Positions 1 through 64,000 of a stretch of 64,000 bases of DNA are shown in pieces (the stretch's first letter is position 1; the number at the start of each line of letters is the position of its first letter). Position numbers and translations under genes: made by a program. The stretch covers positions 1 through 64,000 of the forward strand of contig DAIDMK010000013.1 in NCBI GenBank assembly GCA_027449025.1, read 5' to 3'. The notes beneath the pieces are model-generated. The model saw only the letters and a list, made by a program, of their open reading frames with translations, did no database searches and had not been told where the DNA came from. Source of the DNA: Lutibacter sp. (GTDB lineage: Bacteria; Bacteroidota; Bacteroidia; Flavobacteriales; Flavobacteriaceae).

Positions 1-48
1 AAAGATACAAAAAACTAATAAAACTTCCAAATAAATGTACAAAAAAAA

Positions 49-69
49 CCGTCTCTAGTTGTGAGACGG
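49..69 (-). terminator. Intrinsic terminator of the sugar transporter gene
   Basis: On the minus strand a 7-bp stem (ccgtctc/gagacgg) with a 7-nt loop is followed directly by a run of eight T. It lies 26 nt past the stop of the sugar transporter gene and is the expected rho-independent terminator for it. Confidence 0.85.
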
Positions 70-94
70 CTTCTTTTTGTTTTAATATTATGAT

Positions 95-1426
95 TTACCC
101 TTTCTTCAATCCCAATTTATGACCGGCAATGGCATAGTATAAAATAATCAAATAACATGGAAGCAATATCCAGTAGCCCTCTGTTACCGCTACTGCAGAT
201 GCGGCTGCGTCACTCATTCCGTTGGCCATCAATGTTGCTTTATTTCCATCAATTAGTTTTCCGTATAATGGCGGAATAATAGCTCCTCCGGAAATTGCCA
301 TAATTAACAATGCAGAAGCTGTTTTGGTAAATTTCCCCAATCCTTTTAAGGTTAAGGGCCAAACGGCTGGCCAAACCAACGCATTGGCAATTCCCAAGGC
401 TGCCACAAACAAAACCGATACATAGCCAGTTGTAAACACAATGCCGAAAGTTAATACTATTCCCAAAACAGCACTTGCTTTTAGAGCAAACGCCTGATTG
501 ATATATCGTGGAATTAAAAAGATCCCCAACGCATATGTGGCTACCATAGCCAACAAAGTAAAGGTGGTAAAAAACTTAGCATCGGCCGCGGGAAAACCTA
601 AAGAAATACCATATGCAATAATGGTATCACCAGCGATAACTTCTGCACCAACATAAACAAACAGCGTTAAAACGCCCAACCATAAATGTGGAAATTGGAA
701 AATATTGGTTTTGGCGGTCTCACCCTCGTGTGCTTCTTCAATAGGTTCAGGCTCCACATGAGGCAGCGGCGCACGCCTGATTAAAATACCCAATATCATT
801 AAAATAGCGGCCATTACGGCATAAGGTACCACAACACTATCGGCCATGGTATCTAATAATTTTGCTTTTTCAAGGTCATCAACAAGACTTAATTTTTCTT
901 TAATTCCGTCTATTCCCGACAACAAAAGTGCGCCAAAAATTAAAGAGCCCAAAGCGCCTGCGGTTTTATTTGCAATTCCCATAATGGCAATGCGTTTTGC
1001 GGCACTTTCTATGGGACCTAAAATGGTTATGTACGGATTTGAAGCAGTCTGCAGCAAAGTCATTCCCAAACCTTGTATAAAAATTCCAGCTAAAAATACC
1101 CAATAGGTTCTGGCTTCTGCAGCGGGAATAAAAACCAAAGCACCAATGGCCATTACAAACAAACCCAATGACATTCCTTTTCGATATCCAATTTTGGTCA
1201 AAATATAGGAGGCTGGCAAAGCCATAAGCACAAAAGAAATATAAGATGCAGATGCCACCAATAAGGATTGTGCTGAAGTTAATTCATTAATGGTTTTCAT
1301 AAATGGAATTAAAGCGCCATTAATCCAGGTTACAAATCCGAAAATAAAAAATAAACCAGCTATAATAAGGATTGGAATAAACGTGTTGTTTTTAGCTGTT
1401 GAAGTTGAACTGACCGCATTTGGCAT
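95..1426 (-). CDS. FHS-family sugar:H+ symporter (MFS, FucP/GluP-like)
   Basis: A 443-residue inner-membrane protein with about 12 hydrophobic segments. The N-terminal FGFVTWINGALIPF segment and the LQTASNPYITILGP segment near residue 125 are signatures of the fucose/glucose-galactose:H+ symporter branch of the MFS. It should import a hexose by proton symport; the exact sugar cannot be read from sequence. Length fits the family. The gene stands alone: no sugar kinase or glycosidase is beside it on the visible side. A good terminator follows it, and the promoter must lie in the 700-nt gap to the right, which also holds a transposase remnant. Confidence 0.9.
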   Translation of the reverse strand: MPNAVSSTSTAKNNTFIPILIIAGLFFIFGFVTWINGALIPFMKTINELTSAQSLLVASASYISFVLMALPASYILTKIGYRKGMSLGLFVMAIGALVFIPAAEARTYWVFLAGIFIQGLGMTLLQTASNPYITILGPIESAAKRIAIMGIANKTAGALGSLIFGALLLSGIDGIKEKLSLVDDLEKAKLLDTMADSVVVPYAVMAAILMILGILIRRAPLPHVEPEPIEEAHEGETAKTNIFQFPHLWLGVLTLFVYVGAEVIAGDTIIAYGISLGFPAADAKFFTTFTLLAMVATYALGIFLIPRYINQAFALKASAVLGIVLTFGIVFTTGYVSVLFVAALGIANALVWPAVWPLTLKGLGKFTKTASALLIMAISGGAIIPPLYGKLIDGNKATLMANGMSDAAASAVAVTEGYWILLPCYLIILYYAIAGHKLGLKKG

Positions 1427-1469
1427 ACTAAAAGATTTAGATTAAAAATCATTGTTGTCTGGAAAAAAA

Positions 1470-1489
1470 GAAGCCATTTCCATGGCTTC
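1470..1489 (-). terminator. Orphan terminator-like hairpin
   Basis: The arms gaagccat/atggcttc form an 8-bp stem with a 4-nt loop, followed on the minus strand by seven T. No minus-strand gene lies upstream of it, so it either marks a lost gene or shields the sugar transporter from read-through. Confidence 0.5.
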
Positions 1490-1607
1490 CAAATAAAATC
1501 GTAGAATAGAGTTGCAAAACAAAATATACGATGAGTAAAAGTAATTATTTTTTTAACAACTCTGTTTCGGATAGTTGATTTCTTTAATAGATGATAAAAT
1601 AATAAAA

Positions 1608-1825
1608 GATGAAGTCAAAAAGTATGATTCTGACCGATATGTTAGGCGTTTCAAGAGTAAAGATTATTTGATAAGCTTACATTTTTGCTCATTTTCCAAA
1701 TGCAATTCATTTCGAAAAAAATCAGAAGTAATGAGAAGATAATCTGGGGAAATTGAGCGTTCTTAGTTAACCACATACCAAAAAAAGCCCTTTATCGGGA
1801 GCAAATTTTCTTCTTTTTTAAAAGG
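1608..1825 (+). pseudogene. IS4-type (DUF4372) transposase remnant
   Basis: Reading from 1608 gives DEVKKYDSDRYVRRFKSKDY, then LISLHFCSFSKCNSFRKKSE, then a stop at 1740. After a frame change near 1770 it resumes as HTKKSPLSGANFLLF. This order (KYDSDRYVRRF, LISLxFC, CNSxR, then a PKKSxLSxAN block) matches my knowledge of the N-terminal third of Bacteroidetes IS4-family transposases. There is an internal stop, a frameshift and no catalytic DDE region, so this is a dead fragment. Terminal inverted repeats were not found. The family assignment rests on motif memory, not on a search. Confidence 0.55.
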
Positions 1826-2132
1826 TAATTATCAAAAAAAGCCTCGCCTTAAATATAAGTTACACCAAGTTTATATTACTCTCAAAAGGTAAATTAATAA
1901 CGATTTTAACAAATCATCAAATAACACTTAGTTCAACAATTTATCAATTGTAATATTGATGTATTCATCTATTTAGTGTTAAAATATTATATATCTTCAT
2001 AAAAAAAGCTAATTAATTACTAATTATTATGATTAATTCATTAGCTTTACGATACCCCAATAAACTCCTTTACAGCTCCAATTATATAATTATTCTTGAA
2101 GCCCTGGTTATTGGGCTAAAAATATAATTGAA

Positions 2133-5100
2133 ATGATAAAAGTAAACAGTATTGAAAAAAGGTTGTTAGCAGCAGTATTTTTGATTGCACTAATAACACT
2201 CATAGGTTGGTACTCCAACAACTTAAACTTAACAAGAGTTTCTCGCTTATTTTTACCTATGGCGCCCTTAACGGCCATTTTATTCATACTCATTGGATCC
2301 GCAAACTACCTATGGTTATTCCATAGGAAAAAAACTTGGCTTGTGCTTGCTAAAATAATCGTAATCTTAATACTAGTTATACAGACTGTTATAGCAATTG
2401 ATTTCTTTTATTTAAATTACACCCTTAATGTAGAGGCTCTATTAATAAATACCTCTGAATTGTTCAAAAATCAACCCATTGGTCGTATTTCTCAATGGTC
2501 TATTTTATTATTTAATTTTACCGCAATTTCTTTTTTAATAATAGATAAAAATCACAAGCTCTTTTACCGAAATGTATATGGTATATTAACTTTGATTATT
2601 TTTGGATCAAGTGCGTTCTTCCTTCTGTCATATATTGAGCGTTTTCCAATTTTTTTCAATGAAAGAGTTATCCCTATTTCATTGCTGGGAGCGTTTTGTT
2701 TTTGGTTATTGAGCTTGATTCAGCTAAAGATAATCAATTTTGAAATTTGGCCTTTTAAATTATTCAACGAAAAATCAACCTATAATATAATTGCAAAAAC
2801 TTTAATTCCTCTTGTTATTGGTTTGATCGTTTTACAAGAAATTATTGAAAATTACTTTATAGTTGATAAGAAGAGTCCCATAGTCTCCATGCTTTTTATG
2901 GTAATAGCAATATTCCTTATTATTTTTATGGTCTATAAAATAACTTCTATACTGGGAGATAGTCTGGATAAAACAGTTAAATCTCTGAAAATAAGCGAAC
3001 AAAAGTTCGAAAGTTTGTTTAATAATGCTACCATAGGCTTGTACCAATCAACCCCAGATGGTAAGGTATTGACCGCCAACAAAGCATTATTAGATATGTT
3101 GCAGTATAGTTCACTTGATGAACTGCTTAAAATTGATATTACTAAGGGAAGTTATGTAGATCATAATAAACGTAAAGAATTCAAGAGAAAATTAACTCAA
3201 TACAGTGAAATTACCAATTTCGAATCGCAATGGCGTTCAAAAAATGGCAATATCATTCATGTAAAAGAAGGAGCCCGAGCGGTTAAAGATAAAAATGGAC
3301 ATATCATTCGATATGATGGGGTAGTAGAGGATATAACAGAACTTAAAAAAATAGAAACAGTTCAAAACATCATCTTAAATATTGCAAATGCGTCTCAAAA
3401 TGAAGATAACCTAAATGTAATAATGCGTGTTGTTCAAAATGAACTAGGCAGAATTGTTGATGCTAAAAACTTTTATGTGGCAATTTATAATGACGAGAAT
3501 GATTCGATAAACAGAATCTTTTATCGAGACGAAAAAGATGAAATTATCAATTTTCCCGCAAGTAAAACGGCAACCGGGATGGTTATAAAACAAGGGAAAT
3601 CATATTTACTTAGAAAAGAAGATACCTCTAGGTTAGTAAAAGAAAATAAAATCAATGTTGTAGGTGAAATCTCAAAAGTTTGGTTAGGAGTGCCTTTAAT
3701 TGTGAAAGGAAAATCAATTGGTGCATTTGTTGTACAAAGTTATGAGAGTGAAAACGCCTATAATGAGAACGATAAAGAGGTATTAGAAATTATTTCACAT
3801 CAAATAAGCACTTCAATAGAACGTCAACAATCAGAAAAAATACTGCAAGATGTAGAACAGAAACAGCGTAATATTTTGGAAAAAAGCACGAATCTATTTT
3901 ACTCACACGACATTAATCATCAATTAAATTATATGAGTCCCCAAGTTAAGGATATTCTTGGCTATGAAGTGGAGGAGGCCTTAGTTAAATGGACTAAGTT
4001 AATTTCAGGTCATCCAATAAACGAACTAGGTTTTGGTAGTACCATGAGGGCTATAGAAACTGGCATTACGCAACCACCATATGAACTAGAACTTATCCGA
4101 AAGGATGGTCGTAAAATATGGGTAGAGGTAAGGGAAGCTCCTGTTGTTGAATATGGAAAGACGGTGGCTATTGTGGGTTCTTTAAATGATATTACAAAAC
4201 ATAAAAGAGACGTACAAATTCAAAATATTATTTTAAATATTGCTAATGCTTCACAAACATCTTTAAATTTAGGCAAGCTATTGCAGCTGATTCAAAAAGA
4301 ATTAGAGCGTATTGTAGATTCAAAAAACTTCTATGTAGCAATTTATAATGAGGAGGAGGATACTATTCACCTTCCTTATTTTCAGGATGAATATGATGAT
4401 ATAACTGATTTTCCTGCCAAAGGCTCTCTTACTGGCTTAGTAATTAAAGAAGGAAAATCGATGCTATTAAATAACGCTGATATAAATAAGTTGGTTGAAG
4501 AAAAGAATTTGGTACACACCGGTCCAGATTGTAAGGTATGGTTAGGTTTACCCCTTAAATCTAAAGAGAAAATTATTGGTGCCATTGTGGTTCAAAGTTA
4601 TGATGATGTAAATGCTTATAGTGAAAATGATATTGATATTCTTGAAATAATCGCATATCAAATAGGTATCTCTATAGAACGTAAACTTAATGAGGAAGAA
4701 CTTATTAAGGCTAAAGAAAAAGCTGAAGAAAATGAGGAACAATTAAAACGAATAGCAAACAATTTTGCTGATGGTATGATTTATCAGATTGCTATGATTG
4801 ATGAAAATCAAAGAAAATTCAATTATGTAAGTGATAGTGTAGTAAAGCTATATGGTTGTACCCCTGAACAAGTTAAAGAAAACTCCGACCTTATTTACAG
4901 TAAAGTACACCCTGATGATTTAGTTAATCTTATCAAAATAGAAAAAGAAGCATTAAAGAATTTTTCTACATTCAAATCCGAATGCAGGGTATTTAATCCT
5001 GACGGAAGTATTAGATGGTCCTATTTTGTATCTCAACCTCGATTAATAAATGAGATTGTTTGCTGGGATGGTATAGAAATTGACATAAGTGATCGAAAAA

Positions 5101-6263
5101 AAATTGAAAATGAATTGGTAATTTCCAAAGAAATAGCCGAAGAATCAGATCGTTTAAAATCTGCTTTCTTAGCCAATATGAGTCATGAAATAAGAACGCC
5201 AATGAATGCTATTATGGGCTTTTCTGAATTATTAAATGCCAACAATCTTTCTGAAGCTAAAAAAGAAAAATACCATGAAATTATTAGCAATAGTGGTAAA
5301 CGACTGATGAATATAGTTACAGACATAGTAGATATTTCTAAATTAGACTCTAATCAGTTAAACTTACACCTTGAATTAATTAATATAAATGAGCTCTTAG
5401 ATATTCTTTATAATCAATTCAATATAACTGCTAAAAATAAAAGTATTCAATTATCGTTGCATAAAGGATTGTCAATAGATGAGGGCAACATTAATACAGA
5501 TGAAACAAGGCTTTGCCAGGTTATCACAAATTTACTAGAAAATGCTTTAAAATTTACCCAATCAGGAAGTATAGAATTAGGGTATCAGTTAAAAGAAAAT
5601 GAATTATTGTTTTACGTTAAAGATACCGGTGTAGGAATCCGAAAAAAACACCACCAACTTATTTTTGATCGTTTCAGCCAATCTGATAATGAAATCTTAA
5701 AAGTAAAAGAAGGGGCGGGTTTGGGTCTTTCTATATCAAAAGGAATTATTGAACTATTTGGAGGTGTTATATGGGTAGAATCGGAACTTGGAAAAGGGTC
5801 AACCTTCTATTTTACCATCCCTTACAAAAATGGCGAGACAACAATGGAGCCTATTAATAAAAATAACCTTCGAGAAAACGTTCAAGAAATTGAAAGTAAC
5901 GCTACTTCAAAAACGATTTTAATTGCCGAAGACGAATATACTAATTATATGTTTTTAGAAGCTATATTAGAAGCGCTACCATTTAAGTTGGTACACGTTG
6001 AAAATGGGAAAGATGCGGTAGATTTCATGAATTCAAACGCTAAAATTGATTTAATTCTAATGGATATTAACATGCCTGTTATGAATGGTCTAGAAGCAAC
6101 AATTGCAATTAGAAAAATACATCCCAACATTCCTATCATCGCTGTTACAGCCTACGCTATGGCTACAGATCGTGAAAAGGCGATTGCACATGGCTGTACT
6201 GATTACCTTACCAAACCAGTATCTAAAAAAGTATTATTAGAAACCATCAATAAATATATCTGA
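2133..6263 (+). CDS. Membrane hybrid histidine kinase, PAS-GAF-PAS-GAF-PAS-HisKA-HATPase-REC
   Basis: A 1376-residue sensor. Residues 1-275 contain about seven or eight hydrophobic helices. Then follow PAS 1 (about 285-408), GAF 1 (410-565), PAS 2 (573-690), GAF 2 (694-850), PAS 3 (870-990), HisKA with FLANMSHEIRTPMN (His1018), an ATPase domain with the DTGVGI and GAGLGL boxes (1120-1235) and a receiver domain (1264-1374) with LILMDINMP (Asp1311) and the C-terminal TKPV lysine. The two GAF domains are clearly related to each other (shared NIILNIANASQ, KNFYVAIYN, VWLG.PL, VVQSY), so a GAF-containing module was duplicated. The ligand is unknown. No HPt or output regulator lies beside it, so the phosphate must go to a partner encoded elsewhere. 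Confidence 0.9.
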   Translation: MIKVNSIEKRLLAAVFLIALITLIGWYSNNLNLTRVSRLFLPMAPLTAILFILIGSANYLWLFHRKKTWLVLAKIIVILILVIQTVIAIDFFYLNYTLNVEALLINTSELFKNQPIGRISQWSILLFNFTAISFLIIDKNHKLFYRNVYGILTLIIFGSSAFFLLSYIERFPIFFNERVIPISLLGAFCFWLLSLIQLKIINFEIWPFKLFNEKSTYNIIAKTLIPLVIGLIVLQEIIENYFIVDKKSPIVSMLFMVIAIFLIIFMVYKITSILGDSLDKTVKSLKISEQKFESLFNNATIGLYQSTPDGKVLTANKALLDMLQYSSLDELLKIDITKGSYVDHNKRKEFKRKLTQYSEITNFESQWRSKNGNIIHVKEGARAVKDKNGHIIRYDGVVEDITELKKIETVQNIILNIANASQNEDNLNVIMRVVQNELGRIVDAKNFYVAIYNDENDSINRIFYRDEKDEIINFPASKTATGMVIKQGKSYLLRKEDTSRLVKENKINVVGEISKVWLGVPLIVKGKSIGAFVVQSYESENAYNENDKEVLEIISHQISTSIERQQSEKILQDVEQKQRNILEKSTNLFYSHDINHQLNYMSPQVKDILGYEVEEALVKWTKLISGHPINELGFGSTMRAIETGITQPPYELELIRKDGRKIWVEVREAPVVEYGKTVAIVGSLNDITKHKRDVQIQNIILNIANASQTSLNLGKLLQLIQKELERIVDSKNFYVAIYNEEEDTIHLPYFQDEYDDITDFPAKGSLTGLVIKEGKSMLLNNADINKLVEEKNLVHTGPDCKVWLGLPLKSKEKIIGAIVVQSYDDVNAYSENDIDILEIIAYQIGISIERKLNEEELIKAKEKAEENEEQLKRIANNFADGMIYQIAMIDENQRKFNYVSDSVVKLYGCTPEQVKENSDLIYSKVHPDDLVNLIKIEKEALKNFSTFKSECRVFNPDGSIRWSYFVSQPRLINEIVCWDGIEIDISDRKKIENELVISKEIAEESDRLKSAFLANMSHEIRTPMNAIMGFSELLNANNLSEAKKEKYHEIISNSGKRLMNIVTDIVDISKLDSNQLNLHLELININELLDILYNQFNITAKNKSIQLSLHKGLSIDEGNINTDETRLCQVITNLLENALKFTQSGSIELGYQLKENELLFYVKDTGVGIRKKHHQLIFDRFSQSDNEILKVKEGAGLGLSISKGIIELFGGVIWVESELGKGSTFYFTIPYKNGETTMEPINKNNLRENVQEIESNATSKTILIAEDEYTNYMFLEAILEALPFKLVHVENGKDAVDFMNSNAKIDLILMDINMPVMNGLEATIAIRKIHPNIPIIAVTAYAMATDREKAIAHGCTDYLTKPVSKKVLLETINKYI

Positions 6264-6431
6264 GAAATCACCAAAATATAGCTTACTGTTAATACAATGA
6301 TTTGAAACTAAAAAGTTTGTTTGCTAAATGTACTTAACTCCATGCGTTTCAATTAAACAAATTCTCTCTTGAAAATCCTTATAAAAAAGCAAAAAAATGA
6401 TTGCATTTTTACCAAAACCTTATCTCCTAAT

Positions 6432-6509
6432 TTAAGAAAAAATATGTTTAGTAATGGTTTCAAGTAACAAATCAAGTGATACAGGTTTTGAAAGATAATC
6501 AGTGCATCC
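6432..6509 (-). pseudogene. C-terminal remnant of a response-regulator receiver domain
   Basis: The minus strand from 6509 to the stop at 6432-6434 reads GCTDYLSKPVSLDLLLETIT followed by KHIFS. This is the last helix-strand-helix of a CheY-like domain, with the conserved KP pair. It closely matches the C-terminus of the large hybrid kinase just to the left (GCTDYLTKPVSKKVLLETIN). The codon immediately upstream in frame is TAA, and no further receiver sequence was recognised, so only about 25 codons survive. It is either the tail of a lost regulator downstream of the 6796-9064 operon or a copy of the hybrid-kinase end in inverted orientation. Confidence 0.6.
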
Positions 6510-6601
6510 TTAGATAGGAATAATTTAATTTATTGACTAAATGCAAATCAGAGTGGTTTAGATGTTTTACTGAATAACAAAACATTATTAAAAATAAAAG
6601 A

Positions 6602-6623
6602 GCCACTCAATTTCTATAATGGC
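6602..6623 (-). terminator. Terminator of the cobalamin/histidine kinase operon
   Basis: On the minus strand gccatt...gagtggc pairs over about 6 bp (one G-T wobble) and is followed by tctttt. The sequence agccactcaatttct at 6601-6615 is identical to the terminator beside tRNA-Asn at 16737-16751. It sits about 170 nt beyond the last gene of the operon. Confidence 0.5.
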
Positions 6624-6628
6624 TTTGT

Positions 6629-6658
6629 TTTGCTCCCCCTATTACTCAAAGTTGCAAC
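6629..6658. repeat. 30-nt dispersed repeat, copy A
   Basis: This segment matches 9205-9234 at 26 of 30 positions (common cores tttgctcc, ctattactc and agttgcaac). Both copies lie directly beside a terminator-like hairpin in the same orientation. The gctcc..cct end faintly resembles the 3' end of a tRNA gene on the minus strand, but no T-arm consensus remains. Confidence 0.5.
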
Positions 6659-6795
6659 TGGAATTAAATAATAAATCACGCAATTGTAAGAAGTATAAGT
6701 AGTTAGCTTTTTTAAGTTATTAAAAATCATACCTGTTAATTTATTTTTTGATAGTATAAAAAATGAAACGATTGAAAATATTTAAATTTAAAGGA

Positions 6796-7956
6796 TTAAT
6801 ATTTTGGTATGGTAAACTTAAATTCACTTCCTTTCCCCAACTTACTTTCTACCCAAATTTTCCCATGTTGTTTTTCAATAAATTCCTTACAAAGAATTAA
6901 TCCCAAGCCGGTTCCTTTTTCTTTTTCTGTTCCATCTTTTGATAATTCACAATCAATTGAAAAAAGGTTCTCCAAATATTCTGGTTCTATCCCTATTCCA
7001 GTATCAGAAATGATAAATAAAACCTCATTTTTTAAATTTTGGGTGATAATTTTTACAATTCCTCCTGGATGGGTAAATTTAAATGCATTGGTAACTAAGT
7101 TTATAATAACCGTGTGCAACATCTGTTTATCTGCTATAACAAACACTGAAGAGTCTATATCTAATTCCAAGGTAATATTTTTTGATAAGGCAATTGGCTC
7201 ACATAGCAATTGTACTTCTAAAGAAAGTTCCGCAAGATCTACTTTAACTAGATTTGGAGTTAATTTACCTGTTTGTAACCTTGACCATTCTAAAAGATTT
7301 TCTAAAAGAATAAAGGTGTTTTTAGATACATTATGAATGTTTTGCGCAAATTTTTGAATTTTTTCAACCGAATAATTGGGTGAATTAACGACCAACAAAT
7401 CACTAAATCCTAATATCGAATTAAAAGGATTTTTTAAATCATGGGCAATAATGGAAAAAAATTTATCTTTTGTTGCGTTTAATTCTTGCAATTTGCTATT
7501 AGCTTCATTGAGTTGCTCTAAGGTAATTTCCAACAACTGTTTCTCTTTTATCAAATTGCGTTGCAGCTTGCCAATCTCCTTATTTAAATGATGCATGTTT
7601 TTATTTTGATTAATAAGTTCCGCTGCATCTACACCGCCAAGAATTAAAAATTTCTCATTTTTCCGAAAAATTTTTACTGCGATACTTGAACTGATAGAGT
7701 AAAATTCTCCAATAGTTAAAAACCCATTAAAGATAAGAACATTTGAATTGTCTAAAGATGTTAATTTTTCAAAACTAGGGTTGATTAAGCTTTTTTGCGG
7801 GTTTTCGCTAAGGAGAAGTGACATAGCATCATTTGCAAATAACAATGTGCCATCTATGTTAAATAATGCAATGCATAATGAATGAGTGTCAAAAAGAGAA
7901 GCGATAAACTCATCCTTCCATTCTGCTAAAAGTCCAATTATCTTTTCTTTTTGCAT
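6796..7956 (-). CDS. Soluble PAS histidine kinase of the cobalamin-sensor operon
   Basis: A 386-residue cytoplasmic kinase without membrane segments. Residues about 20-110 look like a degenerate PAS domain (LFNIDGTLLFANDAM). Residues 115-162 form a heptad-rich coiled coil. The HisKA box is IIAHDLKNPFNSILGF (His172), and the ATPase domain shows NLVTNAFKFTHPGG, DTGIGI and GTGLGL. It starts 3 nt after the stop of the 153-residue gene and is the third gene of the operon. The HDLKNP form of the His box is typical of kinases that phosphorylate a separate regulator; none is encoded here apart from a receiver fragment further downstream. I infer that it is controlled by the cobalamin-binding protein encoded two genes upstream. 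Confidence 0.88.
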   Translation of the reverse strand: MQKEKIIGLLAEWKDEFIASLFDTHSLCIALFNIDGTLLFANDAMSLLLSENPQKSLINPSFEKLTSLDNSNVLIFNGFLTIGEFYSISSSIAVKIFRKNEKFLILGGVDAAELINQNKNMHHLNKEIGKLQRNLIKEKQLLEITLEQLNEANSKLQELNATKDKFFSIIAHDLKNPFNSILGFSDLLVVNSPNYSVEKIQKFAQNIHNVSKNTFILLENLLEWSRLQTGKLTPNLVKVDLAELSLEVQLLCEPIALSKNITLELDIDSSVFVIADKQMLHTVIINLVTNAFKFTHPGGIVKIITQNLKNEVLFIISDTGIGIEPEYLENLFSIDCELSKDGTEKEKGTGLGLILCKEFIEKQHGKIWVESKLGKGSEFKFTIPKY

Positions 7957-7959
7957 CTA

Positions 7960-8421
7960 TTAGTGAAATGTGTTGGTTGATTCTAGTTTTTCATCCGAAA
8001 CTTTAACAAAAACCGGAAGGTTAATTTGCATCCATTCATACAAAGGAAGCACTTCGGTATAAGTTTCGACAGATAATTGGTTCTTAAAAATTTGCATCCA
8101 AGTATTTAGCTGTGCCGCCCAATAATTGGTGGAAAAACCATGACTTCTATAAGCGCTAAAAACCCATAAAATGGTTTCTACCAAAACCTCAGCATTGTTA
8201 TATTTTAATATTGAAATAATAAACCGCACATGATTTGCATGATTATCCTGCATCATGGCACTATTGCCTTTCCCAACTAAATTTTCTAAATCACCACGTT
8301 CTATCATTAATTTATTCATCTCTGTAATGAGTTGTTCTGCATTTTGCGCATATTCATCAGCAGCTGTATTACTTACCTGCTTTAACTGATTTGCGGTTTG
8401 TAAGAGATGATTCTTATCCAT
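7960..8421 (-). CDS. Small helical conserved protein between B12-binding protein and kinase
   Basis: A 153-residue soluble protein predicted to be nearly all helical. Notable segments are DNHANHVRF (about 59-67), VFSAYRSHGFS (about 87-97) and LPLYEWMQINLP near the end; His, Trp and Tyr are frequent. No known domain was recognised with certainty. The start codon lies inside the end of the cobalamin-binding gene (8-nt overlap) and the kinase gene follows after 3 nt, so the three proteins are almost certainly co-translated. A role as an adaptor or second sensor linking the cobalamin protein to the kinase is a guess from context. The paired histidines could bind a cofactor or metal, but nothing proves this. 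Confidence 0.8.
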   Translation of the reverse strand: MDKNHLLQTANQLKQVSNTAADEYAQNAEQLITEMNKLMIERGDLENLVGKGNSAMMQDNHANHVRFIISILKYNNAEVLVETILWVFSAYRSHGFSTNYWAAQLNTWMQIFKNQLSVETYTEVLPLYEWMQINLPVFVKVSDEKLESTNTFH

Positions 8422-9064
8422 GATTATTTAGTTTTTTAATAAATAAATCGGTACTGTTTAAATCGGGTTTAAAGAAAACATTTTCATAATTTAATAATAC
8501 ATTTTGACCTCCATGAGAAAAAGCCTGACCTCCAACTAAAATTGGGGTTTTAGGAAATTCCTGACGAAATATGCGAATCATTTTTTCTAACTCTGGTAAA
8601 TGAAAATAAATACTCAAAGAAATAGCCATAAAATCAAGAGGAATTGTTTTTGCAAAGGATATAATATCAACTGTTGGTGTATTAGAACCCAAAAAATAAG
8701 AATTCCATCCGTTCATTTCGAACAAATCACTAATCATCTTTATTCCAATTTGATGATATTCATTTTCAACAGATGCCAATAAAACTGTTTTACCAATTTT
8801 TTGTTGCGCTATTATAGAAAAATAATGTTCATTTATAATTGCCTCAGAAATTGCTGAAGCCAAATGTTCTGTAGCAACACTAATTTTATTGTACTCCCAC
8901 AACTCCCCAACTTCATATAAAGATTTTTTTATGATGTTTTCATAAATATCTATTATAGAATAATTATTTTGAATTAACTTCTTTACAATGCTAGAACACA
9001 ATAAACGATTGCCTAACAATAATCCCTTAAGAAAATTTTGTTGTGTTTTATTGTTTAATTCCAT
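8414..9064 (-). CDS. CarH-like cobalamin-binding sensor protein without DNA-binding domain
   Basis: A 216-residue protein with the two-part cobalamin-binding architecture. The helical cap (about 1-85) contains Trp56 followed exactly 10 and 11 residues later by Glu66-His67 (WEYNKISVATEH). This is the W...EH spacing of the CarH/LitR light sensors, in which these residues flank the adenosyl group and the photo-trapped upper ligand. The Rossmann part (92-216) has EYHQIG (102-107; normal DxHxxG with Asp replaced by Glu, lower-ligand His104), ISLS (148-151) and VGG (177-179). The MerR DNA-binding domain of CarH is absent, and a histidine kinase is encoded in the same operon. A light or cobalamin input to a two-component system is the natural inference. 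Confidence 0.85.
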   Translation of the reverse strand: MELNNKTQQNFLKGLLLGNRLLCSSIVKKLIQNNYSIIDIYENIIKKSLYEVGELWEYNKISVATEHLASAISEAIINEHYFSIIAQQKIGKTVLLASVENEYHQIGIKMISDLFEMNGWNSYFLGSNTPTVDIISFAKTIPLDFMAISLSIYFHLPELEKMIRIFRQEFPKTPILVGGQAFSHGGQNVLLNYENVFFKPDLNSTDLFIKKLNNHG

Positions 9065-9177
9065 TTAATAGGGATAATCAATATAAATTATTGTTGTCTA
9101 CAAGATAAATAATTTTATTTACTTAACCTTACCACATTGATTATTTTCTTTTTTTTAAGATAATTAGAAACAAAAAA

Positions 9178-9199
9178 GCGTTACAATTGCTTGTAACGC
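9178..9199 (-). terminator. Terminator-like hairpin in divergent region
   Basis: The arms gcgttacaa/ttgtaacgc form a perfect 9-bp stem with a 4-nt loop, followed by six T on the minus strand. No minus-strand gene lies to its right. With the adjoining 30-nt repeat it looks like the tail of a lost transcription unit. Confidence 0.6.
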
Positions 9200-9204
9200 T
9201 GCTT

Positions 9205-9234
9205 TTTGCTCCTTCTATTACTCTGAGTTGCAAC
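9205..9234. repeat. 30-nt dispersed repeat, copy B
   Basis: Second copy of the 6629-6658 element (26 of 30 identical), again next to a terminator-like hairpin and in the same orientation. The two copies roughly flank the cobalamin/histidine-kinase operon. Confidence 0.5.
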
Positions 9235-9415
9235 CAAAATTCACTTTATAAATTTGTAACTATTGAAAAATTAATGAAGTAACTTTTTATCATCCTAAAA
9301 GATAACCAACATTTCGTAAATTTGCGATTATTGAATGTGTTATTTTTTAATAATTCCAACATTAATAATAAAAGAAAAACAATTCAACTATCATAAATAC
9401 TGTTGCCAACATCTC

Positions 9416-9441
9416 ATAAAATTTATGCTTACATTTAAACT
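9416..9441 (+). repeat. Direct repeat left of the lipoprotein gene
   Basis: These 26 nt (beginning ataaaatttatgct) recur at 10734-10759 with one mismatch. Weaker similarity extends a few bases on both sides. The copies bracket the thioredoxin lipoprotein gene. Confidence 0.7.
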
Positions 9442-9523
9442 AAATAACGAACCAACAAACATTTAACTAACAATTTGCTACGGCGGAAAAAAATACTAAA
9501 CCTTTGGTATTAATTTTACAAAA

Positions 9524-10717
9524 ATGAGAACTATCCCTTTAAAAAATACTATTAGTCTTATTATAATAACCTTAACTCTAATATCTTGTTATTCCCCAGC
9601 ATATATATCAGGAAGATTAGAAGGCATAGATAAGAAAGACATAAAAATTTATCTAATTGAACCTGAAACCTTACAAGAGTTAGCTGCATCATATTTTGGA
9701 AAAGTCATAGATTCTGCTGTAGTAAATTCTGATGGCAGCTTTGAGTTCCGCAACTTGCCAAAAACTAAAGAACCTGTATTGTTAGAATTAGTCATACAGC
9801 AAGTTGGAAAGGATCCTAAATATTTAAAAACCGATGATCCAATTAAGTCGAACTATATGCCAATTCTATGGCAATTAGGAGAGCCTTTGAAAATCACTGC
9901 TAAATTAGATGAATTTCAAAAAAGTTTTACAATTGAACATCCTTCAGAAATTAATAAAGCCTTGTTAGATTTAAGGGATATTCATCAGAAAGCTTACCAA
10001 ACTTATCTTGCAGGAAAGCATTGGCAAATAGAAGATGGCAGTCAATTGTTGGAAAAGGAAAACGCGATCTTACAATATCAGACGAAGCTAATAAAGTTTG
10101 CAAATAGCACACAAGACCTTATGCCAGCATTGGTGGCATTAAGATGGGTAAGTATAGAGAATTATTATGAACGTGTGCCTGAATTTTTGGTAAGCCAATG
10201 TAATAAATGGAAGAAAAAACAACCAGATCATCCTTGGGTAAAACAACTTTGTAAAGAAAGTGATCCCTCTAATTTACCTGTTTTAGTAGGTGATGTATTT
10301 CCAAATCTCAAGTTTCCCATGTTAACAAAGGATACACTTTCCCTTAAAGACCAATTAGGCAAGAAGCTTACTATTATAGACTTGTGGGCATCTTGGTGTG
10401 CTCCTTGTCGTACGGAAAACCGTGAAGTTTTAGTACCTATTTGGAATGAATATCATAATCAAGGGTTACAAATTGTTGCTTATAGTCTTGAAAGTGATGA
10501 ATATAGTTGGAGAGCAGCTATAGAGCGCGATGGGGCAAATCGCTGGTTTCAATCATCAGATTTACAAGGAGATGATGCACCTTTCTTAAAAAAAATCCGT
10601 GTTCGGACCATTCCAGCCAACTTTATTCTTGATGATAAGGGTGTAGTTATAGCTAAAAATGTTCATGGAAGGGCTTTAATGGATTTGGTTAAAAGTTATA
10701 TGAAAAAAATAGATTAA
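9524..10717 (+). CDS. TlpA-type thioredoxin lipoprotein with N-terminal DUF4369-like domain
   Basis: A 397-residue protein with a lipoprotein signal peptide ending at the lipobox LISC (Cys22), so it is probably anchored in the envelope. Residues about 25-250 resemble the beta-rich plus helical DUF4369-type region common in Bacteroidetes thioredoxin lipoproteins. Residues 260-395 are an AhpC/TlpA thioredoxin fold with IIDLWASWCAPCR (Cys292, Cys295) and the cis-Pro region TIPANF. The likely job is disulfide reduction or isomerisation of exported proteins. The gene is monocistronic and bracketed by a 26-nt direct repeat that starts 16 nt after its stop codon, which suggests a past tandem duplication or acquisition as a unit. 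Confidence 0.88.
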   Translation: MRTIPLKNTISLIIITLTLISCYSPAYISGRLEGIDKKDIKIYLIEPETLQELAASYFGKVIDSAVVNSDGSFEFRNLPKTKEPVLLELVIQQVGKDPKYLKTDDPIKSNYMPILWQLGEPLKITAKLDEFQKSFTIEHPSEINKALLDLRDIHQKAYQTYLAGKHWQIEDGSQLLEKENAILQYQTKLIKFANSTQDLMPALVALRWVSIENYYERVPEFLVSQCNKWKKKQPDHPWVKQLCKESDPSNLPVLVGDVFPNLKFPMLTKDTLSLKDQLGKKLTIIDLWASWCAPCRTENREVLVPIWNEYHNQGLQIVAYSLESDEYSWRAAIERDGANRWFQSSDLQGDDAPFLKKIRVRTIPANFILDDKGVVIAKNVHGRALMDLVKSYMKKID

Positions 10718-11136
10718 ATGCCGAGAACACTTTATAAAATTTATGCTAACATTTAAACTGAAAAAACTAACCTATTGTATGATTCAAACTAATTTGGACT
10801 TATACTTAGAGCGTTTTATTTAAATTTAAATACATTCAACCATTTCCTTTTTCCTATATCTTAAAACAACATCTTGTAACTTCCTTTAAAATAAAAGGAA
10901 GGGTGTTTAATGAAAAACTCATCAAATTAGTTTTTGAAGTAAAAGAAGGAAATGTATAATCGAATTTTACACCAAAACCTTGCTCAAACCTTGCGCATAA
11001 AAAAGGTTCCAAAACTAAATGTCTTGAAACCCTTACTGGTATTGCTCCTCCCGCAAAATCAAAAAAGAGTGGGGGTTGAGTATTAGATTAACTCGTATTT
11101 ACACAAGTAAAAAAGTTTAAAAATTTTTGATAAAAA
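10718..11136. other. Intergenic region left of the accessory island
   Basis: It contains the right copy of the direct repeat (10734-10759) and a stem cttccttt/aaaggaag at 10880-10901 that could terminate the lipoprotein gene. The segment at about 10960-11060 is less AT-rich and holds ccttgc tandem motifs and the octamer gctcctcc (11044-11051), which also occurs at the 3' end of tRNA-Asn. No gene was recognised. Confidence 0.45.
10734..10759 (+). repeat. Direct repeat right of the lipoprotein gene
   Basis: Right partner of 9416-9441 (25 of 26 identical), about 1.3 kb downstream in the same orientation. Confidence 0.7.
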
Positions 11137-11559
11137 TTATTTTTTCTCTAGGTCAAAAAAATATTGACTTGATTTTTGATCATAAACCATCAAACTAAGC
11201 TCGTTTTTAGTATTTAAATTAAATGTTAGAATTGTTTCAATACGATTATCTAGATGTTGTGGAATACATTTATACAAATAATTTGTAATGCCTTTATCTT
11301 TCAATTTTCCTAAAAAATCAACTACTTCATAAATTAACAACTTATCAGGCATTCTTGGATCTTGTATTGCAATACTCCCTTCTGTTTGATTTTCATCAAT
11401 TAACACTGCAATTCTAAATTCTGATTCTTCAATAAAATTATTTTCAGCAGAAGTGAAATCTTCAAAACTTGTTTTATAACTTCTATAATCTCCTGTGAAG
11501 TTTTGAGCAATTCCAGCCAGATGGCACAAAGTGAATATAAGTAGCAGAATCTTTTTCAT
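11137..11559 (-). CDS. Secreted hypothetical protein
   Basis: A 140-residue protein with a clear N-terminal signal peptide (KKILLLIFTLCHLAGIAQ, cleavage after AQ near residue 19). The mature part alternates short hydrophobic and polar strands (FRIAVLID, ILTFNLNTKNELSLMVYD), which suggests a small beta-sheet domain of the periplasm or outer face. No family was recognised. It lies in the accessory island, separated from its neighbour by about 200 nt, and codon use is AT-rich like the rest of the island. Confidence 0.65.
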   Translation of the reverse strand: MKKILLLIFTLCHLAGIAQNFTGDYRSYKTSFEDFTSAENNFIEESEFRIAVLIDENQTEGSIAIQDPRMPDKLLIYEVVDFLGKLKDKGITNYLYKCIPQHLDNRIETILTFNLNTKNELSLMVYDQKSSQYFFDLEKK

Positions 11560-11762
11560 TTAATTTTTTTTGGGATGAATATTATTAGGAAATTCTAACA
11601 AATTTTCTGTATTAATAGGGCTATTTATACATTGCTCCAGCTTATGTACTTAAGCATCTGATTTACTTCTTTCCATAAAATCCATCACTTTACCAATTAT
11701 TACTTGTGCTGAATTATCCAATTTTTCTATTTTTTCTGGCAGACGCCAGTAACAGTTTGGAA

Positions 11763-12593
11763 CTATTGTTGAACCAACTGCTCTAAATATTCAATGATTA
11801 CCTTAGAATTGAATTGCCTTCTATCTAATTCAACCAATAATTTGTATTGTGAATCTATAACATCTAACGAAATATTAAACCTATTCACTAAATATTCCAT
11901 AATAGGAATGCCATTTTCCTGAAGTTGCCTAATGATATGACTTGTAGTTCTTTGATAAATCTGATGCATCCACAAAGTAGCTTCAATATTTCGAACATCA
12001 CAATTAACTTTTTCAGCTACTTGAGCTGCTAATACTTTGTGAGTATCAATTAAAGGAACTAAATGTTCAGCTAACTTATCAAATTCAATCGTATTTGAAC
12101 GTAACAAAACATCTGTCCCGGTTCTACAAGTTGCATACACTTGAACGTCTTTTTTCCAATAATTATAAATATTGTTATAGATGAAACTCTCAAAATTTAC
12201 ACTAATCGCAAATCGCTCACTATGTTCTAGCCTTCTAACCCTTTGGTTATGGTCTGCAATCATACCTGATGGACAATACCTGTTTTTATCATTTCTAAAT
12301 TCATAACAATATGCCATTGGTTCAACAAATTGAACTTCTCCTGATAAATTTTTAAATTGAAGTGATAATGTGCAAATACCAGGCGATGTGTTTGAAATAT
12401 GACCTAATCTGAATTCAAAATCAGGATTGTCATCTCGATAAGTTTTTTTGAATTTTTCTTTTTCATTTTCAATGTCTTTTTTTCTCCAACGATCCCAAAA
12501 TTCTAGTAAATTGCTTCCTAAGGAAGTGAACATTGCTAATACCGTAAATCCTGAAAATAGAATTCCCGCAAACCACAACCAAAAATTATCCAT
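11763..12593 (-). CDS. Membrane-anchored hypothetical protein of the island
   Basis: A 276-residue protein with one N-terminal membrane helix (about residues 3-25), a charged juxtamembrane segment (RWRKKDIENEKEKFKKTYRD) and a beta-rich then helical soluble part. No domain was recognised. Beyond its TAG stop another frame continues from about 11775 to a stop at 11650-11652 (CYWRLPEKIEKLDNSAQVII, then GKVMDFMERSKSDA) with good coding character and no start codon. A frameshift may therefore have cut about 40 residues from the C-terminus. The island setting suggests an accessory function, but nothing specific can be claimed. Confidence 0.65.
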   Translation of the reverse strand: MDNFWLWFAGILFSGFTVLAMFTSLGSNLLEFWDRWRKKDIENEKEKFKKTYRDDNPDFEFRLGHISNTSPGICTLSLQFKNLSGEVQFVEPMAYCYEFRNDKNRYCPSGMIADHNQRVRRLEHSERFAISVNFESFIYNNIYNYWKKDVQVYATCRTGTDVLLRSNTIEFDKLAEHLVPLIDTHKVLAAQVAEKVNCDVRNIEATLWMHQIYQRTTSHIIRQLQENGIPIMEYLVNRFNISLDVIDSQYKLLVELDRRQFNSKVIIEYLEQLVQQ

Positions 12594-12953
12594 AACTGTT
12601 TTTTACAATATGATATAAATATCGGAAATAATTCTACACCTTAAAAAAATAACTTAAAAAAACGAGACAATTCCTGAAGGGTAGCTCGTTAAGTTTTTGT
12701 CTAAAAAAAACCACCCCCATTTAGGAGGTGGAAATTGCTATGAAAAAGATGTAGGAAAAAATAACCTGCATTCAAATATAGGGTTCTGTCGCATCTGTAA
12801 TATTTGGATTTGATTTTAAACGATAATACGAAACTTAAGAATGTATGTATCTGAATATCAACCTATATTTTTTTATTGTCTTGATCAAATTTTTGTAAAT
12901 TTTGACAGAGGCAGCAGAACCTAGTTTTTTATTCATTAATTATTTAAATTGAA
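12594..12953. other. Intergenic region holding small RNA copy 1
   Basis: This 360-nt gap carries the first copy of the putative small RNA (12703-12770) with its TATATTTG box. An imperfect stem aacgag...ctcgtt at 12660-12690 also lies here. The rest is featureless AT-rich sequence. Confidence 0.5.
12703..12770 (-). ncRNA. Putative small RNA, copy 1
   Basis: On the minus strand a TATATTTG -7 box (12780-12773) is followed by a predicted ~68-nt transcript. It has a 5' hairpin (tgcagg/cctaca with one mismatch), an unpaired linker beginning tctttttcatagcaattt, and a GC-rich terminator hairpin (ccacctcc/gggggtgg) ending in eight T. Copy 2 at 15144-15210 is nearly identical: the linker is unchanged, and most differences fall in the first hairpin and the loops. 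No -33 TTG box is evident. It could belong to a known flavobacterial RNA family such as Flavo-1, which I cannot test here. Confidence 0.55.
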
Positions 12954-13534
12954 TTACCAATCACTTTTAGATGTTTCTTTTTTAATTGGATTATTAATAT
13001 ATTTTTCCAAATCGTTTTTCAAATCGTTAAGGGCAGTCATTAACCCATCAGCAATGGAAACCGCATCCTCGATAGGCTTTCCATTTTTTTATACAAAAGT
13101 GTGTACGTTGGAATATAATTTGACCAACCTCCAGACGTTTTAGAAGAATTTAATTCTAAACTTGTTACTTGAAATTTTATTTTATCTTGTTTAAATGCGA
13201 ATGTTATAAAATAATTACTGTCATAACAAGTAGTCATTTTAAGGTTAACACATGGGGAATTGGTTTTATTTACTTCAATTCTAATATAATCATTTTCAAT
13301 TTTGGACTTAATTATTATAGTTGGAGTATTATAAGCTAAATTAATCCATTCATTTACCAATTTAAACCCTTCCTCAATTGCCATAGATTCTTTATTAATC
13401 ACTACAAATTGATTTATTAAGTAAGGGTTATTTTCGGTTATCTCAAATGACTCAACTTTCCTTTCCTCTTGTGCATTAGAATTATTATAACAGAATATCG
13501 TTGCAGTTAAAAATAAATAAATAATTTTTTTCAT
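12954..13534 (-). pseudogene. Secreted DUF4468-like protein, frameshifted in a T7 run
   Basis: The gene starts at 13534 with a signal peptide (KKIIYLFLTATIFCYNNSNA). It then encodes a small alpha/beta domain: a helix VNEWINLAYN, strands IIIKSKIENDYIRIEVN and a TCYDSNYFITFAFKQDKIKF core. This layout resembles DUF4468-type secreted proteins of Bacteroidetes. The reading frame as given runs out at 13040. Adding one base to the T7 run at 13084-13090 restores a continuous frame (YKKNGKPIEDAVSIADGLMT, then ALNDLKNDLEKYINNPIKKE) to a stop at 12954-12956. I therefore treat it as one gene of about 193 codons with a homopolymer frameshift, either genuine, phase-variable or a base-calling error. Confidence 0.65.
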
Positions 13535-13765
13535 ATTACAATTTTTTAAATTAAAATAAAGGTATTCTCTTAAAAAATAAATATCCTATATCAAAAGTCA
13601 ACTTCACTTAAAACTAAAAGACTTTTTTACCTCAAAAATATTTTTAGAAGACAAAAAGTTACTTTAGATAGAAACAAAAATGAATTTGTATAAATGTAAA
13701 AGTTAATATTAGACATTGGCTATTTGTGTATGGTAACATCAAAGAATAATAGAAAATATTGTAGA

Positions 13766-14362
13766 TTAATTTCCAAACAAGTTTTCAATCTTAAAAAGTC
13801 TGTACCAATAACTTTGAATCCAGTTATATCCATCCCAAAGATTGAAGCTTATTTTTTTTCTATTTATTGATATTAAAAGTACAACATTATCATCTAAAAT
13901 CACTTCAATGTTTTTATATTTTGTGCTTTTTTCTAATTCGGATACAATTAATTGATATAATTCTTCTTTAGATTGTTTTGACAACCAAATACTTTCATTT
14001 TGATAATTATATTTACTGTTCCTAAAGGTTAAAAGATATTTATCTTTATCCTCAAAAAACAATAAAGTTGCGGAAAACTCTTCATCTTTCAGAAACGCCA
14101 TATTTCTGATACCAATAGTTTTAAACACATTATTAGCTTCTTTCCTTAACTCTTTGTATTGATTTAGATCTAAATTACCCAGAGAAGTGAGAGGGTCAAC
14201 AATTGGAAGTTTTCTAGAAAGACCACTAGTTTGGTCGGCTAGTGTATGACTTATTTTTCCAACTAAACTTACATTGCTGCTTTTTTGTTCAATAACTTTT
14301 ATTTGCGAAAAACAAAAAATTGAATTTAAAAGAAAGATGAAAATTAATTTATGTTTTATCAT
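13766..14362 (-). CDS. Secreted hypothetical protein
   Basis: A 198-residue protein read from the ATG at 14362. A GTG at 14386 is also in frame, but it lies inside a stem-loop and the ATG gives a clean signal peptide (MIKHKLIFIFLLNSIFCFSQ). The mature part has a helix-rich first half (NQYKELRKEANNVFKTI) and beta strands after it (FSATLLFFEDKDKYLLTF, IEVILDDNVVLLISIN), compatible with a small alpha/beta periplasmic domain. No family was recognised. It follows the lipoprotein gene at 14426 on the same strand, with a hairpin between them. Confidence 0.65.
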   Translation of the reverse strand: MIKHKLIFIFLLNSIFCFSQIKVIEQKSSNVSLVGKISHTLADQTSGLSRKLPIVDPLTSLGNLDLNQYKELRKEANNVFKTIGIRNMAFLKDEEFSATLLFFEDKDKYLLTFRNSKYNYQNESIWLSKQSKEELYQLIVSELEKSTKYKNIEVILDDNVVLLISINRKKISFNLWDGYNWIQSYWYRLFKIENLFGN

Positions 14363-14378
14363 AATCATATAAAATATG

Positions 14379-14408
14379 AGTCCCACTCGATTTTAAACAA
14401 GTGGGACT
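14379..14408 (-). terminator. Intercistronic stem-loop
   Basis: A perfect 9-bp stem (agtcccact/agtgggact) with a 12-nt loop lies between two minus-strand genes. The following bases are AT-rich but not a clean T-run, so it may be a weak terminator or an mRNA stability element. It covers the alternative GTG start of the downstream gene. Confidence 0.5.
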
Positions 14409-14425
14409 TAATTAATTGTAAAATA

Positions 14426-14812
14426 TTAGTAATACTCAATTATATCTGCACTAACAACAACCTCTATTGTTATTTCTGTAGCATCGATAGTGGCACCAAC
14501 TCTATTACCCTTTAATGTTTTAAGAACATCTATAGAGAGGTTTGCATAAGCTTGGTTATCCTTTAATTCAGGAAGTCTTGATTTTGCTTCAGACATTAAT
14601 CCCTCAGGAGCCATTTCTTGCTTATTTTTTCTGTAACTAGATACATAATATGTTGTTTTTGCTTTTCCCATAACATTTTTAGCAACATACTTGAAGTTAG
14701 AATTTGTTTTAATTGATTCTGTTCCATGATGCACGAAATCGTAAGTTTGTTGTGTTACTGAACAACTAGTTAAGAAAAACACAAATAATAATAAAAAACT
14801 AATTTTCTTCAT
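14426..14812 (-). CDS. Small lipoprotein of unknown function
   Basis: A 128-residue protein with a lipoprotein signal peptide ending in the lipobox LTSC (Cys17). The mature part contains YVAKNVMGKAKTTYYVSSYR, a lysine-rich segment and C-terminal alternating strands (RVGATIDATEITIEVVVSAD), consistent with a compact alpha/beta domain. No known family was recognised. It is the first gene of the 14812 to 13766 pair, and the next gene follows after a stem-loop. The lack of an Asp after the lipobox Cys is compatible with transport to the outer membrane, but Bacteroidetes sorting rules differ from those of E. coli. Confidence 0.7.
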   Translation of the reverse strand: MKKISFLLLFVFFLTSCSVTQQTYDFVHHGTESIKTNSNFKYVAKNVMGKAKTTYYVSSYRKNKQEMAPEGLMSEAKSRLPELKDNQAYANLSIDVLKTLKGNRVGATIDATEITIEVVVSADIIEYY

Positions 14813-15316
14813 AATAAAGGTTTAAAATTTGGCCTACTCTTTTTTTGAATTGGATTTTCAGCTTAGTTCCAATATGTTTTTTAATCCCCACCAAATCGAA
14901 CTGCATTAAAAAACACAATAAGAACTAATAAAAAATTAATTCAATGTTTATTTGAAAATATATTTTGATTTTTTAAGCAATTTTTTTTTTGACTTTCAAT
15001 AAAATAAAATTAAGCAGTTAAATTGATAAAAGTTTAGATAATCATCATAAGTCCAAATCTACATTCAATTAATAATTTTATGCTACGGAAACCCGTAACG
15101 CTTTAATAAATTATTAAAGTTTAGATATAAGATGTTCTTAAACAAAAAACCACCCCCATATAGGAGGTGGTAAATTGCTATGAAAAAGATGTAGGAAAAA
15201 TAACCTACAACTCAAATATAGTGAATTATAGTATAGGCTAGGTAGGGTAAGATGAAATTGTTTAATAGGTATTTTTTTAATTTATATTTAACTTTAATTA
15301 AGTTACCCTACTTACT
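14813..15316. other. Intergenic region holding small RNA copy 2
   Basis: This 504-nt stretch lies between the lipoprotein gene and the integrase. It has a small GC-rich hairpin, tacgg/ccgta (15084-15097), the second small RNA copy (15144-15210) and otherwise only AT-rich sequence. No coding region was seen. Confidence 0.5.
15144..15210 (-). ncRNA. Putative small RNA, copy 2
   Basis: Same architecture as copy 1: a TATATTTG box at 15220-15213, a 5' hairpin (tgtagg/cctaca, perfect 6 bp), the invariant linker tctttttcatagcaattt and a GC-rich terminator hairpin with a T-run. The first hairpin pairs perfectly here but has one mismatch in copy 1. It lies just downstream of the broken integrase. Confidence 0.55.
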
Positions 15317-16528
15317 CTATTTATTTAATTTACCATTCAATCTTTTCATCTGCTCACTTAACTTCTTCTGAACTATTTTACCATAACTATCTTCTGTAAT
15401 TGTTATACTATTGTGTCCTAATAATTGTGATACAATTTCCATTGGCACATCATTATAGAGTAGTACAGTAGATGCAAATGTTTTTCTGGCTGTATGTGTA
15501 GTCAATCTTTTTTCTATTCCAAGTATTGGTGCAATTTCCTTTAAATAGGAGTTATACCTTTGGTTGCTATAAATTTTAAATACAAACTCTGAATTTTCAT
15601 CAGCATACTTATCAATCAGTTGTTGTGCCTTTGGAAGCAATGGAACAGAAATATTTTTTTGTGTTTTCTCTCTTACCATTTCAATCCACAATTCACCATC
15701 AAATCCTTTAACAATATGTTTCTTTTGTAGTTTGCTAATTTCATTATATGCCAATCCTGTGTAGCAACTAAACACAAACCAATCTTTAACCTGCTGTAAT
15801 CTTGGTTGAGTAAATTGATGTTTTTCAAGTGATTCCAATTCATCTACAGATAAAAATACAATCTCGGTTTTTACACTTTTAGCTTTGTACATCATAAATG
15901 GGTCTCTTTCCAAATAACCCTTTGATAAAGCAACTTTAACTGGTTTTCTAAACCTTTGAATTGATTTATTAATGGTAATTTGCTTTTGACTTTCTTCAAC
16001 TTTTAAGTAATATTAAAAATCAATCAAAAACTGTAGTGTCAATTTCTTTAATGGAAAATCATTGGTTTTATACTTCCATTTAATAAAAGATTTTACATTG
16101 TTTTTTACATAGTAGAACTTATTCCAAGTTGCTTGTTTAATATCGATTCCTACGAGCTTTTTAAGCATGTTTAAGTGACTTTCAAACTGTTCAACTACAT
16201 TGTGTTCTTTAGTTGGTTTTTTGCCTTTATACAGCATGTGAATATCTTCAACAGTAAAATTTCCTTCCTGAACTTGAAGCAATAAAAAAGCCCTATTAAT
16301 TTTACTTTTAATAAGGCTTAGTTGTGAATTAATAAATTCAGTTTCATCATTTGGCGGTTCAGCTTTTTGATGCTTACTATTCCAATGTTTAGGATTTATA
16401 AATAATCCAGTAGTAATTTGTTTCCTTTGTTCTAAATAAGTCAATCTACATAATAAAGGTACTTTACCATCATTTCTTATTTTATTATTTGCGGATATAA
16501 ATAGAATGTTAAGTTTATTAATTTTCAT
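15317..16528 (-). pseudogene. IntDOT-like tyrosine recombinase (integrase), one nonsense codon
   Basis: The N-terminal part (16528 to 16016) has the arm-binding domain (KVPLLCRLTYLEQRKQITTG) and core-binding helices. A TAA at 16013-16015 interrupts it. The same frame then continues YYLKVEESQKQITINKSIQR into the catalytic domain. This shows TGLAYNEI at the first catalytic position (Arg absent, as known for IntDOT-type enzymes), HTARKTF (HxxR), LLGHNSI and the nucleophile Tyr in TEDSYGK. Without the stop it would be a normal enzyme of about 402 residues. One substitution, for example GAA to TAA, explains the break. It lies about 250 nt from the 3' end of tRNA-Asn, a usual integration target. 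Restart at the ATG at 15913 would give only the catalytic domain. Confidence 0.85.
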
Positions 16529-16737
16529 AACGAATTTGATTTTTAAAATATTGAATTGTTAAAATATAGATAGCTACCTTTTTATTTTTAATAGGTTCCT
16601 TTAAGTATGCCTTTTTTTGGTAATAAAGTTGACAAGTTGGCATTTTAATGAGTTTGGAAATATTGGATGCAGTGAATGCATGCAATGCAGTAATAACAAG
16701 TAAAACGTAGTGTTTGGCACTATTTAAAATGAAAAAA

Positions 16738-16759
16738 GCCACTCAATTTCTTGAATGGC
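16738..16759 (-). terminator. tRNA-Asn terminator
   Basis: On the minus strand gccattcaa-gaaa-ttgagtggc forms a 9-bp stem (one G-T wobble) with a GAAA loop, followed by six T. It ends the tRNA-Asn transcript. The left arm is identical to the terminator at 6602-6623. Confidence 0.8.
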
Positions 16760-16773
16760 TTGTTATCGCTGGG

Positions 16774-16847
16774 CTCCTCCTCTTGGGCTCGAACCAAGGA
16801 CCCTCTGATTAACAGTCAGATGCTCTAACCAACTGAGCTAAGGAGGA
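16774..16847 (-). tRNA. tRNA-Asn (anticodon GTT)
   Basis: The minus strand folds into a full cloverleaf: acceptor TCCTCCT/AGGAGGA, D-arm with GTTGGTTA, anticodon stem TCTGA/TCAGA around CTGTTAA (anticodon GTT), and T-arm CTTGG/CCAAG with TTCGAGC. The discriminator is G and CCA is not encoded. A Bacteroidetes promoter lies upstream and a terminator downstream. The 3' end faces the accessory island. Confidence 0.97.
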
Positions 16848-17176
16848 ATTTATCTGCTTTTGCGAGTGCAAATATACAAGGTTTTCTTCTTTTTGCAAGA
16901 GATTTTTAAAAAAACTTCTTCTTTTTAATTTCTTTGCTTTTATTTAAAAGTAACTTGTTGTAAATCAACCTGAAGTAAGTCGTTAAAATCAACATTTATT
17001 TTAATGGTTTCTCATAAAATTCCAAATAAAAGCACTAAAAAAACCATATTTTTAACAAGATTGTTCAAATATTACTAAAAGTATAATAATTGCAATATAA
17101 CCATTATTAAGATGGTGGTTTTGCTAAATGTTGTATTTTTACCTATTTAAATAAAACATTGACTACTAACAATACT
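16848..17176. other. Divergent intergenic region between tRNA-Asn and sucA
   Basis: It contains the tRNA promoter (16869-16898) and the leader of sucA. No canonical TAnnTTTG box was found for sucA; the sequence is AT-rich without other structure. Confidence 0.5.
16869..16898 (-). promoter_or_regulatory. Promoter of tRNA-Asn
   Basis: On the minus strand TTG (16898-16896), a 19-nt spacer and TATATTTG (16876-16869) match the Bacteroidetes housekeeping consensus (TTG-N19-TAnnTTTG) exactly. The tRNA starts 21 nt further on. Confidence 0.85.
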
Positions 17177-19927
17177 ATGGATAAATTTTCATTCTTAAAT
17201 ACGGTTCACACTGGCTTTATAGCCGACTTATACGATCAGTATTTGATAAATCCTGATACAATAGAACCCAGTTGGAGAAGTTTCTTTCAAGGATTCGACT
17301 TTGCCAACGAAAAATATTCTTTTAAATACGGTGAAGAAGACCAAGAAAATGCAGTCTTTGAAGTACCCGAAAATGTACTGAAGGAATTTAAAGTTCTAGA
17401 CTTAATTAATGGATACCGTTCACGTGGGCATCTATTTACAAAAACAAATCCAGTTCGTGAACGCCGAAAATATATGCCTACACTGGCCATCGAAAATTTT
17501 GGGCTGTCTGAAAAAGATTTGGATATCGTTTTTGATGCTGGGCAAATTATTGGCACTGGAAAGGCAACTTTACGCGACATCGTTAAGCATTTAGAAGACA
17601 TATATTGTGATTCCATTGGGGTTGAATATATGTATATTCGGAATCCTGAAGAAGTTAAGTGGATTCAAAAACAGCTTACCACTAACGCCAATCACCCAAA
17701 CTACACCCCTGAAACAAAAAAGTATGTGCTGCAAAAGTTAAATCAGGCGGTGACTTTCGAAAACTTTTTGCAAACCAAATATGTAGGTCAAAAACGGTTT
17801 TCACTAGAAGGTGGCGAAACTTTAATCCCGGCTATTGGTGCCGTTATCCGTCTTGCCGCTGAAAATTTTGGTGTTAAGGAATTTGTCTTGGGAATGGCGC
17901 ACAGAGGTCGTTTAAACACCCTTATAAATATTTTTAGAAAACCAATTCGCGATTTATTCAGCGAATTTGAAGGCAAAGATTTTGAAGATGAAGATATTGA
18001 TGGCGATGTTAAATACCATTTGGGTTTAACCACAAAAAAAACATTAAAAACCGGCAAGGAACTTATTATGAATTTGGTTCCCAATCCATCACATTTAGAA
18101 ACTGTTGGTTCTATTGTGCAAGGGATTTCCCGCGCAAAAATAGATAATGATTACAACGGAGACAATTCAAAACTGCTTCCTATTATTGTTCACGGTGATG
18201 CGGCAATTGCAGCCCAAGGCGTTGTTTATGAAGTAATACAAATGAGTCGATTGCCAGGTTATTCGACCGGAGGAACCATTCATATTGTGGTGAACAACCA
18301 AATTGGATTTACCACCAATTATTTGGATGGGCGCTCAAGCACCTATTGTACTGATGTCGCAAAAATAACCTTATCGCCCGTGTTGCACGTTAACGCCGAT
18401 GATGTTGAGGCGGTAACACACGCCATTGAAATTGCCATGAATTTTAGGATGCAATTTAAAAGAGATATTTTTATTGACTTGCTCGGTTACAGAAAATATG
18501 GGCATAATGAAGGTGATGAACCTCGTTTTACCCAGCCAAAACTATATAAAGCCATTGCAAAACACCCAAATCCGAGAGATATTTATGCCCAAAAACTTAT
18601 TGCCGAAGGTGTTATTGATGATGCTTATTTGAATAATTCAATTGCCGAATTTAAAGACTTGCTGGAAGAAGAATACCTGCAAGCAAAAGAGGTTGAAACT
18701 TCAAAAGTACGGGAATTTATGCAAGAAACTTGGGCGAGTTTTACCCGACGAGGTATAGAGGCGATGTTAATTAGCGAAAAAACCGATTACCCAAAATCGA
18801 AATTGAAAGACATCGCAAAAATTGTTTCAACCGTTCCAACAGGAATTAAATTTTTAAGAAAAGCTGAGAAAATTTTATTAGATAGACATCAGATGGTTTT
18901 TGAAAATGACAGAATCGATTGGGGAATGGGAGAAACTTTGGCATATGGAACCTTGCTGCAAGAAGGATTTGATATCCGTATTTCTGGACAAGATGTGGAA
19001 CGCGGAACTTTTAGCCACCGCCATGCTATTTTGCGTGATGAAATTTCTGAAGAACGCATCAATTTGCTGAACATGATTGGTGAAAATCAGGGAAAAATGA
19101 ATATTTACAATTCCCTATTGTCAGAATATGGCGTGCTTGGTTTTGATTATGGCTACGCCATGGCGAATCCAAATACCTTAACCATTTGGGAAGCCCAGTT
19201 TGGTGATTTTAGTAACGGAGCACAAATTATTTTCGACCAATATATGTCGGCTGCAGAAGATAAATGGAAATTACAAAACGGAATTGTGGTTTTGTTGCCG
19301 CATGGTTATGAAGGACAGGGATCTGAGCATTCATCTGCCCGCATGGAGCGTTATCTGCAATTGTGCGCCATAGACAATATGATCTTGGCCGACTGTACAA
19401 CACCAGCTAACTTTTTCCACCTAATGCGTCGTCAAATGAAACGTGATTATAGAAAACCACTTATTGTTTTTACACCAAAAAGTTTGCTCCGCCATCCGGC
19501 CGCAACTTCTTCATTGGAGGAGTTTTGCAACGGAAGTTTTCAAGAAGTGATTGACGATACTATCGACAAAAAGAATATAACCAAATTGGTTTTTTGTACC
19601 GGTAAATTTTATTATGATTTATTGGCCGAACGCACGTCATTGGAAAGAAATGATGTGGCACTAATAAGAATTGAACAGCTTTTTCCTTTGCATTTAGAAA
19701 AATTACAAAAGGTAATCGACAGCTATCCGAATGTCAAAAAATACATTTGGGCACAGGAGGAGCCTGAAAATATGGGCGCTTGGAGTTATATGTTGCAACG
19801 TTTTAGGTTGGTAAATCTTGAAGTGGCATCACAAGCTTTTTACGCAGTTCCTGCCGCAGGTTCTTCAGCAAGGTTTAAACGAAGACACCAACGCGTAATT
19901 GATAAAGTATTTAATACTAACGAATAA
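17177..19927 (+). CDS. sucA: 2-oxoglutarate dehydrogenase E1 component
   Basis: A 916-residue thiamine-diphosphate enzyme of the TCA cycle, which decarboxylates 2-oxoglutarate and passes succinyl to the E2 lipoyl group. I chose the ATG at 17177 (MDKFSFLNTVHTGF), the usual family start; a TTG six codons earlier is also in frame. Visible motifs are the N-terminal E2-binding segment (YLINPDTIEPSWRSFFQGFD), GMAHRGRLNTL, HGDAAIAAQGVVYE and GHNEGDEPRFTQP of the ThDP site, and the C-terminal transketolase-like domain (LLPHGYEGQGSEHSSAR). sucB follows after 68 nt on the same strand, so the two form an operon. Confidence 0.97.
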   Translation: MDKFSFLNTVHTGFIADLYDQYLINPDTIEPSWRSFFQGFDFANEKYSFKYGEEDQENAVFEVPENVLKEFKVLDLINGYRSRGHLFTKTNPVRERRKYMPTLAIENFGLSEKDLDIVFDAGQIIGTGKATLRDIVKHLEDIYCDSIGVEYMYIRNPEEVKWIQKQLTTNANHPNYTPETKKYVLQKLNQAVTFENFLQTKYVGQKRFSLEGGETLIPAIGAVIRLAAENFGVKEFVLGMAHRGRLNTLINIFRKPIRDLFSEFEGKDFEDEDIDGDVKYHLGLTTKKTLKTGKELIMNLVPNPSHLETVGSIVQGISRAKIDNDYNGDNSKLLPIIVHGDAAIAAQGVVYEVIQMSRLPGYSTGGTIHIVVNNQIGFTTNYLDGRSSTYCTDVAKITLSPVLHVNADDVEAVTHAIEIAMNFRMQFKRDIFIDLLGYRKYGHNEGDEPRFTQPKLYKAIAKHPNPRDIYAQKLIAEGVIDDAYLNNSIAEFKDLLEEEYLQAKEVETSKVREFMQETWASFTRRGIEAMLISEKTDYPKSKLKDIAKIVSTVPTGIKFLRKAEKILLDRHQMVFENDRIDWGMGETLAYGTLLQEGFDIRISGQDVERGTFSHRHAILRDEISEERINLLNMIGENQGKMNIYNSLLSEYGVLGFDYGYAMANPNTLTIWEAQFGDFSNGAQIIFDQYMSAAEDKWKLQNGIVVLLPHGYEGQGSEHSSARMERYLQLCAIDNMILADCTTPANFFHLMRRQMKRDYRKPLIVFTPKSLLRHPAATSSLEEFCNGSFQEVIDDTIDKKNITKLVFCTGKFYYDLLAERTSLERNDVALIRIEQLFPLHLEKLQKVIDSYPNVKKYIWAQEEPENMGAWSYMLQRFRLVNLEVASQAFYAVPAAGSSARFKRRHQRVIDKVFNTNE

Positions 19928-19995
19928 TAAATCCTTAAAACTCTTTTCCTTGGAAAATATTTAAGGCAAAAAAGATAAATAAAAAAATTAAAAAG

Positions 19996-21228
19996 ATGAT
20001 TTTAGAAATGAAAGTTCCCTCTCCGGGAGAATCTATCACAGAAGTTGAAATTGCTGCCTGGCTTGTTAAAGATGGCGATTATGTGGAAAAAGACCAGCCC
20101 ATTGCCGAAGTGGATTCTGATAAAGCAACCCTTGAGTTGCCTGCGGAAGAAAGCGGTATTATTACGATGAAGGCGCAAGAAGGCGATACCGTAGCCGTTG
20201 GTTCCGTTGTTTGCTTAATTGATTTAGACGGTAAAAAACCAGTTGGCAGCGAGAAATCTGTGACCATTGAGAAGTCTTCAGTTGAGCCATTAAAACCTAT
20301 TGAAAAAACTGCAGAAAAACCAGCTGAATCAAGCGTTGTTGAAAAAACGTACGCAAGCGGCACAGCATCTCCTGCAGCAAAAAAAATATTGACCGAAAAA
20401 GGAATTTCACCATCTGAAATTACAGGAACCGGTAAAGATGGCAGAATCACAAAAGATGATGCTGTAAAGGCAGTGCCAAGCATGGGAACGCCAGCTGGCG
20501 GTAAACGTAACAGTGAGCGCACAAAACTTTCAATGCTTCGCAGAAAAGTGGCAGAGCGTTTGGTTGCGGTAAAAAATGAAACTGCGATGCTCACCACTTT
20601 TAACGAAGTGGATATGAAGCCTATTTTCGACTTGAGAAATGACTATAAAGATGCATTTAAAGCGAAACACAATGTTAGCTTAGGATTTATGAGTTTCTTC
20701 ACTTTAGCAGTTGTTAGAGCCTTAAAATTGTATCCAGATGTGAACGCTATGCTAGATGGCGATTATAAAATTTTACACGACTTTATGGATATTTCCATTG
20801 CGGTTTCTGGACCTAAAGGTTTGATGGTTCCGGTAATTAGAAATGCGGAAAATCTTTCATTTAGAGGGGTGGAAAATGAAGTAAAACGTTTGGCATTGAG
20901 AGCAAGAGACGGACAAATAACTGTTGATGAAATGACCGGAGGTACTTTTACCATTACAAACGGTGGTGTTTTTGGCTCCATGTTGTCCACGCCAATTCTT
21001 AATCCGCCTCAAAGCGGTATTTTAGGAATGCACAATATTGTTGAAAGACCCGTTGCTGTTAAAGGGGAGGTGGTGATTAGACCAGTTATGTTTGTTGCCT
21101 TGTCTTACGATCATAGGGTTATTGACGGACGAGAATCTGTTGGTTTTTTGGTTGCTGTTAAAGAAGCATTGGAAAACCCTGTGGAAATTTTGATGGACAA
21201 CAATCCTAAAAAAGCGTTGGAATTATAA
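19996..21228 (+). CDS. sucB: Dihydrolipoyllysine succinyltransferase (2-oxoglutarate dehydrogenase E2)
   Basis: A 410-residue E2 core enzyme that transfers succinyl from lipoamide to CoA. The lipoyl domain (1-75) carries the [13 protein letters not shown] motif with lipoyl Lys43. A Pro/Ala/Glu-rich linker follows, then the peripheral subunit-binding domain (about 122-158, [20 protein letters not shown]) and the catalytic domain with [11 protein letters not shown] (His373). It is co-transcribed with sucA. E3 is not in the window and must be shared from elsewhere. A strong terminator follows the gene. Confidence 0.97.
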
Positions 21229-21255
21229 TATTCAAAAATATTAAGTGTCAAAAAA

Positions 21256-21272
21256 CCGAGCAGTTTGCTCGG
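21256..21272. terminator. Bidirectional terminator between sucB and the protease gene
   Basis: The hairpin ccgagcagtttgctcgg is flanked by A-runs on the left and T-runs on the right, so it can end both the sucAB transcript and the convergent aspartic protease gene. Confidence 0.9.
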
Positions 21273-21325
21273 TTTTTTGAATTTTTAATAAACAATTTTT
21301 TACTTCCGTCTTCCGTCTTCCGACT

Positions 21326-21778
21326 TTAAAACTTATAAACTAATTTTTTTAAATACAAACTTTTTGTTCCGTAATTAATAATTGCCCTCCCTTTTTCAAG
21401 GATATCGGCTCCGATGATACCGTCAACAGCTTCTGCATGATGCTCAGTTAAAGCGGTGTTCACGTGTGTTAAATCGAGTAGCACCACTGTAAAATCTCCA
21501 TATTTCCATTGGTTAATTTCAATGCCGTTTTTGGATGATACTTTTGTTTCCATGCCAATTGCTCCAGCACCTGCAGCTTTTGTTTTGGAATCTTTTACCT
21601 CTAACTTAAATTTTTCGGCCAAAGTGATGTCTATACACGAATTTGAAGCGCCAGTATCCAAAATAAACCGACCCTTTACACCGTTCAATTTTACTTTAAG
21701 CTCAAAATGATTGGTGTTAATCTTTTTGAGTTTTATTTTGGCATATCCTTTTCTTAAAAGAATGTTGTTAAATTCCAT
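21326..21778 (-). CDS. Retropepsin-like aspartic protease (clan AA)
   Basis: A 150-residue protein with the retropepsin fold. The catalytic FILDTGASNSCID (Asp about residue 41) opens the domain, and the closing DGIIGADIL hydrophobic-Gly motif follows near residue 120. Such single-domain proteins are expected to act as homodimers. No signal peptide or membrane helix is evident, so it is probably cytoplasmic, unlike many secreted family members. It is monocistronic and convergent with sucAB. The substrate is unknown. Confidence 0.85.
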   Translation of the reverse strand: MEFNNILLRKGYAKIKLKKINTNHFELKVKLNGVKGRFILDTGASNSCIDITLAEKFKLEVKDSKTKAAGAGAIGMETKVSSKNGIEINQWKYGDFTVVLLDLTHVNTALTEHHAEAVDGIIGADILEKGRAIINYGTKSLYLKKLVYKF

Positions 21779-21848
21779 CTATTTGTATTTAGGGCTAATT
21801 TACCGCTTTTTTTTAGTAGAAAATAAACTTCTAGAATTAAGCAAAAAA

Positions 21849-21876
21849 AATACTGTCTCTAAAAAAAGACAGTATT
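21849..21876. terminator. Terminator of the TonB gene
   Basis: A perfect 10-bp stem, aatactgtct/agacagtatt with an 8-nt loop, is flanked by eight A on one side and five T on the other. It lies 22 nt past the TonB stop (minus strand) and could work in both directions. Confidence 0.85.
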
Positions 21877-21898
21877 TTTATATGATTTAACTAATTCG

Positions 21899-22618
21899 CT
21901 ATTCTACTTTAAATGCAATTGGCAAACTGTATTTTACGCCAACTGGGCGTCCACGTTGTTTTCCAGGAATCATTTTTGGCAATGATTCTACAACTCTAAT
22001 GGCTTCAGCTTCCAATCTTTTGTGAGGCGCTCTTGCTTGTACATCCGTAATATTTCCTGTTTTGTCAATTTTAAACATCACGAATATTTTTTTAACGCCT
22101 GGCGTTAATCCTAAATCAGATGCCAAGTCAGCGTTAAATTTAGAGTTTACATGTTTAGCAATTTTATCTTGCAAACATTCTTTTAATTCAGCTTTTGATC
22201 CTTTACAACCAGGAAATACAGGAACATCTTCAATAATTGCAAAAGGAACGTCCTCCATAATATCTTCGTCCAAGCTCACCTCAACAATTTTCTTAATTTC
22301 AACAGCCTCTTTTTCATTTGATTCTGTTGATTTAATCACTGTTTCCTCAACCTCCTTTTCATCTTCAACAATCTCGATTTTATCTGGTGTTGGTGGTGGT
22401 GGTGCTTGTTGCTCAGGCGGCTTCACTTGCTCTATTTCGATTGTTTGCTCTTCATCTTGGGCATTGTAGTTTGCAGGGCCAAGTTCTGCGATAACTCTAT
22501 CATACGTCTTCTTTTCAATGGCTAAATAAACCACTAAAAGTGCTAATACCAAACCTAACTGCATAAACAATTTGGTGTAGGTCTCTAAATTCGCTTTTGG
22601 ATTTTTTTTGACTTGCAT
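21899..22618 (-). CDS. TonB-family energy transducer
   Basis: A 239-residue inner-membrane-anchored periplasmic protein: a short cytoplasmic tail, one membrane helix (about 15-37), an acidic and proline-rich spacer (EQVKPPEQQAPPPPTPDKIE) and a C-terminal TonB domain (about 130-239). The latter shows VPVFPGCKGSKAELKECLQ and the terminal GRPVGVKYSLPIAFKVE strand. It couples proton-motive force from ExbB/ExbD to TonB-dependent receptors. No exbB or exbD lies next to it. The FPGC segment is typical of Bacteroidetes TonB proteins. Confidence 0.92.
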   Translation of the reverse strand: MQVKKNPKANLETYTKLFMQLGLVLALLVVYLAIEKKTYDRVIAELGPANYNAQDEEQTIEIEQVKPPEQQAPPPPTPDKIEIVEDEKEVEETVIKSTESNEKEAVEIKKIVEVSLDEDIMEDVPFAIIEDVPVFPGCKGSKAELKECLQDKIAKHVNSKFNADLASDLGLTPGVKKIFVMFKIDKTGNITDVQARAPHKRLEAEAIRVVESLPKMIPGKQRGRPVGVKYSLPIAFKVE

Positions 22619-22689
22619 CTTTAAAATTTTTTATAGGTTGCTAATTTAATAATTTAAATATATTATACAAGTATATTTTTTAATTGATA

Positions 22690-23058
22690 TTAGTTTTTTT
22701 TTAAAACGAGGACAAAAAATATAATCGCTACTGCAATACCCGAAAAATTGGCAAAAACATCGTATAAATCTGCTTGCCGGTAATCGGTTAAGGCTCCTTG
22801 TAAAATCTCAATAATTATGCCATAAATAAAAATTGTTGATGCAACCAACATGGTTGATTTTAATTGCATTGTTTTTTTACCATAAGCCAATAACCAGCTT
22901 GTTGTCAACAGAAAATAGCTACCCGAGTGCAATATTTTATCTGAAATTTGCATGACAATATCCAATCCGATTTTAGGGGATATGAGGCTCCCAATTGCAA
23001 TTGCAATTGTTAAAGATAAGGCAATGTAAAAATAATTATTATGCCCCAATAAGTTCAC
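22690..23058 (-). CDS. VanZ-like membrane protein
   Basis: A 122-residue protein with four hydrophobic segments and the VanZ-family pattern: [20 protein letters not shown] in the middle and [28 protein letters not shown] near the end. The biochemical role of the family is unclear apart from VanZ-linked teicoplanin resistance. The start codon lies inside gcvH (20-nt overlap), so it is translationally linked to gcvH, an arrangement I believe is common in flavobacteria. Confidence 0.85.
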
Positions 23059-23419
23059 CGTATTCAGCTGCCGATAATAATTTTGCTATTTGAGAGGCAT
23101 CTGAAATAGTGATTTTAATCATCCATCCTTCTCCATAGGGGTCTTTATTTACTTTTTCTGGCTCATCACCTAAAGCCTCATTAAACTCAATGATTTCACC
23201 TGAAATTGGCATAAATAAATCTGAAACTGTTTTTACAGCTTCTACCGACCCAAAAACTTCATCTTTCTCAACTGTTTCATTTAAGGTGTCAACATCAACA
23301 TAAACGATATCGCCCAATTCGCTTTGCGCAAAATGCGTAATACCAACTATTGCTGTATTGCCTTCAACTTTAATCCATTCGTGATCTTTAGTGTATTTTA
23401 AATCTACTGGAATTTTCAT
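23039..23419 (-). CDS. gcvH: Glycine cleavage system H protein
   Basis: A 126-residue lipoyl carrier of the glycine cleavage complex. The [20 protein letters not shown] motif holds the lipoylated Lys63. Length and N-terminal [13 protein letters not shown] are canonical. It shuttles the aminomethyl group between the P, T and L proteins. The other gcv genes are not in this window. It overlaps the downstream VanZ gene and follows sprA on the same strand. Confidence 0.97.
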
Positions 23420-23463
23420 TATTATATTATTTAATTTACTATTTATACTATTTAATTTATTTT

Positions 23464-26400
23464 TTAATTACCAAATATATACCTTACGCTTAGTCCCGAA
23501 CTTACCGATTGTCTTGGGAAAGTTGTTGAAACTGCATATTGGGAAGAACTTTGGTCGAAGTAAAAAGAAGCTGTCAAGCTTTTACTTACCGCATAATCTG
23601 CAAAGAACTTCAGCGACAATAAACGCTGGCCTCCTGTTACCTGATCGTTATCTTTATCTATTTCTCTAATAATTGTCACATTGTCTCTTAAAGATACATC
23701 TGCCCTTAAATCTAAATCTCCTTTTAGTTTCGTCAATTCGCCTCCAAATCTAAATTTCATTGCCAAATCTTTAATTCTGTATCCCAATCCAATCACATAT
23801 TCGGTTCCTTTTATTTGGGTAACTGTATTGTTGCTAAAGTTTAAAGTAAGCCCTCTATCTTTATTAATTCGACCGCTGAAAGATACGGAATTTTTCATTT
23901 TAACGTCAACTTTTATCAGTGGAGAAAATTCTTCCAGTAAATTGATATTTGAAAAAATGGTTTTGTTAATGTAATTCCCTGCTATGTCGGTTTCTGCATA
24001 CGGATCCCTTTCATTATATGCCAAATTATTGGTGAAACTTGTAATAGAATAAAGGGAATTGTAACTGTGCGTAACCAAAAAGCTTCTAAAATTTTCTTTA
24101 AACCAGGCCATTTTCATTAATCCTTTGTAGGTTAATTTCCAGCCTGGAATGGGTACTTCTCTAAAAGCGTCTAAATTTACAGTATTTGCATCATTACCGG
24201 AATAGGCAGCAACAAATGCGGGTAACATAACCTGTTCGCTTGTTTCCCCGAAACCACTTATTGGTTGGCTGGAATTTGTTGCCAAACGCTGCGCAATAAT
24301 TGTCCTGTTGTTTTTAAATTCTTCAAAAGTGGCATCACTGTTTTTGAATGATGTTTTTATCATATTATGGCTTATGCTAAAGTTTCCGTACTGGGTAACT
24401 GGGGAATTTGAATCTAAAATGTTATTGACAACATCCAATTGTTGAGTTGTGTTTTTTGTGTAGGTTTTAGCTCCCTTAAACTCAATATCTAAATTTTTTG
24501 ATGGTTCAACGTTAATGGTTGCATCTAATTTATCAAAATGTGTTAGGCTATATGTTCTGTTGTAATAAGGGTCATTGGCATCTCTAGACAATAGCCAACC
24601 ATTTTCAACGGCTTTCTGTCTAATGTCAACCTGACTTCCAAACACAAAACCAAAGGTTGGTGCTAGACTACCGCCGTAATTATCGCGCCCCAAAAATCCG
24701 ATTTGAGGAACATATCCCGGCAAATATGTTCCATTATTTTCAGAATAATTAATACGTGCTTTTTTAACTGAAGTTAGCACATTATAAAAAGTTTGTCCAA
24801 CTTCAGAAGCAACAGATTTATTTTTTTTAGCAGCATTTCTTTCAGCAATTTCTGTTGCTGTCTGGTTTGTTCCGTTAACCTTGGATTTTTTATTCAACAG
24901 CTTGTCAACGCCAATGGCTTTGTAAAATTTAGCAAAATCTATGTCAGTCCCAATGGTATGCGTATTTGCATTTTGAATCACATTTCCAACTTTATCAATA
25001 TAAGATTGTGAAGAAGCTTGCCAGTCAAAATCGGCTGTGTAAGCATAATCGGCATTCACAAAATCCAAGAACGGTATTTTATTCAACGGTATTTTGTATG
25101 TTCCATTTAAAGATTGGTGGTAATGATCAGGTCTTCCGGTGGTAAAGAAATTATCAAATATTTTAATGTCATCTGTAGCAAGGAAGTCATCATAAATATA
25201 ATTATTTGCCGCCCTAAAATTAAACTGCAACGATTTTGTTAAATTATATCCTATTGCGTAATCCCAATCAAACAAATAATCGCGCTGTTTTAGAATTGGC
25301 AATTCCGGCAACCCTTCTATCAAACTTCTTGACAATTGTTCATTATATCTTCTGATAATATTTGAATTTATGGAGATTGTTGAAGGCAATAAGGTTACAT
25401 TAAGGTCTTTAATAAATTTTAAATATTTGCTATTTAATGCATCTGAATTTTTAAATGGCTCAATAATTAGTGGTTTAAAACTAAAATTATAGTTAGCGGA
25501 AGCACGAACATTTTGGTCGAGATATTTTTGGACATTGTAGTCTTTATGGTAAGTGTCGTTATACGCATAGGAAACCGATAAATTTTCAACACTATAAAAA
25601 TGTTTTTTATTTTCTGAATCTGCATTAAATTCTTTTCTGACATTGATTAAACTAATGCTTCTTCACTTGGTGTAATCTCTTGCGTTGCTACTGTTTGGGT
25701 TGATGTCTTTAGCGTCATCAAACAACACGTCCTGGTACTGAGGATCATATTTTGGGTCTTTAAATTCTTCGGAGATGCTATAATTAAAAGGTAGTTTAAT
25801 GCCCCAGTCTTTCGGCAACAAATTCCCTAAATTCACATTGGTGACCACGTCATACAATTTAGTGTCTTTTTGGCTGCGTTCATTTACGCGTTGTTCAATT
25901 CCACCAAATCCTTCCGTTTCCATTCTTCCGGTTACGGCAATATCAGCAAAATCAGCAAAATTTGCATCGGCACTTACCACGGCTGCCCATCCGCCTTTAT
26001 CGTCGAACTCCGAAACGCGTAATTCATTATACCAAATCTCGGCGCTTTGATTTGTGTTTGTAATATTTTCCACGCCTAGCATAACGGTTTTTATATTCGC
26101 CAAACTCGGATTTCCTTTCACCCGAATATCGTAACCTTCCAATCCTTCAATAGGCGAAGGCATATTTACTGCTGGGTATAAAACATTTGGAGCAACTCCA
26201 TCTTCAAATCTTAACAACTTAAGTTTTCCTAAATTTTCTAAAAGGGCGTCTAAATTATTTTCTTCGGGCCAAATTTCAAGCGGTGTTGTAACGCCGTAGT
26301 TGGATATCGTCAATAATTTTTCAAGCTGATAATAGTTATCATCCAAATCACTTCCAACTCTAATGATTGCTTTTATTTCATTATTTTGAACTTGGGGTTT

Positions 26401-29400
26401 TGTTTGAACACCTTCGGCATGCAAAAATAATTTCAGGTGTTTGTACATTCTTAAATCTACCTTTAAATTTTTGAATACTGCCCTTGATTCGCCAGGCTCC
26501 AAATCGATAACTTTTAATGAAAGTGATTGCTCATTTTGTTCTTGCAATGTGGTGGTTCCCCTTAATATTTCACGCTCAATGCCAGGAGGCAACACATAAG
26601 GAATTGGATTTCTGGCTTCATTCTCCTGAATATTGACCACGCCCACCTGAAAATTTTGCAGTTGCGCATTTGTTAAATCTTGCGGTGGCACAATCACTTC
26701 ATCCAGGGTTTTTGTATAACGTCTCCAATCTCCTCGAACCAATTGCAACTCTCCAAAACGCAACACAACAGGCATTTTAAATTTGGTTAAAAACAATCGC
26801 ATAAAACGAATGGTATTAAACCCTGTAATATTGTTAACAATCTCATCCGGATTACTTACTTGAATCCTAAATTGCAACCATCTGAATTCTTTTTTGCTAC
26901 CGTCTTCAAGCTCAACTGTTACATTTTTCTCATCGACAATATTGTTTTGACCAACAACTAAATCACTTTTATTTAAAGAAACTTTATATTGATAATAGCT
27001 TTCAACCGTATTCATGGTTTGGTCTTTATTGATGTCCTCAACATCAGGAAAAGTGGTAGCTGCAGTAGGGTAGCTCTCTGTAGATAAATTATTTGTTGGC
27101 GAATTCCCCTGAGTATTGTTATACTTTTTATAGCGTGTTAAAATTGATGCATTATTGGCATCATACTCTGAACTTCGAAAATAAGAATAATTATCATTAG
27201 CGGGGTCGGGGCCAAAAGCGGATCCAAACAGTTGGGTTTCTTCATTGTCATTCAATCCGTCAAGACCTATATCCTGATTTAATCGTTCATTGTCTTTATC
27301 GCTAAATGCGTACAATAAAGATTGGTTGGTTGGAATTTTTCCCCAAACAGTAGATTCGGTATTGCTGGTGCTCAACGGATTTTCGGGCAAACCATTTTCG
27401 TACATTTTTCTACCGTCTTTTAAAACGTCTTCTGAAATATTTCCAAGGTTAAAATATAGCTCTCCAACTTGGTTGGTGGGATTATTAGGGTTAATGCTTG
27501 TTGGTAACCCTTCGGCATTGGTGATGGAATAATGGTCGTAAGGATCCATCAGCCAAAATTGAATATATTCAACATTGGACTGTTCAAAATTGGTTGTGGT
27601 CAAGGGTCTGGTAATTCCCGCCCATCTATCTTCCGGATTTGTAAATTTTCCATCGGCTCCCATATTGGAAGTATCATAATTATAACTTCCCCTTTCGTTT
27701 GGATAATATGCCAAATCCAAAGTTCTCACAACGGTTGATTGCGTTAAATCTAAATCTTGTTCAGGAAATAATTCTTCATACCTTATTCTTCTTACTTCGG
27801 CACGTGAAAGCTCTGCGTTGTCTATATTTCCTGGCTGTAATGAAGAGCCTCCATAAAAAAGCGGATCAACGGTGTACCAAGCCAATCTGGCTCTTTTGTA
27901 TCCGTAAGGCAAACCGGTAGTATTTCCGCCCAAATCAAGTTGTGTTTGGTATTGTGGTGTGCTTGCCATATACCATTGCTGATTTGTTTTAATTTCGATT
28001 GGAATTTGTGATCCTTCAAAATCATCAATATAGGAAGTTGCTTGCCCGTCAAATTCAATTCCTTTTGGAGAACCTGGGATTAAATAGGCAAAATCTCCCC
28101 TAATGGAAAAATTGGAAGGAACGTCTGTATCAATATTTGGGAGTTTATTTACCCATTTTGTGAATTTCGGTACTTCAGTTCCAAAGGTCGCGTTTAAGCC
28201 AAAAATTGTATTGTTGATTGGTTCTTGCCCATATAACGCTTTTTGTGTTAGCGGCTTTTCATTTAAATTTAAGACGGTGACACCGGCAATAAAATTATCG
28301 GAAAATTTATGTTCCACATTAATGCCAAAAAAGCTTTTCGTTTGTAAATTAAAGGTGGAATTATTTTCAACAGAAACTTCAATTGGTGCATTGGAAGCCT
28401 CCAAACTTGGGTTGATAATTTGTACACGTCCCATTTGATAATCCACCACATAATCAATGCCTTCAACCAATTCCCTTCCGCCGGAAGTTACCCTAACCGA
28501 GCCTTGTTCCACATTAAACGCACCTAAAGGAATGCCGTCGGCACTTTCAGATTTATGGTAGCCTTTTAATATGTACTTGTCTTTTTTCTGAAAATTATTT
28601 CTTGCTTCGGATTGTGTAATTCGGTATAATTCATTAAAAATATATATTTCATCGGCGCTGTTGGTTAATTTTGCCTGTAAATCTTTACCGAAAGGTTCAA
28701 CATTTGGAAAAATAATAAATCCCTTTTCAGAATTTACCGTGACACCCTCCACATAATCAAAATAACCGTCACCTTCTGGAGTGTAAAACTGACTTTGGTC
28801 GAGCCTGTCCACATTCAATAAATTTAACAATGTTTTATCTGCAACCCCAGAAGTTTTGGCATTTTGCAATACGTTGATAGGCACTCCTGTGGCGTCATCG
28901 GCATACAACAATTCTAACCTAAAGCCGTCGGGCTGCATTCTAAAAGTTTGTAAAGAATAAATATTTTTCATCATCAAATCCCATAACGGAATTTGGGTGC
29001 TTATAATTTCGCTTCTAAGTAGTTTCACCACAATGTTTTCAGGTGCAATAATACCGTCGCTGGTAAATTCACCAACTCTATATACTTTAGAATCTCCACT
29101 TATGGTATATTCAAAAGCCACGGCAAGCACATCAGAATCAGCCAACCTTCTGTTTAACGAAATAAATCCCAGTTGCGGATGCACCCTAAATTCATCAGGC
29201 TTTAATTTTATGGCATTTTCCAGTACCGAATAATCGCGACCTTGTTGCATGGCAAAAGGAGATAATCCATTTCCAACGGTAGAAATATTGCGGACTGGAT
29301 TTGTTGTTGTTAATATGGATGAAATGTCGTTTGCGTTGTTTGAGGGAAATAATGCGCCCGGAACAGGAGTTACATTGGCTGGACCAATATTAGATGGGTC

Positions 29401-30504
29401 GCCTTCCCCAATATCAGAAAGCGCTACAATATTTCTAATATCAATGGTTGTGGCGTTTCTGTTGGTTACCCAAACTTCCACTTTTGTAATATTTATTGCG
29501 CTGTTAATTAACGGAAAATCTTTTAATGCGGTATTGTAATTGTCTCTAAAATATTGCGCTAAAAAGAAGTGCCGATTTTCGTCGTAATCTGTTGTCTGTA
29601 ATTCAAATTCCTGAATGGTGGAGCCACCTTGTGCAGCCACCGTTTTTGTTTCTGATTTTTGTTCGGCGAAAACGCCTGTGATTGATGTTTTTCCAAATTG
29701 AAGTTCCGCCTTAACCCCAAATAAGTTTTGGGCGCCTACAATTAAGGAGTTTTTTAAAGGCATACTTACGTTACCAACTTCTATTTTTTGAAGGATGTCA
29801 TCTTCCGTTGGCGTGTATTCTAACTTTATCTGGTTTTGGAAATTAAAAGTTGATTGTGTGTCGTATTGGGCACTCACTTTTACATTGGTTCCTACATTCG
29901 CTAAAATACTAGCGCTAATTTCCTGATTAAAATCGAACGTAAAACTTTTTCTGTTGCTTTCAGACAATTGTGGATTGTCAACTTTTTGATATAACCCTCC
30001 TAACTTTACCAATACAGAACCTTGCGGATTTACCTCAATGGTGTTTCCTCCAAAAACGGATTGAAAAAAGTCTGAGTTTACGTAATAAGTTGGCAATAAG
30101 TTTTTTTGTTCATCGGCGCTTCCTGCTTTTTTGCTGTTTGTTGCGCTAATTTTATTTTTATAATAGTCAAGCATATCCTTTTTTAGCTTGTATTGTTTAT
30201 ACTCTTCCTGAGTCATAAAAATTGGGTACTGTACGTAATAATCTCCAATTTTTTCAATAATCATATATTTCCCAAGTGCGGTATCATAAATAATTTCCGA
30301 TTGCTTTGGGTCGGCTAAAAACAAGCTTCCTTCCTGAAATCTTTTAAAAGGGTATTTTAATTTTATGGTATCTGTTGCTTTTTCAACAATCGTAGTGTCA
30401 TTTGGAAAAAGTATAGGCAATGTTTGGGCTTTAACTGTTGCCAGAAAAGACCAAAAGAAAAAAAATAAAATATATGTTTTAACTATATATCGTTTGTTTT
30501 TCAA
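23464..30504 (-). pseudogene. sprA: SprA (SOV) type IX secretion/gliding protein, one in-frame TGA
   Basis: The frame starting at 30504 has a signal peptide (residues 1-26) and encodes the giant outer-membrane translocon SprA. It runs 1613 residues to DYTK, hits TGA at 25663-25665, and continues in the same frame for 732 more residues: RSISLINVRKEFNA, then YLDQNVRASANYNFSFKP, ending [14 protein letters not shown]. Total about 2346 residues, normal for SprA. The codon before RSISLINVRK is normally Arg or Lys, so a one-base change (CGA or AGA to TGA) is enough. As written, the gene yields a truncated barrel and no functional translocon. A second product could start at the ATG at 25389. There is no sign of selenocysteine recoding. 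ruvA lies 3 nt upstream. Confidence 0.9.
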
Positions 30505-30506
30505 TT

Positions 30507-31088
30507 TTATATATTTTTCAATACGTTTTTTATTAAAACTTCAACACTTACTGTTTTGTCTACAAGCAGTATTTTATCGACTACTTTTTCAACCTGTTTT
30601 TTATTAAATCCCAATACTTCTAAAGCTGATAACGCTTCATTCTTAATCGTATTGCTTTGGCTAACGTAAACTTCATCAACAATATAGGTTTTGGAAATTT
30701 TGTCTCTCAGATCAACCAAAACACGTTGTGCGGTTTTTACGCCAATTCCTTTTACGGATTGAATGATGGAAACATTGTTTGAAGCGATTGCTTGCTGAAT
30801 TTCATCGGTGGTCATAGATGATAACATGGTACGGGCAATACTAGGCCCAACACCTGATACGGAAATTAGCAATCTAAAAATTTCGCGTTCAGTTTTATTG
30901 ATAAACCCGTATAAAGTATGCGCATCTTCCTTGATAGAAAGATGCGTATACAGAATAACAAATTCATTATCTGGGAGTTGAGAATAGGTGTTAAGAGAAA
31001 TATTAATCCAATAACCTACGCCATTTGTTTCAATAACGGCGAATGTTGGGTTTTTTTCAACTAACTTTCCTCGTATGTGAGTTATCAT
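30507..31088 (-). CDS. ruvA: Holliday junction DNA helicase subunit RuvA
   Basis: A 193-residue protein with the N-terminal OB-fold (MITHIRGKLVEKNPTFAVIE), the helix-hairpin-helix pair (GVGPSIARTMLSSM and VKGIGVKTAQRVLVDLRDK) and the short C-terminal RuvB-binding domain (about 145-193). It binds Holliday junctions and loads RuvB. It lies between maeB and sprA on the same strand; the maeB-ruvA-sprA order is, to my knowledge, common in Flavobacteriaceae and gives a likely operon (37 nt and 2 nt spacing). Confidence 0.96.
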   Translation of the reverse strand: MITHIRGKLVEKNPTFAVIETNGVGYWINISLNTYSQLPDNEFVILYTHLSIKEDAHTLYGFINKTEREIFRLLISVSGVGPSIARTMLSSMTTDEIQQAIASNNVSIIQSVKGIGVKTAQRVLVDLRDKISKTYIVDEVYVSQSNTIKNEALSALEVLGFNKKQVEKVVDKILLVDKTVSVEVLIKNVLKNI

Positions 31089-31125
31089 ATTTCATTTTCT
31101 ATTGTCTCCCAAATGTAGTAAAATA

Positions 31126-33402
31126 TTACTGATTATTCATTTTTTCCTGAGCATGCACAATGGCCACGCAAGCCATGTTCACAATTTCATCAACACCTGC
31201 GCCAAGTTGTAGAATATGAACTGGCTTTTGAAGTCCCAAAATGATTGGCCCAATGGACACAATTTGGTCAAATTCTTTCATCAGTTTATAACCAATATTT
31301 GCTGATTCCAGACTTGGAAAAATTAAGCCATTTACTTTTTTGTCGGTCAACCTAGAAAAAGGAAATTTCTCTTTCATTAATTTAGGATTTAACGCAAAAT
31401 CAGCTTGTATTTCACCATCCACATTCATTTCTGGATGTCTTTTGTGCATAATTTCAACTGCTTGCGCAACTTTATCAGCTAGCGGAGATGGAGATGATCC
31501 GAAATTTGAAAATGACAACATCGCCAAATTAGGTTCAAATCCAAACATTTTCATAGAAACACTTGTCATATAAGCAATATCTGCCAATTCTTCTGCCGTT
31601 GGATTGATATTTATTGCAGTGTCTGAAAAGAATATTGGGCCTCTTTTGGTCAACATGATGTTTGTGGCTGCAATTCGCTTCACGCCTTTTTCTTTGCCAA
31701 TCAACTCGATCATTGGCTTAACCACTGCCGGGTAAGCTCTTGAATATCCTGTTATTAAAGAATCTCCTTCGCCTTCATTTAACATCATAGCCGCAAAATA
31801 ATTGCGTTCTCGCATTAATTTTTGTGCTGAAAAATAAGTGATTCCGTTGCGTTGTCTTTTTTCCCAATAAACTTTTGCATACCTGTTTCTACGTTCTTCT
31901 TCTTCATCGCATTTAGGATCCAAAATTTGTAAGTCCGCAGTAAAATTGATTTCCTTCATTAACTCATTAATGATTTTCTTATCGCCTAATAAAATAGGTG
32001 TTCCTATACCATCATCATGAATAATTTGGGCTGCTTTCAATACATCCAAATGATCTGCTTCAGCCATAATTATGGTTTTTGGATTATCTTTTGCGCGTGA
32101 CATTAGCATTCGCATTAATTTGCTTCCGGTTCCCAATCTTTCAGCCAATGCTTCTTTGTAGCCTTCCCAATCAGTAATTGGTGTTCTAGCCACACCCGAT
32201 TCCATTGCTGCTTTCGCCACTGCTGGTGGAACTTCGGTAATTAATCTGTGGTCAAATGGTTTTGGAATGATATACTCTTTACCAAATTTTATATTGGTTT
32301 CTCCGTATAAAATATTTAAATGTTCAGGAACAGTTTCTTTGGCCAAATTTGCCAAGGCATGAACCGCTGCTATTTTCATTTCTTCATTTATTTTTGTGGC
32401 TCTCACATCTAATGCACCTCTAAAAATATATGGAAATCCAAGAACATTGTTCACTTGGTTTGGATAATCTGAACGCCCAGTGGCCATAATAATGTCCTTT
32501 CTTGTTGCCACTGCCAAATTATATTCAATTTCAGGGTCAGGATTTGCCATTGCAAAAACTATTGGGGTTTTTGCCATAGTCATCAACATTTTAGGTGTTA
32601 CAAGACCTCCTTTAGAAAGTCCGATAAAAACATCGGCGTCAATCATAGCTTCCTCCAAAGTATGTAAATCTCTATCGGTGGCAAATTCAGCTTTTTGAGC
32701 GTTTAAATTCGGCGCACTTTTTCTAATAACCCCTTTACTGTCGCACATTACTAAATTTTCCCTTTTTGCGCCAATTGCCAAATACAATCTTGAACAGGAA
32801 ATAGCGGCAGCTCCCGCGCCACTTACCACGATTTTAACCTTTGCAAGGTCTTTTCCTGCTATTTCAACCGCATTTTTTAATGCCGCTGCGGAAATGATTG
32901 CTGTTCCGTGCTGATCGTCGTGCATTACAGGAATATCTAATTCTTCTTTTAACCTACGCTCAATTTCAAAAGCTTCTGGCGCTTTAATATCTTCCAGATT
33001 AATGCCTCCAAAAGTGACAGAAATATTTTTTACGGTCTCAATAAATTTTTCAATATCGTGTGTATCTACTTCAATATCAAAAACATCGATATCGGCAAAT
33101 ATTTTAAATAACAATCCTTTTCCTTCCATCACTGGTTTTCCTGCCATGGCTCCAATGTCTCCCAATCCTAAAACTGCTGTACCGTTAGAAATAACGGCCA
33201 CTAAATTTCCTTTAGCAGTATATTTATACACATCATCTGGATTTTTTTCTATGGCCAAACATGGCTCCGCCACACCTGGTGAATACGCCAGCGACAAATC
33301 GCGTTGCGTTGCATGTTTTTTTGTTGGTACTACTTGAATTTTGCCCGGACTCGGGTACTGGTGATATAATAAAGCTTCGCTCTGTTTTTTAGAATCACTC
33401 AT
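31126..33402 (-). CDS. maeB: NADP-dependent malic enzyme with C-terminal phosphotransacetylase-like domain
   Basis: A 758-residue MaeB-type enzyme that oxidatively decarboxylates malate to pyruvate with NADP. The malic domain (about 15-150) has RDLSLAYSPGVAEPC and MHDDQHGTA. The NAD(P) domain (about 160-400) has VVSGAGAAAISCSRLY. The C-terminal third (about 425-758) is the phosphotransacetylase-like regulatory domain (ANPDPEIEYN precedes it; LQLGAGVDEIVNM ends it). It supplies NADPH and links the TCA cycle to pyruvate. First gene of the likely maeB-ruvA-sprA operon. Confidence 0.95.
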   Translation of the reverse strand: MSDSKKQSEALLYHQYPSPGKIQVVPTKKHATQRDLSLAYSPGVAEPCLAIEKNPDDVYKYTAKGNLVAVISNGTAVLGLGDIGAMAGKPVMEGKGLLFKIFADIDVFDIEVDTHDIEKFIETVKNISVTFGGINLEDIKAPEAFEIERRLKEELDIPVMHDDQHGTAIISAAALKNAVEIAGKDLAKVKIVVSGAGAAAISCSRLYLAIGAKRENLVMCDSKGVIRKSAPNLNAQKAEFATDRDLHTLEEAMIDADVFIGLSKGGLVTPKMLMTMAKTPIVFAMANPDPEIEYNLAVATRKDIIMATGRSDYPNQVNNVLGFPYIFRGALDVRATKINEEMKIAAVHALANLAKETVPEHLNILYGETNIKFGKEYIIPKPFDHRLITEVPPAVAKAAMESGVARTPITDWEGYKEALAERLGTGSKLMRMLMSRAKDNPKTIIMAEADHLDVLKAAQIIHDDGIGTPILLGDKKIINELMKEINFTADLQILDPKCDEEEERRNRYAKVYWEKRQRNGITYFSAQKLMRERNYFAAMMLNEGEGDSLITGYSRAYPAVVKPMIELIGKEKGVKRIAATNIMLTKRGPIFFSDTAININPTAEELADIAYMTSVSMKMFGFEPNLAMLSFSNFGSSPSPLADKVAQAVEIMHKRHPEMNVDGEIQADFALNPKLMKEKFPFSRLTDKKVNGLIFPSLESANIGYKLMKEFDQIVSIGPIILGLQKPVHILQLGAGVDEIVNMACVAIVHAQEKMNNQ

Positions 33403-34302
33403 AATAATAAATTTAGAAAATCTTAAGCTACAAAGTTAACCATTATTGAAGTAAAGGAAAGCTAACATTTATCATTGTTTTAAAATAAATGAAAACAGAA
33501 CCCCATAAAAATAGAATTTTTAGTGCCTTTTATTTTTGAAAACAGCATCAAAAAAAACTATTTAAATAACACTTTTAATTTGGAGGGTTGTTGGTTTGTG
33601 AGGAGGAACTTTTAGGAAGATTATAACAAACATGTCAGATTTTCTAAAAATCTTAATCAGCCCTACAATTACATTTTAAAGCAGTTTAGCCCTAATAATG
33701 ACTTCAACATCTATTTCTACAACAATATTAAACTTCGCGTAAAAATGCTTTCATATAAGGAGATAAATAACTTTTGGAAGGAGCATTCATTGTGCGGCCT
33801 CTTGAATATTTACTAGAAAATCCACCTGACCAAAAACATACAGAGTTAAATACTTTTACTAAAGGATGTGAAAGGAAAGACCACATGTTTTCATCTTTCT
33901 ATCTATTGCCAGTGTGCCTCCCAACAACAATGCTTCAGAACGTACCATCAGAAATGTGAAGGTAAAGCAAAAAATCTTAGGTTAATTTAAAGTAGCGCAA
34001 ACTGCTCAGAACTTTGCCAAAATACGCTCTTCCATAGACACAACTATAAAAAATGGTCTAAATGTATTGCAAACCTTGGTAATTGTTGCTAAATTTGAGT
34101 TTGAAATATAGACTGATTGGTTACCAATTTAAAAAAAACAGTATAGATATATTGCCAATTGGACTAAAAGACTAACTAAAAAATAAATAGAATTTACCAA
34201 ATAGGAATTGCATTCAATTAATTAATTATATTTACAAGTGTTTGAGATTAATTAGGCCCCAACAGAGAATAAATAAAAATGCATTTTTAAATAAGATACC
34301 TT
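33403..34302. other. Long intergenic region with transposase remnant
   Basis: A 900-nt gap. Its right half holds an IS66-type transposase remnant (about 33774-34111). The left part (33403-33770) is AT-rich with no recognisable gene; the maeB promoter must lie near its left edge. The last 190 nt lead into the hybrid kinase gene. Confidence 0.55.
33774..34111 (+). pseudogene. IS66-family transposase C-terminal remnant
   Basis: One frame reads LLENPPDQKHTELNTF...CERKDHMFSSFYLLP. After a frame change at about 33914 it reads VPPNNNASERTIRNVKVKQK, then ILG and a TAA, then FKVAQTAQNFAK. After a missing base near 34021 it continues IRSSIDTTIKNGLNVLQ and ends near 34111. The NNASERxIRNVKVKQK...IRSxIDTxxKNG pattern is the C-terminus of Bacteroidetes IS66 transposases. 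Two frameshifts and a stop show that it is dead. Only the C-terminal quarter remains, and no inverted repeats were identified. Confidence 0.7.
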
Positions 34303-36633
34303 TTGAAAAAAAATATAGAGATTGAAAAATTAAAACTTTCCGAATCGTTATTAAATGAAGTTAATTTAATTATTATTTCTTGCGATGAAAGCAGCCGCGT
34401 TACTTACGTTTCTCCGGCAACAGAACAAATAATTGGCTATAAAGTTGATCAACTATTGGGTGATAAATGGTGGGATCTGACTTTTTATTCAAAAGAAGAA
34501 TCACAATGTTGTAGAGAAAAGGTTTTAAAATTAACTTCAGGAAAAACAGGGATAAATCAGAAGCCTTATGATAGGCAATTGCGTTGTAAAGACGGCAGCA
34601 TGAAATGGATTGAATGGCGCGATTCACTTGGAGCCAATAGTACTTTTATTTCTGTAGGCGTTGACATTACAGAATGGAAAAAAACTGAAAAAATCAAAAT
34701 ACAATCCGATATTATTTTAAATAGCGTAGATTCTATGTTGATGGTGAGCGACAAAGAAGGAAATATCATCTATTCGTCACCGGCTGTTGAAAAAATGCTG
34801 GGCTATAAAGTTGAAGAAATTATAGGCGATAAATGGTGGAAAATAACTTATGAAAATCAGCAAGAGGCGCAACAGGTAAAAAGTGCCATTTACAATTACG
34901 TTTTTTTCAATAAAAAGAATTTTGTTGATATTACTAAGCGAAAAATTAAGACGGCCAATGGCGATTATAAATGGATTGAATGGCAGCTGTCAAAAGGCGA
35001 CAAAGGCACTTATATTTCAATTGGAACCGATATTACCAAAAGAATTTCCACAGAGCTTGAACTAAAAAAAGCCAAGGAATCGGCTGAAGAATCGTTGAAA
35101 GTGAAGAATGAGTTTTTGGCCAATATGAGCCATGAAATTAGAACACCGCTAAATGCAGTAATTGGATTTACGGATTTGGTGTTGGAAACACAACTAACCC
35201 CAGATCAAAGATTGCATTTAGAAACGATGAAAAATTCTGGTGAAATTTTACTTTCTCTCATCAACAACGTCTTGGACCTTTCAAAGTTGGAATCGGAGAA
35301 GCTCAAAATTGAAGAGATTTCTTTCAACCTGCACAAGTCTTTCGATACGGTTCTAAAATTAATGAAATTGAAGGCCGATGAAAAGAGAATTGTTTTGGAT
35401 CTCCATATTGAACCAAACACACCTGTTCATGTTCTTGGTGATCCAACCAGAATAGAACAAATTTTGTTGAATTTAATAGGCAATGCCATAAAATTTACCA
35501 ATAAAGGTTCTGTGCACATTACGCTTAAACAACTTAATGAAACGCCAGATTCTTCTGAAATTTACTTTGAAGTAAGGGACACCGGTATTGGAATAGTTTC
35601 CAATAAAATAAATACGGTTTTTGGTGCATTTTCACAAGCAAAGAGCGATACATCAAGAATATATGGGGGCACAGGATTGGGACTTACCATTGTTAAAAAA
35701 TTGGTTGGTTTGTTAAACGGATCCATCAAGGTTGAAAGTGTTTTCGGACAAGGAAGCGCGTTTAAAATAACCCTTTCATTAAAAAAGGATCTAATGGCTA
35801 TCAATACCGATGTCGTTGAATCCGAATTTGTGATGGATGAACCTTTAGAACTTTCTATTTTATTGGTAGAAGACAATAAAACAAATCAATTGCTGGCAAA
35901 AACAAGGTTGGAACGATGGAAATGCAATGTAGATATTGCAAATAATGGAATTGAAGGCGTTAAAAAAGTTCAAAAAAACATGTACGACCTTATTTTGATG
36001 GACATTCAGATGCCGGTGATGGATGGCTATGAAGCTTCTAAAATCATTAAAAATGACATTTCAAAAAGAGTTGCCCAAATTCCTATTATTGCCATGACAG
36101 CTTATGCAACTAATGAAGATATCAGTCGCGCAAAATCTGCAGGAATGAATGACTATATTTTTAAACCATTTAAGCCTAAAGAACTCTATAAAATTCTGGA
36201 AAAGTATGGGAAACCCTCCAAAGAACGGAATTTAAGAACTGCTAATAACAAGCAAGATGATGTGGAAACAATAGCGGAAATAAAATACATTGATCTTAAA
36301 TTTTTATATGAAGAAACTCAAGGTGAAAGCAGTATATTAATCTTACTAATAGAATCATTTTTAAAAGATTTTAATGAGTTTTTTAAAGTGGTAAATAAGG
36401 AACTTGAAAATAAAAATTGGAAGGCATTATACGAGGCAACCCATAAAATTAAACCAAGTATTACCATGTTTGGAATTGATGAAATGGGACCGATTATTCA
36501 TTCCCTGACCCAAAAATTTAGAGAAGAAAAAAACCTAGAAGATGTAGGAATATTGCTTAATTTGTGTGAAGAGATTTTTGAACATGTGAAGGAAGAATTA
36601 TTAATTGAATTAAAATCATTAAAAAATGAGTGA
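34303..36633 (+). CDS. Hybrid histidine kinase PAS-PAS-HisKA-HATPase-REC-HPt
   Basis: A 776-residue soluble phosphorelay kinase. Two closely related PAS domains (about 12-125 and 133-248, both with the VSPA/SSPA, GYKV and GDKWW blocks) are followed by HisKA FLANMSHEIRTPLN (His277), an ATPase domain (DTGIGI, GGTGLGL), a receiver domain (about 515-635; LILMDIQMP, Asp567) and an HPt domain (about 665-776; EATHKIKPSITMFG, His714). The start is a TTG at 34303; upstream there is an in-frame stop at 34288 and no ATG. It lacks membrane segments. The next gene, a CheY-like regulator, overlaps its end by 8 nt and is the obvious acceptor of the HPt phosphate. Confidence 0.9.
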   Translation: MKKNIEIEKLKLSESLLNEVNLIIISCDESSRVTYVSPATEQIIGYKVDQLLGDKWWDLTFYSKEESQCCREKVLKLTSGKTGINQKPYDRQLRCKDGSMKWIEWRDSLGANSTFISVGVDITEWKKTEKIKIQSDIILNSVDSMLMVSDKEGNIIYSSPAVEKMLGYKVEEIIGDKWWKITYENQQEAQQVKSAIYNYVFFNKKNFVDITKRKIKTANGDYKWIEWQLSKGDKGTYISIGTDITKRISTELELKKAKESAEESLKVKNEFLANMSHEIRTPLNAVIGFTDLVLETQLTPDQRLHLETMKNSGEILLSLINNVLDLSKLESEKLKIEEISFNLHKSFDTVLKLMKLKADEKRIVLDLHIEPNTPVHVLGDPTRIEQILLNLIGNAIKFTNKGSVHITLKQLNETPDSSEIYFEVRDTGIGIVSNKINTVFGAFSQAKSDTSRIYGGTGLGLTIVKKLVGLLNGSIKVESVFGQGSAFKITLSLKKDLMAINTDVVESEFVMDEPLELSILLVEDNKTNQLLAKTRLERWKCNVDIANNGIEGVKKVQKNMYDLILMDIQMPVMDGYEASKIIKNDISKRVAQIPIIAMTAYATNEDISRAKSAGMNDYIFKPFKPKELYKILEKYGKPSKERNLRTANNKQDDVETIAEIKYIDLKFLYEETQGESSILILLIESFLKDFNEFFKVVNKELENKNWKALYEATHKIKPSITMFGIDEMGPIIHSLTQKFREEKNLEDVGILLNLCEEIFEHVKEELLIELKSLKNE

Positions 36634-36994
36634 TGCTAAAAAAATTGTTTTAGCCGAAGACAATTCTACACTTTCATTATTGTTGAAGTTTAGATTGGAA
36701 AAAGAAGGCTATAAACTTCATATTGCGGCTGATGGCAAGGAGGCTATTGAAATGATTGAACAACACAATCCCGAACTAATCTTGACCGATATCATGATGC
36801 CTTTTATCAGCGGTCTCGAAGTAATTAGCCATGTGCGCAACAAATTAAACAAGCAAACGCCTATTATTGTTTTTTCGGCTGCAGGACAGGAAGAAATGGT
36901 GCTTAAGGCATTTAATTTAGGCGCCAACGATTTTATGGGAAAGCCTTTTAGCCCCAATGAATTGGTAATTCGGGTAAAAAGATTGTTGCGTTAA
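36626..36994 (+). CDS. Single-domain response regulator (CheY-like)
   Basis: A 122-residue receiver domain without an output domain: acidic pair AEDN (about 9-12), LILTDIMMP with phospho-acceptor Asp55, FSAAG and the GKPF lysine. It overlaps the hybrid kinase gene by 8 nt, so expression is coupled. With no DNA-binding part it should act by protein contact. The genes directly after it (HEAT protein and membrane glycosyltransferase) are the likely targets. Confidence 0.92.
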   Translation: MSDAKKIVLAEDNSTLSLLLKFRLEKEGYKLHIAADGKEAIEMIEQHNPELILTDIMMPFISGLEVISHVRNKLNKQTPIIVFSAAGQEEMVLKAFNLGANDFMGKPFSPNELVIRVKRLLR

Positions 36995-37025
36995 AGGTTT
37001 AATTACTATTTGAGAAACAGCTACT

Positions 37026-38129
37026 ATGGAAATTTATCATTACCTGCTTTATTATTTCGAAAATTCTCCAACCATTATCCAAATAGTATGGATTGCAAGC
37101 TGTGTTCTTTTTATTTCCATCCTAATCTTAATTGTTTACCTTAAATATTTAAGAAGTGGTTTAAGAAAAAATGAAAAGACTGTAATCGAGTACCAAAAGG
37201 AATACGAATCGGATCTCATTACTTATTTATATGCAGGCAATGAAGAAGCGGAAATTAGTGCGGAACAACAAGCAATTATTGATAAATTAAAAAGTTGTGC
37301 CTCAGATGAATTTAAAAGAAGGATTATCGTATCAACATTGTTGCGACTGAGAAATGAAATATCTGGGGAAATGGCCGATGCAATCCAGAAACTTTATTTT
37401 CAGAGCGGACTCATTTCTTATGCTTTAAAAAGATTAAAAAACGACAAGTGGTATGTGGTGGCAAAAGGAATTAGAGAACTTACCCAATTGCATGTTAAGG
37501 AAGTTCATGATAAAATTGTAACGCTTGTTAACCATCCTAAAAAGGAAATTCGCAAAGAAGTGTTGCTTTACTTGGTGACACTATTCCATTTTGACGGACT
37601 CAAATTTTTGGATTTATTACAAACCCAACTTTCGGAATGGGACCAGATTCAATTGCTGGAAGTGCTTCAGCGGTTTGATGAACAAGAAATTCCCGATATA
37701 AATCAGTGGTTAAAATCTACCAATGAGTCAGTTGTCGCTTTCTCATTAAAACTGGCAAAAATTTACAATCAATTTGAGGTGAAAGACGCCTTAATTGCGT
37801 TGTTGTCGCATCCTCAAAAAAACATTAGGATCGACGCAATCCATGTCTTAAATCATTTGCAGGTTTATGAAGCCAAACCTATTTTAAAGAATAATTTTGA
37901 CAATCTTAGCCAAGAAGAACAAATCAAATTTTTTAAGCTGCTTGAAAACTTGAGCGAAATTAGCGATGAACATTTTTTGTTGGCGCATACAACGCATCAA
38001 AATTTTGAAATCAAGTTGCTGGCACTCAAAATTTTAAAAACGCTAGTTGTTGAAAAGTTTAAAAGCATGAAAGATTTTTCAACAGATGCTGACTATGTGA
38101 AAATTTATGAATATTTAGCATATAATTAA
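37026..38129 (+). CDS. Membrane-anchored HEAT-repeat protein
   Basis: A 367-residue protein with one N-terminal membrane helix (about 17-42, IVWIASCVLFISILILIVYL) and a cytoplasmic array of HEAT-like helical pairs (for example LKNDKWYVVAKGIRELTQLH, VTLVNHPKKEIRKEVLLYLV and ALLSHPQKNIRIDAIHVLNH). HEAT arrays serve as protein-binding scaffolds. The glycosyltransferase gene starts 2 nt after its stop and the response regulator lies 31 nt before it. I infer that it bridges the regulator to the transferase at the inner membrane. Confidence 0.85.
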   Translation: MEIYHYLLYYFENSPTIIQIVWIASCVLFISILILIVYLKYLRSGLRKNEKTVIEYQKEYESDLITYLYAGNEEAEISAEQQAIIDKLKSCASDEFKRRIIVSTLLRLRNEISGEMADAIQKLYFQSGLISYALKRLKNDKWYVVAKGIRELTQLHVKEVHDKIVTLVNHPKKEIRKEVLLYLVTLFHFDGLKFLDLLQTQLSEWDQIQLLEVLQRFDEQEIPDINQWLKSTNESVVAFSLKLAKIYNQFEVKDALIALLSHPQKNIRIDAIHVLNHLQVYEAKPILKNNFDNLSQEEQIKFFKLLENLSEISDEHFLLAHTTHQNFEIKLLALKILKTLVVEKFKSMKDFSTDADYVKIYEYLAYN

Positions 38130-38131
38130 TC

Positions 38132-39571
38132 ATGAATACAAGCACGGTACAAATTATTCTTATTATCATTCATTCATTATTTTTTATATATGCCTTTTTC
38201 GCAATTGCATCTTATGTGATTTTAGCCATAATTTCTACCATTGAAACCATAGAATATGTGAAGAAAAACAGCTTTGTCAATTACAAGGAAATTTTGTCTT
38301 CAACCATTTCTCCCTCAATTTCAATTATTGCGCCCGCCTATAATGAAAGTCTGAATATTATTGAAAACGTGCGCTCCCTTTTATCCAGCCATTATGTAAA
38401 TTATGATGTAATTATTGTAAATGATGGAAGTAAAGATGACAGTTTGGAAAAACTAATTGCGGCTTATTCACTGGTAAAAGTCAATTTTTTAATCAACCAA
38501 CAAATACTCACAAAACCAATTCGCGCAGGCGTTTTTAAATCAACCAATCCGGCATTTGAAAAACTGACCGTGGTTGACAAAGAAAATGGGGGCAAGGCCG
38601 ATGCATTAAATATGGGCTTGAATATTAGCAATAACAAATATGTTGCCTGCATAGATGTGGATTGTTTGTTGTTGGAAAATGCGCTTCAAAAAATGGTAAA
38701 GCCATTTTTGGAAGTTACCGAAGAAAAGGTAATTGCTACAGGAGGAGTGATAAGAATTGCCAATTCCTGTATCATTAAAGACGGAAAGTTACTCGATGTT
38801 AACTTGCCTAAAAAACTGATAGTTCAATCGCAAATTCTTGAATATTTGCGCGCTTTTCTTTTGGGTAGAATGGCTTGGAGCAGGTTGAACGGGTTGCTTG
38901 TTATTTCAGGTGCTTTTGGGCTGTTCGACAAGAAAACAGCCATTGAAGTTGGTGGTTATGACACCAACACCGTTGGGGAAGATATGGAAATTATTGTGCG
39001 AATGAGAAGGCATATGGAAGAGATTAATGAAAAATACAAGGTGGCCTATATTCCTGATCCGCTTTGTTGGACAGAAGCGCCGGACAATTATAAAATCCTG
39101 ATTTCCCAAAGAAATCGTTGGACACGCGGTACCATTGAAACACTCAGAAAACATCGAAAAATAGGATTTAATAAAAAATATAAATCACTAGGGATGTTAA
39201 GTTATCCTTATTGGCTTTTTTTCGAAAGATTGGCGCCGATAATTGAAGTGGTAGGTATTGTTTACTTCGTAATTTTGATGATGCTTAATGAAGTGCGCTG
39301 GGATTATACAATCGCATTCATCATCTTGGCTTACTTTTTCACCGTCTTGTTTTCAATAGTTGCCATATTTTCTGAAGAGCTTACCTATCATCAATATAAA
39401 AAGAAAGGAACTGGCTTTAAACTGATTTTGATAAGTGCCTTAGAACCTTTTGTTTTACATCTATTTATACTATATGCGGCTATTAGGGGGAATTTCGACT
39501 ACTATTTTAACAAAAAGAAAAAATGGGGAGAAATGACCAGAAAAGGAATGGCGAAAGCCGAAAATAATTAA
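38132..39571 (+). CDS. Membrane family-2 glycosyltransferase (processive type)
   Basis: A 479-residue inner-membrane transferase. It has an N-terminal helix (about 5-35), then a GT-A domain with IIAPAYNES, VNDGSKDDS, DKENGGKADALN, the CIDVDC (DxD) pair, GEDMEI and the QRNRWTRG box of processive beta-glycosyltransferases such as BcsA, PgaC and HasA. Three or four C-terminal helices (about 345-455) could form the export channel. It probably polymerises or extends a sugar chain at the membrane. The donor sugar is not predictable. It is tightly linked to the HEAT gene and 70 nt before the sulfatase gene. Confidence 0.92.
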   Translation: MNTSTVQIILIIIHSLFFIYAFFAIASYVILAIISTIETIEYVKKNSFVNYKEILSSTISPSISIIAPAYNESLNIIENVRSLLSSHYVNYDVIIVNDGSKDDSLEKLIAAYSLVKVNFLINQQILTKPIRAGVFKSTNPAFEKLTVVDKENGGKADALNMGLNISNNKYVACIDVDCLLLENALQKMVKPFLEVTEEKVIATGGVIRIANSCIIKDGKLLDVNLPKKLIVQSQILEYLRAFLLGRMAWSRLNGLLVISGAFGLFDKKTAIEVGGYDTNTVGEDMEIIVRMRRHMEEINEKYKVAYIPDPLCWTEAPDNYKILISQRNRWTRGTIETLRKHRKIGFNKKYKSLGMLSYPYWLFFERLAPIIEVVGIVYFVILMMLNEVRWDYTIAFIILAYFFTVLFSIVAIFSEELTYHQYKKKGTGFKLILISALEPFVLHLFILYAAIRGNFDYYFNKKKKWGEMTRKGMAKAENN

Positions 39572-39640
39572 TGATTAAAAAAACGAATAATTAATAATTG
39601 TCCAAAATGAATTAATTATTAAATAACAACGAGATTTTAT

Positions 39641-42067
39641 ATGAAGTTTAAAGATTTTAACAATTACGGTTTCAAATATATTTATTTATCATTTTCATTA
39701 ATTCTATGTTTTTGGGCAATAAGTTTATTTGAGCTTTTTATGATCGCATCAAATAGTTTAGAACAAACTAACATAGGAGTCTTGTTGGGTTATAAATTTC
39801 TCAACGATTTTTGGGCAGGTATGGGCATTGCATTGTTGTGTTTTCCGCTATATCTGCTGTTTTTCTTCATAAAAAAACCAATTGGCAACATCCTGATTAA
39901 AGTGTTGTTTTGCCTCACTATAATTGGTCAATTTTCTTTGATAAAATACCACCTTACCACACTGGTTAATTTGGGTGCAGATTTTTTGGGGTATTCATTG
40001 GATGATATGTACACTACGGTTACCGCTTCGGAATCTATGTCGTTTGTGTATTTTTTGCCGTTCATGTTTTTTCCATTGCTTTTTTTTGGCATTAATTACG
40101 GTCTTAATAAATTTACCAATGAGCGACAAATTTTTGCATCAGCCATTATTTTGGTTATCGTGTTTGGGAGTTCAAAAATGATTTTTGCTGAATCCACTGA
40201 AACGGTTTATCAAAATAAAATGTACTATTTAGGAGCAGATATTTTTAGATATCAACAAGAGAAAAGCCTCATGAATGCCTATGATTTATCGGGCAGAAAT
40301 GATTATCCGATGTTGAGGTCTTTTCAGGATTCAAAAGATGTATTGTCGCCTTTTTTTAATATTCAGGTACAAAAGCCAAATATTGTCTTTATTATTGTTG
40401 AAGGATTGGGTGCTGAGTTTGTTGGAGAAAATGCTTACAGGGGCTTTACCCCATACCTCGATTCCTTAATATCAAAATCGCTGTATTGGGAAAATTTTGT
40501 AAGCAATGGAGGCAGAACTTTTGGTGCTTTGCCATCATTATTGGGGTCTTTACCTTATGGAGAAACTGGCTTTTTGGAGCTAAATCCTTTGCCTTCACAT
40601 TTTTCACTTATCAGTGTTTTAAAAGCAAATGACTATACAACCTCATTTTATGGTGGTGATAATTCGAGTTTTGACCGAAAAATAAATTTTTTAGAATACA
40701 ATGGAATAGATTATGTTATTGACCAAGATAAATTTGGCACAGGATATGTTAAAACAAAGGAGAATTCAGGTGGATTTTCTTGGGGTTATCCTGATGCCGA
40801 AATTTTCAAAAAAACATTATCGGAATTAGATCATAAAAAACAACCGAGGTTGGACATTATTGCAACCCTTACAAACCACGAACCGTTCGATTTTCCTTCA
40901 AAAAAAGTTTATTTAACCAAAGTGGATAGCATATTAAATTCAAACCAACTTTTTGGGGTTGAAAAAGATGAAATCAGAAATTATAAAGATATTTTCGCCT
41001 GCCTTCTTTATACCGATAAGTCAATTGAAGACTTTATGAAAGCTTATGCCGAAAGACCAGAATATAACAATACCATTTTTATTATTACCGGTGATCACCG
41101 TCTTATTCCCATAACTCAAAAAGATAAATTATGCCGCTTTCATGTGCCTTTTTATGTCTTTAGTCCGATGTTGAAAAAACCTGAAAAATTTAAATCCGTT
41201 TCTTCCCATTGGGATGTAACGCCAAGTTTGCTTTCTTTTTTAATGAACAACTATAAATTTAATAAATTGAAAGAAACCTCATGGATGAGTCAGGGATTGG
41301 ATACTGCAAAACAATTTAGAAATATTCATAAGATTCCTTTAATGAGGTATAAAGGAGCTGTCAATGATTATATTTATAAAGATTATTTTTATGCGGATGG
41401 TGAATTATTTAAAATAAATGAAAACTTTGGCATGAATAAAGTTACTGAGCCTGAACTGTTACAAACGGTCTCAGATTCCTTGCTTGAGTTTAAAAAGTTA
41501 AATGCTTATCTAACCAAGAGAAATAAAATTTTTCCTGATTCTTTGAATATCTATACCCAACCAGCTGTTCAATTCGCGAAAGAACAGCTTGCAACAATTG
41601 CAACATTAACTAAGGGATTGAATTATGACCAAACTTTTATGGTCGCCAGAGATTTGGCATTTGAAAAAAAGTATAAAAACGCGAGATTGCTTTGTGACTA
41701 TATTTTGAATGAACTCCCTAATTATGCAGATGTAAGAACTTTAAAAGGCAGAACTTATGCATGGGAAGGCGATTATGAACACGCAGAAAAGGAATTGTTA
41801 AACGTTATAAAAAGATCGCCTTTTTATGAGGATAGCTATTTGGCAATTATGGATTTATACTGGTGGTCTAATCAAGATGAAAAGTCAATAGGAATTTTAA
41901 AAAAAGCATTTGAAAACGGAATTGAAAACCCCGATATTTCTTTTAAATTGGCTCAAGCATACCAAAGAATGGATAATTTAAATAACGCAAATAAGATTAT
42001 GGACAGCATATTATTAGTATATCCAGATAAGGAAGAATTCATAACGTTTAAAAAATCTTTAAAATAA
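39641..42067 (+). CDS. LTA-synthase-like sulfatase/phosphoglycerol transferase with C-terminal TPRs
   Basis: An 808-residue protein. Four or five membrane helices (about 10-190) precede an extracytoplasmic alkaline-phosphatase-fold domain (about 248-560) of the LTA synthase/MdoB type: NIVFIIVEGLGAEF, GGRTFGALPSLLGSLP with the likely catalytic Thr, and GDHR. A C-terminal extension (about 640-808) has TPR-like helices (ARLLCDYILNELPNYADVRT, AWEGDYEHAEKELLNVI). The family transfers phosphoglycerol or phosphoethanolamine to glycans and lipids. Combination with TPRs is unusual and may dock the enzyme to the next protein, whose gene starts on the last base of this one and has a similar TPR region. 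Confidence 0.88.
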   Translation: MKFKDFNNYGFKYIYLSFSLILCFWAISLFELFMIASNSLEQTNIGVLLGYKFLNDFWAGMGIALLCFPLYLLFFFIKKPIGNILIKVLFCLTIIGQFSLIKYHLTTLVNLGADFLGYSLDDMYTTVTASESMSFVYFLPFMFFPLLFFGINYGLNKFTNERQIFASAIILVIVFGSSKMIFAESTETVYQNKMYYLGADIFRYQQEKSLMNAYDLSGRNDYPMLRSFQDSKDVLSPFFNIQVQKPNIVFIIVEGLGAEFVGENAYRGFTPYLDSLISKSLYWENFVSNGGRTFGALPSLLGSLPYGETGFLELNPLPSHFSLISVLKANDYTTSFYGGDNSSFDRKINFLEYNGIDYVIDQDKFGTGYVKTKENSGGFSWGYPDAEIFKKTLSELDHKKQPRLDIIATLTNHEPFDFPSKKVYLTKVDSILNSNQLFGVEKDEIRNYKDIFACLLYTDKSIEDFMKAYAERPEYNNTIFIITGDHRLIPITQKDKLCRFHVPFYVFSPMLKKPEKFKSVSSHWDVTPSLLSFLMNNYKFNKLKETSWMSQGLDTAKQFRNIHKIPLMRYKGAVNDYIYKDYFYADGELFKINENFGMNKVTEPELLQTVSDSLLEFKKLNAYLTKRNKIFPDSLNIYTQPAVQFAKEQLATIATLTKGLNYDQTFMVARDLAFEKKYKNARLLCDYILNELPNYADVRTLKGRTYAWEGDYEHAEKELLNVIKRSPFYEDSYLAIMDLYWWSNQDEKSIGILKKAFENGIENPDISFKLAQAYQRMDNLNNANKIMDSILLVYPDKEEFITFKKSLK

Positions 42068-43332
42068 TGGTGCATAAAATAGCTTTTAAATGGACTTTAA
42101 TTTTGATGTTTTTGCCCGTTTTTCAAAGTTTCGGGCAGGAAAAAGTTTTTGACGGAAACCCAGATACCGCTTTTGAAAAAGCGCGTGAAATGGCTTTTAA
42201 CAATCAAAGAAAACAGGCGCAAGACTCCTTGCTTTTTATTTTAACAAAATATCCCGACTATCATGATATTCGCTCTTTTTTGGCAAGTACTTATTCTTGG
42301 GATGGAGACTATAAAAAGGCAAAAACGGAGTTTTCTTATATTTTAGGAAAAGATTCACAAAGAAAATCCGATTGGATTGCAGCTATAAACAATGAATTGT
42401 GGGCCGACAAGCCATTTAGCGCACTGGAATTGGCGGAGAATGCCTTAAAATATTTTCCTGCGGATGGTGATATTCTATATCTGAAAGCCAGCGCCCAAGA
42501 AAATTCTAACAATCCTGAAGAGGCTTTAAGCACCATACAACTTGTTTTGGATCAAAATCCGAATGACCAAAAAGCAATAGATTACAATAAGAAACTGACC
42601 AACACGTTGAGCTATAATTCGATAGGAATTAATGCCTCTGTCGATTTCTATTCGGAAACTTTTGACCCAATGCAATATTATTCATTAAATTATAGCCGAC
42701 AAACAAAATACGGAAGCATCATTGGAAAAATGAATTTTAGCAGGCGATTTAATGACAATGGCGCCCAGTTTGAAGTTGATATGTACCCAAAAATCACTAA
42801 AGGATTGTATGCGTATTTAAATATAGGATTTTCAGGCTCTTACCTTTATCCAGACTTAAGATATGGTGCAGAATTGTATAAATCATTGCCAAAAGGTTTT
42901 GAAGCGTCTTTGGGTTTCAGAGCATTAAAATACAGCACAACCACCAATATTTATACAGGATCGGTAGGTTGGTACATAGGAAACAGTTATTGGTCTTTTC
43001 GTCCTTATTTAACGCCGGGCGATTCAGGAACCAGCCAATCCGGAACTTTAAATTACCGAAAGTACAGAAGTGATGCCGACAATTATTTGAGTGTTTCGGT
43101 GGGAATGGGGTTTTCTCCTGAAATTGACAGATTTCAGTTTGAAGGACAAGAAGATGCCATTATTGAATTGCAGTCCCAAAAATTTAATGTAGGCTATTAT
43201 TTTACGTCTTCAAACAAACAAAATGCCTGGGGGACGCAATTTGGAGTTACACATCAGGAAATAAGTTTTGATCCCGGGAATTACTTTTGGATTTATTCCA
43301 TAGGCTTTAATTGGAAATTAAAATTTAGATAA
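42067..43332 (+). CDS. TPR protein with YaiO-type outer-membrane beta-barrel
   Basis: A 421-residue exported protein. It has a signal peptide (about 1-24, ending FGQ), three or so TPR units (about 30-175; FLASTYSWDGDYKKAKTEFS, YLKASAQENSNNPEEALSTI) and a C-terminal barrel (about 190-421) rich in alternating aromatic strands (YAYLNIGFSGSYLYPDLRYG), ending in an aromatic-rich strand (YSIGFNWKLKFR). YaiO-type barrels are found beside glycosyltransferases. Its start overlaps the stop of the sulfatase gene by one base. It is the natural candidate for the outer-membrane export or anchoring component of this cluster. Confidence 0.85.
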   Translation: MVHKIAFKWTLILMFLPVFQSFGQEKVFDGNPDTAFEKAREMAFNNQRKQAQDSLLFILTKYPDYHDIRSFLASTYSWDGDYKKAKTEFSYILGKDSQRKSDWIAAINNELWADKPFSALELAENALKYFPADGDILYLKASAQENSNNPEEALSTIQLVLDQNPNDQKAIDYNKKLTNTLSYNSIGINASVDFYSETFDPMQYYSLNYSRQTKYGSIIGKMNFSRRFNDNGAQFEVDMYPKITKGLYAYLNIGFSGSYLYPDLRYGAELYKSLPKGFEASLGFRALKYSTTTNIYTGSVGWYIGNSYWSFRPYLTPGDSGTSQSGTLNYRKYRSDADNYLSVSVGMGFSPEIDRFQFEGQEDAIIELQSQKFNVGYYFTSSNKQNAWGTQFGVTHQEISFDPGNYFWIYSIGFNWKLKFR

Positions 43333-43341
43333 AAAACAAAA

Positions 43342-43812
43342 ATGACCAAGGAAATAGAACGAAAATTTTTAGTGACAGGAGATTTTAAAAAGCATGTAAT
43401 AAAGCGTTATAAAATAGCACAAGGCTATTTATCAGTTGTGCCCGAAAGAACGGTTCGCATAAGAATACGGGGTCATCAAGGTTTTATCACCATAAAAGGA
43501 ATTGGCAATGCTTCTGGAACTACCCGTTTTGAATGGGAAAAGGAAATCCCTGTAAATGAAGCTGAAAATTTATTACTGCTTTGTGAACCATCAATCATAG
43601 AAAAAACAAGGCATATTGTTCCCGCAGAAGACAACCTCTATTTTGAGGTTGATGAATTTTTTGGTGAAAATACAGGGTTGATTATTGCTGAAATTGAACT
43701 TCCACATGAAAATTCAAACTTCATAAAACCAAGTTGGTTGGGTGAGGAAATTACTGGCAAATTAAAATATTACAATGCCAGTTTATCAAAAAAACCATTC
43801 AGCAATTGGTAA
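43342..43812 (+). CDS. CYTH-domain protein (triphosphate tunnel metalloenzyme family)
   Basis: A 156-residue cytoplasmic protein. It starts with the diagnostic EIERKFLV (ExExK) motif and continues with TVRIRIRG, FITIKG, FEWEKEIP and FEVDEFFGENTGLIIAEIEL, the strands of the tunnel fold. Family members hydrolyse inorganic triphosphate or thiamine triphosphate, or cyclise ATP. The short single-domain form most often is a triphosphatase. It starts 9 nt after the barrel gene, so it belongs to the same transcript, but a link to glycan synthesis is not obvious. Confidence 0.9.
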   Translation: MTKEIERKFLVTGDFKKHVIKRYKIAQGYLSVVPERTVRIRIRGHQGFITIKGIGNASGTTRFEWEKEIPVNEAENLLLLCEPSIIEKTRHIVPAEDNLYFEVDEFFGENTGLIIAEIELPHENSNFIKPSWLGEEITGKLKYYNASLSKKPFSNW

Positions 43813-43879
43813 GATTTATTTAATTAACTTGCAACATTGCTGAAATTATTAAAAGGCAATTTATAAAAAAAGTAAGAAT

Positions 43880-45697
43880 ATGTTAGAATTGGCTGGAATT
43901 ATTGTTTTGGGAACTACGGCCCAATGGGTTGCCTGGAAACTGAAACTTCCTGCAATATTACCATTAATTTTAATTGGATTGTTGGTGGGGCCAGTATCAA
44001 CATTAATTTCTGCTGATGGTACAAAATGGCTAGAGCCTGTTTGGAATGGTACAAATGGATTATTTCCCGGAGAACGCCTATTCAACTTTGTTTCTTTGGC
44101 AATTAGTATTATACTTTTTGAAGGGGGTTTGACATTGAAAAGGGAAGAGATTTTAAATGTAGGACCAGCCATTCTTAAACTCATTACCTTGGGATCTTTG
44201 GTGACTTTTTTTGGAGCTGGGTTTTCGGCGCATTATATTTTTGATATCAGCTGGCAAATATCTTTTTTATTTTCAGCTTTGATTATTGTAACTGGACCAA
44301 CGGTTATTGCCCCAATTTTGAGAAATATTCCCTTAAAAAAGGATGTTTCAACAGTATTAAAATGGGAAGGAATTTTAATTGATCCTATTGGTGCCTTGGC
44401 TGCCGTTTTAATTTTTGAGTTTATTAGGGTTGGTGAAGGTTACAATTATACCGTAGGGGCCTTAATTGAATTTGGGAAAATAGTTGTTGTTGGCTTTTCT
44501 GTTGGATTTGCATCAGCCTATGCTTTATACTTTTCTATCAAAAAAAAAATGATACCCCATTATTTGCTTAATGTTGCTTCCTTGGCAATTGTGCTCGCAG
44601 TATTTGTATTGTCTGATTTATTCGCCCATGAATCGGGTTTGCTAACCGTGGTAATTATGGGAATGGTTCTGGGAAATCTTAAAGTTGAGGGATTAAAGGA
44701 AATTCTATATTTTAAAGAATCTTTGAGCATTTTGTTGATTTCAATATTGTTTATTTTGTTATCGGCCAACATAAATATTAGCGATATGTTACTGCTTTAT
44801 CGCTGGGAAACACTGGCTTTATTTGGTACCGTGGTTTTTGTTTTGAGACCTTTAGGTGTTTTTATAAGTTCATCACATTCCGGTTTAAGTTTTAATGAAA
44901 AATTATTTATAAGTTGGGTAGGTCCAAGGGGAATTGTGGCTGCAGGTATCGCATCGTTATTTGGATTGAAACTTTCTATGCAGGGCGAACCAGACGCAGA
45001 ATATATTACGCCATTGGTGTTTATGATTGTGCTGGGAACCGTTTTGTTAAATGCCACAACGGCACGTTTGTTTGCTAAATTAACAGGGGTGTTTTTAAAG
45101 TCATCTGATGGTATTATATTGATAGGTGCCTCAAATTTTGCGCGTTTGATAGCTGAATACCTCAAGAAAAATGGAAGACGCGTGGTTTTAATAGACAACA
45201 ATGTTGAAAATATTGCAAGGGCAAAATTGCTTGGATTAGAAGCCAGAGAAGGGAATGTCTATTCTGATGAATTATTTGAAGATGTTGAATTAAATGATAT
45301 TGGATATTTGCTTGCTTTAACAGGAAGTTCAACCCTGAATAGATATGTTATATCAAAGTACGCCCATATTTTTGGGGAAAATGGTGCTTTTAGAATTGTT
45401 TCAACCGATGAAATGCTACAAGGATCTCTAGTTCCTAAATCGCATTTATTTACCCATAAAGATGACTATATTAATTTAAGTGAGGTGGTTCGTGATTTTC
45501 CGTTTGTGAATGAAATAACAATTAATTCACAGGAACATTACTTCAATTTATTAAAAGAAATAAATAATGAATTACATGCCATCCCTTTGTTTTTAAAAGA
45601 CAATAACGGTTTTATTCACATAATTTCTTCTTTAAATAAAACATTCAATATAGAAAAAGGGAATACACTAATGTATATTGGAAAGGTCATTGTTTAA
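43880..45697 (+). CDS. CPA-type Na+/H+ antiporter with C-terminal TrkA-N domain
   Basis: A 605-residue protein. About 12 membrane helices (1-395) with the GPTVIAPILRNIPL and GPRGIVAAGIASLF segments mark a monovalent cation:proton antiporter. Residues about 405-540 form a Rossmann regulatory domain (IILIGASNFARLIAEYLKK, VVLIDNNVENI) of the RCK/TrkA-N type that usually binds NAD(H) or another nucleotide. It exchanges cytoplasmic Na+ or K+ for protons. It follows the CYTH gene after 67 nt and may be an insertion into the glycan cluster rather than part of it. Confidence 0.9.
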   Translation: MLELAGIIVLGTTAQWVAWKLKLPAILPLILIGLLVGPVSTLISADGTKWLEPVWNGTNGLFPGERLFNFVSLAISIILFEGGLTLKREEILNVGPAILKLITLGSLVTFFGAGFSAHYIFDISWQISFLFSALIIVTGPTVIAPILRNIPLKKDVSTVLKWEGILIDPIGALAAVLIFEFIRVGEGYNYTVGALIEFGKIVVVGFSVGFASAYALYFSIKKKMIPHYLLNVASLAIVLAVFVLSDLFAHESGLLTVVIMGMVLGNLKVEGLKEILYFKESLSILLISILFILLSANINISDMLLLYRWETLALFGTVVFVLRPLGVFISSSHSGLSFNEKLFISWVGPRGIVAAGIASLFGLKLSMQGEPDAEYITPLVFMIVLGTVLLNATTARLFAKLTGVFLKSSDGIILIGASNFARLIAEYLKKNGRRVVLIDNNVENIARAKLLGLEAREGNVYSDELFEDVELNDIGYLLALTGSSTLNRYVISKYAHIFGENGAFRIVSTDEMLQGSLVPKSHLFTHKDDYINLSEVVRDFPFVNEITINSQEHYFNLLKEINNELHAIPLFLKDNNGFIHIISSLNKTFNIEKGNTLMYIGKVIV

Positions 45698-45789
45698 CCT
45701 AATTATAATATTTCCTAAACCATTTAATAACAATTACTTCTGATATTGCACCCATAAATTATTCGAATTTTAAATATAATTTCTAATAG

Positions 45790-46653
45790 GTGGATGCTAA
45801 CAAGAAGAAAAAAAGTATTGAAGTTGTTGTTATTTCTGATGTTCATTTAGGAACTTACGGGTGTCACGCCAAAGAACTTTTGTCCTATTTAAAAAGCATC
45901 AATCCCAAAATCGTTATTCTTAATGGCGATATTGTTGATATTTGGCAATTTAGCAAGCGTTATTGGCCAAAATCGCACATGAAAGTATTGAAATATCTCA
46001 TGGGATGGATTTCAGAAGGCAAGGAAATTTACTACATTACTGGGAATCACGATGAAATGTTCAGGAAATTTGTAGATTTTAACATGGGCACATTTTCAAT
46101 AAAAAATAAAGTCGTGCTGGAATTGGACGGTAAAAAAGCATGGTTTTTTCATGGTGATGTTTTTGATGTTACAATGAAACATTCTAAGTGGCTGGCGAAA
46201 TTAGGTGCCGTTGGTTATGATTTTCTAATTCTTATCAATAGAGCCGTAAACAGAATCAGTTATTTCTTCGGAAAAGAAAAAATTTCACTGTCAAAAAAGA
46301 TTAAGGACAGCGTAAAATCGGCTATAAAATTTATTAATCATTTTGAAGAAACTGTTACCAGCATTGCCATAGACAATCAATTTGATTATGTGGTTTGCGG
46401 ACACATCCACCAACCGGCAATTAAGGAAGTGATGAACGGAAACGGAAGCGTTCAGTATTTAAATTCTGGTGATTGGGTGGAGAATTTAACGACTCTGGAA
46501 TACAACAATAAGCAGTGGAGTATTTATAAATATGATGATATTCACTATCAAAAGGAAAAAATTGAGGAAAATATGGCCGCGATTGATACCTTGGACCAAA
46601 CTACCAAAGAACTGTTCGGGCAATTGATGGCCGACTTTAATATTAAATTTTAA
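45790..46653 (+). CDS. Metallophosphoesterase, LpxH-like (UDP-2,3-diacylglucosamine diphosphatase family)
   Basis: A 287-residue calcineurin-like phosphoesterase read from a GTG start. Metal-binding motifs are ISDVHLG (Asp17, His19), NGDIVDIW, TGNHDE, HGDVFD and CGHIHQP. This set matches the LpxH/LpxH2-like family that cleaves UDP-diacylglucosamine or related pyrophosphates in glycolipid assembly. Whether it acts in lipid A or in the glycan made by this cluster is open. The next gene, a glycosyltransferase, starts 12 nt later; pairing of such phosphoesterases with GT28-like proteins is, to my knowledge, widespread in Bacteroidetes. Confidence 0.88.
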   Translation: MDANKKKKSIEVVVISDVHLGTYGCHAKELLSYLKSINPKIVILNGDIVDIWQFSKRYWPKSHMKVLKYLMGWISEGKEIYYITGNHDEMFRKFVDFNMGTFSIKNKVVLELDGKKAWFFHGDVFDVTMKHSKWLAKLGAVGYDFLILINRAVNRISYFFGKEKISLSKKIKDSVKSAIKFINHFEETVTSIAIDNQFDYVVCGHIHQPAIKEVMNGNGSVQYLNSGDWVENLTTLEYNNKQWSIYKYDDIHYQKEKIEENMAAIDTLDQTTKELFGQLMADFNIKF

Positions 46654-46665
46654 TATACTATTTCA

Positions 46666-47685
46666 ATGAGAATTTTATATGCTATTCAAGGAACAGGAAA
46701 TGGACATTTAAGCAGGGCAAAGGAAATTATTCCGGCATTGTTAAATAGAGCAAACGTTGCTGTTTTAGTGAGTGGAAATCAGGCGGAAATTGATTTGCCC
46801 CATGAAGTAAATTATAAATACAACGGACTTAGTTTTTATTTTGGAAAAAATGGCGGAATAGATTTTTGGAAAACTATTCAAAAAAATAACATTTTCAGCA
46901 TTATCAAAGAAATTTACATTTGTCCGGTTAATAATTACGATTTGGTAATCAATGATTTTGAGCCAATTTCAGCTTGGGCGTGCTATTTTAAGGGAGTTAA
47001 CTGTATTTCTTTAAGCCACCAAAGTGCGCTTTATACGCCAAGTGTTCCCAAACCTACACATAAGGATTTTATAGGTGAATTTATCATTAAAAACTATGCG
47101 AAATGCAAAAAAAATTATGGATTTCATTTTAAAAAATACAATGAAGATGTTTATGCGCCTATTATAAGAAATGACATTCGATTACTGAAACGCACTGAAA
47201 AAGACCATTACACCGTTTATTTGCCGGCTTATTCTGATGAAAAAATTATTGATGTGCTTTCTCAAATAAAAGGCATTAAATGGAAAGTTTTTTCGAAACA
47301 TGCTCAAAAATACTACCAATCAAAAAATGTTTATATAAAGCCAATTGACAGTAAAAAGTTTGAAAAAAGTTTGGCTTCTTGCAAAGGAATATTGTGCGGC
47401 GCAGGTTTTGAAACGCCTGCTGAAGCCATTTTTTTAAAGAAGAAATTAATGGTAATTCCCATGAAAAATCAATATGAGCAACACTTTAATGCTAAAGCTT
47501 TGGAGGAATTGGGTGTCCCTGTGTTGAAATCCTTAAAAAAGAAGCACATTTTCGTAATTGAAAACTGGATTGAGGACAATACCAAGGTTGAATTGCATTT
47601 CCCCGATGAAACACAACACATAGTAGATACAGTTTTATTTGATTTTATTGCAGAAGAAATGTTGCAATTATCAAAAATTATTTAG
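46666..47685 (+). CDS. GT28/MurG-like glycosyltransferase
   Basis: A 339-residue GT-B fold protein. It has the N-terminal AIQGTGNGHLSRAKEI loop typical of the uncharacterised glycosyltransferase family related to MurG and MGDG synthases, and a C-terminal donor-site segment LCGAGFETPAEAIFLKKKLM followed by NQYEQHFNAKALEELGV. It probably glycosylates a lipid or lipid-linked acceptor at the inner membrane. Co-transcribed with the phosphoesterase gene (12-nt gap). It is the last gene of the 34-48 kb cluster. Confidence 0.85.
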   Translation: MRILYAIQGTGNGHLSRAKEIIPALLNRANVAVLVSGNQAEIDLPHEVNYKYNGLSFYFGKNGGIDFWKTIQKNNIFSIIKEIYICPVNNYDLVINDFEPISAWACYFKGVNCISLSHQSALYTPSVPKPTHKDFIGEFIIKNYAKCKKNYGFHFKKYNEDVYAPIIRNDIRLLKRTEKDHYTVYLPAYSDEKIIDVLSQIKGIKWKVFSKHAQKYYQSKNVYIKPIDSKKFEKSLASCKGILCGAGFETPAEAIFLKKKLMVIPMKNQYEQHFNAKALEELGVPVLKSLKKKHIFVIENWIEDNTKVELHFPDETQHIVDTVLFDFIAEEMLQLSKII

Positions 47686-48106
47686 CGTTTTTTAGTATAT
47701 TAAATTTGATTATAAACATAAGAGCATTTCACTTTAAGCCTTTTTAAGCTTAAACGAATAGCCATAATAATCTAAAATTCATTTAGGTTTCTCCAAGTAA
47801 AATGGCTATGTTTTCACGATAGATGAAAATATTAAAACAGATTAACGGCTATTAAATGGGTTAAATTTCGTATATTTCAGCATAAGATACGCACGTTTGA
47901 ATTCCTAGAAGATGACACACATTCTAACAGGATACTATTATAGTCAGGCAAAAACTTCCGCAGCATATTTGGGATTAATTTTTCCCAAGGAACAAAGGAT
48001 TTTACTAAAAATAAGTAAATAAGACTTGTTTACTTAAATCAGATATTGCTGTATTTCAATTTTAATCCAGCAGTGAAATATATTTATAATTCTTAAAAAT
48101 ATAAAA
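47686..48106. other. Intergenic region upstream of alcohol dehydrogenase
   Basis: A 421-nt gap. A 36-codon open frame at 47912-48022 (MTHILTGYYYSQAKTSAAYL...) has plausible composition but no recognised relative, and is more likely a fragment than a gene. A TATATTTC box lies at 47872-47879. No repeat or RNA structure stands out. Confidence 0.4.
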
Positions 48107-49144
48107 ATGAAAGCACTTGTATTTAATGGCGATCATAGCATTGCACTAGAAGAAAGACCAACACCGAAAATATTAAAAGCAACTGACGCAATTATTAAGG
48201 TATTGAAAACAACCATTTGCGGTACAGATTTAGGAATATACAAAGGAAAAAATCCTGAAATAACCAAAGGAAGAATTTTAGGTCATGAAGGTATTGGAAT
48301 TGTTGAAGAAGTTGGAGAAAGTGTAACACAATACAAAAAAGGCGATAAAGTTCTTATTTCCTGCATTACTTCATGCGGCTCTTGTGAATACTGTAAAAAA
48401 CAATTATACTCGCATTGTAAAGACGGAGGATGGATTTTGGGCTATATGATTGATGGTGTTCAGGCTGAGTATGTTCGTATTCCGCATGCAGATAACAGCT
48501 TATTTAAAATCCCTAAATCTATTGATGATGAGGTTGCCGTTTTATTAAGTGACATTTTGCCAACCGGTCATGAGATTGGCGTGCAATACGGGAATGTAAA
48601 ACCTGGCGATACCGTTGCCATTGTTGGTGCTGGACCTGTTGGAATGTCGGTATTATTAACTGCACAATTGTATGCACCCGCTATCATTATTATGGTTGAT
48701 ATGGATGAAAACAGGCTAAAGGTCGCAAAAGAACTGGGTGCGACTCATACCGTTAACCCTGCTGTTGAAAATGCTGTGGAAGCAATTCATAAAATTTCAA
48801 AAGAAGGAGTAGATGTTGCAATTGAAGCCGTTGGAATTCCAAAAACTTGGGATGTTTGTCAAGAAATAGTGAAACCTGGTGGGCATATTGCTAATGTAGG
48901 TGTGCATGGGGTGAAAGTTGATTTTCAGATTCAAAAACTGTGGATTAAAAACCTGACCATTACCACTGGTTTGGTAAATACAAACACCACACCGATGTTA
49001 ATTAAAGCGGTTTCTTCAAATAAATTCGACCTAAAAAAAATGATCACACATCGTTATAAACTTTCAGAAATTGAAAAAGCATATGAAGTGTTTTTAAATG
49101 GTTCTAAAGAAAAAGCCTTAAAAATTATTATTACCAATTCTTAA
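48107..49144 (+). CDS. Zinc-dependent medium-chain alcohol dehydrogenase
   Basis: A 345-residue MDR-family dehydrogenase. The catalytic zinc site has TICGTDLG and GHEGIGIVEEVG. The structural zinc loop is CGSCEYCKKQLYSHC. The nucleotide-binding Rossmann motif is VGAGPVGMSVLL, with an acidic DMDENR at the end of the second strand, which favours NAD(H). HADNSLFKIPKSI resembles secondary-alcohol dehydrogenases. It interconverts an alcohol and its aldehyde or ketone; the substrate is unknown. Monocistronic, with its own terminator. Confidence 0.9.
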   Translation: MKALVFNGDHSIALEERPTPKILKATDAIIKVLKTTICGTDLGIYKGKNPEITKGRILGHEGIGIVEEVGESVTQYKKGDKVLISCITSCGSCEYCKKQLYSHCKDGGWILGYMIDGVQAEYVRIPHADNSLFKIPKSIDDEVAVLLSDILPTGHEIGVQYGNVKPGDTVAIVGAGPVGMSVLLTAQLYAPAIIIMVDMDENRLKVAKELGATHTVNPAVENAVEAIHKISKEGVDVAIEAVGIPKTWDVCQEIVKPGGHIANVGVHGVKVDFQIQKLWIKNLTITTGLVNTNTTPMLIKAVSSNKFDLKKMITHRYKLSEIEKAYEVFLNGSKEKALKIIITNS

Positions 49145-49510
49145 AAGAGAACGATAGTTTATTTAAAAGATACTTAAAATTTGCAAAAAAACAAAAAGCT
49201 CTATTTATTTAATAGAGATTTTTGTTTTTTAAATGATAAATTATCCTGTTTTCGTCATTGGGTTACCTTAGAAATTTTCATTAATAATTTCAATTAACCA
49301 AGGCTACATTTCATTCATTTTTAATAGGATATTTTTTGAATGTCTTGATTTTGAAAGTTTGATTTCGATTTGATACAGGTTATGAGTAATCTCAGCCGTT
49401 TTTTTGACAGATAAGGAATATTATTCTTGTTTCAGAATCCGTTCTAGTTCTTTGTATATTGAATATGTCACGAATGACAAACAAATTTAGGCTTCAATAC
49501 GTCGTAGTAT
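49145..49510. other. Intergenic region after alcohol dehydrogenase
   Basis: It contains the dehydrogenase terminator (49199-49217) and a fragment cttgtttcagaatc (49426-49439) identical to part of the REP-like element at 60323-60404. To its right, 49511-49963 is open in one frame except for one TAA at 49760, with no recognised family; it could be decayed coding DNA. Confidence 0.4.
49199..49217 (+). terminator. Terminator of the alcohol dehydrogenase gene
   Basis: The 7-bp stem ctctatt/aatagag with a 5-nt loop is followed by atttttgtttttt. It lies 55 nt after the stop codon. Confidence 0.8.
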
Positions 49511-49909
49511 TTGGTGATAAATAGACCTTATTCTCTAATCTGTCTTAGACATTCTAAATGCTTTTTCAATATTCCAAAGATTTTTATAATTCTCCATCAC
49601 CTTTTCATTATTCAACTTGACCCTTTAATTAGTCGCGTAGTTTGTCTAAAAATCGATAAATTGAACTTATTTCAAAATGAACTATTTGAAAACGGTATAA
49701 AATATTCAATGGTTTTTAATTTACACAAGGGGAAAGACAAACTTCTGGATCAATCGTTCTAATTTGTGCCTTGGAAAGTTCTCAAACAAAATTTTCTAAT
49801 AATGTGCCTTTTTCAAAATCAGATATGCTTGGTTCATCTAAATATTGAAAACAGAGTAACGAAAATAGGAAGCAATTTGAAAGATTGGGAACAAACCTGC
49901 CTAGAAAAC

Positions 49910-49947
49910 AAAGCTCCTTTTCACAATACATTGCAAAAAGGAGCTTT
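49910..49947. terminator. Terminator of the peptide-utilisation thioredoxin gene
   Basis: A perfect 12-bp stem (aaagctcctttt/aaaaggagcttt) with a 14-nt loop lies 23 nt past the stop of the minus-strand thioredoxin gene. Its T-tract is short (tttgtttt), but the stem is strong and could act in both directions. Confidence 0.75.
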
Positions 49948-49969
49948 TGTTATCAACAAATAATTTTAT

Positions 49970-50509
49970 TTATTCTTTGAACTCATATTTAAAATTGGAA
50001 GAATAGGTATTGAATTCTTCTTGTGTTTTTAAATTTTTATAATCGTCATTTTTAAACATTTTTAAATAAAGTTCCAGTTGAGTTGGAGTTCTATAGCCAG
50101 TTAATGGTGTAATAAAATTCGCATCCTCATCCAAAAACAACAAAGTTGGGTAAGCTCTTATTCCAAAATATCCTGACAACTCGTGTGCGCTGTTTCTTCC
50201 GTTTGTATTTGGATTAAAATTGGGGTTGGTATATTTTTTCCCTTTAAAATTAACAGTTTCATTGCCTTCAGCATTAAATTTAACCGCATAATAGTTTTTG
50301 TTCATATAAGCGATTAAATCAGGATTGGAAAAAGTGTTTTTATCCAATAATTTACAAGGCCCGCACCAAATTGTAAAGGCATCAACAAATATTTTTTTAG
50401 GTGTAACTTTTTGAGCTTTAACAGCTTCCTCAAAGCTCATCCAATTAATTTTTTGCGCAGAAATTGAAAGGCTAAATAAAGTTATTGTTAAAATAAGTAT
50501 TTTCTTCAT
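49970..50509 (-). CDS. Secreted thioredoxin-family protein
   Basis: A 179-residue protein with a signal peptide (about 1-19, ending SAQ) and one thioredoxin domain with AFTIWCGPCKLL (Cys49, Cys52) and the cis-Pro region AYPTLLFLDE. A KYTNPNFNPNTNGRNSAHEL insertion in the middle is typical of the DUF255/thioredoxin_7-like secreted proteins. It should act on disulfides in the periplasm. It is downstream of three peptide transporters on the same strand (66-nt gap) and shares their terminator side, though a functional link is not proven. Confidence 0.88.
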   Translation of the reverse strand: MKKILILTITLFSLSISAQKINWMSFEEAVKAQKVTPKKIFVDAFTIWCGPCKLLDKNTFSNPDLIAYMNKNYYAVKFNAEGNETVNFKGKKYTNPNFNPNTNGRNSAHELSGYFGIRAYPTLLFLDEDANFITPLTGYRTPTQLELYLKMFKNDDYKNLKTQEEFNTYSSNFKYEFKE

Positions 50510-50575
50510 CTATTTATATTATATGTTTATTCGTTTGACGTAATAATGTTGCCAAATTTACAAAGTTTTTTAAAT

Positions 50576-52606
50576 TTATTTTACCCCATGCATTAATTTC
50601 TTCAAGACTGGATTTAACAATATGGCAATTATGCCAATGATTATTGGTACAAAGGTAAATATTAAAAAGAAAGTTGAAATGTCATATTTCTCCGTAATAT
50701 CATCAATCATTGCACCCATTTGTCCTGATGTTTTGTTCCCTATGGCCAATGCCAAATACCAAACGCCAAACATAAAAGCAATCATTCTTGCTGGCACCAG
50801 TTTACTGACGTATGAAAGTCCGACTGGCGACACGCAAAGCTCTCCCAATGTATGGAACAGATATGCGAGTATCAACCAAATAATACTTACCGATGCTGTT
50901 TTTGCACCTTGTGGAATTCCTGATGCGCCATAAGCCAAAAATGCAAAACCAATTCCCAAGAAAAATAAACCAATGGCATATTTATTTGCTGGTTTCGGAT
51001 TGTATTTGCTTTCCCACCATTTAGAAAATAAGGGTGCAAAAGCAATGATAAACAGGGAGTTTAAAATTAAAAACCAAGTGGCCGGAATTTGAATTTCATT
51101 TTCCTTTTTCATAACAACAGTTGCGGCAATATTTGTGTTGATTAACGATGCTTGTTCAGTTGTTAAATATTTGAAATTCGCTCCTTTTTTATCGATATCA
51201 ATAATGGCTATTTTATCGTTTGGAAGAAAATCATTCGCAGTTCTTATAACGGTTGTATTATCGACCAAAACAGCATTTTCCGGAATAATAGTTCCCGCAG
51301 TAATTGAAAAATCCTTTACGGTTGCTTCACCCTTATCATTTGCTTCGGTAACCTGATAGGTTTGATAGCTTATTTCATAAGAATAGGTGCTGAAGTTTGT
51401 ATTCACTTTCCAAATTATGAGTCCCCAAATAATGATAAAACTAAATCCCAATACCAAATTCGCCCATAAATATTTTCTAATGGTTTGTTTGAATAATAAA
51501 ATGAGTACCCAGGTGATAATTGCGACAGGAACGACAGTAATAATAACATCAATAATATTAAAAATCATAGCCGAATTGCCTGATAATATTCTGCTGGTAT
51601 AATCTTTTGCAAAAATACTCATAGAACCTCCTGCCTGCTCAAATGAAGCCCAGAAGAAAATAATGAAAAAAGCAAAAATCACCACAGCAAACATTTTGTC
51701 TCTTGTAACGGCGCTATATCTTACAATTCTTGAACCAAGTAAGTATATAAATAACAAAAGTGTAATGATAATGGTTGTGCTCGAATAATCAGTTCCTCCA
51801 AATTCTAAAAAGTTAACAGTTCCAATTTTCGACAAAGGATCATTAATAACCCAGGTTAAACCGGCAACAGCAATGATAACAATAAGAACCCTGTCAATTA
51901 TAGTAAAAGGGTTAAGTTGGTCTTCAACTTCAGTTTTTTCATCTATTTGAATGGTTTTATCTTCTTTGTTCGGTTTTTTTCCAACATCGCCAAAAATATC
52001 TTGAGCCAAGGTAAATTGAAGTAAACCCAACAGCATAAAAATACCTGCCAAACCAAAACCCCAACTCCATCCAAGCATTTCACCCATATAGCCACAAAGC
52101 ATAATTCCTAAAAATGCACCAGCATTTACACCCATATAGAAAATGGTGTAAGCGCCATCCTTTTTTTCTGGAAAATCTTTATAAAGAACAGAAATGAAAG
52201 AAGTCATATTTGGCTTAAAAAAACCTGTTCCAATAACCAATAAGCCCAAACCTGTATATAAAAAAAACGGATTGGATTCAATGGCCATACTTGCATGACC
52301 TAAAGTCATAATAACAGCTCCAATAATAATAGCACGTCTGTTTCCTAAATATTTATCGGCTAAAATTCCGCCTATTATGGGTGTCAAATATAACAAGGCC
52401 AAATACGTCCCGTACAATGCCAAAGCATTTTCACGTGGCCAATCCCATCCGCCAATTCCCAAAGCACTCACTAAAAATAATACCAATAAGGCGCGCATTC
52501 CATAAAATGAAAATCGCTCCCACATTTCAGTAAAGAATAACACAAAAAGCCCGGCAGGATGTCCTAATACTTGTGTTTTAAAAAAATCGGTTGAAGATTT
52601 ACTCAT
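50576..52606 (-). CDS. POT-family peptide:H+ symporter with large periplasmic insertion
   Basis: A 676-residue member of the proton-coupled oligopeptide transporter family, longer than the usual 450-500 residues. TEMWERFSFYGMRALLVLFL is the ExxERFxYY proton/peptide-coupling motif. KPNMTSFIS and the second-half LYTLGELCVSPVGLSYVS-like segment (here YLFHTLGELCVSPVGLSYVS) are also family marks. An extra segment of about 95 residues (about 425-520, hydrophilic and beta-rich) sits between two membrane helices in the second half. It imports di- and tripeptides. One of three POT genes in a row downstream of DPP IV. Confidence 0.92.
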   Translation of the reverse strand: MSKSSTDFFKTQVLGHPAGLFVLFFTEMWERFSFYGMRALLVLFLVSALGIGGWDWPRENALALYGTYLALLYLTPIIGGILADKYLGNRRAIIIGAVIMTLGHASMAIESNPFFLYTGLGLLVIGTGFFKPNMTSFISVLYKDFPEKKDGAYTIFYMGVNAGAFLGIMLCGYMGEMLGWSWGFGLAGIFMLLGLLQFTLAQDIFGDVGKKPNKEDKTIQIDEKTEVEDQLNPFTIIDRVLIVIIAVAGLTWVINDPLSKIGTVNFLEFGGTDYSSTTIIITLLLFIYLLGSRIVRYSAVTRDKMFAVVIFAFFIIFFWASFEQAGGSMSIFAKDYTSRILSGNSAMIFNIIDVIITVVPVAIITWVLILLFKQTIRKYLWANLVLGFSFIIIWGLIIWKVNTNFSTYSYEISYQTYQVTEANDKGEATVKDFSITAGTIIPENAVLVDNTTVIRTANDFLPNDKIAIIDIDKKGANFKYLTTEQASLINTNIAATVVMKKENEIQIPATWFLILNSLFIIAFAPLFSKWWESKYNPKPANKYAIGLFFLGIGFAFLAYGASGIPQGAKTASVSIIWLILAYLFHTLGELCVSPVGLSYVSKLVPARMIAFMFGVWYLALAIGNKTSGQMGAMIDDITEKYDISTFFLIFTFVPIIIGIIAILLNPVLKKLMHGVK

Positions 52607-52637
52607 TGTAACTATTTTAAAAAGTTTGATATATAAA

Positions 52638-52663
52638 AAACGCCTCTACCAAAAGAAGCGTTT
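52638..52663 (-). terminator. Terminator between peptide transporter genes
   Basis: On the minus strand aaacgcttct...agaggcgttt pairs over about 9 bp with one mismatch and is followed by ttttatat. It ends or attenuates the transcript after the 52678-54156 gene. Confidence 0.75.
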
Positions 52664-52677
52664 CTAATTATTTTAAA

Positions 52678-54156
52678 TTAAGCAGCTTTTTTAAGTTGTT
52701 TTTTTATTACATAATCATAAATTACTAACCCAATAATTGTTGATAAGCCAATAGCCGCAATTACATACCAAATGTTACCTGGGTGATATATATCCCAAAT
52801 ATGATTTGTCATTTGATCTTGTGTCATTTGTAATTTAGAAGCCGCTTCATCATAAAACTGATTTTTTGTATAGGTATCACTAATTTCTGGGAGTTCAATA
52901 TTTTTAGAAGTTAATTCTTTTCTAATTAAACTAACTTTATCAGAAAGGTTTTGATATAAATCTCCCGTAATCCATTTGGTTAATAGGTTCGCAAACGCAA
53001 TAGGTAAAAAATAAGTTCCCATATAAAGAGCTTCTTTTCCTTTGGGTGATATTTTAGCAATATAATCAGAAAATTTCGGGTTTGAAGTCATTTCACCAAT
53101 AGCGAAAATTAAAATACCAAAAATTGTAAAGAATACATTTGAAGTGTAAAAAGATAAAGCAATACCAATAACTGCAATAAAAATTCCTGTCATCATCGCA
53201 TTAATTGGTTTCCATTTTAATATGATGGTTGAAACAATCATTTGTAAAATAACTATAAAAAATGCATCAAGATTTACAACCATTTCAGGATTAATTCCTC
53301 CATGTTTATTTTTGAAAAATTCTGCAATCCAAGGTGTATAGTTTGATAAGGCGTCATAAAGCGGTGTAGTATTTACCCACTCTTCAATGAATACAGGTAA
53401 AGTGTAAAATAATTGATTGAACATTAACCAAAAACCAACCATTATTACAAGAAGTAAAGTCAATTTCATATCAGAAAGAGCTTCAAAAATATTTTTCAAA
53501 GACTTAATGATTGTTTCACCGAGTGAATCTTCATTTTTTTCTCTGTTTGGTTCTTTGAAAAAGAAGATTACTATTATTAAGTTTACAGCTATTGCCATTG
53601 CCGCCATTATAAATACAATTCTCCAACCGTATTCATCTCTTAATTTTGCGGAAAAAAGAGGCCCAAAAAAACCTCCTATATTTACCATCATATAAAATAC
53701 ACCGAATCCAAAAGATGAATTTCGTTTATCAGTCGATTTTGTGACAATTGCAGATGCAACAGGTTTAAACATCGCTGCACCAACGGCTACAATAAGAAAC
53801 ATAAGAAATACAGAAGAATATGAAGTAACTTCTCCCATAAAGTAATAACCTGAACCTAATAATAAATAAGCTATAATTAATGATAGTTTATAGCCAATTT
53901 TATCTGAAATTGCCCCTGTAATTATTGGTAATAAATATAGGATAAAAGTAACATACGACATTATTTCACCCCTTTCAATATGGGTGAAACCTAAAGCGCC
54001 TTCATCCGTTGAACCCGTTAGGTATAGTGCTAATACAGCAAAAAGACCATACCAAGCCCAGCGTTCAAATAATTCCATTGCACTTGCAATCCAAAAAGGT
54101 TGAGTGAATGATTTTAGCAGTCCAATAAAACCTAAATCTTTGTTTTCTGTACTCAT
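52678..54156 (-). CDS. POT-family peptide transporter (divergent paralog)
   Basis: A 492-residue, 12-helix transporter of the same superfamily. The family motif is present in altered form (AMELFERWAWYGLFAVLALY), with ERW instead of ERF, and the second half is more divergent than in its neighbours (KGKEALYMGTYFLP). A hydrophilic loop near residues 405-450 carries many Lys and Asp. It probably takes peptides of different size or another substrate. It is flanked by terminators on both sides, so each POT gene can be expressed separately. Confidence 0.88.
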   Translation of the reverse strand: MSTENKDLGFIGLLKSFTQPFWIASAMELFERWAWYGLFAVLALYLTGSTDEGALGFTHIERGEIMSYVTFILYLLPIITGAISDKIGYKLSLIIAYLLLGSGYYFMGEVTSYSSVFLMFLIVAVGAAMFKPVASAIVTKSTDKRNSSFGFGVFYMMVNIGGFFGPLFSAKLRDEYGWRIVFIMAAMAIAVNLIIVIFFFKEPNREKNEDSLGETIIKSLKNIFEALSDMKLTLLLVIMVGFWLMFNQLFYTLPVFIEEWVNTTPLYDALSNYTPWIAEFFKNKHGGINPEMVVNLDAFFIVILQMIVSTIILKWKPINAMMTGIFIAVIGIALSFYTSNVFFTIFGILIFAIGEMTSNPKFSDYIAKISPKGKEALYMGTYFLPIAFANLLTKWITGDLYQNLSDKVSLIRKELTSKNIELPEISDTYTKNQFYDEAASKLQMTQDQMTNHIWDIYHPGNIWYVIAAIGLSTIIGLVIYDYVIKKQLKKAA

Positions 54157-54196
54157 TGTATTAATTTTTAATTAAGATTTGTTAAAATACAAAAAA

Positions 54197-54220
54197 GCTC
54201 AAGTAATTAATTACTTGAGC
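54197..54220. terminator. Terminator after the first POT gene
   Basis: A perfect 24-nt palindrome (gctcaagtaatt and its complement) is flanked by six A and six T. It lies 34 nt past the stop of the 54254-55753 gene and can act in either direction. Confidence 0.88.
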
Positions 54221-54253
54221 TTTTTTGTATGATAATTAGTTTGTTAACATATT

Positions 54254-55753
54254 TTAATGAATTCCTTTCATTGCCTTATTAAGTAAAGGAGATATTAAGA
54301 CAGTTATTACTCCGATAATAATCATTACCCACATAATAAAAGGGTATAATGGATAATCAAACTTTTTAAGTATTCCTTCAAGCATACCTGCCATAAAATT
54401 TCCAGCAGCAAAACTTGCCATCCACAATCCCATAACCACGGAAACTAGTTTAACAGGTGCTAATTTGGTAACCATTGATAATCCAATAGGAGATAGCATT
54501 AATTCTCCTAAAGTTAGTAGCACATAAACTGACACTAACCACCAAGGTGAAACTTTTATACCAGTATCAGCAAGCCCTTGAGCTTGTGTCATTACAAAAA
54601 AGGCAATTGCTCCTAAGAAAAAACCTAATGCAAATTTCATTGGTGTTCTGGGATTCCATCCTTTTTTATCTAACCATATCCACATAATAGAAAATACAGA
54701 GGCAAATATTAAAATAGCAAAGGAATTAACATTTTGAAACCAGGTTGCTGGCATTTCCCAACCAAACATCATTCTGTCTGTATTTTCTTTGGCAAATAAA
54801 CTAAATGTACCACCGGCTTGTTCAAAGCCTGCCCAAAATACAATATTAAAAACAGCTAAAACAATAATAACAGACATTCTGCTCCATTCATCAGCACCGC
54901 TAGTGCCTTTTGTAATGGTATAAGCTAATCCTAAAATAATTGCCGCAAAACCACCATAAGTAATAATTGTTTTTACAATCTCAGGTAATAAACCCCATAA
55001 AGTCATCAAAGCATAAATAGCTATAATTAAACCAACCATCCAAATAAAAATAGTTGTCCAATCTTTACCGTCTAATACAGTTTTATCTTCAGCAGAGTTA
55101 GGAGGTAATCCATAATGTTCTAAGGTATTTTCTCTCATTTTAAGCCAAAGAACGCCTAAAATCATACCGATACCTGCTGCTAAGAATCCATAGCCCCATT
55201 CTACACTTTCTCCTAAACCACCAGCAATAAAAGTTCCAAGAATTGCACCTAAATTGATACCTAAATAAAAGATATTAAAAGCAGAATCTTTCATTGGATC
55301 GTTGTTATTGTAAAATTCACCAACCACAGTAGAAATGTTTGGTTTAAAGAATCCATTTCCAATAATAAGTACTCCTAAACCAAAGTTAAATAAGAACTGG
55401 CGACTGTCAGAACTTGTTTCAGTAGTTTGGTATAGCAAAGCACTGGCAGCTAATAAAAATTGACCGATGGCCATTACTAAACCACCAATATAAACTGTTT
55501 TTCTTTGCCCAAAATATTTGTCAGACACCCAACCTCCTAGAATTGGAGTTAAGTAAACTAAACCAGTAAAAATAGCATACATTTCAAGCGCTGACTCTCT
55601 ATCTAGCCCAAAGCCACCATTTGTTAATTCTGCGGTAAGATAAAGTACTAATAAAGCACGCATTCCATAGTAACTAAAGCGTTCCCACATTTCAGTAGCA
55701 AACAATGTAGATAACCCTTTTGGATGATGCTTTCTAAATGGTATTTCTTTCAT
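54254..55753 (-). CDS. POT-family peptide:H+ symporter
   Basis: A 499-residue canonical member: TEMWERFSYYGMRALLVLYL (ExxERFxYY motif), GNGFFKPNISTVVGE and LGELMLSPIGLSMVT. About 12-14 membrane helices. It imports di- and tripeptides with protons. The DPP IV gene ends 41 nt upstream on the same strand, so this transporter is the direct partner of the peptidase: the enzyme releases Xaa-Pro-type dipeptides and the transporter takes them up. Confidence 0.93.
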   Translation of the reverse strand: MKEIPFRKHHPKGLSTLFATEMWERFSYYGMRALLVLYLTAELTNGGFGLDRESALEMYAIFTGLVYLTPILGGWVSDKYFGQRKTVYIGGLVMAIGQFLLAASALLYQTTETSSDSRQFLFNFGLGVLIIGNGFFKPNISTVVGEFYNNNDPMKDSAFNIFYLGINLGAILGTFIAGGLGESVEWGYGFLAAGIGMILGVLWLKMRENTLEHYGLPPNSAEDKTVLDGKDWTTIFIWMVGLIIAIYALMTLWGLLPEIVKTIITYGGFAAIILGLAYTITKGTSGADEWSRMSVIIVLAVFNIVFWAGFEQAGGTFSLFAKENTDRMMFGWEMPATWFQNVNSFAILIFASVFSIMWIWLDKKGWNPRTPMKFALGFFLGAIAFFVMTQAQGLADTGIKVSPWWLVSVYVLLTLGELMLSPIGLSMVTKLAPVKLVSVVMGLWMASFAAGNFMAGMLEGILKKFDYPLYPFIMWVMIIIGVITVLISPLLNKAMKGIH

Positions 55754-55794
55754 AATTTAATAATTGTTATTTATTATTTTAAAAATTCAACAGT

Positions 55795-57960
55795 TTATTC
55801 TTTTTCACCTAAATTTTCTTGGATAAATGTAGTCATTTTATTGTATAAATGGAGCCTTGTATTTTTACCTCTATAAATCCCATGAGTTCTGTCAGGATAA
55901 ATGGCCATATCAAAAGGTTTATTGGCTTCAATTAGGGCGTTTGTCAATCGCATTGTGTTTTGAACATGTACATTGTCGTCGCCGCTACCGTGAACCAAAA
56001 GGAAATTTCCTTTTAAGAAATTGGCGAAATTCAGTGGAGAGTTTTCATCATAGCCACTCGCATTTTCCTGTGGTGTTTGCATATAACGTTCTGTGTAAAT
56101 AGAATCGTAAAATCGCCAGCTTGTTACCGGAGCAACAGCAATAGCCATTTTAAACACATCATTTCCTTTAAATAAACAGTTGGCCGACATAAATCCGCCG
56201 TAACTCCATCCCCAAATTCCAATCTCATTTTCATCAATATAAGGTCGTTTTCCAAGTTCTTTTGCCGATTCAATTTGGTCTAGGACTTCATATTTTCCCA
56301 ATTCTTTGTAGGTAACTTTTTTAAAATCAGCTCCTTTAAAACCAGTTCCTCTTCCGTCAACACAAACCACAATATAACCTTGTTGCGCCAAATGTTGATA
56401 CCAATAATCGTTGGCGCCATTCCACGTATTGCTCACCGATTGTGATCCCGGACCAGAGTATTGTGTCATAAACATCGGGTATTTTTTGCTACTGTCAAAA
56501 TTGGAAGGTTTTATCATCCACGCATTGAAATCGCCATTTTTAGTGGTTAAAACAAAAAAATCTTTTTTGGAAGTGTTGTAACTATCTAATTTTTGAGAAA
56601 GTTTGTTGTTGTTTAAAATTTCTTTCAACTGCTTTCCGTTGCTCTCGTGAAGTGTGTAAACAGGCGGTGTATTGGCATCTGAAAAAGTATTGATAAAATA
56701 ATTTAAGTTTTTGCTGAAGGACGCCTCGTTTGTTCCCGAGGCATTTGTCAATCTTTTTTTGGCTGTTCCATTTAATTTTATGGAATAAACTGTTTTGTTG
56801 ATGGAGCCATCTTCAACAGATTGATAATAGATGGTTTTGTTTTTTTCATTTATTCCAAAGAAATCAGTCACTTCCCAGTTTCCTTTTGTAATTTGATTGA
56901 TGAGTTTCCCTTCTTTTGAATAATAATAGAGATGGTTAAATCCATCTTTTTCACTTGTCCAGATAAAACTGTTGTCAGCTAAAAAAGTTAAATTGTCATG
57001 AACATCAACATATGTTTTACTCACTTCATCCAAAATTACTTTTGATGAAAAATTTAGGGCATTGACCGCGTGTAATTTTAAATTATTTTGATGTCTGTTT
57101 AAAGTCATTACAGATAAAATTTCCGGATTGTTTGTCCATTTTATCCTTGGAATGTATTCGTATTTTCCCAGGTCGATTTTTGTGGTTTTTCTTTCTGAAG
57201 CATTATAAAGATGCAAGGTCACCACCGAGTTTTTTTCACCGGCTTTTGGATATTTAAAAACTTGTTGTGTTGGATATAAATCGTTGCCAACAATTTCCAT
57301 GGAGAAAGTTGGAACTTCTGTTTCATCAAACCTAATAAATGCAATATTTTTGCTATCAACGCTCCATTCGAAGGCCCTGACAAAAGAAAACTCCTCTTCA
57401 TAAACCCAGTCGCAAATACCATTGATAATCTGATTCTTTTTTCCGTCGGAAGTAATTTGAACCACTTCGTTGGTTTCTAAATTTTTAATAAAAATATTGT
57501 TGTTTTTGGCATAGGCAACCTTTTTGCTGTCGGGAGAAAAAGTTGGTTCCTGAATTTTTTCGGTATCAATTATTTGCAGTGATTTTGAAGCTAAATCATA
57601 AACGTAAAAAATTCCCAAACTCGAATGTCTGTAAATAGGCTCAGAATCGGTTCCTAAAATTAATTTGGTTTCATCATTGTTGAAATCATAACTTTCAAAA
57701 TAGTTAATTTCACCCAAATCATTGCTGTTTACAATGGTTTCAACTTTATCTAAAGTGGCGTAATTATATTTATCAACAGTTGAGCTTTTGGTATTTCTGT
57801 CAAAATTTAGCAGGGAATAGAAGTCGCCATTCATTGAATTTAGCGAATTCATACGCTCTGTACTAAAAGTGCCATTCCAAATTTCATCAAGCGTTATGTC
57901 TTTTTTTTGTGCTGTTGCCAAGGTGCTAATGGCAATAAAAATAATAAGGAGTTTTTTCAT
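55795..57960 (-). CDS. Dipeptidyl peptidase IV-like serine peptidase (S9B)
   Basis: A 721-residue exported peptidase. I start it at the ATG at 57960, which gives the signal peptide KKLLIIFIAISTLATAQ; an ATG ten codons upstream is less likely. The N-terminal eight-bladed beta-propeller (about 25-470) has the substrate-binding DWVYEEEF loop (the Glu pair that holds the peptide N-terminus). The catalytic alpha/beta hydrolase domain has GWSYGGFMS (nucleophile Ser), GSGDDNVH (Asp) and DRTHGI (His). It removes N-terminal Xaa-Pro or Xaa-Ala dipeptides in the periplasm. First gene of the peptide-utilisation group. Confidence 0.95.
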   Translation of the reverse strand: MKKLLIIFIAISTLATAQKKDITLDEIWNGTFSTERMNSLNSMNGDFYSLLNFDRNTKSSTVDKYNYATLDKVETIVNSNDLGEINYFESYDFNNDETKLILGTDSEPIYRHSSLGIFYVYDLASKSLQIIDTEKIQEPTFSPDSKKVAYAKNNNIFIKNLETNEVVQITSDGKKNQIINGICDWVYEEEFSFVRAFEWSVDSKNIAFIRFDETEVPTFSMEIVGNDLYPTQQVFKYPKAGEKNSVVTLHLYNASERKTTKIDLGKYEYIPRIKWTNNPEILSVMTLNRHQNNLKLHAVNALNFSSKVILDEVSKTYVDVHDNLTFLADNSFIWTSEKDGFNHLYYYSKEGKLINQITKGNWEVTDFFGINEKNKTIYYQSVEDGSINKTVYSIKLNGTAKKRLTNASGTNEASFSKNLNYFINTFSDANTPPVYTLHESNGKQLKEILNNNKLSQKLDSYNTSKKDFFVLTTKNGDFNAWMIKPSNFDSSKKYPMFMTQYSGPGSQSVSNTWNGANDYWYQHLAQQGYIVVCVDGRGTGFKGADFKKVTYKELGKYEVLDQIESAKELGKRPYIDENEIGIWGWSYGGFMSANCLFKGNDVFKMAIAVAPVTSWRFYDSIYTERYMQTPQENASGYDENSPLNFANFLKGNFLLVHGSGDDNVHVQNTMRLTNALIEANKPFDMAIYPDRTHGIYRGKNTRLHLYNKMTTFIQENLGEKE

Positions 57961-58077
57961 TAAATTATGAGTTCTTGAAATAATTGTCAAGTTTAAGAAA
58001 ATTTTAGCAAATCAGATATGAAATTTGTCATAATAATTAACAATTTGTGAGTTTGCAGTAATTAATATTTAATAAAT

Positions 58078-58085
58078 TATCTTTG
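58078..58085 (+). promoter_or_regulatory. Candidate -7 box upstream of HMG-CoA reductase gene
   Basis: TATCTTTG matches the Bacteroidetes TAnnTTTG element 25 nt before the ATG. A TTG occurs 22 nt upstream of the box, slightly further than ideal. Confidence 0.45.
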
Positions 58086-58110
58086 TAGCATTAATAAATT
58101 TTTTTCAAAA

Positions 58111-59388
58111 ATGTCGAAAAACGTTAATGGATTTTCAAAGTTGAGCAAACTTGAAAAAATAGATTGGCTGGTGTCAAATTTCTTTAATGATGAAAATAAG
58201 GCGAAACAGGTTTTAATGCAATATTGGAATACCAATGAAATATTGCAGAATCTACACGATGACTTTATTGAAAATACTTTATCTAATTATTATTTGCCAT
58301 TTGGCGTTGCCCCAAATTTTGTGATTAACGGAAAAAAACACACCATTCCAATGGTTATTGAAGAAAGTTCTGTGGTTGCCGCAGCTTCTTTGGTGGCGAA
58401 ATTTTGGAGTACTCGGGGCGGATTTAAAGCCTCCGTTATCTCATCTACAAAAATTGGACAGGTGCATTTTATGTATGAAGGTGATAAAACTGCACTTGAA
58501 AATTATTTCAATGCAAAAAAAGTGCAATTCTTTGAAGCCACAAAAGCCATCACCAAAAATATGAGGAAACGCGGCGGCGGTATTTTAGACATTGAATTGC
58601 GCGATAAAACGGCGGAACTTAAAAATTATTACCAGTTGCATGTCACTTTTGAAACTGTCGATAGTATGGGTGCTAATTTTATAAATTCTTGTTTGGAAGT
58701 AATTGCAAAAGAATTTGAAAATTCAGCTATCCAAATTGTCATGAGTATTTTGTCCAATTACGTTCCAGAATGTTTGGTTCATGCTGAAGTAAGCTGCAAT
58801 GTTGAAAATTTATATGCAGAAAATTCAGAAGCATTGGCCCAAAAGTTTGTGCAGGCCATACAAATTGCAAATGCAGAACCGCATAGGGCGGTTACCCATA
58901 ATAAGGGAATTATGAATGGTGTTGATGCCGTTGTGATTGCCACAGGAAACGATTTCAGGGCTATTGAAGCCGGAGTTCACGCTTTTGCCGCACGATCAGG
59001 AAAATATAAAAGTCTGACAAATGCCAGTATAGAAAACGGAATTTTTAAGTTTTGGATTGATATTCCATTAGCTTTGGGAACTGTGGGCGGATTAACATCT
59101 TTGCATCCTTTATCGAAATTATCATTACAATTATTGGGAAATCCTTCTGCAAAAGAATTGATGGAAATTGTTGCTGTGGCCGGATTGGCGCAAAATTTTG
59201 CCGCTTTAAGGGCATTAACAACTGCAGGAATCCAAAAAGGACATATGAAAATGCACCTGACAAATATTATAAAACAATTGGGTGCCAGTAAAAAGGAAAA
59301 GGAGTTTTTAATCAATTATTTTGAAAATAAAACCATTACGCACAATGCAGTGGTTGAGGCATACAATAAATTAGTTCAGGATAAATAA
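58111..59388 (+). CDS. mvaA: Hydroxymethylglutaryl-CoA reductase, class II
   Basis: A 425-residue enzyme of the bacterial (class II) HMG-CoA reductase type. EESSVVAAASLVAKFW carries the catalytic Glu. DSMGANFINSCLE is the HMG-CoA-binding segment. THNKGIMNGVDAVVIATGND has the Lys/Asp region, and GTVGGLTSLHPL is the dinucleotide site. A C-terminal helical flap contains HMKMHLTN. It interconverts HMG-CoA and mevalonate. Class II enzymes were first known as degradative, but in flavobacteria the gene is part of mevalonate-based isoprenoid synthesis. The next gene, a GHMP kinase, starts on its last base. Confidence 0.93.
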   Translation: MSKNVNGFSKLSKLEKIDWLVSNFFNDENKAKQVLMQYWNTNEILQNLHDDFIENTLSNYYLPFGVAPNFVINGKKHTIPMVIEESSVVAAASLVAKFWSTRGGFKASVISSTKIGQVHFMYEGDKTALENYFNAKKVQFFEATKAITKNMRKRGGGILDIELRDKTAELKNYYQLHVTFETVDSMGANFINSCLEVIAKEFENSAIQIVMSILSNYVPECLVHAEVSCNVENLYAENSEALAQKFVQAIQIANAEPHRAVTHNKGIMNGVDAVVIATGNDFRAIEAGVHAFAARSGKYKSLTNASIENGIFKFWIDIPLALGTVGGLTSLHPLSKLSLQLLGNPSAKELMEIVAVAGLAQNFAALRALTTAGIQKGHMKMHLTNIIKQLGASKKEKEFLINYFENKTITHNAVVEAYNKLVQDK

Positions 59389-60317
59389 TGAAAAATTTTT
59401 ACAGCAACGGAAAATTATTACTCACAGGCGAATATTTTGTACTTGAAGGCGCAAAATCGTTGGCTATTCCTACAACTTGTGGACAAGATTTGGTAGTTGA
59501 ACCAATTAATGAACCACAATTACTTTGGGATAGTTATTCAAATGAAGGAAAATGCTGGTTGGAAGCAATTTTTGATTTACCAAAACTGCGTTTGGCGAGT
59601 GCTACTTTTGAAGTAGAAGAAGATGGAGGAAATGATAAACTTGCTGAAAATTTAAATAAAATATTAGTTGAAGCAAAAAAACTAAATCCTTCTTTTTTGA
59701 ATTCTGATAAAGGGTTTTCAGTAAAAACAAAACTAACATTTCCTAAAAATTGGGGATTGGGAACTTCTTCAACGTTAATTAATAACATTGCAAATTGGGC
59801 TAAAATTAATCCTTATAAATTATTAGAAAACACCTTTGGTGGAAGTGGTTACGATATTGCTTGCGCACAAAATAACACACCAATTTTATATACAAAAAAG
59901 GGATTTGAGCCAATTATAGAAAAAGTAGATTTCAATCCCATATTTAAAGATCAATTGTATTTTGTGCATTTGAATAAAAAACAAAATAGCAGGGAAGGAA
60001 TTGAGCGCTATAAAAATCTGAAAGGAAATCTAACTTCAGAACTCAAACAAATATCTGAATTATCAGAAGCGTTTTTAACCTGTAAAAAATTAGCTGATTT
60101 CGAAATGTTAATGAAAGAACATGAACAAATCGTTTCAAAAACAATTCAATTAAAGCCAATTCAGGATGAATTATTTTCTGATTATTTCGGACAAACAAAA
60201 AGTTTGGGCGCTTGGGGAGGCGATTTTATTTTGGCTACAGGAAATGAGGATTCTCCAATTTATTTTAATAAAAAAGGATTTCAAACGGTAATTCCTTATC
60301 AAGATTTAATTTTATAA
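59388..60317 (+). CDS. GHMP-family kinase (GYDIA type, mevalonate-pathway candidate)
   Basis: A 309-residue kinase of the galactose/homoserine/mevalonate/phosphomevalonate superfamily. The N-terminal YSNGKLLLTGEYFVLEGAKS, the ATP loop KNWGLGTSSTLINNI and the FGGSGYDIACA block place it in the GYDIA subfamily. Substrate is not proven, but overlap by one base with HMG-CoA reductase makes mevalonate or phosphomevalonate the likely acceptor. The C-terminal GGDFILATG motif is shorter than in true mevalonate kinases. Confidence 0.88.
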   Translation: MKNFYSNGKLLLTGEYFVLEGAKSLAIPTTCGQDLVVEPINEPQLLWDSYSNEGKCWLEAIFDLPKLRLASATFEVEEDGGNDKLAENLNKILVEAKKLNPSFLNSDKGFSVKTKLTFPKNWGLGTSSTLINNIANWAKINPYKLLENTFGGSGYDIACAQNNTPILYTKKGFEPIIEKVDFNPIFKDQLYFVHLNKKQNSREGIERYKNLKGNLTSELKQISELSEAFLTCKKLADFEMLMKEHEQIVSKTIQLKPIQDELFSDYFGQTKSLGAWGGDFILATGNEDSPIYFNKKGFQTVIPYQDLIL

Positions 60318-60322
60318 AGGTG

Positions 60323-60404
60323 CGTCATTCTGAACTTGTTTCAGAATCTCACATAGTTAATTTATTAATAGAACATGAGAACCTGAACTAAATTCAGGTT
60401 GACG
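60323..60404. repeat. REP-like double-hairpin inverted repeat
   Basis: Two 29-nt arms (60323-60351, starting cgtcattctgaa, and 60376-60404, ending caggttgacg) are imperfect inverted copies around a 24-nt AT-rich spacer. Each arm is itself a small hairpin (ttctga...tcagaa and acctga...tcaggt). The layout is that of an extragenic palindromic element between two plus-strand genes; it may also weakly end transcription. Confidence 0.7.
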
Positions 60405-60417
60405 AAAAGAAAAAACA

Positions 60418-61629
60418 ATGAAGAAAAAACTAGTTATAATTGGAGGCGGAGCAGCAGGTTTTTTTGCTGCCATAAATGCTGCAGAAATGCATCCTGATTT
60501 GGAAGTTATTATTTTAGAAGGAAGTAATAAAGTATTGCAGAAAGTAAAAGTTTCCGGCGGTGGTCGTTGCAATGTAAGTCACGCCTGTTTTACCCCAAAT
60601 GAATTGGTGGAATTTTATCCAAGAGGAAAAAAAGAATTGTTGGGACCATTTCATCAATTTATGACTGGTGATACCATGGACTGGTTTGAAAATAGAGGTG
60701 TACCTTTAAAAATTGAAGATGACAATCGTATTTTTCCCGAATCCAATTCCTCGCAAACGATTATCGATTGCTTTTTGGAAAGCGCAAAAAATGCCGGCGT
60801 AAAACTAAAAACAAGCACCAGAGTTGATGCTATTGAAAAAAATGAGGATAAGTTCATTATAAAAACAAATGCAGAAACTTTTACGGCCGATTATTTATTG
60901 GTGGCAGCTGGAAGCAATGCCAAAGTTTGGACTATGTTGGAAGGTTTGGGACATACCATCATAAAACCTGTTCCTTCTTTGTTTACCTTCAATATTGTTG
61001 ATGAAAGATTAAAGGACATTCCTGGCATTTCAGTTCCAAAAGCAAGTGTTAATGTTATTGATTCAAAATTATCGGCAGAAGGGCCTTTGTTAATCACGCA
61101 TTGGGGTTTAAGCGGACCGGGTATTTTAAAGCTTTCGGCTTGGGGCGCGCTGGAATTTCATAAAAAAGATTATCAGTTTGAAATAGCAGTGAACTGGTTG
61201 TCAAAATCCTTTGAAAAAGTATTGGATGAATTGAAATCCGCCAAAATGAACCAACCCAAAAAGCAAGTGATTTTACATTCAGTTTTTGAAGAAATTTCAA
61301 AACGATTGTGGGAAAAACTGGTTACAGCTGCTCAAATTCAATCAGATTCTCAATGGGCACAATTAAATAATAAGCAATTGGAGTCCTTGGCAAGCCAACT
61401 TACTAAAAGCGGTTTTAAAGTTTCTGGAAAAAGCACTTTTAAGGATGAATTTGTGACAGCGGGAGGCATCGATTTAAAAGAAATTAATTTTAAACGTTTT
61501 CAAAGCAAATTGCATAAAAACTTGTTTTTTGCCGGAGAAGTTCTAAATATTGATGCGGTTACTGGCGGATTTAATTTTCAAAATGCTTGGACTGGTGGGT
61601 GGATTGTGGCTTCTTCAGTAGAAAGTTGA
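60418..61629 (+). CDS. HI0933/BaiN-family FAD-dependent oxidoreductase
   Basis: A 403-residue flavoprotein with the N-terminal dinucleotide fold KLVIIGGGAAGFFAAINAAE, the family signature KVKVSGGGRCNVSHAC, an inserted domain in the middle and the C-terminal FAD-closing FAGEVLNIDAVTGGFNFQNA segment. Family members include BaiN-type reductases; the physiological substrate of most is unknown. It stands 100 nt after the GHMP kinase gene, separated by a REP-like element, so co-expression with the mevalonate genes is doubtful. Confidence 0.92.
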   Translation: MKKKLVIIGGGAAGFFAAINAAEMHPDLEVIILEGSNKVLQKVKVSGGGRCNVSHACFTPNELVEFYPRGKKELLGPFHQFMTGDTMDWFENRGVPLKIEDDNRIFPESNSSQTIIDCFLESAKNAGVKLKTSTRVDAIEKNEDKFIIKTNAETFTADYLLVAAGSNAKVWTMLEGLGHTIIKPVPSLFTFNIVDERLKDIPGISVPKASVNVIDSKLSAEGPLLITHWGLSGPGILKLSAWGALEFHKKDYQFEIAVNWLSKSFEKVLDELKSAKMNQPKKQVILHSVFEEISKRLWEKLVTAAQIQSDSQWAQLNNKQLESLASQLTKSGFKVSGKSTFKDEFVTAGGIDLKEINFKRFQSKLHKNLFFAGEVLNIDAVTGGFNFQNAWTGGWIVASSVES

Positions 61630-61705
61630 AAAGTTAAATGTTAAAAGTTAAAAATACCGGTTAAGTTGTCTATTTTATCTTCTTTTTTCTTTATATTCTT
61701 TTCAA

Positions 61706-61945
61706 TTATTCATTAAAAATTTGTCCCCGATGAGGTTTCAACGCATCTCTGTATCTTTTCATATCCACTTCATCCACTACAATAAAAGCAATACCGTGCA
61801 TTTCTGAAATAATGGAAAAATTAATTTCGTAAAAATGTAATTTTTCTGCTACCGCAAACTCTTTCAAATGAACGCAATGGTGTTCGGCAGTTTTTTGAGC
61901 GGTTTCCCCTCTAAAATCCCATATCAATTTTAATTTTCTATCCAT
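61706..61945 (-). CDS. Small conserved hypothetical protein
   Basis: A 79-residue soluble protein with a predicted beta-alpha-beta layout: LKLIWDFRG, AEHHCVHLKEFAV, FYEINFSIISEMHGIAFIVV and DEVDMKRYRDALKPHRG. The HHCVH cluster could bind metal, but no family was recognised. Its start overlaps the stop of the thiamine diphosphokinase gene by 8 nt, so it is translated from the same mRNA. The similar short ferredoxin-like architecture and the coupling suggest a real gene. Confidence 0.75.
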   Translation of the reverse strand: MDRKLKLIWDFRGETAQKTAEHHCVHLKEFAVAEKLHFYEINFSIISEMHGIAFIVVDEVDMKRYRDALKPHRGQIFNE

Positions 61946-62564
61946 AATAATTGTTTTTATCGTTGCTTACATAAACCAACAGTTCTCCACCTTTGAAAGA
62001 GATTTGAACATCATTGCTAAAAGCTGTATTTCTTGTTCCTATGCGTTTTCCGAAAGTTAAAGTTTCATTTATAATTGGATAAGCCAATCCTTCCGTAAAG
62101 ATTTCATGAGCAATTGGAAAAGGAATTAAGGAAATGTTTTTACCTTTTACATTGGTGAGCGTGATTTGTTCTTCAATAAAAAAGTAAGTTCCGAAATCAT
62201 CAAAAAAGGATATTTTTAAACTATTTTTCCAATGCAACGCAGTACTGATATTTCCTAAAAAATGATCGTGTTCCTTGCCACTTCCGCCATAAACATCAAT
62301 ATTGATGTAACCCCTGTTTTTTAAAATGGCCAACGCTTTGTCGAAATCGGTAAAATTTTGATCGGGCGTGTTAATCACTTCAATATTGCTGGGGATTGTA
62401 TGAATAGAGTCGAAATCTCCCGTAACCAAATCGGGTTTTATATTTTTCGATTTGAAATGTTCGTAGGCACCGTCGATGGCACAAACAAGATCGTAGCCTG
62501 ATAAATCTGGAAATATTTTAGGTTCCGCGCCGTTAAGCAGGATAAATACCTTTTTAGAATTCAT
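61938..62564 (-). CDS. Thiamine diphosphokinase
   Basis: A 208-residue protein read from the ATG at 62564 (nine codons after an in-frame upstream ATG that adds an unlikely hydrophobic start). The catalytic half has CAIDGAYEHF, the GDFDS motif (PDLVTGDFDSI) and DFDKALAIL. The GGSGKEHDHFLGNI segment and the C-terminal beta-sandwich (about 130-208, GTRNTAFSNDVQISFKGGEL) complete the fold. It converts thiamine to thiamine diphosphate with ATP, supplying the cofactor for enzymes such as SucA. Confidence 0.92.
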   Translation of the reverse strand: MNSKKVFILLNGAEPKIFPDLSGYDLVCAIDGAYEHFKSKNIKPDLVTGDFDSIHTIPSNIEVINTPDQNFTDFDKALAILKNRGYINIDVYGGSGKEHDHFLGNISTALHWKNSLKISFFDDFGTYFFIEEQITLTNVKGKNISLIPFPIAHEIFTEGLAYPIINETLTFGKRIGTRNTAFSNDVQISFKGGELLVYVSNDKNNYYG

Positions 62565-62640
62565 AGGGCAAAAATAACTAAAAAGGCACATTAAGTTGAA
62601 AAATTAAGAAGAATCTTCAAATTTACTTTTCTTAGGAAAC

Positions 62641-62997
62641 TTATTTTTTTAACCAAGTAAGTGCAATAATTCCTATTCGAGAAATTAAAAATATAATGAC
62701 ACCAAAAATTGTTGAAATCATAGATACTTTTAAACCGCCAGCTAAAACTGTGGTCGGAATTTCACCTGCCATTTGTATGTAATCAAATGCTTGAAGAAGT
62801 CCAAGTAATTGGCCTAAAACTCCCCAAATTAAGGCAAATAAACCTATAGATGATATTAATGATAATGTTTTTGAATCATCTTTTTTAAGATTTAAAAAAC
62901 CTTTTACAATTAAAATAATAATAACGATTAAAATTAGTAAGGAAGGAAACATGAAATAAGGCCCGCCTTCATACATTCTTTGAAGAAGTGTTGACAT
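62641..62997 (-). CDS. Short MotA/TolQ/ExbB-like membrane protein
   Basis: A 118-residue protein with three hydrophobic helices (about 17-34, 45-70 and 88-113). The GVLGQLLGLLQAFDYIQMAG and VLAGGLKVSMISTIFGVIIF segments match the last two helices of MotA/TolQ/ExbB proton channels. It lacks the large cytoplasmic domain of ExbB, and no ExbD/TolR partner gene is beside it. Such minimal proteins are frequent in flavobacteria; the function is unknown. Confidence 0.8.
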   Translation of the reverse strand: MSTLLQRMYEGGPYFMFPSLLILIVIIILIVKGFLNLKKDDSKTLSLISSIGLFALIWGVLGQLLGLLQAFDYIQMAGEIPTTVLAGGLKVSMISTIFGVIIFLISRIGIIALTWLKK

Positions 62998-63208
62998 AAT
63001 ATTTAGATTTTAAATTAAACTTCTTCGAAAGTAAAATGAATTTTGCCAGAAAATTTTAATTTGAGACAGATGGTTAATAAATGCATCTATTTAACGAATT
63101 TAGCATTTAATTTGTCATACTTTGTTATTTACAAGTAAAAAAGGGGAGCAAATTGGTAAATGGTCTCTAAAAAAATAATGATTCAAATAAAATGTGCAAT
63201 TTGCAACT

Positions 63209-64000
63209 ATGAATTTCTCTCCAATTAGTACATCTAAATTTATCGCATTACATATTCTTTTTTGGGTAGGTGTTTGGTTTTTCTTCTTGTATTTTTTTAG
63301 TTACAATTCTAATGACACTATTTTTGTTGTTTGGTTTTCGAGTTTTTTACTGCCAGTGGCAATGTTTACAACTTATTTTGTGGTTTATTTTTTACTGCCT
63401 AAATATCTATTTAGTAAAAAGTATAAATTATTTATTTTGTATAGTATTTACACCTTAATTATTTCATCATATTTAATTATAATATCAATGTTTGGGTGTT
63501 TTATATTTTTATCAAAATTAAAAATTGCGAATATGCCTTTAATGAGCCGAAATTTTTGGTTTGTTTTAATATTGGTCTATTTAGTAGTTGGCTTGGTAAG
63601 TTTTGTAAGCTTATTAAATCATAATTTCAAAACAATTTCAAAAAATAAAGAACTTCAAAATAAAATTTTAGAAACTCAGTTACAAATTAAAAATCAGGAA
63701 TTACACTATTTAAAGAAGCAAATCCATCCACATTTTTTATTCAATACCTTAAATACTATTTATGGATTTGCATTGAAGCAATCAAAAGACACACCTGAAA
63801 TTATTTTAAAGCTTTCAAATTTGTTGGACTATATTTTGTATCAGGTTAATAAACCTAAAGTTAGTTTAAAAGAGGAAGTTTTACATATTAAAGAATATAT
63901 TGAATTAGAGAAAATTAGATTTCAGGACACATTGAATATTTCGTTTAAATCAGAGGCTATTTCAGAGGAAATTGAAGTGGCGCCAATGTTGTTAATTCCT
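63209..64000 (+). CDS. LytS/YehU-type sensor histidine kinase (cut by window end)
   Basis: The frame from the ATG at 63209 is open to the last base (264 codons). Four membrane helices (about 8-135) are followed by a coiled linker (ISKNKELQNKILETQLQIKN) and the His_kinase domain with LKKQIHPHFLFNTLNTIYGF, phospho-acceptor His173. LEEVLHIKEYIELEKIRFQD-type sequence (SLKEEVLHIKEYIELEKIRF) continues it, and MLLIP begins the ATPase part. This family normally pairs with a LytTR-domain regulator encoded just downstream, which lies outside the window. Confidence 0.92.
   Translation, partial: MNFSPISTSKFIALHILFWVGVWFFFLYFFSYNSNDTIFVVWFSSFLLPVAMFTTYFVVYFLLPKYLFSKKYKLFILYSIYTLIISSYLIIISMFGCFIFLSKLKIANMPLMSRNFWFVLILVYLVVGLVSFVSLLNHNFKTISKNKELQNKILETQLQIKNQELHYLKKQIHPHFLFNTLNTIYGFALKQSKDTPEIILKLSNLLDYILYQVNKPKVSLKEEVLHIKEYIELEKIRFQDTLNISFKSEAISEEIEVAPMLLIP

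What the first reader, a model, noticed from the sequence alone, without database searches (positions are those of the whole stretch)
6796..9064. Three-gene cobalamin sensor and histidine kinase operon with CarH-type photoreceptor signature
The first protein keeps the exact Trp-N9-Glu-His cap spacing of CarH (W56, E66, H67), the lower-ligand His104 and the GG of the corrin site, but has no DNA-binding domain. The three genes are translationally coupled (8-nt overlap and 3-nt gap), ending in a soluble histidine kinase. CarH is known as an adenosylcobalamin light sensor that binds DNA directly; coupling the sensor to a phosphorelay through a small helical partner would be a different wiring. The 153-residue partner looks conserved in character but has no assigned function.
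Basis: partly seen in the sequence, partly recalled or inferred. Interest (0 to 1): 0.75.

Follow-up and report, generated by a model that had tools for sequence, protein, structure and literature searches.

The report
Three-part B12 light-sensing kinase module
Three neighbouring genes encode a vitamin-B12-binding protein with the marks of a light sensor, a small globin-like partner and a signalling kinase; the same trio recurs in many bacterial phyla, and its globin seems to have lost the bile-pigment chromophore that its known relatives carry.

Summary
In detail: minus-strand genes at 8414-9064, 7960-8421 and 6796-7956 encode a cobalamin-binding protein, a 153-aa helical protein and a histidine kinase, with an 8-nt overlap and a 3-nt gap. 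The B12 protein matches photocobilins (62-63 bits) better than CarH (37). The partner recurs in 82 loci; of 80 kept, 74 have a B12 gene and a kinase beside it, in three gene orders. The cap residues W, E and H are invariant where visible (74 of 74). Profile comparison aligns the partner with the biliverdin-binding globin of photocobilins (E 6e-4, probability only 28%, 0 of 500 decoys as high). I read it as a split photocobilin-like receptor wired to a kinase, a new variant of a known kind. The bilin Cys and Asp are replaced (Asp by Asn in 78 of 78), and 4 of 79 carrier genomes, not this one, encode PF01126 heme oxygenase: the bilin appears lost. Light sensing is inferred, not shown; no structure could be predicted.

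The parts
8414..9064 (-). Cobalamin-binding protein, 216 aa: B12-binding_2 four-helix cap (11-77) and B12-binding Rossmann domain (93-185); W56, E66, H67, H104, G126xxxP130, G178G179
   Evidence: Pfam E 1.1e-11 and 6e-15; best solved relatives photocobilins 8j2y, 8j2w; residue counts
7960..8421 (-). 153-aa helical protein, most likely a stand-alone photocobilin-type globin that has lost the bilin Cys (M57) and Asp (N60)
   Evidence: 82 related loci; profile match to photocobilin globins; fused to a B12 domain in Ilyobacter; residue counts
6796..7956 (-). Histidine kinase, 386 aa: N-terminal region (PAS match below cut-off, E 0.22), likely coiled coil, HisKA (163-230), HATPase_c (276-385)
   Evidence: Pfam; conserved H-, N- and G-boxes in an alignment of 69 kinases
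6628..6658 (+). Direct repeat copy 1, downstream of the operon, behind a hairpin
   Evidence: two copies in the genome
9204..9234 (+). Direct repeat copy 2, upstream of the operon, behind a hairpin at 9177-9200

Best explanation
The operon encodes a three-protein sensor kinase: a split photocobilin-like receptor wired to a soluble histidine kinase. The B12 protein binds adenosylcobalamin with His104 as lower ligand and the adenosyl group under the Trp56/Glu66/His67 cap, forming a CarH/photocobilin-like dark dimer. The 153-aa globin docks on the corrin side of this dimer, as the globin domain does in photocobilins, but carries no biliverdin; it is the transducer that reads the state of the B12 protein and passes it to the N-terminal region and coiled coil of the kinase. 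Green light breaks the Co-C bond, the B12 protein rearranges, and kinase activity changes. Shown by calls: the genes, the cap and ligand residues, the recurring trio, a profile link to the photocobilin globin, the replaced bilin residues, the scarcity of PF01126 heme oxygenase, an adenosyltransferase gene in the genome. Inferred: adenosylcobalamin binding, globin fold, complex formation, globin as transducer, light as the signal, and the kinase response.
For: Trio in 74 of 80 loci, three gene orders. Cap W, E, H 74 of 74 visible and H104 74 of 75. PDB sequence ranking photocobilin > CtMerR > CarH > methionine synthase. Globin link: hhalign E 0.0083 with 9 photocobilin globins, 0 of 300 column permutations and 1 of 300 heptad-block shuffles as high; E 6e-4 over 82 gapless columns, 0 of 500 block shuffles as high, after adding 3 Myxococcota globins and the Ilyobacter one. 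The 9-sequence photocobilin globin set itself hits 8j2w at 2.1e-18 and phycobiliproteins at 2.9e-6. Natural fusion of this globin family (95.7 bits) to a B12 domain in Ilyobacter, followed by an overlapping GGDEF gene. Globin, B12 domain and kinase in one frame in a Myxococcota genome. Correlated divergence of the three proteins (r 0.55-0.66, 0 of 500 permutations as high). Cobalamin adenosyltransferase in the genome. No PF01126 heme oxygenase here; 4 of 79 carrier genomes have one.
Against: No fold could be tested: the structure job was lost and the tool then switched off. hhalign's own probabilities are low, 4.8% and 28.2%, and its E-values are for one comparison; HMMER profiles of the partner family find no photocobilin in the PDB, and its match to single photocobilin globins is no better than noise (scores of 0.5 bits and less). 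One block shuffle of 300 reached the score of the smaller comparison. The window protein has N101 where the published light signature has Gly (GxxH); 12 of 75 trio proteins have that Gly. Several carriers belong to lineages that I know as anaerobes (record titles; recalled, not tested), for which light may not be the signal. 6 of 80 loci show no B12 gene nearby (two of them start close to a contig end).
Confidence: 0.6

Rival explanations
1. A split photocobilin with a bilin after all: the globin binds biliverdin or another linear tetrapyrrole taken from outside or made by an untested route, and the module senses red as well as green light.
For: Profile link to photocobilin globins; a Cys is not always present, 5 of 12 photocobilin globins here have Thr, and PMC10979010 gives a dissociation constant for biliverdin in SasPcob (part read).
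Against: The position of the pyrrole-binding Asp is Asn in 78 of 78 (role of the Asp as told in PMC10151467); PF01126 heme oxygenase in 4 of 79 carrier genomes and not in this one; HutW model matched only below cut-off here. IsdG- and HugZ-type enzymes were not searched.
Confidence: 0.15
2. The B12 protein senses adenosylcobalamin level, oxygen or the redox state of cobalt rather than light; globin and kinase relay that.
For: Occurrence in lineages that I know as anaerobes (record titles; habit recalled). Beside the trio the one neighbour cluster seen in more than four loci holds signalling proteins (21 loci), and nothing recognisably tied to light recurred (kinases left out beforehand; only two members of that cluster were looked at).
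Against: Invariant W/E/H cap, which in CarH and photocobilins surrounds the adenosyl group that light removes (PMC11796333, PMC10979010).
Confidence: 0.2
3. The 153-aa protein is not a globin but an unrelated helical adaptor that took over the place of the globin.
For: No Pfam family above cut-off and no PDB hit by sequence; hhalign probabilities of 4.8% and 28.2%.
Against: Gapless register match with 500 decoys all lower; same place in the Ilyobacter fusion as the globin in Azospirillum photocobilins.
Confidence: 0.12

Closest known systems
Photocobilins (SasPcob 8j2w/8j2x, AbDPcob 8j2y; PMC10979010: parts 1-2 of 8, section 9 and passages read)
   Same: CarH-like B12 domain with Trp, Glu-His cap and lower-ligand His, paired with a globin-like domain, alone or with an output domain
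   Different: Those described are fusions with biliverdin; here the globin is a separate gene without the bilin Cys and Asp, PF01126 heme oxygenase is scarce among carriers, and the neighbour output is a histidine kinase
BBAG-2 globins with B12-binding proteins in Myxococcales (PMC10151467: sections 8 and 9 and passages read)
   Same: Separate globin gene beside a B12-binding protein gene
   Different: BBAG-2 binds biliverdin, has an RGMC motif, and goes with bilin reductase and heme oxygenase genes; 'histidine kinase' does not occur in the main text
Photoglobins (Schneider et al. 2022; paper not held; known here through citing papers and recall)
   Same: Non-heme globins tied to B12-binding light-sensor domains and signalling domains
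   Different: A CXQD motif is reported for photoglobins (PMC10151467); here M57-x-D59-N60. I could not check whether that paper includes this trio
CarH (5c8a, 5c8d, 3whp)
   Same: Cap residues W, E, H, lower-ligand His
   Different: No MerR DNA-binding domain here; weaker sequence match than to photocobilins

Membership tests
CarH-type B12 photoreceptor domain | Cap Trp and Glu-His | tested here: met
   W56, E66, H67; 74 of 74 visible in the trio
CarH-type B12 photoreceptor domain | Lower-ligand His in the B12 domain | tested here: met
   H104; 74 of 75
CarH-type B12 photoreceptor domain | Full published signature GxxW, EH, GxxH, GxxxP (PMC11796333) | tested here: not met
   GxxW, EH and GxxxP met; GxxH is NxxH in the window; Gly in 12 of 75
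CarH-type B12 photoreceptor domain | Adenosylcobalamin photolysis by green light | not testable with these tools
   needs purified protein
CarH repressor (full protein) | MerR DNA-binding domain | tested here: not met
   only B12 domains in Pfam; CarH model NF052513 47.6 bits against cut-off 400
Photocobilin | B12 domain paired with a globin-like domain | tested here: inconclusive
   Profile match E 6e-4, probability 28.2%, 0 of 500 decoys as high; Ilyobacter fusion; no structure
Photocobilin | Bilin-site Cys/Thr and Asp as in photocobilin globins | tested here: not met
   Cys position Met in 71 of 78, never Cys or Thr; Asp position Asn in 78 of 78; in 12 photocobilin globins Cys 7, Thr 5, Asp 11
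Photocobilin | Binds biliverdin | not testable with these tools
   needs purified protein
Photocobilin | Both domains in one chain | tested here: not met
   Separate genes in the window; a fusion of this globin family was met only in Ilyobacter
Two-component histidine kinase | HisKA and HATPase_c with H-, N- and G-boxes | tested here: met

The most novel reading that the evidence does not exclude
A widespread, so far unnamed class of light-controlled kinases, largely in anaerobic lineages, in which cobalamin is the only chromophore and a former bilin-binding globin has become a chromophore-free protein transducer between the B12 dimer and a kinase; in the window's genus it is carried as a repeat-bracketed accessory cassette.
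Probability: 0.4. Interest if true: 0.78.

Novelty: new variant of a known kind. Interest (0 to 1): 0.62.

Why it matters
It would extend B12 photobiology from DNA binding and fused enzymes to a three-protein two-component system found in at least 11 phyla (labels of 29 sampled loci), with heme oxygenase, and so home-made biliverdin, scarce among carriers. It gives a natural test of what the globin in photocobilins does besides holding a bilin, and a set of small separate proteins that could serve as green-light tools. Only 12 of 75 trio B12 proteins have the Gly of the published GxxH signature, so a strict search with that signature would miss the others.

Tried and rejected
Searching the 153-aa protein against Pfam, NCBIfam and PDB gave nothing above cut-off, nor did its profiles against the PDB; 78 members against Pfam gave 24 families matched by one or two members each, best E 0.004. 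Single photocobilin proteins score 0.5 bits or less against its profile. A fused kinase-B12 frame in Geofilum (L016) was set aside as a probable frameshift, because the end of the kinase part turns into low-complexity sequence. A response regulator that always accompanies the trio was looked for and not found: 25 of 80 loci have a receiver-containing gene on the same strand within 3 kb, most of them kinases. A profile of the kinase N-terminal region did not hit the Ilyobacter GGDEF protein, so a shared input domain is not claimed. Of six Myxococcota hits with the globin profile, in 140 genomes, three were dropped: L099 and L102 as unlikely frames, L101 as partial. L096 (Nonomuraea) was fetched but not used. 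That His of the NHxNH motif binds heme was set aside because neither His is invariant (62 and 61 of 78). The HutW model (TIGR04107) matched only below cut-off here. Circularly shifted versions of the photocobilin alignment kept scores of up to 22.26; most leave the matched core whole, so I do not count them as decoys. Tree of 41 B12 proteins: 29 of 30 sampled trio proteins (window included; 75 were at hand) lie in one starred branch (99/100) with a long-branch MerR protein inside; L021 falls with photocobilins; the label 'trio' needs 3 changes; 18 of 38 inner forks are open and the bootstrap had not settled.

Rows dropped: L036, L047 and L077 (partial) from the 78-row globin alignment; L074 from the heme-oxygenase count, being of the same assembly as L065 by its record name; L009 and L016 from the divergence test, which used 67 rows, the window included.

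Full report
Three minus-strand genes at 8414-9064, 7960-8421 and 6796-7956 encode proteins of 216, 153 and 386 residues; the first two overlap by 8 nt and the last two are 3 nt apart. The first is a cobalamin-binding protein (PF02607 1.1e-11, PF02310 6e-15), the third a histidine kinase (HisKA 1.4e-8, HATPase_c 6.4e-24), and the second has no family above cut-off.

The B12 protein is closer in sequence to photocobilins than to CarH. Against PDB chains the best matches are 8j2y (63.4 bits) and 8j2w/8j2x (62.4), then CtMerR 8jbs (53.4), CarH chains (36-37), and methionine synthases and one other chain (30 and less). Photocobilins, which I read about in PMC10979010 (parts 1-2 of 8, section 9 and passages), are B12 domains with a five-helix globin-like domain that binds biliverdin, found alone or with an enzyme domain.

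The 153-aa protein is one part of a widespread trio. A scan of one genome per species found 82 loci encoding a relative and kept 80. In 74 of 80 a B12 gene and a kinase gene lie within 2.5 kb on the same strand; the order is B12-partner-kinase in 47 (in two of these, L049 and L076, another kinase stands between B12 gene and partner), B12-kinase-partner in 20 and partner-B12-kinase in 7; four loci show neither, two only a kinase. That the order changes while the company stays speaks for joint function. The labels of 29 sampled loci name 11 phyla: Bacteroidota, Ignavibacteriota, Chlorobiota, Thermodesulfobacteriota, Myxococcota, Nitrospirota, Planctomycetota, Spirochaetota, Acidobacteriota, Fibrobacterota and Pseudomonadota; most records are metagenome bins, so single labels may be wrong. 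The three proteins diverge together over 67 rows (r 0.62, 0.55 and 0.66; 0 of 500 permutations as high), as expected of genes that travel together. By single-sequence search the partner is rare near the window: 1 of 100 genomes of its family and 5 of 395 of its phylum, the window's own counted in both.

In the 74 B12 proteins beside the partner plus the window, the residues that surround the adenosyl group are fixed: W, E and H 74 of 74 each (one protein is cut by a contig end), lower-ligand His 74 of 75, GG 75 of 75. These proteins were chosen only by lying beside the partner and matching a four-sequence B12 profile. The published light signature (PMC11796333; parts 1-4 of 7 read) asks for GxxW, EH, GxxH and GxxxP; the window protein meets three and has Asn for the Gly of GxxH, which 12 of 75 keep. 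The own genome has one other match to the B12 cap domain, on an 879-residue frame that I take for methionine synthase, and a cobalamin adenosyltransferase.

What the partner is: sequence searches alone fail, and single photocobilins score no better than noise against its profile. I collected 9 photocobilin globins from plasmids of Azospirillum, Skermanella and Streptomyces; the set hits the globin part of 8j2w at 2.1e-18 and phycobiliproteins at 2.9e-6. Profile against profile, 78 partner sequences and these 9 give E 0.0083 over 103 columns with a probability of only 4.8%; 0 of 300 column permutations but 1 of 300 heptad-block shuffles score as high. With three Myxococcota globins (from six hits in 140 genomes) and the Ilyobacter one added, E is 6e-4, probability 28.2%, over 82 gapless columns; the score of 28.6 stands against decoys of mean 13.3, sd 2.5, maximum 23.8 (0 of 500), and the helical half of the B12 protein and the kinase coiled coil score 13.5 and 16.2. 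In Ilyobacter polytropus a member of the partner family (95.7 bits) is fused in front of a B12 domain, the same layout as in Azospirillum photocobilins, and is followed by an overlapping GGDEF gene. In one Myxococcota genome globin, B12 domain and kinase lie in one reading frame, and in Azospirillum a fused photocobilin is followed by a kinase. I take the partner to be a separate-gene photocobilin globin. The structure test that would settle this could not be run.

What changed: in the alignment the bilin Cys falls on M57 (Met in 71 of 78, never Cys) and the Asp of the CXRD/CXED motif on N60 (Asn in 78 of 78), against Cys 7, Thr 5 and Asp 11 of 12 in the photocobilin globins. PF01126 heme oxygenase, which makes biliverdin, was not found in the window's genome (completeness given as 100) and was found in 1 of 50 and 3 of 29 carrier genomes; their completeness is not told, so single absences mean little, but 4 of 79 is low. 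I did not run the same search on genomes with ordinary photocobilins. In PMC10151467 (sections 8, 9 and passages) the related separate globins of Myxococcales go with heme oxygenase and two tested BBAG-2 proteins bound biliverdin. So the trio's globin has probably given up the bilin and serves as a protein transducer. N60, N63, F67, T83, W86, Y91, F96 and Y100 are invariant in 78 of 78 and mark the surface or pocket to test.

How it would work: dark dimer of the B12 protein with adenosylcobalamin, globin docked on the corrin side, kinase held in one state through its N-terminal region and coiled coil; light breaks the Co-C bond, the dimer rearranges and the kinase switches. The photochemistry and docking are carried over from CarH and photocobilins; binding, light response and kinase response are inferences. 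A cobalamin-, oxygen- or redox-sensing role is the main rival.

Literature: the terms photocobilin and photoglobin occur in 3 and 5 papers of the library. Searches for bilin, globin, B12-binding and histidine kinase together, and for cobalamin, photoreceptor, histidine kinase, CarH and standalone together, found none; three more listed 1, 2 and 9 papers, none of which by title and start of abstract treats a B12-globin-kinase trio (listings only, except PMC10151467). The paper that defined photoglobins (Schneider et al. 2022) is not held; from recall its abstract speaks of gene neighbourhoods with B12 domains and signalling domains, so it may include part of this. I therefore call it a new variant of a known kind.

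Surroundings: a 31-nt direct repeat stands on both sides of the operon (6628-6658, 9204-9234) and, allowing two mismatches, nowhere else in the genome. Of 149 genomes searched 9 have it, the own included, all among the 38 of the same genus. In G739, G741 and G709 two copies in the same orientation lie 7 to 14 kb apart around other genes, by my reading of the sequences an efflux system in two of them and transporters with two-component genes in the third; G728 has two copies on separate contigs, and four genomes have one copy. That suggests that the operon is an accessory cassette in this genus; the agent is unknown.

Noticed in passing
window 6628-6658 and 9204-9234 (+): A 31-nt direct repeat behind a hairpin brackets the operon; two copies in the genome; 9 of 149 genomes have it, own included, all same genus; in three others same-orientation pairs stand around different genes; no exact match in viral contigs and no Rfam match. 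May bound mobile cassettes.
   Followed up: partly
window 6264-6795 (-): Remnant of the last 25 residues of a receiver domain (GCTDYLSKPVS...) downstream of the kinase on the same strand, with a stop directly upstream; resembles the end of the receiver in the hybrid kinase at 2133-6263.
   Followed up: no
window 2133-6263 (+): 1376-aa hybrid kinase with PAS, GAF, HisKA, HATPase_c and receiver domains, convergent with the operon; in several relatives (for example L008, L020, L027, L035, L044, L045) a large kinase lies directly upstream of the B12 gene on the same strand.
   Followed up: partly
L086 2470-3591 and 3572-4513: Ilyobacter polytropus plasmid pILYOP01: globin-B12 fusion followed by an overlapping GGDEF gene, possibly a c-di-GMP version of the module.
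   Followed up: partly
L025, L031, L035, L038, L040, L041, L044, L045, L053, L061: Two or more kinase frames in a row behind the B12-globin pair.
   Followed up: no
L093 2438-3517: Streptomyces sp. SGAir0924 plasmid: photocobilin-like gene near gas vesicle genes.
   Followed up: no
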